Positions 1-32,286 of a stretch of DNA of 32,286 nt are shown here, piece by piece. The stretch lies in assembly GCF_000172555.1 (NCBI RefSeq), contig NZ_ABOX02000063.1, forward strand, positions 1 through 32,286, written 5' to 3'. Position numbers and translations under genes: made by a program. Position 1 is the stretch's first letter, and every line of letters starts with the position of its first letter. The DNA comes from Pedosphaera parvula Ellin514. GTDB taxonomy: Bacteria; Verrucomicrobiota; Verrucomicrobiia; Limisphaerales; Pedosphaeraceae. A model generated the notes under the pieces. The model searched no databases. It was given only the letters and a program-made list of their open reading frames with translations, and had not been told where the DNA came from.

Positions 1-1389
1 AAACTCATGGAACAATCTTCCAATCAATCCGCCCATGAACAGCAATGGAATGAACACTGCCACCAACGACAGGCTCATGGACACCACTGTGAAACCAATC
101 TGTCGCGCCCCCTTCAATGCCGCCACCATCGTCCGGTCGCCCTGCTCGATGAACCGAAATACGTTCTCAATCACCACAATCGCATCGTCCACCACAAACC
201 CAACGGAAATGGTAATCGCCATCAGCGACAAGTTATCCAGGCTGTAGCCGAACAAATACATAAACCCGAAAGTTCCAGCCAGCGCGAGCGGCACCGTGAT
301 GCTGGCAATAAAGGTCGGCCAAAACCGGCGTAAAAATAAAAAGATCACCATCACCACCAACGCGATGCTTAGGAGCAGAGAGAATTGCACCTCCTCAACC
401 GAGGCGCGAATGGTCGTGGTACGATCGCTAATGAGCCGGATCTTTACCGAAGGCGGTATCCATCGCTCCAGTTCCGGCAGCACCGCCTTGATCCGATCCA
501 CTGTTTCGATCACATTCGCATCGGGTTGCTTGAACACGATGACCAGCACCGCCCGATTGGTTCCTGCCCAACCTCCCACGCGCTCGTTCTCAACCCCTTC
601 GAAAACCTTGCCCAGGGAACTTAACTTGATCGGGACATTGCTTTTGGTTGTCAGGATGAGAGATTGATAGTCCCCGGCATCCAGCAATTGATCATTGCTC
701 TCAAGGGTGTAGCTGTCCCGCTCCCCATCAATGCTCCCCTTCGGCAAATCCACATTCACCTGGGAAAGATAGGTGCGCACATCTTCCAGTCCCATGCCAG
801 TTGAAGCCAGCGCTGCCGGATTTACCTGCACTCGCACGGCGGATTTATCCGCGCCGCTGATGACCGCCTGGCTGACTCCCTCCACCTGACTTAACCGCTG
901 CGCAATAATCGTGTCCGCCGCTTCATAAACATCGGTGGGCTTTAACGTGTCGGACGTCATCGCCAGAATCATGATCGGCGCATCGGCCGGGTTGACTTTC
1001 CGGTACGTGGGCGGGCTGGGCAGGTTGATGGGCAGATCACTCGCCGCCGCGCTGATCGCCGCCGCCACATCCCGCGCCGCTCCATCCACCTTCCGGTCCA
1101 GGTTGAATTGAATCGTCACCGAGGCGCCACCCAATGTGCTGATGGAGGTCATTTCGGAAACGCCTGCAATCTGCCCCAACCGCTTCTCCAGGGGTGCTGC
1201 CAGGGAGGACGCCACTGTCGCCGGGTCAGCGCCGGGCAGCGAAGCCGAAACCTGGATCATCGGAAAATCAACCCGCGGAATGGGCGCCACGGGCAATAAT
1301 TTATAAGCCACAATCCCGAGCAGAAACAACCCGATGGCCAGCAGGGATGTCCCCACGGGTCTTCGTATAAATGGCTCGGAAATACTCAT
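1..1389 (-). CDS. mdtC: RND multidrug efflux permease, second subunit (MdtC-like), partial
   Basis: Inner-membrane proton-driven drug exporter of the HAE1 RND family. The frame is open from the ATG at 1389 to the window edge, so only the first 463 codons (about 45% of the usual 1,030-1,050 residues) are present. The start MSISEPFIRRPVGTSLL matches the family N-terminus with TM1. The central VGFVVDDAIVVIENV segment carries the paired Asp of the TM4 proton relay. The ATG overlaps the TGA of the upstream permease gene (ATGA), which indicates translational coupling and a heteromeric pump of the MdtBC kind. The closest match within the window is its neighbour permease, so the pair arose by duplication. 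The Mdt name is by family likeness; the substrate cannot be told from sequence. Confidence 0.93.
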   Translation of the reverse strand, partial: MSISEPFIRRPVGTSLLAIGLFLLGIVAYKLLPVAPIPRVDFPMIQVSASLPGADPATVASSLAAPLEKRLGQIAGVSEMTSISTLGGASVTIQFNLDRKVDGAARDVAAAISAAASDLPINLPSPPTYRKVNPADAPIMILAMTSDTLKPTDVYEAADTIIAQRLSQVEGVSQAVISGADKSAVRVQVNPAALASTGMGLEDVRTYLSQVNVDLPKGSIDGERDSYTLESNDQLLDAGDYQSLILTTKSNVPIKLSSLGKVFEGVENERVGGWAGTNRAVLVIVFKQPDANVIETVDRIKAVLPELERWIPPSVKIRLISDRTTTIRASVEEVQFSLLLSIALVVMVIFLFLRRFWPTFIASITVPLALAGTFGFMYLFGYSLDNLSLMAITISVGFVVDDAIVVIENVFRFIEQGDRTMVAALKGARQIGFTVVSMSLSLVAVFIPLLFMGGLIGRLFHEF

Positions 1390-4300
1390 TGCTTCTCTGG
1401 ATTGCTGCCACCCACTGCAACCGGCTTCAACCCACCCGCCGCCAGCGCCTCCTCGCCGCTCGGCACGCCATGTCGCGCCCGCCACCTCTGGACTCGGGCG
1501 CCAAATCTATCCAGATACAGGTAAATGACCGGCGTGGTGTAAAGCGTCAAAAATTGCGAGACCAACAATCCGCCCACAATGGCGATACCCATCGGCTTGC
1601 GCAATTCCGAGCCCGTCCCGTTGCCCAACGCCAGCGGCAGCGCTCCCAACAGCGCAGCCATGGTGGTCATCATGATCGGCCTGAACCGCAGCAGGCACGC
1701 CTTGTATATGGACTCCTCAGGCGGCAACTTTTCATCGCGCTCCGCCTCCAGGGCAAAGTCAATCATCATGATCGCGTTCTTTTTCACAATCCCGATGAGC
1801 AGAATAATCCCAATCAACGCAATCAATGAGAGGTCCATGCCGAAGATCAACAGCGCCAGCAACGCACCCACCCCGGCTGAAGGCAGCGTGGACAGAATGG
1901 TAATCGGGTGAATATAACTTTCATAAAGCACCCCCAGCACAATGTAGATGACCACCACCGCCGCCAAAATCAGAAAAGGCTCACTCTTCAAGGAACTGCG
2001 GAACTCTGCCGCACTCCCCGAAAACGTTGGCACCACGGTCTCCGGCAGGCCAATGTCTTTCTCCGCCTGCTGAATCGCCTTCACCGCCGCACCCAGTGAA
2101 CCGCCGGGACTCAGATTGAACGACAGCGTCACCGCCGGGAACTGCCCCTCATGCGTAATCGCCAACGGCGCAGTCCTCGTTTGCACCTGCGCAAAGGCGC
2201 TCAATGGCACCATCTGCCCGGTGGTTGATTTTACGTAAATCTTTTCGAGCGATGCCGGCGTCAGTTGAAAGCCCGGCTCAGCTTCGAGCACCACCCGATA
2301 CTGTGTCAACTGTGTGAATATGGTCGACACCTGCCGCTGCCCGAACGCGTCGTATAATGTGTCGTCAATGGCCTGCGGAATGATGTTGTAACGCGAGGCT
2401 TTATTGCGATCCACGTTGATGCTCGCCTGCAACCCGCCCGTCTGTTGATCTGAAGCCACGTCCGCCAACTCCGGCAGATCGCGCAATTTTTCCAGCAGCT
2501 TGGGCGCCCATTCCCCCAGTTCAGCCTCGTCGGCATCCTCCAACGTGTACTGATACTGTGTCCGGCTCACCCGGCTGTCGATTTGCACGTCCTGCACGGA
2601 TTGCATGAAGAGCGAGATGCCCTGGATGTCTTTTGTCGCTTCGCGCAGCCGACTGATGACCTCATTCGCACCGGCTTTGCGCTCGTCGCGCGGCTTGAGG
2701 TTGATATACAGCCGCCCGCTGTTCACGGTTGCGTTCACCGAGCCGCCCCCCACAAAGGAAGCCACGCTCACCACGTCCGGATCCCTGGCCACGATATCCG
2801 CAACCTCCCGCTGCTTCGCCACCATCGCCTTGAATGAAATCGATTGCGCCGCATCCGTCACCCCGGTAATCAATCCCGTATCCTGCTGCGGCAACAAACC
2901 CTTCGGCACGATGACATACAACCAGATGGTTGCCACCAGGGTCGCAATCGCAACCAGCAGGGTGAAGAATTGATGCCGCATCACCCATTTCAACCCGCTC
3001 TCATACCAGTTGAGCATCCCTTGAAACATCCGCTCGGTGGCGTTGTAAAACCGCCCGTGTTTCTCCTGGCTCTCCGGCTTCAACAATCGCGCGCACATCA
3101 TCGGCGTCAGTGTCAGTGACACGATCGCGGACACCACCACGGAGATGCTCAGCGTGATGGCAAATTCCCGGAACAATCGGCCCACAATTCCAGTCATGAA
3201 CAAGAGTGGAATGAACACCGCAATGAGCGACACGCTCAGTGAAATAACCGTAAATCCGATTTGTCGCGCCCCTTTCAACGCCGCCTCCATCGGCGGCTCA
3301 CCCATCTCGATGAAACGCACAATGTTCTCAATCATCACGATCGCATCATCCACCACAAACCCGGTCGCAATGGTCAAAGCCATCAGTGACAGATTGTCCA
3401 GCGTGAAACCAATCAGTTTCATCACACCAAATGTTCCAATGATGGCCAGCGGCAGCGCGACGCTCGGTATCACGGTCGCCCAAAATTTTCGCAGGAACAC
3501 AAAGATCACCGCCACCACCAGCCCCACCGTCAATAACAGGGTGAACTGCACATCAGCAATGGAAGCCCGGATGGTTGTGGTGCGATCCGTGAGGATGTCG
3601 ACTTTTACTGTGGGTGGTATCGACGCGCGCAACCTTGGCAATAACGCTTTAACCCGGTCGGCCGTTTCGATGATGTTCGCCCCGGGCTGCCGTTGAATGT
3701 CCAGTATGACTGCCGGCCTGTTATCCACCCAGCCCGCCAATCTCACATTCTCGACGTTATCAATGACCTGCCCGATGTCCCCCAGGCGCACCGGCGAACC
3801 GTTCTTGTACGCCACGATGACATTCTTGTACTCTTCCGCCGAAAAAATCTGGTCATTGGCTCCAATGGCATACGCCTGCCGCGCTCCATCAAAACTCCCT
3901 TTCGGGGCGTTCACATTGTTCTGCACCAGCGCCGTCCGGATATCCTCCATGCTGATGCCCAGGCCGGTGATCGCCGCCGGATTCACGCGCACCCGCACCG
4001 CCGGCTTTTGATTGCCTTCGATCGTCACCAATCCCACCCCGGCAACTTGACTTAACTTTTGCGCCAGCACCGTGTCCGCCAGGTCGTTTACCTTTTCCAA
4101 CGGCAATGTATCCGAGGAAATTTCCAGTGTAATGATCGGGGTATCCGCCGGATTGACTTTGCTGTACGTCGGTGGGTTCGGCATTGTCTTGGGCAAATAA
4201 CCGTTGGCCGCATTAATGGCCGCCTGCACGTCTTGTGCTGCGGCATCGATGTCCCGATCCAGGCCGAACTGCAACGTGATGCTGGAATTTCCGAAAGCGC

Positions 4301-4550
4301 TGATCGAGGTCATCTGCGATAGCCCGCTGATCTGCCCGAACTGCCGCTCCAGCGGCGTCGTCACTGACGATGCCATCACCTCCGGACTGGCTCCCGGATA
4401 TTGTGCCGTGACCTGAATGGTTGGAAAATCCACCGCTGGCAACGCCGAGATCGGCAGCAGCACGTATCCGAGCAACCCCATCAACACCACACCCACCATG
4501 AGCAGCGCGGTTGCTACCGGACGTCGGATAAAAAGTTCAGAAATATTCAC
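1386..4550 (-). CDS. mdtB: RND multidrug efflux permease, first subunit (MdtB-like)
   Basis: Full-length 1,054-residue RND transporter, the normal size for the AcrB/MdtB family. It begins MNISELFIRRPVATALL (TM1), followed by a periplasmic porter domain, the TM4 motif GFVVDDAIVMIENIVRF with its two proton-relay Asp residues, a second periplasmic loop beginning near residue 550, and a C-terminal TM bundle containing GIVKKNAIMMIDFA. Within the operon it lies 12 bp downstream of the adaptor gene and overlaps the next permease by 4 bp (ATGA). Two different permeases in tandem behind one adaptor is the MdtABC arrangement, in which MdtB and MdtC form a mixed trimer; that role is inferred here from gene order and family likeness. 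An outer-membrane partner (TolC type) is not visible in the window. Confidence 0.96.
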   Translation of the reverse strand: MNISELFIRRPVATALLMVGVVLMGLLGYVLLPISALPAVDFPTIQVTAQYPGASPEVMASSVTTPLERQFGQISGLSQMTSISAFGNSSITLQFGLDRDIDAAAQDVQAAINAANGYLPKTMPNPPTYSKVNPADTPIITLEISSDTLPLEKVNDLADTVLAQKLSQVAGVGLVTIEGNQKPAVRVRVNPAAITGLGISMEDIRTALVQNNVNAPKGSFDGARQAYAIGANDQIFSAEEYKNVIVAYKNGSPVRLGDIGQVIDNVENVRLAGWVDNRPAVILDIQRQPGANIIETADRVKALLPRLRASIPPTVKVDILTDRTTTIRASIADVQFTLLLTVGLVVAVIFVFLRKFWATVIPSVALPLAIIGTFGVMKLIGFTLDNLSLMALTIATGFVVDDAIVMIENIVRFIEMGEPPMEAALKGARQIGFTVISLSVSLIAVFIPLLFMTGIVGRLFREFAITLSISVVVSAIVSLTLTPMMCARLLKPESQEKHGRFYNATERMFQGMLNWYESGLKWVMRHQFFTLLVAIATLVATIWLYVIVPKGLLPQQDTGLITGVTDAAQSISFKAMVAKQREVADIVARDPDVVSVASFVGGGSVNATVNSGRLYINLKPRDERKAGANEVISRLREATKDIQGISLFMQSVQDVQIDSRVSRTQYQYTLEDADEAELGEWAPKLLEKLRDLPELADVASDQQTGGLQASINVDRNKASRYNIIPQAIDDTLYDAFGQRQVSTIFTQLTQYRVVLEAEPGFQLTPASLEKIYVKSTTGQMVPLSAFAQVQTRTAPLAITHEGQFPAVTLSFNLSPGGSLGAAVKAIQQAEKDIGLPETVVPTFSGSAAEFRSSLKSEPFLILAAVVVIYIVLGVLYESYIHPITILSTLPSAGVGALLALLIFGMDLSLIALIGIILLIGIVKKNAIMMIDFALEAERDEKLPPEESIYKACLLRFRPIMMTTMAALLGALPLALGNGTGSELRKPMGIAIVGGLLVSQFLTLYTTPVIYLYLDRFGARVQRWRARHGVPSGEEALAAGGLKPVAVGGSNPEKQ

Positions 4551-4562
4551 AGACTTATCGCC

Positions 4563-5957
4563 TTATTGCGGCTCAGAATTGGTCCTCCGATTTCCCGCCT
4601 TGCCGTCGCCAGGTTTCCCTTTCTGATAATTGCCAGGCTCTCCCCGCTTCTTATCAGCCTCGCCGCCGGTTTTCTGATCCCCCGTTCCACCAGTGGCCTG
4701 CCTGCCACCACCCTTGGTTTCTCCTGCCTGGCCTGCCTGGACTTTGGAACCGTTCTGCAACTTGTATTGGCCGTCTACCACCACATGTTCTCCAGCCTGC
4801 AAACCTTCGCTTATCAAGGCGATGCCATTGTCGATGCGGCCGACCTTAACGGGCTGCATCTTCACGGTTTGGTCATCATTGATGATGAATGCGAAAGCCC
4901 CCTCAGGCCCTTGTTGCACCACCGAGGCTGGCACCACCAGTCCGTTCGTTTGAACGGTAAGTAACAGCCGCGTATTTACGAACTGGCCCGGCCAAAGTTG
5001 CAGATCATCGTTCGGAAACGTGGCCTTCAATTTGATCGTGCCGGTGGTGGTATCGATTTGGTTGTCGATGACCGCCAGTTTGCCTTCCGCCAGCACCGTC
5101 TTGTTATCCCGCTCCACGGCCAACACTTTTAATTCTCCACTGGCCAGTTGTTGTTTGTGAATTTCGCCAAGATTTTGCTCCGGCAGTGTGAACATCACGG
5201 AAATGGGCTTGAGCTGTGTGATCACGACCAATCCGTTGGCATCGGTCGCATGCACAATATTACCGGCATCCACCACGCGAATGCCCGTCCTGCCAGCAAT
5301 CGGTGATCTCACCGTTGTGTAGTTTAATTGTACTTGGGCGCTGTCAATCGCCGCCTGGTCCGCCTTGACGGCTGCATCAAGCTGGTCCACCAACGCTTTC
5401 GCCGTGTCGTCAATCGATTGGGCGACAATCTTCTGCTTTACCAATTCTTCATTGCGCTGGAGATCTATTTTGGCGTTGGCAAGTTGCGCTATGTCCTGGT
5501 TCTTCTTGGCTTCAGTCTGGCGCACTTGCGTCAGGAACGGCTGCGGATCAATCTCGGCCAATACTTCGTCCACAATCACATCCTGCCCTTCCTTGAAAGC
5601 GACTTTCTGCAATTGACCATCTACCCGCACATGTACCGTAACCGTATTCAAGGCCTGCACCGTCCCCAACCCATCCAGGTAAATCGGCACATCCTTTTGC
5701 TCCACAGTACCGGCAACCACGGGCACCGGCCCACCAGCACCCCGCCCTCCCGACCCGCCTTTTCCAGCCTGGTCCGTGGATGACTTCCGCTGATGTATCA
5801 CCCAAAACACTCCCGCTCCCACGATCAGGATGAGGATCAGCCAGGTAAAGATGCTGCCCCCTAACGACTTGGGTCGCTGGCTTGGACTCGAATTGCGCCG
5901 CACTTGTATCGGCACCGTATGGCTTGGTGGCTGCTTGCTAGCTTTATCTTCCTGCAT
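4563..5957 (-). CDS. mdtA: RND efflux periplasmic adaptor (MdtA-like membrane fusion protein)
   Basis: 464-residue adaptor linking the RND permeases to an outer-membrane channel. A single N-terminal TM helix (about residues 35-54) anchors it; there is no lipobox. A Gly-rich linker (about 65-77) follows, then the biotinyl-lipoyl-like halves flanking a short coiled coil (about 140-200), then beta-barrel and membrane-proximal domains containing LWPGQFVNTRLLL and GLVVPASVVQQGPEGAFAF, both typical of MdtA. The last 50 or so residues form a Gly/Lys/Gln-rich low-complexity tail, longer than in enterobacterial MdtA. It is the first gene of the efflux operon and is read away from the divergent tetR gene. 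A candidate promoter and repeat operator precede it. Confidence 0.94.
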   Translation of the reverse strand: MQEDKASKQPPSHTVPIQVRRNSSPSQRPKSLGGSIFTWLILILIVGAGVFWVIHQRKSSTDQAGKGGSGGRGAGGPVPVVAGTVEQKDVPIYLDGLGTVQALNTVTVHVRVDGQLQKVAFKEGQDVIVDEVLAEIDPQPFLTQVRQTEAKKNQDIAQLANAKIDLQRNEELVKQKIVAQSIDDTAKALVDQLDAAVKADQAAIDSAQVQLNYTTVRSPIAGRTGIRVVDAGNIVHATDANGLVVITQLKPISVMFTLPEQNLGEIHKQQLASGELKVLAVERDNKTVLAEGKLAVIDNQIDTTTGTIKLKATFPNDDLQLWPGQFVNTRLLLTVQTNGLVVPASVVQQGPEGAFAFIINDDQTVKMQPVKVGRIDNGIALISEGLQAGEHVVVDGQYKLQNGSKVQAGQAGETKGGGRQATGGTGDQKTGGEADKKRGEPGNYQKGKPGDGKAGNRRTNSEPQ

Positions 5958-5972
5958 AACTATATGACCTTC

Positions 5973-5995
5973 AACTTTCCTAGAAGTTACAACTT
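5973..5995. promoter_or_regulatory. candidate TetR operator: AACTT/AAGTT/AACTT inverted repeats
   Basis: Three alternating 5-bp half-sites lie at 5973-5977 (AACTT), 5984-5988 (AAGTT) and 5991-5995 (AACTT), forming two overlapping inverted repeats with 6-bp and 2-bp spacers. They sit about 10-30 bp downstream of the -10 box proposed for the efflux operon, where a bound repressor would block initiation. The divergent tetR-family gene begins 66 bp away. The assignment to that regulator is inference. Confidence 0.4.
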
Positions 5996-6004
5996 ACAGA
6001 TTTC

Positions 6005-6032
6005 AAAATATGTTACATGTTGCTATTGTCAA
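6005..6032 (-). promoter_or_regulatory. candidate sigma-70-type promoter of the efflux operon
   Basis: On the minus strand a perfect TTGACA (-35, at 6027-6032) is followed after 16 bp by TATTTT (-10, at 6005-6010). Transcription would start near 5998, about 40 bp before the adaptor ATG at 5957, and would run into the AACTT/AAGTT repeats. Confidence 0.5.
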
Positions 6033-6060
6033 AGGACGAAAACTAGAATAATTAAATTCA

Positions 6061-6711
6061 GTGCAAAGCTCTTCCCAGGACCATAATCGCAGTTTGATCC
6101 TTGAAACTGCCAAAACTCTCCTGCGCCGTTTTGGCGTGGATAAGCTCACAGTCATGGACATTGCACGGTCGTTGGATATGTCCCACGCCAATGTTTATCG
6201 CTTCTATAAAACTAAAGCGGAGATTCTGGATGCAATCATCGATGAATGGCTCTTGAAAGTGGAGTCTTTTGTCGAAAACATCGCCCAACGCCCCGTTTCC
6301 GCCACTGAACGCATTGAGGCTGTCGTCCTTGAATTGCACCGCAAACGCCGTGAAAAGCTGCTTGAAGATGCTGAATTTTATGAAACCTATCGGCGCGTGA
6401 TTGAACTGCGACCCGATGTGGTGGCCAAACGCCGCGAAAAAATTCATAATGTCTTCAAAAAACTGGTGGAACAAGGCATTGAGAGTGGTGAGTTTACCTC
6501 GGCCGCCCCGGAGGAAGTGGCTACTGTTTTGAAGGATGCAACTTCGTTGTTTTTGCACCCATTGCTGATTCCAACCTGCCTGAACGAGGACACAGAACCC
6601 CGCGCTCGCGCCGTCGTTCGATACATTTTAGCTGGAATTTCCACCCAAAAGCCAAAATTATCGCCGATAATCGACGGCGTTTCAAATGCCGCCACCAACC
6701 TCATTCAGTAA
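6061..6711 (+). CDS. TetR/AcrR-family transcriptional regulator
   Basis: 216-residue one-component regulator. The N-terminal TetR helix-turn-helix (about residues 12-58) contains LTVMDIARSLDMSHANVYRFYKTKAEIL, with the typical NVYRFYKTKAEIL recognition-helix end. The C-terminal ligand domain is all-helical and about 150 residues long. The start is GTG at 6061; an in-frame stop at 6049 excludes longer versions, and the next ATG (6154) would cut into the HTH. No Shine-Dalgarno site is visible. The gene is divergent from the mdtABC-like operon with a 103-bp gap, the usual layout for a local repressor of an efflux pump. The inducer is unknown. Confidence 0.92.
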   Translation: MQSSSQDHNRSLILETAKTLLRRFGVDKLTVMDIARSLDMSHANVYRFYKTKAEILDAIIDEWLLKVESFVENIAQRPVSATERIEAVVLELHRKRREKLLEDAEFYETYRRVIELRPDVVAKRREKIHNVFKKLVEQGIESGEFTSAAPEEVATVLKDATSLFLHPLLIPTCLNEDTEPRARAVVRYILAGISTQKPKLSPIIDGVSNAATNLIQ

Positions 6712-6775
6712 GCTAAACTCCATGTCTCCCGGCTTCTTCCACTTTCGATTCAGCCCTGTTACAGTTTTGCCGTCC

Positions 6776-6797
6776 GACCGCGGGTCAGTAATTTTTA
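6776..6797 (+). terminator. weak candidate terminator after the tetR gene
   Basis: A short hairpin GACC-GCG-GGTC (6776-6786) is followed by a T-rich run at about 6791-6797. The stem has only 4 bp, so this is a weak call. Confidence 0.25.
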
Positions 6798-6851
6798 TTT
6801 TCCTTTCCCTTAAACCAGCATATCATGCGCACCCGGCTTGAACCTCCGGGA

Positions 6852-6857
6852 TATAAT
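6852..6857 (+). promoter_or_regulatory. fba: candidate -10 box for the aldolase gene
   Basis: A perfect TATAAT lies 19 bp before the aldolase ATG at 6877, but no good -35 is present at the usual distance. A start near 6864 would leave a leader of about 13 nt without a Shine-Dalgarno site. Confidence 0.35.
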
Positions 6858-6876
6858 TGTTTGATAAACGAATCTT

Positions 6877-7842
6877 ATGCCACTGACACATACTAAAGAC
6901 CTGTTCGCCAAAGCTCTCAAAGGCAAATACGCCTTGGGCGCTTTCAACGTGAACAACATGGAACTGCTCCAGGCCATCATCGAAGCCTGCGAAGAGGAAA
7001 AAGCACCTGTAATGCTCCAAATCTCCAAGGGAGCCCGCCAGTATGCCAATCCCGTTTATCTCAAAAAGCTGATTGAAGCCGCTGTAAGCCTTTCCAATAT
7101 CCCTATCGCGGTCCATTTGGACCACGGTGATTCCTTCGAACTCTGCAAGGAATGCATTGATGAAGGCTTCACCAGCGTGATGATCGATGCCTCGCACGAT
7201 CCTTTCGAAAAGAACGTCGAAACCTGCCGCAAAGTTGTCGAATACGCTCACAAGCATAACTGCGTGGTGGAAGGCGAACTCGGCATGCTCGTCGGCGCCC
7301 AGCACGATGATGGCGAAGAAGGCGGTGCCTATTCCAAGGGCGGTGCCTACACTCACCCCGAGGAAGCAGTGCAGTTCGTGAAACAATCCGGCGTGGATTC
7401 CCTGGCCGTAGCCATCGGCAATTCCCACGGCGCTTACAAGTTCAAAGGCGAGCAACACCTCGACCTGGAACGTCTGAAAGCCATCAAGAAGGCGCTGATG
7501 GATGCCGGTCTCGGTGATTATCCGCTCGTGTTGCACGGCGCGTCCAGCGTGCCCAAGGATCTCGTCACGGAAATCAACAAATACGGCGGCAAGATGGGTG
7601 AGGAAACCGCTGGTGTTCCCGAAGCGGACATCGAAATCGCCCGCCGCGTCGGTTGCACCAAGGTCAACATTGACACCGACCTCCGCCTGGCCATGACCGC
7701 TGCCATCCGCAAAGCTTTCTTCGAAAATCCAAAAGAATTCGATCCTCGCAAATATATGGGCCCAGCCCGCACCAAGGTGAAAGACCTCGTTCGTCACAAG
7801 GTGCGCAATGTGCTCTGCTGCGCTGGACACGCTTTTGACTGA
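6877..7842 (+). CDS. fba: class II fructose-bisphosphate aldolase
   Basis: Zinc-dependent aldolase that reversibly cleaves fructose 1,6-bisphosphate to dihydroxyacetone phosphate and glyceraldehyde 3-phosphate in glycolysis and gluconeogenesis, in the cytoplasm. It has 321 residues. HLDHGD (80-85) carries the catalytic Asp82 and zinc-ligand His83. VEGELG (131-136), GNSHG (181-185, zinc His184), LHGASS (219-224, zinc His220) and NIDTDLR (264-270) complete the class II signature. The gene stands alone: the tetR gene lies upstream and a strong terminator directly downstream. High codon regularity fits a highly expressed housekeeping gene. A 422-codon open frame on the opposite strand is a shadow of this composition. 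Confidence 0.97.
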   Translation: MPLTHTKDLFAKALKGKYALGAFNVNNMELLQAIIEACEEEKAPVMLQISKGARQYANPVYLKKLIEAAVSLSNIPIAVHLDHGDSFELCKECIDEGFTSVMIDASHDPFEKNVETCRKVVEYAHKHNCVVEGELGMLVGAQHDDGEEGGAYSKGGAYTHPEEAVQFVKQSGVDSLAVAIGNSHGAYKFKGEQHLDLERLKAIKKALMDAGLGDYPLVLHGASSVPKDLVTEINKYGGKMGEETAGVPEADIEIARRVGCTKVNIDTDLRLAMTAAIRKAFFENPKEFDPRKYMGPARTKVKDLVRHKVRNVLCCAGHAFD

Positions 7843-7880
7843 TAGCAAGCACCCACTCCGCCCCCAACCTAACTGAAACG

Positions 7881-7909
7881 AAAGGCCGGTTCGCAAGAAC
7901 CGGCCTTTT
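7881..7909 (+). terminator. rho-independent terminator of the aldolase gene
   Basis: A perfect 12-bp stem (AAAGGCCGGTTC, 7881-7892, pairing with 7897-7908) closes on a GCAA tetraloop and ends in a short TTTT run. It lies 39 bp after the aldolase stop. The A-rich side before the stem may let it act weakly in reverse too. Confidence 0.9.
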
Positions 7910-8174
7910 ACTTTGTTTGGACTGCCATGTACTCTATTTGGCACCCCAACTCGCAAGCAAAGAGTCATCGTGTCACACATCGCTCGGCACAGTTTTTTGC
8001 CGAAATGTGCCATTATGGCTCTTTTCATACTGTTTGCAACATAAGCATATTTACCCAAATAATTATCGATTAACAACTTACAGTTTCGCAATCTGTCCGC
8101 CAGTGAGCTGGCATGCCTAAAGCTAAATAGACGTTGTAACGATTTATAACCCTACAGAAAGGATTAAGAGATAT
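7910..8174. other. 265-bp intergenic region upstream of the hsp20 pair
   Basis: This AT-rich stretch holds no convincing gene. It has no CIRCE element (TTAGCACTC inverted repeat) and no recognisable sigma-32-like promoter. Just before the first hsp20 gene there is an imperfect inverted repeat, described separately. Confidence 0.5.
8133..8150 (+). promoter_or_regulatory. inverted repeat overlapping a candidate -10 box before hsp20
   Basis: GTTGTAA (8133-8139), CGAT, TTATAAC (8144-8150) form an inverted repeat with 6 of 7 arm bases paired. The right arm includes TATAAC (8145-8150), a 5/6 match to a -10 box, 24 bp before the hsp20 ATG. A repressor bound here would occlude the promoter. The regulator is unknown and no clear -35 is seen. 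Confidence 0.35.
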
Positions 8175-8645
8175 ATGAATAACTTAACAAGATGGCAGCG
8201 GCCGGATCTCTCAGCCTGGCCCACGTTTGGCAAACTGTTTGGTCTGCGCAACGAATTAGAACGTTTATTTGACGTGCCGTTTTCGGAACTCGCCCAAGGC
8301 TCCAACCTTTTAAGCATTTGGAACCCGGCCATTGACGTTTACGAAGATAAAGACAACGTCACCGTCAAAGCCGAGCTTCCCGGAATGAAAAAGGAGGAAA
8401 TCGAAGTCTCCCTGCACGATGGCGCCCTCGTCATCTCGGGTGAGCGCAAGAGTGAAGAGAAATTTGAAAACGCCGAAACTTATCGCGCTGAACGATTCGT
8501 CGGACGCTTCCATCGCACCGTGACACTCCCGTCCTCTGTCAAAGGCGACCAGGTCAAAGCGCAATATAAGGATGGCATCCTGACCATCACACTTCCGAAA
8601 GCGGAGGAAGCCAAACCAAAGCAAATCGAAGTCAACATCGCGTAA
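8175..8645 (+). CDS. small heat-shock protein, Hsp20/alpha-crystallin family
   Basis: 156-residue ATP-independent holdase that keeps unfolding proteins soluble under stress; cytoplasmic oligomer. The N-terminal arm (1-48) is followed by the alpha-crystallin domain (about 49-145): NPAIDVYEDKDNVTVKAELPG at its start and GILTITLPKAEEAKPKQIEV at its end, the GILTITLPK segment being the family signature. A short I-x-V-like tail (IEV) could be the oligomerisation motif. AAGGA at about 8159-8163 precedes the ATG by 11 bp. A second hsp20 gene follows after 66 bp on the same strand, and the pair ends at one terminator, so they are probably co-transcribed. Confidence 0.95.
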   Translation: MNNLTRWQRPDLSAWPTFGKLFGLRNELERLFDVPFSELAQGSNLLSIWNPAIDVYEDKDNVTVKAELPGMKKEEIEVSLHDGALVISGERKSEEKFENAETYRAERFVGRFHRTVTLPSSVKGDQVKAQYKDGILTITLPKAEEAKPKQIEVNIA

Positions 8646-8658
8646 ACAACCACCAACC

Positions 8659-8679
8659 CTGGCGGTAATCACCCGCCAG
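8659..8679 (+). promoter_or_regulatory. intergenic hairpin between the two hsp20 genes
   Basis: A perfect 7-bp stem CTGGCGG/CCGCCAG with a 7-nt loop lies 14 bp after the first stop codon. No U-tract follows, so it is more likely an mRNA-stability or processing hairpin, or a partial attenuator, than a full terminator. Confidence 0.45.
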
Positions 8680-8711
8680 CCAATTTACCAAAGAAAGAAA
8701 GGAATTCTCCA

Positions 8712-9107
8712 ATGAACGCAGTAGCCAATAATGAAACTCGCAAGAATCTGTCCACAGTGGAAAATAATGCCACCGGTAATCGCAAGTTCGTTTCTCCTGA
8801 GGTGAACATCTTTGAAACGAAGGACGGTTACGTGCTACAGGCCGAAATGCCGGGTGTCGACCGGGAAGGACTTGATATCACGTTGGAAGACAATCAACTC
8901 ACCATCCTCGGCCACCGTCAACCGGAGTCCATCAATGCCTCCCTGCTCTATCGGGAATCCTCGAATGCGGATTACCGCAGGGTGTTCGAACTCGACCCGG
9001 CCATTGATACGGCGAAGATTAACGCCAAAATGGATCAAGGTGTTCTGACCCTCACCCTGCCAAAATCGGAACGGGTGAAACCGCGCAAAGTCACCATCAG
9101 TGACTGA
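8712..9107 (+). CDS. small heat-shock protein, Hsp20 family (second copy)
   Basis: 131-residue alpha-crystallin-domain chaperone, clearly diverged from its upstream neighbour. The domain runs from about residue 30 (SPEVNIFETKDGYVLQAEMPG) to GVLTLTLPKSERVKPRKV near the C-terminus. The N-terminal arm is shorter and Asn/Thr-rich. It lacks an obvious C-terminal I-x-I motif, which might affect assembly. AAAGGAA (8698-8704) gives a good ribosome site 7 bp before the ATG. Tandem, unequal Hsp20 pairs often form mixed oligomers; that is inference here. Confidence 0.93.
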   Translation: MNAVANNETRKNLSTVENNATGNRKFVSPEVNIFETKDGYVLQAEMPGVDREGLDITLEDNQLTILGHRQPESINASLLYRESSNADYRRVFELDPAIDTAKINAKMDQGVLTLTLPKSERVKPRKVTISD

Positions 9108-9146
9108 GGTTATCAACGTCACTCTGTTGACCACTTTGCTGCTCAG

Positions 9147-9186
9147 GTCCCGCGGATTTCCCTGGCACTCCGCGGGACTTTTATTT
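9147..9186 (+). terminator. rho-independent terminator of the hsp20 pair
   Basis: A perfect 10-bp GC-rich stem (GTCCCGCGGA 9147-9156 with 9169-9178) has a 12-nt loop and is followed by TTTTATTT. It lies 40 bp after the second hsp20 stop. Confidence 0.9.
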
Positions 9187-9232
9187 CCACTTGCTTTCTT
9201 TTCTCCGCAAAGGCTGAGTAGGTGCAAATCGC

Positions 9233-10342
9233 ATGCACGGAAAAGCTTTCCCTCCAACGGTTCTATTGCTGGCAACCCTCTTCACGTTCGCCAACCACCC
9301 GATCATGGCCCAGACCAACCAGGCCGCCGCCCTGTGGCTGGAAAATGCGCCGTCCGTCCCCGCCTTTTCCATTCCCGCCTCAAAATCAGCCTGGGAAAAG
9401 CAACGCCGGGAAACCCGCACCCAACTCTGGCAACTGCTCGGCAAACTCCCGCCCCGTCCCAAGGTCCCAAAGGTCGAAACCCTTTCGCGTGAAGACAAGG
9501 GCGATTATATCCTCGAAAAATTCCAGTTCGATAACGCCGCTGGCGCCACTGTGCCGGGCTACCTATTGCTTCCCAAAAACGTTTCCGCCAAAGCGCCCGC
9601 CATTCTGTACTGCCACTGGCATGGCGGTGAATATGACATCGGCAAGGATGAACTTTTCCAATCGAAACACACACCCGAACCTCCCGGCCCCGCCTTCGCC
9701 AAACGCGGCTATGTCGTGCTCGGAATTGATGCCTATTGCTTTGGCGAACGCAATGGCCATGGCCCCGGCGGTCCAACCGAAAAAGGAAATCCCGGCGAAC
9801 TCACCGCCAGCAAATTCAACCTGTGGGTCGGTCGCACCTTGTGGGGCATGATTCTCCGCGACGACCTCATGGCTTTGGATTACCTCGCCTCACGCCCTGA
9901 AGTCGATGCGACTCGCATCGGCGTTACCGGCATGAGCATGGGCGCAACCCGCACCTGGTGGCTGATGGCTCTCGATGACCGCCCCAAAACCGGCGTCGCC
10001 ATCGCCTGCCTTACTCGTTACCAAAATCTCATTCAACACGAGGCGCTTAAAGCCCACGGCGTTTACTATTTCGTTCCCGGCCTGCTCAATCATTTCGATA
10101 CCGAAGCCGTCGTCTCACTGATCGCCCCCCGTCCCGCACTTTTCATGAATGGCGGTGACGATGCCGGCTCTCCCTCTGATGGCATTCACGTCATCGAATC
10201 GGTCGCCCGCCCCGCGTACCAGCTCTACAAAAAACCAGATTCCTTTCAGAGCACCATATATCCCGGTCAGGGGCATATCTATACTCAGGAAATGTGGGAC
10301 CGCATGCTGGCTTGGATGGATCATAATTTGAAGGCCGAATAA
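9233..10342 (+). CDS. secreted alpha/beta hydrolase (acetyl-xylan-esterase / dienelactone-hydrolase-like)
   Basis: 369-residue exported esterase-type protein. The N-terminus is a signal peptide (hydrophobic core about 9-20, likely cleavage after IMA at 26). HWHGG (128-132) is the oxyanion loop. GMSMG (233-237) is the nucleophile elbow with Ser235. GGDD (307-310) supplies the likely acid and GQGH (345-348) the catalytic His348. This pattern is of large families in Verrucomicrobia and Planctomycetes that act on acylated plant polysaccharides or related esters; the real substrate cannot be told. GAGTAGG lies 10 bp before the ATG. The HEAT-repeat gene follows after 15 bp, so the two may be co-transcribed. 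Confidence 0.88.
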   Translation: MHGKAFPPTVLLLATLFTFANHPIMAQTNQAAALWLENAPSVPAFSIPASKSAWEKQRRETRTQLWQLLGKLPPRPKVPKVETLSREDKGDYILEKFQFDNAAGATVPGYLLLPKNVSAKAPAILYCHWHGGEYDIGKDELFQSKHTPEPPGPAFAKRGYVVLGIDAYCFGERNGHGPGGPTEKGNPGELTASKFNLWVGRTLWGMILRDDLMALDYLASRPEVDATRIGVTGMSMGATRTWWLMALDDRPKTGVAIACLTRYQNLIQHEALKAHGVYYFVPGLLNHFDTEAVVSLIAPRPALFMNGGDDAGSPSDGIHVIESVARPAYQLYKKPDSFQSTIYPGQGHIYTQEMWDRMLAWMDHNLKAE

Positions 10343-10357
10343 CTTCTCATAAAGCAC

Positions 10358-11050
10358 GTGACTAAACGGCTTGGCAGATTGGCAGCGGGCTTGACGATTG
10401 GAATCATCCTGTTGCTGGGATGTGTATATGCTTTGACCAGGGCCATTGGGGATCAGCCGGAATTGTATGAAGGCAGATCGCTGGAATGGTGGCATGCCCA
10501 ACTAAAGGGAACGGACCTTGTCGCCAGCAATCATGCCTGTGAAGTCTTTCTCACGAAAATCGAACCCCGCCTTGTTTATCAGATGACTCACGATACGAAC
10601 GATTCTCAACTCAGACTGACAGCCATTGATTACCTTAATTCTTTGCCCGGAATTTCCATCTATTATACCCGCGCTGATAAGCGTCGGTTTTGTGCCGGTG
10701 TTGCCTTGGGGGATTGTGGGGTTCTGGCCAGGGAAACTTTTCCTACCCTCGTTCAGTTCGTAAAGGGACCGGACAGGGCCATCCGCGCCCCCGCCGCCCG
10801 CGCGCTGGGGTTGATCCATGAAGATCCCAATCGCGTTATCCCGGTCCTCATTTCCTGTCTGGACGATTCACAGGACGAACTGGTCCTTGCCGCGGCCGAA
10901 TCACTTGGCAGGTTTGGAACAAATTCAACACCAGCGATTCCGAAGTTGCTCCCGCTTCTGAAAAATCATGACAAGGAATTCCAAATGATCATCCCGGGCG
11001 TGATTCAAAAAATTGATCCCGTCGCGCTTTCCCGCTCCACAGCCAAATAG
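10358..11050 (+). CDS. membrane-anchored HEAT-repeat protein
   Basis: 230-residue protein with a GTG start. One N-terminal TM or signal-anchor helix (about residues 8-27) is followed by LEWWHAQL and then helical pairs resembling HEAT/PBS-lyase repeats: LRLTAIDYLNSL (around 85-97), IRAPAARALGLI (around 142-153) and LVLAAAESLGRFG (around 175-187), each ending in a hydrophobic helix after Ala-rich turns. Such repeats bind proteins; no enzymatic motif is present. The periplasmic side is the likely location. Its position 15 bp after the hydrolase gene suggests shared expression but not necessarily shared function. Confidence 0.75.
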   Translation: MTKRLGRLAAGLTIGIILLLGCVYALTRAIGDQPELYEGRSLEWWHAQLKGTDLVASNHACEVFLTKIEPRLVYQMTHDTNDSQLRLTAIDYLNSLPGISIYYTRADKRRFCAGVALGDCGVLARETFPTLVQFVKGPDRAIRAPAARALGLIHEDPNRVIPVLISCLDDSQDELVLAAAESLGRFGTNSTPAIPKLLPLLKNHDKEFQMIIPGVIQKIDPVALSRSTAK

Positions 11051-11065
11051 TTTTCAGTCCAAACC

Positions 11066-11749
11066 TTAAAAAAACCAGCTCATACCCAGGTAAAACATGC
11101 TGGTGTTCAGGCCGAGGTTAGGTCGCTCAATTCCCGCATTGGAGATGTGCAGCAACCGATATTCGAAGGTGATGGCTGAATTGTCCCGCCAAAAATAATT
11201 TACGCCGCCTCCGGCCTGCAGATTAAATTGGAAAGTGCCCCCCAAATCCGGCTTCCCAATATCTGTCGCCGTAAGACCACCCCCAATGTCAACGAATGGA
11301 ATGAAACAGGTCCCGGTCGCAAAATCGTATCTAAAAATGGCCGTACCTCCAGCCACATACGCATGATGCGGACGGTATTGCACCCCGCCAAAACCCTCTC
11401 CCAACAATTCCCAGTTGCCGCGATACCAATGCTCCTCACCCAACACATCGGTAAAAATCCAGCCATAATGGATTTTTCCCAAGGCCAGGTCATGCGCCTG
11501 TTTGCTGCCAAAAATCGACATGCCCAAACCGGCTCCAAATGCAAAACCCGCTTCCTTCGTTCCGGCTTTGAATCCTTCACCCGTGCCCGCCTTCCAAATT
11601 CCATGCTCCGGGGATTGATCCAGGCTTAATCTGGAATCCTGTTGTAGATGGAGCACCGGCGGCGCTTGGGAATCTTCTGCCTGAGCGCTGATTACTCCGC
11701 TCCCTAAAGTCAACAATGTCAACGCGAGCCCTGATATCCTATTTTCCAT
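11066..11749 (-). CDS. PagL-like outer-membrane acyloxyacyl hydrolase (lipid A deacylase family)
   Basis: 227 residues with a signal peptide (cleavage likely after AQA at 24), alternating beta strands, and a C-terminal aromatic end (MSWFF) typical of outer-membrane barrels. EYRLLHISNAGIERPNLGLN (196-215) matches the PagL active-site strand, with His201 and Ser203 in the HxSNAG motif. PagL removes the 3-O acyl chain of lipid A at the outer membrane. The residue twelve after the serine is Asn215, where Pseudomonas PagL as I recall it has the triad Glu, so the activity may be altered. AAAGGG precedes the ATG. The gene is convergent with the HEAT-repeat gene (15 bp apart) and divergent from the EmrA-like gene. 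Confidence 0.82.
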   Translation of the reverse strand: MENRISGLALTLLTLGSGVISAQAEDSQAPPVLHLQQDSRLSLDQSPEHGIWKAGTGEGFKAGTKEAGFAFGAGLGMSIFGSKQAHDLALGKIHYGWIFTDVLGEEHWYRGNWELLGEGFGGVQYRPHHAYVAGGTAIFRYDFATGTCFIPFVDIGGGLTATDIGKPDLGGTFQFNLQAGGGVNYFWRDNSAITFEYRLLHISNAGIERPNLGLNTSMFYLGMSWFF

Positions 11750-11834
11750 AAAAACCCTTTAGATCCTGTTATGTAAGTCGTGAAAGTTCATTTCAAACTT
11801 CAAAATCCCGGCCCCAATTCGCGCTACCATCGCT

Positions 11835-11850
11835 CATTAATCATTTAATG
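11835..11850. promoter_or_regulatory. inverted repeat in the divergent pagL-like/emrA-like intergenic region
   Basis: CATTAA-TCAT-TTAATG (perfect 6-bp arms, 4-bp spacer) lies 85 bp from the pagL-like ATG and 110 bp from the emrA-like ATG. It could be an operator. No regulator gene is adjacent, and AT-rich palindromes of this size can arise by chance. Confidence 0.3.
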
Positions 11851-11960
11851 GCAACTCTGGTGGGGTACTTTCCGACCATCGGATTAAAAATGCTGTGCAA
11901 TATTATTAGGGGAAAGGGGTTCAACGCCTTGAGCCTGGATCAAAAAGAAAGGGATGACGA

Positions 11961-13247
11961 ATGAATGACGAGGCCAAGCCGCATCGGCCAGAAGCATCAA
12001 GGCCATCGGATAAGGACGAACGGCGCCCCTCTTTCTTCAAACGACCCGGGGTTATCATCGTTTTCGCCGTTCTCCTCGGCATCGTCTCCTATTTCGGCCT
12101 GCACTATTACATAAATTCAAAAGCTCATGAATCCACCGACGATGCCTTCATCGAAGCTGATGTTATCTCCATGGCTCCAAAGGTCGCCGGCCAGGTAATC
12201 GAGCTCCATGCAACAGATAACCGTCTGGTGAATCAAGGCGACCTGCTGCTCAGGATCGATCCGCGCGATTATGAAGCGAAGGTGAAAGAAAAAAATGCCG
12301 CCCTGAAATCGTCTGAAACGGGTCTGACCACCGCTAAATCCAGGCTGGAAGTCGCCCGCTCTGCCCTGACTGCCGCCGAGGCCAATCGCGCTCAATTGGA
12401 GGCTCAGGCGAACGCTGCCAAGGCTGAAGCCACCAAAGCTGAATCGGATCTGGAACGAAATAAGGAGCTGCTTGCGCGCAAAACCATTTCGCCTCAGGAG
12501 TTCGATACATTCCGCGCTACGGCAAAGACCACGGCAGCGAACTACGAGGCCGCCCGACAGAGGGTCGCCGCCGGGGAATCCCAGGTAAACCAGTCGCGTG
12601 CCGAACTCACCGCTGCTCAAATCGCCATTGAGACTGCGAACGCAGACATAAAGCTGGCACAAGCCAGCCTTCAAACCGCTGAGTTGAATCTCTCTTACAC
12701 CCATATTCAGGCCCCGCTCACTGCGTATGTGACTCGAAGGGCCGTGGACGTTGGCTCTTACCTTCAAATCGGCCAAAACATTATGGCACTGGTGCCCACC
12801 AATATTTACGTGGTCGCCAACTTCAAGGAAAACCAGCTCCATTACATGCGGCCTGGCCAGGCTGTTGAAATCGATGTCAGTGCCTATCCCCATCAACCTT
12901 ATCGCGGACACGTCGACAGCATTCAACAAGGCAGCGGCGCTCGCTTCAGTCTCCTCCCCCCGGAAAATGCCGTCGGCAACTTCGTAAAAGTTGTGCAACG
13001 CGTTCCAGTAAAGATTCTCTTCGATGAACCTTTGAATCCAAAACTGGTGTTCGGCCCAGGCATGTCGGTCGAACCCAGCGTCAGGGTGCGAAATATTTAT
13101 TTATCGCCCATCCTTTTGTTATTCATTGCAATCATTGTGACGCTCGTCATTGCCTGGCTCGGCCTGCGCTGGGCCGTCAGGTCCCGAAATAAGGAGACGC
13201 AGGAAACTGAGCCGGGAGAAGTTCACCATGCCCCCGCAAAAGCCTGA
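11961..13247 (+). CDS. EmrA/HlyD-family efflux adaptor
   Basis: 428-residue membrane fusion protein for an MFS drug exporter. It has a cytoplasmic N-tail, TM helix about 27-50, the STDDAFIEADVISMAPKV strand typical of EmrA, a long coiled-coil hairpin rich in Ala/Glu/Lys (about 90-240), then LNLSYTHIQAPLTAYVTRRAVDVGSYL and a beta-barrel domain with VVANFKENQL. Unusually it ends with a second strongly hydrophobic helix (about 379-406, IYLSPILLLFIAIIVTLVI) and a charged tail, so both ends may sit in the inner membrane. GGG around 11948 acts as ribosome site. The MFS gene starts 20 bp inside its 3' end. No TolC gene is nearby. Confidence 0.92.
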   Translation: MNDEAKPHRPEASRPSDKDERRPSFFKRPGVIIVFAVLLGIVSYFGLHYYINSKAHESTDDAFIEADVISMAPKVAGQVIELHATDNRLVNQGDLLLRIDPRDYEAKVKEKNAALKSSETGLTTAKSRLEVARSALTAAEANRAQLEAQANAAKAEATKAESDLERNKELLARKTISPQEFDTFRATAKTTAANYEAARQRVAAGESQVNQSRAELTAAQIAIETANADIKLAQASLQTAELNLSYTHIQAPLTAYVTRRAVDVGSYLQIGQNIMALVPTNIYVVANFKENQLHYMRPGQAVEIDVSAYPHQPYRGHVDSIQQGSGARFSLLPPENAVGNFVKVVQRVPVKILFDEPLNPKLVFGPGMSVEPSVRVRNIYLSPILLLFIAIIVTLVIAWLGLRWAVRSRNKETQETEPGEVHHAPAKA

Positions 13248-14802
13248 TGCCGGCCAACTGTGGAAACCGAGCCATAACCCCTGGCTCATCGCTGTCTCGG
13301 TCATGTTGGCGACGTTCATGGAGGTGCTCGACACTTCTGTGGCCAATGTTGCCCTGCCGCATATTGCCGGCAGTCTCGCGGCCAGCACGGAACAATCGAC
13401 CTGGGTGTTGACCAGCTATCTCATCTCCAATGCCATCGTTTTGCCCATCACCGGCTGGCTGGCAAATCGTTTCGGTCGGAAGTCCCTTCTTTTAGTTTGC
13501 ATCATGATCTTTACCATTTCCTCTGCGCTCTGTGGCATGGCAACCAGTCTCGGATTTTTAATTGTCGCCCGCATCATCCAGGGCGCGGGTGGCGGCGCTT
13601 TGCAACCCATTTCACAGGCAGTTTTACTCGAAAGCTTTCCTCCGGCTAAACGTGGACAGGCCATGGCGGTATTCGCCATGGGCGTCGTGGTCGCTCCAAT
13701 TCTCGGGCCAACTCTCGGTGGCTGGATTACCGATAACTACTCCTGGCGATGGATTTTCTACATCAACATACCGATCGGTGCGTTGGCCGTTTTTATGTGC
13801 CAGGCATTCGTGCAGGATCCTCCTTATATTCAAAGGGCCAGGACGAGTGTGGATTGGTATGGCTTCGCCTTCCTGGCTCTCTGGCTGGGTACCCTTCAGG
13901 TGGTTCTCGACAAGGGCCAGGAGGTAGACTGGTTCGCTTCCGGTTGGATTCTCTGGTTCAGCATCATTTCCGGCTGCTCTCTCATCGCCTTCGTGATTCG
14001 CGAACTAACCACCGACCACCCCATTGTGGATCTCTGTATTTTCAAAAACCGCAACTTCGCGGTCGGCGTCTCTCTCATGGCCGTGGTGGGCGCAGTGCTC
14101 TACGGCACCACGGCCGCCATACCACTGTTTCTTCAGACCTTGCTTCCCTTCCCGGCCCTGCAGGCTGGAATAGCCCTCAGCCCGCGCGGCATGGCCGCCT
14201 TCGTCGGCAGCATCATCGTCGGACGATTGGTGGGAAAAGTAAAAAACCGGGTCATGATTGGCTTCGGCTTTGCCACGCTCGCGGTATCGTCTTTCATGCT
14301 CGGTCGAATCAACCTCGACATCGGCATGGCTTACATTATCTGGCCTTCAATTATCAATGGCATCGCCCTGAGCTTTATTTTCGTCCCGCTCACCACCGCC
14401 ACCATGGGGCACTTGGAACAGCACCTTATTGGCAACGCCACCGGCATCTTCAATCTCATGCGCAATCTGGGCGGCAGCTTCGGTATCTCTGCGGTGCAAA
14501 CACTCATCGCCCGCCGCGCACAAATACATCAGGCGCTCATGGTTCACAATCTCACCCCTTATGATCCCGCTTTCGTTCAAGCTCTGCAAGGCGCTCAAGC
14601 TGCCCTCAGTGCACATGCCAGTCCGGTCGATGCCCAACATCAAGCCTTGGGACTCATCAACAACATGCTGCAACAGCAAGCCTCGCTTTGGGCTTTCGTC
14701 GATAATTTCCGCATCTTCGGCTTTCTCTGCCTGGCCTGTATTCCCCTGGTATTCCTGTTCAAGAAAGTAAAAGCAAAACCCGGCGCCATTCCGATGCACT
14801 AA
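13228..14802 (+). CDS. EmrB/QacA-type MFS drug transporter (DHA2, 14 TM)
   Basis: 524-residue inner-membrane proton antiporter. Early helix SVMLATFMEVLDTSVANVALPHI carries the DHA2 motif D1. The loop WLANRFGRKSLLL is motif A. GVVVAPILGPTLGGWITDNYSWRWIFYINIPIG is motif C with the WRWIFYINIP signature. About 14 hydrophobic segments are seen. The frame is open upstream to 13150, but GGGAG at 13214-13218 places the start at the ATG 13228, giving MPPQKPDAGQLWK and a 20-bp overlap with the adaptor gene. Adaptor plus MFS is the EmrAB arrangement. Confidence 0.94.
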   Translation: MPPQKPDAGQLWKPSHNPWLIAVSVMLATFMEVLDTSVANVALPHIAGSLAASTEQSTWVLTSYLISNAIVLPITGWLANRFGRKSLLLVCIMIFTISSALCGMATSLGFLIVARIIQGAGGGALQPISQAVLLESFPPAKRGQAMAVFAMGVVVAPILGPTLGGWITDNYSWRWIFYINIPIGALAVFMCQAFVQDPPYIQRARTSVDWYGFAFLALWLGTLQVVLDKGQEVDWFASGWILWFSIISGCSLIAFVIRELTTDHPIVDLCIFKNRNFAVGVSLMAVVGAVLYGTTAAIPLFLQTLLPFPALQAGIALSPRGMAAFVGSIIVGRLVGKVKNRVMIGFGFATLAVSSFMLGRINLDIGMAYIIWPSIINGIALSFIFVPLTTATMGHLEQHLIGNATGIFNLMRNLGGSFGISAVQTLIARRAQIHQALMVHNLTPYDPAFVQALQGAQAALSAHASPVDAQHQALGLINNMLQQQASLWAFVDNFRIFGFLCLACIPLVFLFKKVKAKPGAIPMH

Positions 14803-14831
14803 CCGCATCGGCTACTGCCATCCACAATGCC

Positions 14832-16406
14832 TCACGGCCTTCGGAGCCGGAAGAATTGATTGCCACTGGATGAACTTACAACCACGCGATTGGTATTATT
14901 CACGACCGTAGGGGCCACATTCACCGTGCTCCACGATATCGGCGCACCCCAACTGGATGCCGATTCCAAAACAAAACCGGTCGGATAAATCGGCCAGCTC
15001 AACACCGCCGTATTATTGGAGCACCCGCTCTTAAGCGGCATCGTGAAAAACTCGAAAGCAAGGCTATACGTTTCGTTCAGGCTGGGTGTAATTCCCGCAT
15101 GCTTGAGCACCTGCAGATCATAGCGCCCCGGAGGCAGCTTGGTTAGTAAGAGATGCTCCACGTTATCCACCGCACTGGTGCTGGCCGCAATCAGGCCGCC
15201 GGAATTCACACTGTATAAAAACAAATCCAAATTATTGATGGATGTCGCGTTTGCCTGCTTGTTCCAGACCAGCGTCGCCGTTGCGGTAAAAATCGCGTTG
15301 CCGGCACTATTGGTGAGATTGAAATAGTAATGGTTGACCGAATCGTTCACCGGAGAACCACTGCTCGTGTTGAAATCCCAACCACTCAAGATTGCCTGTG
15401 TTCCAGCGGCACCGGTCGGCGGATGCGGATTGCCCGCGGAAACCGTGCTGGTGGCATTAAACCCGTTCTTGCCGCCCAGTAATTGATGATAGGAATTAAA
15501 AATATTGAGCACGCCGGCCCCATAACGCGCATCCAGGGGAGAAGAACTGCTGTTGGTCCAATCCACTGGTTTGATCGCCCCATTCATCAGCAATGCTTTC
15601 AGCACGCGAATATCCGCCGCGGAATTGGTATCGCTCCCCCCATCTCCCCGCAACGCCGCTTGTAACAGGAGCAACGCGCAACCTGTAACCTCCGCCGTCG
15701 AATAGCTGGTCACCTGCTCCGGCGCCGTAATGTCCGGCTTTGCGCGACCGTTATCCGTCGTCGGCCCCACACTGGACAAGCCTTGATAAGCACCGACACC
15801 AATCCCGTTATACGAAGTCCCCGGTGCGGTCACCGCCCCGCCATTGGCCACCGCCGATACGAATAATGTGTTGTACTGAGCTGCATAATCATCAAAATTG
15901 GCATCTGTTTGCTGTTGTTCTGCCGAAGTCTGAACCCCAAAGCTATAGCTCTGATTTACGATGCGTGCATTAATCGGCGGTGGAAACGTCACGGCAATAA
16001 TTGAAGTATAAAAATACTCCGCATCATAATTATCCACGTGCGCCACATTCGTTGCAATCGGCCCTCCCAACCCGTAAATGTAGCCACCCACCGCATCCGC
16101 ATGACCCGAATTTAAACCCACGGAGTTCGGATAAGTGTTCGCTGTCCCCACAGTACTGTAATAAGTGAAAAGACTCGCCGGCTGGCTCACATTGCCGGGA
16201 TTAACCTCAAAACCCGGGGGAGATCCGCCTGCATTAGCCTCCACCTGCGCCACTTTGATCCCGGCTCCATTCAGATTGGTCGTGGTCTGCCTCAACAGCG
16301 TGACCCCGATCGTGTCCATGATGCTGGATGCGTAAGTTGTGTGTCCGGAAAACGCAAAAATCAATACCAGGACTACCGGTCGCCATTTAAAGATATTTTT
16401 ACTCAT
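14832..16406 (-). CDS. secreted divergent subtilase (peptidase S8-like) with C-terminal secretion-type domain
   Basis: 524 residues. Signal peptide 1-26 (TYA|SS). The core resembles subtilisin: GIKVAQVEANAG (49-60) where the catalytic Asp is expected, SGHADAVGGYI (100-110) with His102, SAVANGG (184-190) with the oxyanion Asn, KPDITAPE (223-230), and VTSYSTAEVTG (232-242) aligning with GTSMAAPHVAG, with Ser234. The Asp position is Glu56, and several glycines are lost, so activity is uncertain. A jelly-roll-like region follows (about 330-450), then a C-terminal module LSWPIYPTGFVLESASS...FFRLRRP common at the ends of exported proteins of Pedosphaera-type Verrucomicrobia and probably used for sorting. 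CAGGTGAAG gives a ribosome site. It is convergent with the MFS gene (29 bp apart). Confidence 0.78.
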   Translation of the reverse strand: MSKNIFKWRPVVLVLIFAFSGHTTYASSIMDTIGVTLLRQTTTNLNGAGIKVAQVEANAGGSPPGFEVNPGNVSQPASLFTYYSTVGTANTYPNSVGLNSGHADAVGGYIYGLGGPIATNVAHVDNYDAEYFYTSIIAVTFPPPINARIVNQSYSFGVQTSAEQQQTDANFDDYAAQYNTLFVSAVANGGAVTAPGTSYNGIGVGAYQGLSSVGPTTDNGRAKPDITAPEQVTSYSTAEVTGCALLLLQAALRGDGGSDTNSAADIRVLKALLMNGAIKPVDWTNSSSSPLDARYGAGVLNIFNSYHQLLGGKNGFNATSTVSAGNPHPPTGAAGTQAILSGWDFNTSSGSPVNDSVNHYYFNLTNSAGNAIFTATATLVWNKQANATSINNLDLFLYSVNSGGLIAASTSAVDNVEHLLLTKLPPGRYDLQVLKHAGITPSLNETYSLAFEFFTMPLKSGCSNNTAVLSWPIYPTGFVLESASSWGAPISWSTVNVAPTVVNNTNRVVVSSSSGNQFFRLRRP

Positions 16407-16790
16407 TCTTCACCTGGGCAACATTATTTTATATCGTGTTCCGAATCAGAAAACAGCAATTTCCATACCCAGGCATGCGTTTTTGCGATATGCAGAATGC
16501 CTTAAGAAAAAGAAGCTTACATCCAAAAAAGTGTTTTATCAGTCATCGAATGAAGATGGCCTTTCAGTAAAGAAAACCTTTGAAGTTATGCTGAAATCGA
16601 TTTACGCCAATCCAGTGTATCGGCAGAAAAATAAGATTTGGTCAGTGAAATCCGGTAATTCCAATGGTTCAATGCCAAATGCATCGTTTGCCAACTGGCA
16701 GGCCTCCTTAAGATCAACCGTTGATGCGACTGAACCGGCGCTCCCCGTCATGGACGGTTTGTTACCCTTGGCGATCATGACGCGTGTCGG
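16407..16790. other. 384-bp gap between subtilase and sensor kinase genes
   Basis: It holds the upstream region of the subtilase gene on the minus strand, with an AT-rich TATAAA-like box about 30 bp before the start but no convincing -35. It also contains one small minus-strand open frame, listed separately. The plus-strand frame across this region has no recognisable features and reads into the antisense of the subtilase start. Confidence 0.4.
16602..16778 (-). CDS. possible small protein (58 residues), unrecognised
   Basis: An ATG 12 bp after the stop of the sensor kinase gene opens a 58-codon frame on the same strand ending in TAA. The product is MIAKGNKPSM... with an acidic, helix-like second half VDLKEACQLANDAFGIEP and an aromatic end. 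No ribosome site is seen and I do not recognise a family. It could be a real small partner of the kinase or chance. Confidence 0.25.
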   Translation of the reverse strand: MIAKGNKPSMTGSAGSVASTVDLKEACQLANDAFGIEPLELPDFTDQILFFCRYTGLA

Positions 16791-18545
16791 CTAACCTTTC
16801 TGCAATTCCAGCCAGAATCTGCTACCCTGGCCGGCTTCAGACTCCACTCCCACCCTGCCGTTCATCCGTTCCGCCGCCTTACGCACAATTGCCAATCCAA
16901 TCCCGGTTCCTTCGTGGTCCTTATTTAGCTTCTGGAATATTCCAAAAATCTTCTCCTGTGCATTCTTGGGGATGCCAATTCCGTTGTCTTCAAACCATAG
17001 TCGCACCCGATCACTTCTTTCTTCCGCCCAAATGCACACCTTCGGCCCCATCCCCGGACTCACAAACTTGACCGCGTTGCCCAGCAGGTTGGAAATACAC
17101 TGTGTCAAGGCGGCTTCGTTGGCGCTCACCATCGGAATTGGACCATCGATGACAATCTCCGCCTGCGAAAGCTGCAGGTTGGGATAGCTTTCAACTATTC
17201 CGCGAATCAGCTTCTCAAGATCCACGGTTTCCATTTTTAATTCCACCTGCGATGCCCTGCTGAATATCAGCACATCCTGGATCAAGCGATCCATGCGGCT
17301 CGCCGATGTTGTGATCCGCCGGAGGTAATCGCTCCCCTCTGGTCCCACTTTGTTTCCGCAATCCTCCTGCAACGCCTGTGCAAATCCCTGCATCGAACGC
17401 AACGGGGCTCTTAAATCATGTGATATGCTGTAAGAAAAAGCTTCCAGGTCGCCAATCGTTTCCTGCAATTTCACAGTCCGCTCCTGCACCAGCTTTTCCA
17501 GATGCTTGGCTCGTGATTGCAACAATTCCTGGATTTCCCGCAATGCTTCCGTGGTGCGAACTCGCTCAGTGATATCATGGTTCAAAACCACGACACCCAT
17601 CACTTTTCCACCTTCCACCACTGGCACCGTGGCATTCGCCAAAACTTTCCTTAAGCCATCAAAACTCTCGATATCCACCACTTCATCAAGAATGACTTTG
17701 CCGGTTCGAAAGCTGCGTGCGCCGCCCCATTCTTCCCCGGTAATCCGCTGGTCGGTTCCGTGACGCCACGCCTTATATTCGCCAAACTGATCGACGCCAA
17801 CGTATCGGACGTCGCTCCAAATATTCTTGGCGGCGGGGTTTCCATAAATAATTTTCCCTTCCTGGTTGATGAACCAGACTCCCACCGGCAAATGTTCCAA
17901 AATTGCACGCTGCCGTGCCTCAGCCTCGCGCAAGGCATTCTCAACCAATCGTTGCTCCGTGATATCTGAGATTGTGCCTGCCCATTCCTGCAAAACTCCA
18001 CTCTCATCCCTGAATGGAATCCCGCGCACTGACAGCCACCGCCACTGGCCATCTTTGCGGCAAACGCGGTAGTCGATGATATAGTCTCGTCCCTCCTGTA
18101 AGGCCCGCTCAAAATCCTTTCGCACACGTTCCTTGTCCTCGGGATGCACCGCTTCCAGCCAACCCCATCCTCGTGACTGCTCTGGTTCTTGACCGGTTAA
18201 TTCATTCCACCAGCGGTCTGCTTCCGGCTGCGCCTCGGACTGCTTCGTTTGATCGAGACAATGCCGCCAAACACAATGACTGCTGGCCACCACCAACATG
18301 CGGAATCGCTCCTCGCTTCGTCTCAACTGCTCCTGTGCAACCTTGAAATCATGAATGTCTGTCGCCGTCCCAATCCAGTCTTCTATCGTGCCGTCAGCTC
18401 CCCTTGCTGGGAACCACGCGTGCCATATGCCAGCGGTATTCTCCGTCATGCCTCCTGAGTCGATACTGCAGTTCGTATGCCGCTCCTTTCGATATGCCGG
18501 CACCTCGGGCCTGGAAGGTTGTCGCCATGTCATCCGGATGAACAA
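16791..18545 (-). CDS. multi-PAS sensor histidine kinase, C-terminal part (separated by frameshift)
   Basis: The frame gives 584 residues, but the first 47 or so are a different reading of the upstream PAS domain; meaningful sequence begins at RGADGTIEDWIGTATDI. Then come PAS3 (about 85-200), PAS4 (about 212-330), a coiled-coil linker, HisKA with phospho-acceptor His376 in SYSISHDLRAP, and HATPase_c: NLLGN (486-490, N box), DNGIGI (520-525, G1) and GTGIGL (546-551, G2). All catalytic motifs are intact. It would autophosphorylate and pass phosphate to a response regulator, none of which is encoded nearby. It belongs to one gene with the piece at 18394-19149; the join requires removing one base at the 18400-18403 run. 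The start at 18545 is only formal. Confidence 0.85.
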   Translation of the reverse strand: MFIRMTWRQPSRPEVPAYRKERHTNCSIDSGGMTENTAGIWHAWFPARGADGTIEDWIGTATDIHDFKVAQEQLRRSEERFRMLVVASSHCVWRHCLDQTKQSEAQPEADRWWNELTGQEPEQSRGWGWLEAVHPEDKERVRKDFERALQEGRDYIIDYRVCRKDGQWRWLSVRGIPFRDESGVLQEWAGTISDITEQRLVENALREAEARQRAILEHLPVGVWFINQEGKIIYGNPAAKNIWSDVRYVGVDQFGEYKAWRHGTDQRITGEEWGGARSFRTGKVILDEVVDIESFDGLRKVLANATVPVVEGGKVMGVVVLNHDITERVRTTEALREIQELLQSRAKHLEKLVQERTVKLQETIGDLEAFSYSISHDLRAPLRSMQGFAQALQEDCGNKVGPEGSDYLRRITTSASRMDRLIQDVLIFSRASQVELKMETVDLEKLIRGIVESYPNLQLSQAEIVIDGPIPMVSANEAALTQCISNLLGNAVKFVSPGMGPKVCIWAEERSDRVRLWFEDNGIGIPKNAQEKIFGIFQKLNKDHEGTGIGLAIVRKAAERMNGRVGVESEAGQGSRFWLELQKG

Positions 18546-19149
18546 AGTCCGACCAATTCCAATTCTTATTTCGCGGATCTTCTCCTATATAGGCATACCA
18601 ACGCTCGTTGACGTAGAGTTTTTCACCAGCCGGATCATTGATCCAGACTTGTTGGTGCATGCAATTGATGAGCGTGCGGAACCGCTCTTCACTGGCTCGC
18701 AACACCTCCGCCGCCTGCTTCTGTTCGGTGATCTCCGTCGTTAGTAGCGTCAACCCTTCAGGCGTGGGAAAGGCCCGGTTCTCAAACCATCGTTTATACG
18801 ACTCGTGATAGTATTCAAACTGCACCGGCACTTGTTGTTCGATGACCCTCTTCAGTTCAGTCTCCAACAGTGTGCCTGCCGCATCTGGAAACACCTCGGT
18901 CAGCAGCCTGCCCACTATTTGCTCACGCAACATCCCGCTGGCCTGCAACATGCGGTCATTCACGTAGGTATAGCGCAACTCCTTGTCCAGCATGAGGCAC
19001 ATGTCGCTGACACTGTTCATCACCATTTCCAGCTGCTTCTTCACCGCCTCTGCCTCCGCCACCAGTCCCCTTTCATGCCCGGTCATGGTTCCAGTTGCCG
19101 CCCTATGTTCCGGCTGACCATGGTCTGAAGTCGAAAAACTGCTGTTCAT
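18394..19149 (-). CDS. multi-PAS sensor histidine kinase, N-terminal part (ends at frameshift)
   Basis: 251 residues. PAS1 spans about 36-150 (MVMNSVSDMCLMLDKELRY to LLTTEITEQKQAAEVL) and a second PAS/PAC from about 160 (INCMHQQVWINDPAGEKLYVNE) breaks off at YRLRRHDGEYRWHMARVVPSKGS. The normal PAC ending (ADGTIEDWIGTATDIHDFK) continues directly in the next frame. No signal peptide or TM helix is present, so the kinase is soluble. If the shift is a sequencing error or is bypassed, the full product has about 785 residues: PAS-PAS-PAS-PAS-HisKA-HATPase. Confidence 0.82.
   Translation of the reverse strand: MNSSFSTSDHGQPEHRAATGTMTGHERGLVAEAEAVKKQLEMVMNSVSDMCLMLDKELRYTYVNDRMLQASGMLREQIVGRLLTEVFPDAAGTLLETELKRVIEQQVPVQFEYYHESYKRWFENRAFPTPEGLTLLTTEITEQKQAAEVLRASEERFRTLINCMHQQVWINDPAGEKLYVNERWYAYIGEDPRNKNWNWSDFVHPDDMATTFQARGAGISKGAAYELQYRLRRHDGEYRWHMARVVPSKGS
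18400..18403 (-). other. frameshift point in the sensor kinase gene (G4 run)
   Basis: On the coding strand the text is GTT CCC AGC AAG GGG AGC TGA. Deleting one G of the four-G run gives AAG GGA GCT GAC, i.e. K-G-A-D, and joins both halves of the PAC motif exactly. A single extra base is therefore the simplest explanation. Confidence 0.85.
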
Positions 19150-19264
19150 GCTTGATTACACTCTTATTTGGAAATGGTTGAAATGACACGCGGCAAGTTG
19201 TTTCTCTCTTTCGCCACAACCAACATGTAATCCTTCTTCAAACCTTTTCAAGTAAAGAATCCTG

Positions 19265-22200
19265 TTAAACGGTCGTTTTAACCGCTTTTAACCGCGGCTT
19301 TCCCGCTCGATGCACCCGCAACGAATGCCCGCGTCCATTCTCATATGGTTCCACGGTCGCGGTCACCTCGAGAACCGGGTACCGCACGGTTGCCAACCCA
19401 TAACTGCGATAGGTCCTGGCAAATAGTTCTGTCTCTATAATCCCCGTCCAATCGGCCAGGGTCAGGAACTTCATCAGCTCGCCGGTGGTCTGATGATGCA
19501 TCCGTTGCTCGATGATCAACCCACACAGAATCACTTCCTCGCCAATATGATCGCCCAATTTATCCACGGAACAATAAGTCTCCCACGCAATCTCTTCATG
19601 TAATTCCAATGGATGCCCGCTCACCGGGAATCCGAACAACTCCGCCTCCCATTGCAACTGCTCACGCCGGGACGGCTCTTCCAATTGCATCTCGGGCAAT
19701 TGCTCCATCCCCGGCGGCGGCAGCAACCATCCTTGCTTCAAATCCATCGATGCCCCATAGGCGCGCTTCAAAAACTGGCACTCCCAAAATTGTTCTGTTC
19801 GCTTTTTTCCAAACCGATCAAATGCCCCCACACGCAACAATAACTCCATCTCTTCACCGGAAGCCCCCACTCGTCGATAAAAATCATTCAACGATTCAAA
19901 CAGCCTCTGCTGGTGCTCTTTCAAAATTCGCTCATTGGTCTTCGCCGTCAGTCCTTTGATATAACGAATCGGCACACGAATAAACTTTTCCGTCGGGACA
20001 AAATGTGGTCCGGGCTCGCTCACGCACGGCGGCAGCAGTTGGAGACCCAATCGATGACACTCCAGCACATACACCAGCGGATCGTAAAACCCCTTCCCGT
20101 TGGAAAGCACCGCCGCCATGAATTCCACCGGGTAATTCAACTTCAGCCAGGCGGATTGATAAGCCTCGATGCCATACGCTGTGCTATGCGCCTTGCAAAA
20201 TGCGTAACCTTCAAATCCACTCGCCAGTTCCCACACTTCCTGGATGTTCTCTTCCGCATGTCCCCGCGCCCGCGCCGACGCAATAAATTCCTGGCGAATC
20301 TCCTCAATGGTTTCCTGCTTATACTTGTTTAATGCCCGACGCAATACATCCGCGCGACCCGGCGGCAACCCTGCAAAGGCTTCACAAATCTGCAGAATAT
20401 GTTCCTCATACACCACCAACCCATGGGTGCTTTTCAAACATGCTTCAAGTGACGGATGCGGATAACTGGGCGGCTCCATCCCTTGATAACGCCGCGTGAA
20501 CTTCACCTTCTTCTGCTCGTTCGCCGCCCCGGGCCGGATCACGCTCACAATCGCTATCAACCCGTCAATCTCACTCACGTTGCACATGCGACACAAACTC
20601 ACCATCGCCGGACTCTCGATATGATGCACCGCCCGCGCTCCACCACCGGAAATCATTTCCCAGACACGTTTATCTTCCCACGGTTCCAGCGCTGCCAAAT
20701 CAAATTGAATCCCTCGCTGCCTCAACCCCTCATCCATGTCGCGCATGACTGCCAACCCACCCTGCGCCAACACATCCATCTTGATCAACCCGATCATCTC
20801 CACCGCATCCATATCGTAATGCGTCGTGGGATACCCCTTGTTCGCGATAAACGTTGGCGTCAACTCATGCATCGGTTGTCGCGACAACACCAGCCCGCAC
20901 GGATGCATCTTTGCATAGCGCGGAAATCCATCCAAAAACTCCGCCATCTCCAATGCCGATTTGTAAGGGTCCTCCTCCAACGGCAGGTCACCGCATTCCT
21001 GGTGTTCCTTCAAAATCTCCGTCAAGCCAATCGCTGCCGTATGCGGAATGCGCTCAGTGAACCGCCTGATCTGAAATTCCGAAACGCCCAATACCTTCGC
21101 CACATCCGCAACGGCGCCACGCGCTTGATAAGTCGAAAACCCGCCGACGATTGCAGTCTTCTCCTCCCCATACTTTTTGAAAATTAAATCAATGACATCA
21201 TCCTTCCGGTCATGGGGAAAATCCACGTCGATGTCTGGCAGCTTGTTCAACGCCATCCGGTCCTTGTTAAGAAAACGCCGAAAATAAAGCTCAAACCGGA
21301 TCGGACAAACCCCGCTAATCTCCAGGCAATAACAGACCAACGAATCCGCCGCACTTCCGCGCGTGATCCATTCGATTCCTTCCTTTTTGCAACTCTGCAA
21401 AATGTCCCACATCACCAGGAAATATTCCTCATAACCCACCTCCTCGATGATACTCAACTCCTCTTCCACCTGCTTTCGATGCTTCTCCGCCCGGTCCTTA
21501 TAGCGCTTCTCCAATCCGTCCATCACCAATTTGCGCAATAATGCTTTTGACGATAATCCATCCCGTGTCGCAAACGCCGGGAACTGTGGCGGCCCAAATG
21601 GAAATTCAAACGAGCAACGTTCCGCAATCTCATTCGTATTCACCAATAACTCCGGATGTTCCCCAAACATTCTCTGCATTTCCATGGGCGAACGAAAATG
21701 CAACTGCCCACCCATGATTTTCTCCGGATGTTCCTGCTTCAATAACGTCAGCGTGCGAATCGATTGCACCACGTCATACTTCCACCGGTCTCCCGGCACC
21801 GCATAACGACAGGCCAGTGCTGCCACACACGGCCATTCACGCGGCGCGTCTCGCATTGCTTCACGCGAGTTCACGGCAAAATAAAATCGCCCGGGAAAAA
21901 ACGGTGCAAGCAGTCGATTATAACTCACCGCCAGCAAACCTTCTGTCCTTCCCTCCAGTTCCCGCGCAGTCAGCTCCTTCGGCGCCGAGAGCAGGTGGCA
22001 CAGGTTGTGATAGCCCTTCGTGTTTTCCACGTAGAACAACGCCGGGATGCCGCCCACCTTCACACGCACCCCCAATACCGGTTTGATTCCCGCCTTTTTC
22101 GCCGCCAACACAAATTCAGCCGCACCATGCAAATTCCCGTCATCAGTCAACGCCACTGCGGGCAATTCATAACGTCGCGCCAGGTTCACCACCCCTTCAA

Positions 22201-23506
22201 CCGATAGCGTGGAATTCAAAAAGGAGTAATAGCTGTGCATGTTCAACGGCAGGTAATGCTTCACCTTCACTCGCGTTGCCACTTGCCGTCTGGGAGCTGA
22301 GGCCAGCACCCGGCTCTTCACAGCTTTGTAATCGGGACTCGCCTCGCGCAATTGGAAATCGTGTCCGCGCAAAATCACCTGCTTGCCGCGACTCTGCCGC
22401 AACTGATCCACCGCGCTTGCGAGCCGTCTCTTCGCCTCATGTTGTTCCGCCGATCGTTCCAACGCCAATTCCGCGCGGAATATTCCGCTGTAAACATTCG
22501 AAAGCCGCAGCGACACCATTCGCAAACTCACCCGCCGCCGCCACGCTTGTTTCATTAACACCCGTATCCGGCCATAAATATCCGTCTCCAAATCCGTCGG
22601 CTCCAGCAGGCTCTCGCCTGCCTGATCCTCGGCCATGTCGTTGTAACGCACCTTCACGGTGAGTGTGCGAATGGTCTTGTCATCAGCCCGCACCTGCGCC
22701 ATCAAGCTGTCCGCCATCCGTTTCAACGTCGCCTCGATGAATTCCTCATCGGTCTGGTCCACACCAAACGTTTCTTGATGACCGTACGACTTCGCCGGTT
22801 CGCTCTCCTGTATTAATGGCCGCTCATCAATCCCATCGGCAAACTCCTTCAGGCTTCGCGCCATGTTCCCCATCAGCAACTGCAATAAATCCAACGGGGT
22901 TTTCGCAATATGCCCAATTCTGATCAACCCGGCCGCATTCAACTTTGTCGCGGTCGTCGGTCCCACGCCCGGCAGCCATTTGTTTGGCAGCGGATGCAAA
23001 AATGGAATCTCACCTCCCAACGGCACCTGTTTGAACGCTGCCGGCTTGTTCAGCTTGGAAGCAATCTGGCTCACCAGCTTGTTGCAGGCGATTCCCTCGC
23101 TCACCGTGATTTTTAATGCCCCCCTGATGGCCCCGCGAATGATCTCCGCTATCTCTAATGGCGATTTCCGCGCCCCGGTCAAATCGAAGTAACCTTCATC
23201 AATCGAACTGATCTCCACCTCAGGTGTGAAATCGTACGCGTACGAAAACATCCAGCGGGAAAATCGCTCATACTTCTCGAAATCTCCCGGCACGATGATC
23301 AGCTTCGGACACAGCTTGCGCGCCCGCACAGTCGGCATCGGCGTGTAAACACCAAACTTCCGCGCCTCATAGGAAGCCGAGGCAATGATGCCGCGCTTTT
23401 CTCCTCCCACCGCCATGGCCTTGCCCCGCAATCGCGCATCCGCCGCCTGCTCCACTGAAGCAAAGAACGCGTCCGCATCCAGGTGGACAATCGCCCGCGC
23501 TCTCAT
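19265..23506 (-). CDS. dinB-dnaE: fusion of DNA polymerase IV (DinB) and DNA polymerase III alpha (DnaE/ImuC type)
   Basis: One continuous 1,413-residue frame carries two complete polymerases. Residues 1-390 are Y-family: IVHLDADAFFASVEQ with Asp10, SSIDEGYFDLTG with Asp103/Glu104 (all three metal ligands kept, unlike ImuB), and thumb motif LPGVGPTTATKLNAAG. After a short linker, 415-1413 are C-family: a degenerate PHP domain (LNMHSYYSFL and TDDGNLHGA, lacking several metal histidines), LPDIDVDF with Asp758/Asp760, KMDVLA with Asp911, IKGLTAKTNERI (HhH-like) and an OB-fold near 1320-1390. It should do translesion synthesis. The frame is open to an ATG at 23527, but GAGG five bases before the ATG at 23506 and the DinB N-terminus favour 23506. 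lexA lies upstream, same strand, after 493 bp. Confidence 0.93.
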   Translation of the reverse strand: MRARAIVHLDADAFFASVEQAADARLRGKAMAVGGEKRGIIASASYEARKFGVYTPMPTVRARKLCPKLIIVPGDFEKYERFSRWMFSYAYDFTPEVEISSIDEGYFDLTGARKSPLEIAEIIRGAIRGALKITVSEGIACNKLVSQIASKLNKPAAFKQVPLGGEIPFLHPLPNKWLPGVGPTTATKLNAAGLIRIGHIAKTPLDLLQLLMGNMARSLKEFADGIDERPLIQESEPAKSYGHQETFGVDQTDEEFIEATLKRMADSLMAQVRADDKTIRTLTVKVRYNDMAEDQAGESLLEPTDLETDIYGRIRVLMKQAWRRRVSLRMVSLRLSNVYSGIFRAELALERSAEQHEAKRRLASAVDQLRQSRGKQVILRGHDFQLREASPDYKAVKSRVLASAPRRQVATRVKVKHYLPLNMHSYYSFLNSTLSVEGVVNLARRYELPAVALTDDGNLHGAAEFVLAAKKAGIKPVLGVRVKVGGIPALFYVENTKGYHNLCHLLSAPKELTARELEGRTEGLLAVSYNRLLAPFFPGRFYFAVNSREAMRDAPREWPCVAALACRYAVPGDRWKYDVVQSIRTLTLLKQEHPEKIMGGQLHFRSPMEMQRMFGEHPELLVNTNEIAERCSFEFPFGPPQFPAFATRDGLSSKALLRKLVMDGLEKRYKDRAEKHRKQVEEELSIIEEVGYEEYFLVMWDILQSCKKEGIEWITRGSAADSLVCYCLEISGVCPIRFELYFRRFLNKDRMALNKLPDIDVDFPHDRKDDVIDLIFKKYGEEKTAIVGGFSTYQARGAVADVAKVLGVSEFQIRRFTERIPHTAAIGLTEILKEHQECGDLPLEEDPYKSALEMAEFLDGFPRYAKMHPCGLVLSRQPMHELTPTFIANKGYPTTHYDMDAVEMIGLIKMDVLAQGGLAVMRDMDEGLRQRGIQFDLAALEPWEDKRVWEMISGGGARAVHHIESPAMVSLCRMCNVSEIDGLIAIVSVIRPGAANEQKKVKFTRRYQGMEPPSYPHPSLEACLKSTHGLVVYEEHILQICEAFAGLPPGRADVLRRALNKYKQETIEEIRQEFIASARARGHAEENIQEVWELASGFEGYAFCKAHSTAYGIEAYQSAWLKLNYPVEFMAAVLSNGKGFYDPLVYVLECHRLGLQLLPPCVSEPGPHFVPTEKFIRVPIRYIKGLTAKTNERILKEHQQRLFESLNDFYRRVGASGEEMELLLRVGAFDRFGKKRTEQFWECQFLKRAYGASMDLKQGWLLPPPGMEQLPEMQLEEPSRREQLQWEAELFGFPVSGHPLELHEEIAWETYCSVDKLGDHIGEEVILCGLIIEQRMHHQTTGELMKFLTLADWTGIIETELFARTYRSYGLATVRYPVLEVTATVEPYENGRGHSLRVHRAGKPRLKAVKTTV

Positions 23507-23999
23507 TTCTCCCTCGGTAGCCCTCATGATGGCTAAATTAAGTCAATTTATTCGTGAGGAACGTAATTTCACCGCAGTTGCACTAAGTGAAGTGGGGAGA
23601 GTTTTGGCAGGAAAGGCCATTCGAGTGACTTGCGAATGGCTTTCGTCAAACCGTCATTCCAGCCCACATTTTTCTTATCTGACCTCGGCAAACCGGCGAC
23701 TTTCTTAAGGCCCGCAGGGTCGGCATGTCTATAGGAATCAATCCCCAAAAGAATCCCCGCTTCGGCCCGCGATTCTAAACAGTTCCATCCAGGCAACCCG
23801 AAGCGGCACCCATCAGCGCAATCCAGCGCATCCCTCGTTATTCATGCCAATACTTTACTCACTTCACTTGAACGAAGAATGAGGCGCGGGCATATCGCGT
23901 GGATCTGTAAGCGGCGAAAGATCCAATTAAATCTTTCCGACAACCTGGTCCCACCGCGCACAAACACGTGGCGTAAACAACCCTGTTACCAGGCCTCTC
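23507..23999. other. 493-bp gap between lexA and the polymerase fusion gene
   Basis: No recognisable gene. A minus-strand frame at 23569-23796 (75 codons) has no known motif. A 9-bp inverted repeat CCGCTTCGG (23757-23765) / CCGAAGCGG (23798-23806) with a 32-bp loop is present. TTGACT on the minus strand near 23545 is a possible -35, without a good -10. I found no clear TGTTC-N4-GAACA LexA box. The space would fit a decayed imuA-like gene, but no remnant can be recognised. Confidence 0.4.
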
Positions 24000-24623
24000 T
24001 TACTTGCTGCGTCTCCGAATCAGGGCAATCATCACCCCTTGGATCACCAGTTCATCCGCTGGAATCAACTTGGAATACTTTGGATTTTCCGCGCGCAAAT
24101 AGGTTTTGCTGCGCTCCTTCACATAAGTCTTGAGCGTGCTCTCGTTGTCAATCAACGCCGCCACCACATCGCCCACCTTGGCCTCGACGCCGTGTTCCAA
24201 AATCACGATGTCGCCCGGACAAATGTTTTTGCCAATCATCGAATCGCCTCGCACTTCCAGCGCAAAGGTGCGCGTCGTCGGCTTGATGTTCAACGTGCCA
24301 ACATCAATCGACACACATCCCCGCGCCTCCTCGTAACGATTTTCCGCGAGACCAGCCGGAATGGATCCAAAGACCGGGATATCCACCACCCGCTTGCGAA
24401 ACGCTTGCAGCGGGGAAACCACTCGCAAGGTGCGCGCCAATCCCGGCTCACTCACCAACGCGCCTTTTTTCCTCAACGCTTCCACATGGTCCGTCACCGT
24501 GCGCGGACTGCGAAACCCAAAATGGGCCGCAATGTCACGCATGCTCGGCGTGATTCCATCCTTTTGTTGGCATTTTAGGATATACTCCAAAATCTGATTC
24601 TGCCGCCTTGTTATCTTATGCAT
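24000..24623 (-). CDS. lexA: LexA repressor (SOS regulator, S24 autopeptidase)
   Basis: 207 residues. Winged HTH 1-70: ITRRQNQILEYILKCQQKDGITPSMRDIAAHFGF with recognition helix SPRTVTDHVEAL (39-50). Cleavage site Ala90-Gly91 in FGSIPAGLAE. Catalytic Ser128 in RGDSMIG and Lys165 in STLKTYV complete the S24 dyad, so RecA-stimulated self-cleavage should work. The frame is open upstream to 24662, but MHKITRRQ at 24623 fits the family start, and the proposed promoter overlaps the extra 13 codons. The gene lies between DUF72 (73 bp upstream) and the DinB-DnaE fusion downstream, which suggests it controls them. It may be the only LexA or a cassette-specific paralogue. Confidence 0.93.
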   Translation of the reverse strand: MHKITRRQNQILEYILKCQQKDGITPSMRDIAAHFGFRSPRTVTDHVEALRKKGALVSEPGLARTLRVVSPLQAFRKRVVDIPVFGSIPAGLAENRYEEARGCVSIDVGTLNIKPTTRTFALEVRGDSMIGKNICPGDIVILEHGVEAKVGDVVAALIDNESTLKTYVKERSKTYLRAENPKYSKLIPADELVIQGVMIALIRRRSK

Positions 24624-24639
24624 ACTATCTACGTGTATG
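24621..24639. promoter_or_regulatory. candidate autoregulatory operator at lexA start: CATAC-N9-GTATG
   Basis: Perfect 5-bp inverted arms (24621-24625 and 24635-24639) span from the candidate -10 box to the start codon of lexA. The position is ideal for autorepression. The sequence does not match TGTTC-N4-GAACA, the LexA box I recall as reported for Verrucomicrobium spinosum. No second copy was found near the polymerase gene. Confidence 0.35.
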
Positions 24640-24662
24640 GGTCGGAAAGCGAATCCTGTCAA
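24634..24662 (-). promoter_or_regulatory. lexA: candidate lexA promoter
   Basis: On the minus strand a perfect TTGACA (24657-24662) is followed after 17 bp by CATACA (24634-24639). The start point would be near 24627, only about 4 nt before the ATG at 24623, implying a nearly leaderless mRNA; no Shine-Dalgarno site is present. Confidence 0.5.
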
Positions 24663-24689
24663 TACCTTTTTTTAACCGGTATTTTTACC
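24661..24689. promoter_or_regulatory. overlapping GGTATT/AATACC inverted repeats upstream of lexA
   Basis: AATACC (24661-24666) pairs with GGTATT (24678-24683) across 11 bp, and GGTA-TTTT-TACC (24678-24689) overlaps it. They abut the -35 of the lexA promoter and follow the DUF72 stop by 8 bp or more. They could be a second operator or a weak hairpin after the DUF72 gene. Confidence 0.3.
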
Positions 24690-24696
24690 CAACCTT

Positions 24697-25695
24697 TTAC
24701 GTTAACTTTTCCAGGATGGCGATGATGGTTTGCAGCGCATTTCCCTCCAAACGGTTATTCACATACAAAAACAGTTTGCTCAACCCCTCTTTTGCCAGGG
24801 CCTTCTTGATCAATTTTGCCGCCGCCACCCGCACATCCTCATACGGTTCCTTCAACCGGTCGTACGGTTTGAACTTATCCACCGCTTCCTGATATTTCCG
24901 ACCGGGCTTCAGCAGTAATCGCGCGCCCGCAAACTCCGGATTCGTCACGCTCCCCGGCAGCTCCAGTTGGTCGCTCACCGGCGGCATCTCGGCCCAACTG
25001 TTGTACACATGGGTTACGCCATGCCGTGCCAACATCTCAAAATAGTCCGGATGGAGAAAATTCCGGTTCCGAATCTCCACACCATACCGCCAACCCTTCG
25101 GCAACTTTCCCAGGAATTGGTCCAACGCCTCCACAAAATCTCGACCGCGCGCAAAATCATGGGGACCAAACCGTGAAAACTCGAACATCAACAAACCAAT
25201 GTTCTTTTTAAACTCCTCGCACGGTTTCAGGAAGGCTGCGGCAAACAAATCCGCATTCAAAAAATGCTCATTCGGTCTGCCCGCGCGCAAACCAAACCGC
25301 GGCAGTTCGGGAAATTGTTTGATGGTGATGTCATCGGTCACCTTGAAGGTAAACAGAAAATCCTCCGGCACCTCCGAAACCAGGTTCTTAAGATAGCGTT
25401 CATCCGGGAATTTATAGTACGCCGCGTCCACGCATACGCTCTTGAACACCTCCGCATACTCGCCCAGGCACAACCGGTCAAATCGTGTCTCGGAAAATTT
25501 TCCACGGTAAATGTAACGATCCTCCTGATACAACATCCCGCGCCAACCTGGATATTTCCACGACGACGTCCCGATGTAGATACCCTTGTCCGCCAGTCCG
25601 GAGATCGATGCCTTCAGCTTGTCTCGATCAAATGCCGTCCCGGAAGAATTGGCCGTTGGAAGCAATAAATTGGGTTGGCTGGCATTGTCGCTCAT
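24697..25695 (-). CDS. DUF72 (YecE-like) TIM-barrel protein
   Basis: 332 residues. IYIGTSSWKYPGWRGMLYQ (about 35-53) is the DUF72 start; FSETRFDRLCLGEYAEVFKSVCVDAAYYKFP, DFLFTFKVTDDITIK, GLLMFEFSRFG, WRYGVEIRNRNF and THVYNSWAEMPP follow in family order, and LFLYVNNRLEGNALQTI near the end matches the conserved NN-x-x-G-x-A segment. DUF72 proteins are TIM-barrel folds with no settled biochemical role, though some sit near DNA-repair genes. GAGGGG gives a ribosome site before the ATG. It is on the lexA strand, 73 bp upstream of it, so read-through from this gene into lexA is possible. Confidence 0.9.
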   Translation of the reverse strand: MSDNASQPNLLLPTANSSGTAFDRDKLKASISGLADKGIYIGTSSWKYPGWRGMLYQEDRYIYRGKFSETRFDRLCLGEYAEVFKSVCVDAAYYKFPDERYLKNLVSEVPEDFLFTFKVTDDITIKQFPELPRFGLRAGRPNEHFLNADLFAAAFLKPCEEFKKNIGLLMFEFSRFGPHDFARGRDFVEALDQFLGKLPKGWRYGVEIRNRNFLHPDYFEMLARHGVTHVYNSWAEMPPVSDQLELPGSVTNPEFAGARLLLKPGRKYQEAVDKFKPYDRLKEPYEDVRVAAAKLIKKALAKEGLSKLFLYVNNRLEGNALQTIIAILEKLT

Positions 25696-25779
25696 TTTCC
25701 CCTCTAAATTGTATGCCGCGATTCACCTTCCATTTAGTCCAGTATATGCCCTGGTTTTCAATGGTTCCCATCCTTAACC

Positions 25780-25799
25780 CTGCCCGATAGTTGGGGCAG
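25780..25799. repeat. short inverted repeat beside the MITE-like element
   Basis: CTGCCC (25780-25785) and GGGCAG (25794-25799) enclose 8 bp and abut the left end of the 260-bp element. It lies in the upstream region of the DUF72 gene and may be an operator or chance. Confidence 0.3.
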
Positions 25800-25800
25800 T

Positions 25801-26060
25801 TATACCGAATGCCGAAAGAAATTTCCGAATGGCAGGAGGGATTTTGGTTTGAGGCAAGGCGGAGGCCGCAGGCGCTATCCCTAGATAGCGACCAGGCCGA
25901 CAACGCCGCCTCAAATCAAAAGCACCCTGCACCCAATGACTAACGCAGTTCCTCTTCCCCAAGGCCATGGCCTTTTCAGTCTCCACTTTCATCAGGCTCG
26001 TCGCCTCCTTTCATCCGGTTCTTTTCCCCATTCCGGAAATTAATTTTGGCATTCGGTATA
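25801..26060. mobile_element. MITE-like non-coding element with terminal inverted repeats
   Basis: The ends are inverted copies of each other: left 25801-25832 and right 26028-26060. They share an identical 13-bp tip (TATACCGAATGCC) and about 28 of 32 positions overall, with one 1-bp gap. If the true TIR starts at TACCGAAT, the element is flanked by TA on both sides, as after insertion by an IS630/Tc1-type transposase. The interior codes for nothing and contains a nested hairpin (25842-25921). At 260 bp it is MITE-sized. Family name unknown to me. Confidence 0.65.
25842..25921. repeat. nested palindrome inside the MITE-like element
   Basis: An outer stem pairs 25842-25855 (TTTTGGTTTGAGGC) with 25908-25921 at 13 of 14 positions. 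An inner perfect stem pairs CGCTATC (25873-25879) with GATAGCG (25884-25890) around a CCTA loop. The single strand or RNA would fold into a long interrupted hairpin, REP/cruciform-like. Confidence 0.7.
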
Positions 26061-26124
26061 GTCCGCCAGATAACTCCTTCAAAGTCCCGGGGAGGACTAA
26101 ACCGGCACCGAATAAAAAGAGACT

Positions 26125-26328
26125 CTAAGCCGTTTCCCCATCAATCTCCCATGCCACGCCATCCTCATCCGTTCCATCCCCCTTGGTCCCAAGAAACACC
26201 CTCGCTTCCTTGATCGCTTTTTCATAAGTATTCGCGTCCAGGCGCATCACCGTCTTCGCGCCCCGCCCATTTTCATATTCAAGGTCAAAGCTGCCGTCTG
26301 GCCGGTCTGATAATGTGGCTCTCTTCAT
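26125..26328 (-). CDS. small hypothetical protein (67 residues)
   Basis: MKRATLSDRPDGSFDLEYENGRGAKTVMRLDANTYEKAIKEARVFLGTKGDGTDEDGVAWEIDGETA-type acidic soluble protein: two or three beta strands, one helix (about 32-44) and an acidic tail; no TM or signal. The frame extends to 26373, but the ATG at 26328, 5 bp after the stop of the Sel1 gene, is the likely start, giving a coupled pair. I do not recognise a named family. Codon use matches the neighbours. Confidence 0.65.
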   Translation of the reverse strand: MKRATLSDRPDGSFDLEYENGRGAKTVMRLDANTYEKAIKEARVFLGTKGDGTDEDGVAWEIDGETA

Positions 26329-26333
26329 GACTA

Positions 26334-26876
26334 TTATTTGTGAACGGTATTTGCATTTTTGGCCAGAAAACACTTTACCCGGTTATGACCGTCCGCCACA
26401 TCCTCACGTGTCATTTTAAGAGCCATGGACTCGCACGCCTGATGTGAACCCTTATATCCCTGCGCCGCCGCCAGTTGATACCACTTGTAAGCTTCAATCC
26501 ATGTTTCATGATTGTCCATTCCCGCCTTACTGGCACGTTGATGGTTCATGCCCAACTGATGTTGCGCCCCCGCATCTCCAAGCATGGCCGCCTTTTCAAA
26601 CCATACTGTCGCCTTCACTTCATCCCGTGCCACACCCTGACCATGTGCATACATCATTCCCAAATTGAATTGTGCGAGCGCATGGCTTTGGTCCGCTGCT
26701 TTTAGATACCACTCGGCCGCCTGCGCATAATCCCGCTCTGGTTCCGCCAGATTGGCAAATTTCATTCCCCTATTAAACTGCACCTCCGCGTCCTCAAGAT
26801 TGGCCTCCGCGCCAGCTATTTCCAGAACGGGCTTCGGGGCATGCGAAAATAATTTTGAGAACCAGGATTTTGCCAT
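26334..26876 (-). CDS. Sel1-repeat protein
   Basis: 180 residues with three Sel1-like (TPR-related) repeats: about 30-66 (VQFNRGMKFA...YAQAAEWYLKAADQ), 67-103 (ALAQFNLGMMYAHGQGVARDEVKATVWFEKAAML) and 104-143 (AGAQHQLGM...WIEAYKWYQLAAAQGYKGS). The C-terminal segment (ESMALKMTREDVADGHNRVKCFL) is a capping helix. No signal peptide despite a hydrophobic start (WFSKLF). It is probably a protein-binding scaffold. It precedes a small hypothetical gene by 5 bp. Confidence 0.88.
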   Translation of the reverse strand: MAKSWFSKLFSHAPKPVLEIAGAEANLEDAEVQFNRGMKFANLAEPERDYAQAAEWYLKAADQSHALAQFNLGMMYAHGQGVARDEVKATVWFEKAAMLGDAGAQHQLGMNHQRASKAGMDNHETWIEAYKWYQLAAAQGYKGSHQACESMALKMTREDVADGHNRVKCFLAKNANTVHK

Positions 26877-26954
26877 GATGCCAACAGTAAGCTAATCCAA
26901 CCGGAACACAAGGAACGCTTTTGGACTGCACACGGTCTCGTGCTCTCAACTCAT

Positions 26955-27935
26955 TCAAGCCGTCGCATGCTCCTCCTCGCATCGATGCACTTCCACGGTT
27001 ACATGAACCAATTCCTCATGCTCCTTCAACCTCGCTTTATAAATATCCGGCGATTTGGGCTGATGCGCCACCACCGAAATTATCGCCGCAAATTTGTTCA
27101 CTCCCAGTTGCCAGATGTGCAGATCGGTAATCGTGGAGTCGGCATCAGACTCAATCGCCTTGCGGATTTCCTCATTCAGATCCGTCTCCTCCGGCTCGCG
27201 ATCCAAAAGAATGATATTCGTCTGGCGGATAAGGCTATAAGCCCATTGTGCAATGACTCCTGCACCCACAATTCCCATCACCGGGTCCAACCAACTCCAA
27301 CCTGCCAGTTTCCCGGCAACGAGTGCCACGATGGCCAACATCGAAGTTACTGCATCCGCGATTACATGAATATAAGCAGCCTTTAGATTGATATCATGAT
27401 CGTGTGCATGGCCATGCTTATGATCATCATCATGGCCGTGGTCATGCGAATGTTCATGTCCGTGATCATGCCCATGATGATGGCTGTCTTTGAGTAACCA
27501 GGCGCTCACTACATTCACGATCAAGCCCACAACTGCCACAGCAATGGCTTCGTTATAATGTATCTGGACAGGAGAAAACAAACGTTCTACCGATTCATAA
27601 ACCATGAACAACCCGATGATCCCCAAAATCAACGCGCTGGTGTAGGCGCCCAACACTCCCACCTTCCCGGTACCGAAGCTGTATCTGTGATTCCCCGCAT
27701 TCTTGCGGCACACCGCATAAGACCAGGCCGCGATGAAAAACGCCACCACGTGCGTGCTCATATGCCAACCGTCGGCAAACAAGGCCATCGAATGCAGTTT
27801 CAGGCCACCAACAATTTCCACCACCATCATCACTGCCGTGAAGGCAATTACCCTCCGGGTATTCTTTTCCGCCGAGGTAAAATCCTCGACAAAGTTATGA
27901 TGATGTTGCCATTGGGCTTTGTGTGTCTGATGCAT
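26955..27935 (-). CDS. dmeF: cation diffusion facilitator, DmeF-type Co/Ni (Zn) exporter
   Basis: 326-residue inner-membrane metal/proton antiporter. VMMVVEIVGG and FADGWHMSTH (53-62; Asp55, His58) and HVIADAVTS (190-198; His190, Asp194) form the transport site of TM2 and TM5. Six TM helices are predicted. The loop before TM5 (about 152-180) is a very His/Asp-rich metal-binding stretch with 14 histidines. The N-terminus MHQTHKAQWQHHHNF is typical of DmeF. The frame is open to 28064, but the ATG at 27935 is just 4 bp after the upstream porin stop, and only this start gives the family N-terminus. Cobalt/nickel is the usual DmeF substrate; other divalent metals cannot be excluded. Confidence 0.92.
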   Translation of the reverse strand: MHQTHKAQWQHHHNFVEDFTSAEKNTRRVIAFTAVMMVVEIVGGLKLHSMALFADGWHMSTHVVAFFIAAWSYAVCRKNAGNHRYSFGTGKVGVLGAYTSALILGIIGLFMVYESVERLFSPVQIHYNEAIAVAVVGLIVNVVSAWLLKDSHHHGHDHGHEHSHDHGHDDDHKHGHAHDHDINLKAAYIHVIADAVTSMLAIVALVAGKLAGWSWLDPVMGIVGAGVIAQWAYSLIRQTNIILLDREPEETDLNEEIRKAIESDADSTITDLHIWQLGVNKFAAIISVVAHQPKSPDIYKARLKEHEELVHVTVEVHRCEEEHATA

Positions 27936-27939
27936 AGCG

Positions 27940-29352
27940 TCAAAATGCAAAATGTAATCTCGCTGAAAAAACCGATACCGGCCCTCGATCCCGGTTAAAT
28001 GCCGGATGATTGATAAACTGATAATCTCCAGCGCCGTGGACCGTTTTCCAGATCTGGAAATCATAATAGATTTCCATCAATTCTTCCAGCCCATACGTCA
28101 ACGCGCCATCCCCGGCCAGGATGCCCAACCCTCCCGCTGCAAAAAATTCCTGGTGCACATGGGTGATTCCATTGATCGCTCCTCCCAGGCCCAAAGTGTC
28201 GTCCGGACGGCTCCAGAAACTGCCTTTGACACTCAATCCCAAGGAGGCGGCATGGTCCACGTCACTGAACATCCAGGCTTCATTTTGCCCGTCACTCCAA
28301 CCCAGACGCATGAAAACCCCAATGTCCTTCACCAATTCCTGCTCCACATTCAACCCAACACCATACTTAAATCGGTACTCGCGCGTCAGGGTGATATTCT
28401 CGTTAAGGCTGGGGTTATTGAGCGTCTCCTGGTAACTCCCCATGTGCGCCTGATTCAGGTAACCCAGCAGGCGAATAGCCCCGGGGTGCTCATTCAATGT
28501 GTGACGGTGCTCCAGTTCAGTCACCATTGCCCACGCCTTTGTATAGGCCTGATCCTGGGCCACTCCATTAGACGTGCGCGGCACCTGAAAAAATCCATAG
28601 CGCGCCGTCCACGAAGGTTGATTCAATTCCACAGCCAGACCCGTCATGAAGCCCAGACTGTCTGCTGGATAGTCCCAGGCCTGGTTGGCCATCAGGCTCC
28701 AGTTCATAAACTGGGTTCGCGGATCATTGGCGTAGGCGTTGTTGTCGAAAATATCCTTCGCGCTCATTTTGCCGACCGTGAGCGTGACGCGCGAAACATC
28801 CCGCTCGCCGGCCAGATGCAGATCATCTCCTGTTACGTTCTCCAGTTCTCCACCCAGGCCAATGGTTTGCCTGATGAAAAGACGGGAGATGTTCACGTTG
28901 GGAACCTTGGTGCCGACCCGGAATGCCTCGCCATTCGGAAAACCTTCGACTCCCCGCGTACCGCTGAATCCGAACCCCTGCCACATCAAGCCATCCACAT
29001 GGAACTCGGCTCCAGGCCACAATCTTCTCCCCACCAGCAGGTCAAGCGACCCGGTTTCATCGACCTCATTCACGTTCCGCAAGCTGTTTGGCCCGGAATA
29101 TTTGGCCGGAAAACCGGGATGATACTGCAGAATATAAGTATTTTGCGCGTGCCAGCTCCACATTTCTGTTTTGGGCTCGGCATTGGTCTGGCCGGAAGCT
29201 TCGGCATTGCTCTTGAATCCGGGAGAGATGGGTTCCGTGGAACCGTTACTGGGATTTTCAGCGGCTGACACAACAGGCGCGGCGACCAGTGCTACCAGCC
29301 ATACCGCTCTCGTTCGCTTCCAATTACCGCGGATCTTCATGGGTTTAAACAC
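27940..29352 (-). CDS. OprB-family carbohydrate-selective outer-membrane porin
   Basis: 470 residues with a signal peptide (basic start, hydrophobic core about 17-30), then WSWHAQNTYILQYHPGFPAKYSGPNSL, the OprB-like first strand, ETGSLDLLVGRRLWPGAEFHVDG, SRVTLTVGKMSAKDIFDNNAYANDPRTQFMNWSLM, and a C-terminal strand ending FSARLHFAF, as outer-membrane barrels do. Start is GTG at 29352 preceded by GGTGA; the ATG at 29340 is an alternative. The dmeF gene begins 4 bp after its stop, so porin and metal exporter are co-expressed. OprB relatives usually pass sugars; metal linkage here suggests another cargo. Confidence 0.85.
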   Translation of the reverse strand: MFKPMKIRGNWKRTRAVWLVALVAAPVVSAAENPSNGSTEPISPGFKSNAEASGQTNAEPKTEMWSWHAQNTYILQYHPGFPAKYSGPNSLRNVNEVDETGSLDLLVGRRLWPGAEFHVDGLMWQGFGFSGTRGVEGFPNGEAFRVGTKVPNVNISRLFIRQTIGLGGELENVTGDDLHLAGERDVSRVTLTVGKMSAKDIFDNNAYANDPRTQFMNWSLMANQAWDYPADSLGFMTGLAVELNQPSWTARYGFFQVPRTSNGVAQDQAYTKAWAMVTELEHRHTLNEHPGAIRLLGYLNQAHMGSYQETLNNPSLNENITLTREYRFKYGVGLNVEQELVKDIGVFMRLGWSDGQNEAWMFSDVDHAASLGLSVKGSFWSRPDDTLGLGGAINGITHVHQEFFAAGGLGILAGDGALTYGLEELMEIYYDFQIWKTVHGAGDYQFINHPAFNRDRGPVSVFSARLHFAF

Positions 29353-29495
29353 TATTCACCGCCAACTTCTTTGAGCAAGCTTCGCCGCCTCGGCCTACAA
29401 TGAGCAAAAGCGCTTTCGAGTGCCACTTTAAAGGCATGAACTGTGGCGTTAAATGGAGATTCTCATTCTGGTCGAGGGCAGCTAATATCGTTCCG

Positions 29496-30017
29496 ATGAC
29501 TATGATCAGGAATTATCTGCCGCTCGCTCGACGTTACCTCGCCATCCTGGCCATGGCATTGTGGATGGGCGGCTTCACTTTCTATTCGCTTATCGTCATC
29601 CCCACCGCCAGCAAGGTTCTTGGAGGCGAACGGGAAGTTGGGTTTGTAACTCAACAAGTCACCAATTGGCTCAACCTTATTGGCATCGGCGCACTTCTAA
29701 TCCTGCTCTGGAATACGCTTGCCGAACGCAAAAAGGCGGGTTTTCTCGTCAGTTATGGACTGCCAGCCACCTGGCTTGTCATGGTTCTTTCGCTCATTGG
29801 ACTGTTTTTCGCCCATGCCTGGATTGACCAACTATTGGATACCGCAAATCATAAAGTCCTCAGCTACTCGCATTTCTTTGACCGGCATCGTCTTTACATG
29901 ATCATTGCCACGATCCAATGGTGCAGCGCGCTGGCCCATCTTCTCTTGATACTCCTGGCCGGACAAAAGGTTGGCGGTCTCGGTTCACAACGGGAGACGG
30001 AGCTCGTCACTTCTTAG
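29496..30017 (+). CDS. hypothetical four-helix membrane protein
   Basis: 173 residues from the ATG at 29496 (MTMIRNYLPLARRYLAIL). Four hydrophobic helices are visible: LAILAMALWMGGFTFYSLIVI, LNLIGIGALLILLW, LVSYGLPATWLVMVLSLIGLFF and IIATIQWCSALAHLLLILLAG. The conserved-looking FTFYSLIVIPTASKVLGG and HFFDRHRLYMI loops suggest a real family, possibly related to DUF4149-type proteins, but I do not recognise it firmly. The frame is open upstream to 29400; those 32 residues are soluble and irregular. No ribosome site is visible. It is divergent from the porin and overlaps lysE-type gene ends by 11 bp (convergent). Confidence 0.7.
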   Translation: MTMIRNYLPLARRYLAILAMALWMGGFTFYSLIVIPTASKVLGGEREVGFVTQQVTNWLNLIGIGALLILLWNTLAERKKAGFLVSYGLPATWLVMVLSLIGLFFAHAWIDQLLDTANHKVLSYSHFFDRHRLYMIIATIQWCSALAHLLLILLAGQKVGGLGSQRETELVTS

Positions 30018-30669
30018 CCAACGCCAGGATCATGTGAACACCATTGATCGCGGCGAAAACCAGGAGACAAATCCCCGAAGCCTTCTGCATTCGCACCAGG
30101 GTTTTATCTTTGAATTTCCTGTGGCCAAGCGAAACCGCCCAGCTCAAACCCAGAAACCAGAGCAAAGTTCCCAATAGCACTCCCAGCACGCAAAAACCCT
30201 TGCTTTCCCACGTCGGTTGCACCCATTCGTGGGAGATGAAATGGGCTCCAAGAATGACCCATCCCAGAAAGACGCCAGGATTGGCCATCACGCGAACGAA
30301 TCCGGTCATGAAAGCCGAGTGAGGATGCAGTTTGATTTCAATCTTTTCCTCCACCTTGCTTGCATGCGGAACCGTCGTTGTCATCAGAAATTTCAACCCC
30401 AATCCCAGCATGAATACGAAACTGACCAGTTCCATGGCCGCTTGAATCAGGCCTTTGCTAAAGAATGAAGCAAAACTGCTGAAAGCGAATCCGCAATAAA
30501 TGACCTCCATCAACGACGCCCCGATCCCAATCAAAGCCGCCCATTTAAATCCGCGCCTCGCCCCTTCATTTATGATGGTGGCGTTGATGGGTCCGACCGG
30601 AATGGATAAAATAAGACCGCTGAGAAAACCGGTCAATATGGCAATGAAGGTGGGATAGAGATCCGACAT
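30007..30669 (-). CDS. LysE-family amino-acid / metabolite exporter
   Basis: 220-residue inner-membrane exporter with about six helices. GFLSGLILSIPVGPINATIINEGARRGFKWAALIGIGASLMEVIY near the start holds the LysE/RhtB signature PVGP and the G-x-x-x-G region. VRVMANPGVFLGWVILG in the middle is the conserved NPG segment of the second half. Substrates of the family are basic or neutral amino acids; not determinable here. It lies 9 bp downstream of pssA on the same strand, so it may share the psd-pssA transcript. Confidence 0.88.
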   Translation of the reverse strand: MSDLYPTFIAILTGFLSGLILSIPVGPINATIINEGARRGFKWAALIGIGASLMEVIYCGFAFSSFASFFSKGLIQAAMELVSFVFMLGLGLKFLMTTTVPHASKVEEKIEIKLHPHSAFMTGFVRVMANPGVFLGWVILGAHFISHEWVQPTWESKGFCVLGVLLGTLLWFLGLSWAVSLGHRKFKDKTLVRMQKASGICLLVFAAINGVHMILALAKK

Positions 30670-30678
30670 GCGTCATCG

Positions 30679-31533
30679 TCAAACCGTCGGGGCGGCATCA
30701 TCGCCTTCTTCCTCCTCCTCGATTTCCTGCCGCATTTTGCGGGAAATATGCGGCCGGATGAATCCGTAGATCAGGTAGGAGGTAAAAAGAATCGGCAAGG
30801 CCCAAGTCAGGATATGCTCCTGCAGAATCAACACCGCAACGATAAAAATAATGGTTACCAACGTCTTGGTGAAGGTCCTGGTCGCCTTCAAATCAAGCGA
30901 TTTGAACGTCGGATACTTCACCTCGCTCACCATCATGCAGGAAAGAAAAATCATCAGCACCGGGAGGACATATTTCCATGAACCCTGCGCAAATGCCTTT
31001 TCATTCCACCAGATCATGAAATACGTAAGGGACGCCACCATCCCCGCCGCTGAGGGGATGGGAAATCCCAAAAACTCCTTCCCGCCACCACTGCCGGACA
31101 TGGCGGCCAGACAGTTAAACCGGGCCAACCGAAACGCACCGCAAATCAAATAGATGGAAGCAATGAACCAGCCAATCTGCGGGTAATTCACAAACACATC
31201 CTTCAAAACAATGCGATGCACCAAAAACGCGGGCGCGGCGCCGAACGAAATTAAATCCGCGAGTGAATCAAACTCACGGCCAAACGGGCTTTCGCGCCCC
31301 CCCATGCGCGCCACTCGCCCATCAAATAAATCAAAAATGCAGGCCAGCAGAATGTAAGCGAGCGCAATCTTGATTTGCTTGAAATCGCCGGTGGATAAAT
31401 CCGCCTCCACGATCTTGGTCAGGGCCACAAAACCACACGTGAGATTGCCCGCCGTCAGCAAATTCGGCAGAAAATAGATCTTCAGCTTGGGCGTTTCCGC
31501 TTCCGGCACGTTGGAAGGAGCTGGCGTCGCCAT
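30679..31533 (-). CDS. pssA: CDP-diacylglycerol-serine O-phosphatidyltransferase
   Basis: 284-residue membrane enzyme making phosphatidylserine from CDP-diacylglycerol and serine. The CDP-alcohol phosphotransferase motif is complete: Asp71-Gly72, Ala75-Arg76, Gly85, Asp89 and Asp93 (FDLFDGRVAR...FGREFDSLAD). FLPNLLTAGNLTCGF (21-35) is the usual N-terminal helix. Six or more TM helices, then an acidic C-terminal tail with a run of Glu. The frame is open to 31587, inside psd, but the ATG at 31533, 7 bp after the psd stop, gives the family start. Gene pair psd-pssA forms the phosphatidylethanolamine pathway. Confidence 0.95.
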   Translation of the reverse strand: MATPAPSNVPEAETPKLKIYFLPNLLTAGNLTCGFVALTKIVEADLSTGDFKQIKIALAYILLACIFDLFDGRVARMGGRESPFGREFDSLADLISFGAAPAFLVHRIVLKDVFVNYPQIGWFIASIYLICGAFRLARFNCLAAMSGSGGGKEFLGFPIPSAAGMVASLTYFMIWWNEKAFAQGSWKYVLPVLMIFLSCMMVSEVKYPTFKSLDLKATRTFTKTLVTIIFIVAVLILQEHILTWALPILFTSYLIYGFIRPHISRKMRQEIEEEEEGDDAAPTV

Positions 31534-31540
31534 ATCGTGC

Positions 31541-32227
31541 CTATTCAAGCTTCCCGATGATGGTCTCGCCTCCCACCACCTTATCACGCAACTTAACGTT
31601 GATTTTGGCCGACAGCGGCAGATAAATGTCTGTGCGCGAACCGAATTGAATCAAACTGATGCGTTCGCCGCGCGCCACTTCATCGCCCCCGTTCACGAAC
31701 GGCACAATCCGGCGTGCCAGCACGCCAGCAATCAATCGCAGACCGAGCTTTTCGCCCGGGTGGTCAGTCGATTCAAACCCGATATAGGCGTTTTCATTAT
31801 GAGTCGCCGATTCCGTTTTCATCGCGTTCAGGAACTGGCCATTGGTGTATTTGTAATAAGCCACCTTTCCTGCGATGGGCGCATTCTGCACATGCACGTT
31901 GAGCACCGAGAGGAATACGGAAATACGCTGGCATCGTCCGCCCATGAACTTGGGCTCGTCAATTTCATCGATGGTATCCACCACACCATGGGAGGGCGAA
32001 ACGATCAGATCGGGTCCTGTCGGGACCTTCGCCTCCGGATCACGAAAGAAATAAAGGGTGAAAAGGGCGAAAACGCCCCATAATGCCACGAGAAAAATGG
32101 AGATGCCGAGAATGAAGGTGCCTAACATCGCTGCCAATGCACCGGCGACGAAGATTACGCCGAGCGCAACCAACGTCCAAAAAATCATCTTAAAGGCTGC
32201 CTTGCGGGCTTTGCCGGAATGTCTCAT
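31541..32227 (-). CDS. psd: phosphatidylserine decarboxylase, short (PSD-A) type
   Basis: 228-residue proenzyme that decarboxylates phosphatidylserine to phosphatidylethanolamine. Two N-terminal TM helices (about 13-60) with the LYFFRDPEAKVP motif, then VFLSVLNVHVQNAPIAG (103-120) and the self-cleavage site FGSRTDIYLP (195-204), where Gly196-Ser197 is cut and Ser197 becomes the pyruvoyl group. Length and motifs fit the short PSD-A class. The usual SP-x-DG segment reads SPSHG (77-81), with His80 in the place of the Asp that takes part in self-cleavage in other PSDs. It is the first gene of the psd-pssA pair. Confidence 0.93.
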   Translation of the reverse strand: MRHSGKARKAAFKMIFWTLVALGVIFVAGALAAMLGTFILGISIFLVALWGVFALFTLYFFRDPEAKVPTGPDLIVSPSHGVVDTIDEIDEPKFMGGRCQRISVFLSVLNVHVQNAPIAGKVAYYKYTNGQFLNAMKTESATHNENAYIGFESTDHPGEKLGLRLIAGVLARRIVPFVNGGDEVARGERISLIQFGSRTDIYLPLSAKINVKLRDKVVGGETIIGKLE

Positions 32228-32238
32228 GCGTTTATCCT

Positions 32239-32274
32239 AAAGTCCAAAGTTCAAAAGTTCAAAGTCCAAAGTTC
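32239..32274. repeat. tandem heptamer repeat AAAGTYC
   Basis: Five units in a row: AAAGTCC, AAAGTTC, AAAAGTTC, AAAGTCC, AAAGTTC, just upstream of psd. One unit has an extra A. Short heptamer tracts of this kind occur in intergenic regions of several phyla; their role is unknown. It sits where the psd promoter should be. Confidence 0.85.
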
Positions 32275-32286
32275 ACCCGCAAATAG

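Follow-up and report, generated by a model that had tools for sequence, protein, structure and literature searches.

The locus considered here raises the question of whether two complete DNA polymerases, one of the Y family and one of the C family, are encoded as a single protein, and what such a protein might do. In other bacteria, the two damage-tolerant polymerases are separate proteins. The way in which a Y-family polymerase works together with DnaE2 in bacterial mutagenesis is a standing question, in part owing to the multi-subunit make-up of the natural complexes. We analyzed a window of 32,286 nucleotides from Pedosphaera parvula Ellin514 (the whole of the stretch, contig NZ_ABOX02000063.1, positions 1 to 32,286), in which a first-pass annotation had described one uninterrupted frame of 1,413 residues joining DinB to DnaE.

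Reading frame, domain layout and distribution

The uninterrupted frame was recovered; its strand, left unstated in the annotation, is the minus strand. It extends from an ATG at 23527 to a stop at 19265 without an internal stop. None interrupts the junction near 22,264 either, where the annotation had named a stop or frameshift found on resequencing as grounds to refute the fusion. The plus strand in the same frame presents many stops. The ATG at 23506 is the likelier start, because alignments with most homologues begin only at about residue 8-13 (in the numbering given next) and the sequence GAGGGAG lies just before this ATG. Residues are numbered below on the 1,420-aa reading from ATG 23527 (P0001), which corresponds to the numbering of the annotation plus 7. 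The features of the locus are as follows:

19265..23527, minus strand: PolY-DnaE2 fusion gene (1,420 aa from ATG 23527; likelier 1,413 aa from ATG 23506)
22493..23506, minus strand: Y-family (DinB/Pol IV-type) polymerase, P0001 ~8-345; catalytic Asp17, Asp110 and Glu111, steric gate Phe22
22355..22435, minus strand: RecA-NT-like motif by profile comparison, P0001 365-391; predicted helix at 358-380
22247..22354, minus strand: variable tether, P0001 392-427; low model confidence at 399-421
19268..22246, minus strand: DnaE2-type polymerase, P0001 428-1420; catalytic Asp765, Asp767 and Asp918, PHP metal site broken
19721..19735, minus strand: beta-clamp-binding-like motif QGWLL, P0001 1265-1269, aligned with Gln920 of E. 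coli alpha
24000..24623, minus strand: lexA, 207 aa, with LexA_DNA_bind (the only match in the genome) and Peptidase_S24
24622..24643, minus strand: weak degenerate match to an operator-like palindrome (score 5.7; shuffle levels 2.3 at 95% and 7.5 at 99%)
24697..25695, minus strand: DUF72 protein, encoded upstream of lexA; the Desulfosarcina plasmid cluster likewise has a DUF72 gene

In order, the chain comprises a Y-family polymerase of the DinB type, the RecA-NT-like motif, the flexible tether and a C-family polymerase of the DnaE2 type. Most of the Pfam domains that the annotation had named for a domain search were identified in the single P0001 chain: IMS (16-158), IMS_C (246-345), PHP (428-515) and DNA_pol3_alpha (663-921), followed by the finger domain (926-1088) and HHH_6 (1161-1245). 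The expected OB fold (tRNA_anti) was not, as no Pfam OB model matched P0001 at 0.001; an all-beta region (~1331-1409) is present at the expected place only in the structure model of the C-terminal part. The structure models were built on shallow alignments, the first being unreliable over residues 1-169 and the Y-half palm modeled with low confidence, and fold searches with these models confirm only the two polymerase families.

We searched for the frame across the junction using exact peptide patterns on contigs, a survey that favours close relatives. Among the 320 genomes of the verrucomicrobial order, at least 95 carry it, and these span at least 34 family codes. The annotation had reasoned that the join would be an artefact if the halves were always separate in homologues; this was looked for and not found. 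An assembly or sequencing artefact would be compatible with the fact that the relatives are mostly metagenome-assembled genomes and that the frame is broken in a few copies (L046, L048 and L053). However, the 49 unique full-length fusions are drawn from numerous assemblies (45 remain under a 90% identity limit; 47% for the least similar pair), one of the carriers is a one-contig genome of 4.73 Mb (L150) and a conserved motif lies at the junction, which makes an artefact extremely improbable. The architecture is thus no one-off: the mapping suggested by the annotation reveals a widespread but patchy cassette of one verrucomicrobial order that usually adjoins lexA. Its patchiness is visible even among close relatives, since no fusion was found, among the matches listed, in the same-genus genome G001 or in the same-family genomes G004 and G005 (93-96% complete each).

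Beyond the phylum, the searches included plasmid records, phage records and viral contigs. None of the phage records covers 80% of the fusion protein. This coverage is reached by 17 plasmid records, and the polymerases are separate genes in all those examined (seven of the 17 and one of lower coverage). The scan of viral contigs with residues 1-700 yielded four loci at 24-27% identity, matching the Y part only. A phage or plasmid origin of the fusion was rejected on the phage result and the separate plasmid genes.

Active sites, RecA-like motif and clamp motif

Asp17, Asp110, Glu111, Asp765, Asp767 and Asp918 (Asp10, Asp103, Glu104, Asp758, Asp760 and Asp911 in the annotation, which had reported them as kept) are invariant in all 49 fusions, window included. 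The steric gate is F in 45 fusions and Y in the other four. Based on these residues, both active sites of the fusion look competent. The contrast that had been drawn with the catalytically dead ImuB also holds, as the Y half retains its three carboxylates throughout.

The PHP domain of the fusion lacks two histidines that are present in DnaE1 of the same genome (as seen in the window and 11 other fusions), which we take to be metal ligands. A broken PHP metal site of this kind is common in DnaE2. Two surveys describe the PHP of the DnaE2 group as usually inactive (PMC6511836, PMC12926913), and the second presents a motif bearing on the ligand role of the two histidines. The second DnaE of the genome (G000:C47) groups with E. 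coli DnaE1, and the fused DnaE is additional to it. The genome also contains a separate DinB-type gene and RecA (one match to the RecA family, PF00154), so the fusion need not be a housekeeping enzyme.

Single-sequence comparison of the linker to RecA gave scores no better than shuffles, and a profile test was therefore used. The motif profile matched the RecA N-terminus in register with RecA residues 7-29 (P = 2.4e-5; hhalign) and, among 63 windows along RecA, the top five scores belonged to those that begin at residues 1-21; the full-length RecA profile gave a weaker match (P = 0.002; probability 13%; hhalign). At the profile level, a RecA-NT-like motif thus follows the Y-family core, as in the DnaE2B-PolY-RecA type. 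On the strength of this motif, RecA is predicted to remain a partner of the fusion. This makes the earlier suggestion that the protein could work without a separate recruiter only half right. No separate ImuB was found in the genome (95.9% complete), whose two IMS matches are the fusion and a standalone frame of 375 aa. Structure prediction, which had been advised for linker residues 390-415, produced the helix and the low-confidence stretch listed above. The tether ranges from 29 to 139 aa across the 49 fusions, with a median identity to the window of 19%.

The clamp motif was found in the DnaE half of 44 of the 49 fusions and in the Y half of none. After the little finger of the Y half, the canonical QxxLF motif is absent from all 49, and an ELxL-like remnant is present in 41. 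The Gln of this motif is already gone in the unfused PolY at the base (L169), and the motif is likewise degenerate in free Y genes. PMC11791113 describes the opposite arrangement of clamp motifs for mycobacterial ImuB/DnaE2. The division of labour thus appears reversed relative to mycobacteria, with an active Y part and the clamp motif on the DnaE part.

This layout parallels ImuB-DnaE2 and, together with the RecA-NT-like motif and the clamp motif kept on the DnaE half, it could indicate that the Y half, though catalytically capable, serves mainly as a recruiter that binds RecA and holds DNA as ImuB does, the DnaE2 half performing the bypass synthesis. We consider this unlikely. The three carboxylates and an aromatic steric gate are found in every fusion, down to a pair identity of 47%, whereas pairwise alignment shows that the dnaE-linked proteins taken as inactive (Desulfosarcina PolY, Streptomyces and Novosphingobium ImuB) are each missing one or more of these residues. 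Moreover, conservation is higher in the Y half (71% median identity to the window) than in the DnaE half (65%).

Linkage to lexA and secondary fission

In 42 of the 44 fusions with enough upstream sequence, the preceding kilobase holds a lexA gene in the same orientation, and 34 of these 42 present at most 50 bp between the frames. The gap is 472 bp in the window, and no sigma-70-like promoter was found in it. The palindrome TACT-N12-AGTA is present at the start of lexA in 22 of the 47 regions upstream, whereas no dyad reaches more than 4 in the five shuffled sets, and 37 of 46 relatives score above 12 with a matrix trained on the very regions scored. The weak match of the window sits where relatives carry a strong one. 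Only one of 30 recA upstream regions contains the box, so this LexA may not govern the classical SOS regulon. The LexA box of Verrucomicrobia is TGTTC-N4-GAACA; it was rejected as a candidate in the window, with 10 matches for 13.5 expected, not above chance.

Some lineages have split the fusion again with both halves intact, which indicates that the covalent join is not essential. We rejected the possibility that the unfused genes represent a separate older line within the order (AU test on four intact split DnaE genes; P = 2.4e-9): the four genes nest among the fused ones. Apparent splits in G154, G132 and G006 are mere contig ends. In six loci from genomes of the order without a detected fusion, an extra DnaE is unfused, and an ImuB-like gene adjoins it in four, two of these neighbours being confirmed as IMS proteins.

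These fissions, the variable tether and the overlap or near abutment of the genes in several unfused relatives would suit a neutral fusion of overlapping genes that ensures joint expression only, the chain being cut in the tether and the two enzymes acting independently. The presence of fusions across the family codes reported above speaks against it. So does the loss of the Y-half clamp motif, expected if the DnaE half does the tethering, although the same degeneracy in L169 and in free Y genes tempers this point. Overall, we regard joint expression alone as a rather slim prospect.

Proposed mechanism and known systems

Our results suggest that the locus probably encodes a translesion mutasome under LexA control, produced as a single chain. 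DNA damage would generate RecA filaments, LexA would cleave itself and the lexA-polY::dnaE2 operon would be expressed. The fusion would then dock on the sliding clamp through QGWLL in its DnaE half, and its RecA-NT motif would bind RecA. Insertion opposite the lesion would fall to the Y half, and extension of the distorted end to the DnaE2 half, which is tethered and presumably non-proofreading, before DnaE1 resumes; we infer this hand-over from insertion to extension within the fusion. Covalent joining would set a 1:1 stoichiometry and stand in for the ImuB-type bridge between subunits. That a single polypeptide carries out the whole two-polymerase bypass in cis (Y inserting, DnaE2 extending, RecA regulatory and the clamp contacted on the DnaE side) is a serious but tentative proposal. 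To our knowledge, such a self-contained inserter-extender enzyme has no known counterpart. With both intact active sites on one natural chain, insertion and extension could be separated by single active-site mutants, and the natural fission lineages provide the unfused control. The cassette has no separate ImuB, yet lexA and a RecA-binding-like motif are retained.

The fusion probably derives from neighbouring polY and dnaE genes, a pairing that persists in Bacteroidota. The DnaE half clusters with DnaE proteins from Bacteroidota and Desulfosarcina plasmids. There, polY and dnaE sit next to each other as distinct genes, and LexA-family or SOS-peptidase genes are close by; the Y half shows the corresponding grouping weakly. 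A quick LG+G4 tree, subject to a long-branch warning, places the fused DnaE with the Bacteroidota polY-linked DnaE, apart from DnaE1 and ImuB-linked DnaE2 (SH-aLRT = 98). A Streptomyces DnaE, classified as DnaE2B in PMC12926913, falls on the other side of this tree.

We compared the fusion with the systems known so far. The halves resemble E. coli Pol IV (DinB) and Pol III alpha (DnaE) in domains and catalytic residues, but the E. coli enzymes are unfused and the fused DnaE half falls outside DnaE1. The lexA-DUF72-polY-dnaE cluster of the Desulfosarcina ovata plasmid Do28_1 (L128) contains the four gene kinds of the window; it differs in gene order, in its separate polymerase genes and in sequence (~31% identity to the fusion), and its PolY is probably inactive, with Asn at 17 and Gly at 111. 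ImuA-ImuB-DnaE2, the comparator chosen by the annotation, likewise combines a Y-family protein, a RecA-NT motif and DnaE2 in a LexA-linked cassette. In the fusion, however, the Y part is catalytically intact and covalently joined, and it is the DnaE side that bears the clamp motif; an ordinary ImuA-ImuB-DnaE2 was rejected for this locus. The PolY and DnaE2B pairs prove closer: in these published systems, two apparently active polymerases are already paired, often with lexA (PMC6511836, PMC12926913). The annotation knew of no characterised protein of this layout, and we found none described in the literature searched or among the best 60 of 78 PDB matches; the main text of the 2026 survey, which lists 11 types, does not contain the word "fusion" (PMC12926913). 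The putative DnaE2B-PolY-RecA mutasome type of Bacteroidetes (Timinskas & Venclovas 2019, PMC6511836; Timinskas et al. 2026, PMC12926913), shares with the fusion an active Y-family polymerase, a RecA-NT motif, DnaE2, operons often including lexA and a DnaE on the same side of the tree (98). It consists of two genes and two subunits whereas the fusion is one chain, which we read, from sequence comparison, as a covalent, ImuB-less variant of this lexA-linked type.

Fusion gene and its active sites

The fusion is encoded by a single minus-strand frame of 1,420 aa, which extends the interval of the first-pass annotation (19265-23506) to position 23527. The claim that two polymerases are fused in one frame was borne out by the Y-family and DnaE Pfam domains of this protein (P0001, used here for residue numbers). 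The start previously placed at ATG 23506 (1,413 aa) appears likelier than ATG 23527, because homologues mostly align only from about residue 8-13 and the sequence GAGGGAG precedes that ATG.

Pfam domains of the fusion (P0001 residues; gene on the minus strand)
16-158: IMS
246-345: IMS_C
428-515: PHP
663-921: DNA_pol3_alpha
926-1088: finger domain
1161-1245: HHH_6

All NCBIfam Pol IV models remained under their cut-offs (nearest PRK02406, 249.7 vs 256 bits), and the superfamily model TIGR00594 was the only Pol III model to pass (617 over 434). The genome comprises 7.41 Mb in 102 contigs and is 95.9% complete. Besides the fusion it encodes one further IMS protein (375-aa frame), one further DnaE (1,227-aa frame) and a single RecA; its single LexA_DNA_bind protein is the one encoded in the window. 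Directly downstream of the fusion, two overlapping minus-strand frames (16791-19149) present PAS and PAS + HisKA/HATPase domains and may represent one sensor kinase broken in two.

We compared 49 unique full-length fusions including the window's, of which 45 share less than 90% identity with one another (lowest pair 47%). The six catalytic carboxylates (Asp17, Asp110 and Glu111 in the Y half; Asp765, Asp767 and Asp918 in the DnaE half) are invariant in 49/49 sequences; 45 sequences have Phe as steric gate and four have Tyr. This conservation suggests that the two active sites could hand over to each other in cis, the step that, if true, makes the fusion striking. The window's fusion and the 11 others shown lack two histidines that the genome's own DnaE1 has at the PHP site. 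A three-residue insertion (21242-21250; residues 760-762) lies directly before the catalytic PDID motif; it is present in the same 12 proteins and absent from six DnaE references in the same alignment.

Linkage to lexA

Of the 44 fusions for which 1 kb or more of upstream sequence is available, 42 have a same-strand lexA gene within that distance, and the frame-to-frame gap is within 50 bp in 34 of those 42. The exceptions to close linkage are loci L075 (lexA 3.9 kb away) and L180. In the window, lexA and the fusion are separated by 472 bp without evident gene (23528-23999), where no sigma-70-like promoter was detected. The dyad TACT-N12-AGTA is present in 22/47 lexA upstream regions; in five shuffled sets, no dyad exceeded 4. 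The iterated operator-like box, ATACTGTTCATATGAACAGTAT, usually touches the lexA start, and 37 of 46 relatives (42 with the fusion, four with a free Y gene) score >12 with a matrix trained on the same regions (shuffles: 99% at 7.5, maximum 13.8). The window's best site (24622-24643) is weak, with a score of 5.7. The box precedes recA in only one of 30 genomes (upstream regions L182-L211), which suggests that the LexA of the lexA-fusion operon may have few targets outside this cassette.

Distribution, relatives and probable secondary splitting

We searched 320 genomes of the order Limisphaerales with a 192-residue junction query. Among the matches listed, the fusion junction was found in at least 95 genomes and at least 34 family codes, with one alignment over both sides in at least 71 and two pieces within the same open frame in at least 24 further genomes. 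Among these matches, the fusion was not found in a genome of the same genus (G001) nor in two of the same family (G004, G005), which speaks against its simple vertical retention. Across 387 genomes of the phylum, six present a match: the window's own, G355 and G376 (PHP side, in DnaE-sized frames), G506 and G657 (full fusions) and G613, whose copy runs off a 3.8-kb contig. A peptide-pattern scan of genome contigs yielded 61 loci with verrucomicrobial titles in all but four (Klebsiella, 'bacterium', Kiritimatiellae and PVC group). Fusions resembling those of Limisphaerales were observed in records whose titles name Klebsiella pneumoniae or Akkermansia muciniphila (L038, L052, L057, L059, L070, L078, L083); these titles look wrong, and L057, L070, L078 and L083 nest among Limisphaerales fusions in the Y tree. 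Two genomes encode two full fusions each, G277 (L175, L176) and G156 (L177, L178), and each copy adjoins its own lexA.

A tblastn search of plasmids with the fusion revealed Bacteroidota with adjoining dinB and dnaE genes, which overlap by 4 bp in Adhaeribacter and 1 bp in Emticicia and lie 13 bp apart in Chryseobacterium, where a LexA-family gene stands alongside. A Desulfosarcina plasmid carries lexA, DUF72, polY and dnaE in a row, and Persicobacter plasmids (L126, L127) carry polY and dnaE as neighbouring separate frames in records unannotated there. Quick trees of both halves were built from a subset of 35 fusions out of the 49, and long-branch warnings apply to each. In the Y tree, fusions and split relatives fall into a single clade in which the unfused PolY of G038 is basal (SH-aLRT 100), and this clade groups weakly with Bacteroidota and Desulfosarcina (85, long branches). 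In the DnaE tree, the fusions fall on one side (98) with the DnaE of Bacteroidota and Desulfosarcina; the other side contains DnaE1, the Novosphingobium DnaE2 that is linked to ImuB, a further six unfused DnaE from the order and a Streptomyces DnaE. Since the available text of a 2026 survey (PMC12926913) calls the latter a DnaE2B, its position opposite the fusions speaks against a tidy DnaE2B group in this tree. Among six loci of the order that carry an extra unfused DnaE, an ImuB-like gene directly adjoins it in four (L163, L165, L166, L167); the two that were checked are both IMS proteins.

A free Y-half frame of 402-444 aa was detected in G092, G099, G100, G101, G143 and G270. G100, G101 and G143 also have an intact DnaE frame, located on a different contig; the DnaE gene of G092 is broken, and G090 presents a Y gene in pieces with an intact DnaE. 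The free Y gene is preceded by lexA at L136, L138, L140, L148 and L149, not at L142, and the split copies examined keep their catalytic residues. The splitting looks secondary, because an AU test rejected the grouping of the 35 fusions without the four intact split DnaE of G090, G100, G101 and G143 (p-AU 2.4e-9; three state changes).

Joint, predicted clamp contacts and known associations

Residues 365-391 match the RecA N-terminal oligomerisation stretch. Using hhalign, the linker profile of the 49 fusions aligned to 31 RecA N-termini over 23 ungapped columns (RecA 7-29; probability 76%, P 2.4e-5). Among 38-residue windows along RecA, the best five start at residues 1-21 (P 3e-5 to 0.004) and the best of 58 others reached P 0.05. 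The same register won against the full-length RecA profile (probability 13%, P 0.002), and single linker sequences gave scores against RecA that were not separable from shuffles. Based on these profiles, we assign the stretch to the RecA-NT motif of Timinskas and Venclovas (PMC6511836, available text), whose role in ImuB-ImuA' contact was tested experimentally according to the accessible part of PMC11791113. The tether that follows is 29-139 aa long (median 38), with a median identity to the window of 19% and low model confidence at residues 399-421.

The motif QGWLL of the fusion aligns with E. coli alpha Gln920, and the pattern Q..[LIM][LFIV] is found near this position in 44/49 fusions. On the Y half, where UmuC and Bacteroidota PolYs present QxxLF, the fusions show remnants such as AELPLD: QxxLF is kept in 0/49 and an ELxL-like core in 41/49. 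The loss of Gln may predate the fusion, because the unfused basal PolY (L169) reads EELPLF. As the clamp motif is kept on the DnaE half and not on the Y half, the chain probably docks on the clamp via the DnaE half. In mycobacteria, in contrast, the motif is on the dead ImuB and none is on DnaE2 (PMC11791113, accessible part).

As far as searched, the fusion is unreported. No PolY-DnaE fusion was found in the literature covered (most subscription papers and all preprints lie outside it), including the available text of PMC3919608 and PMC3765255, and none of the 60 PDB sequences listed out of 78 matches covers both halves. The word 'fusion' is absent from the main text of PMC12926913, and where 'fused' appears (twice), other proteins are meant. 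In its available text, this survey of >3,000 complete genomes distinguishes 11 kinds of association between PolY and DnaE2, among them DnaE2B-PolY-RecA of Bacteroidetes, and presents them as separate subunits. The initial interpretation thus holds in outline, except that its comparison with ImuA-ImuB-DnaE2 did not pick the nearest relative. The fusion represents a known association in covalent form, occurs widely within a single order and is linked to lexA.
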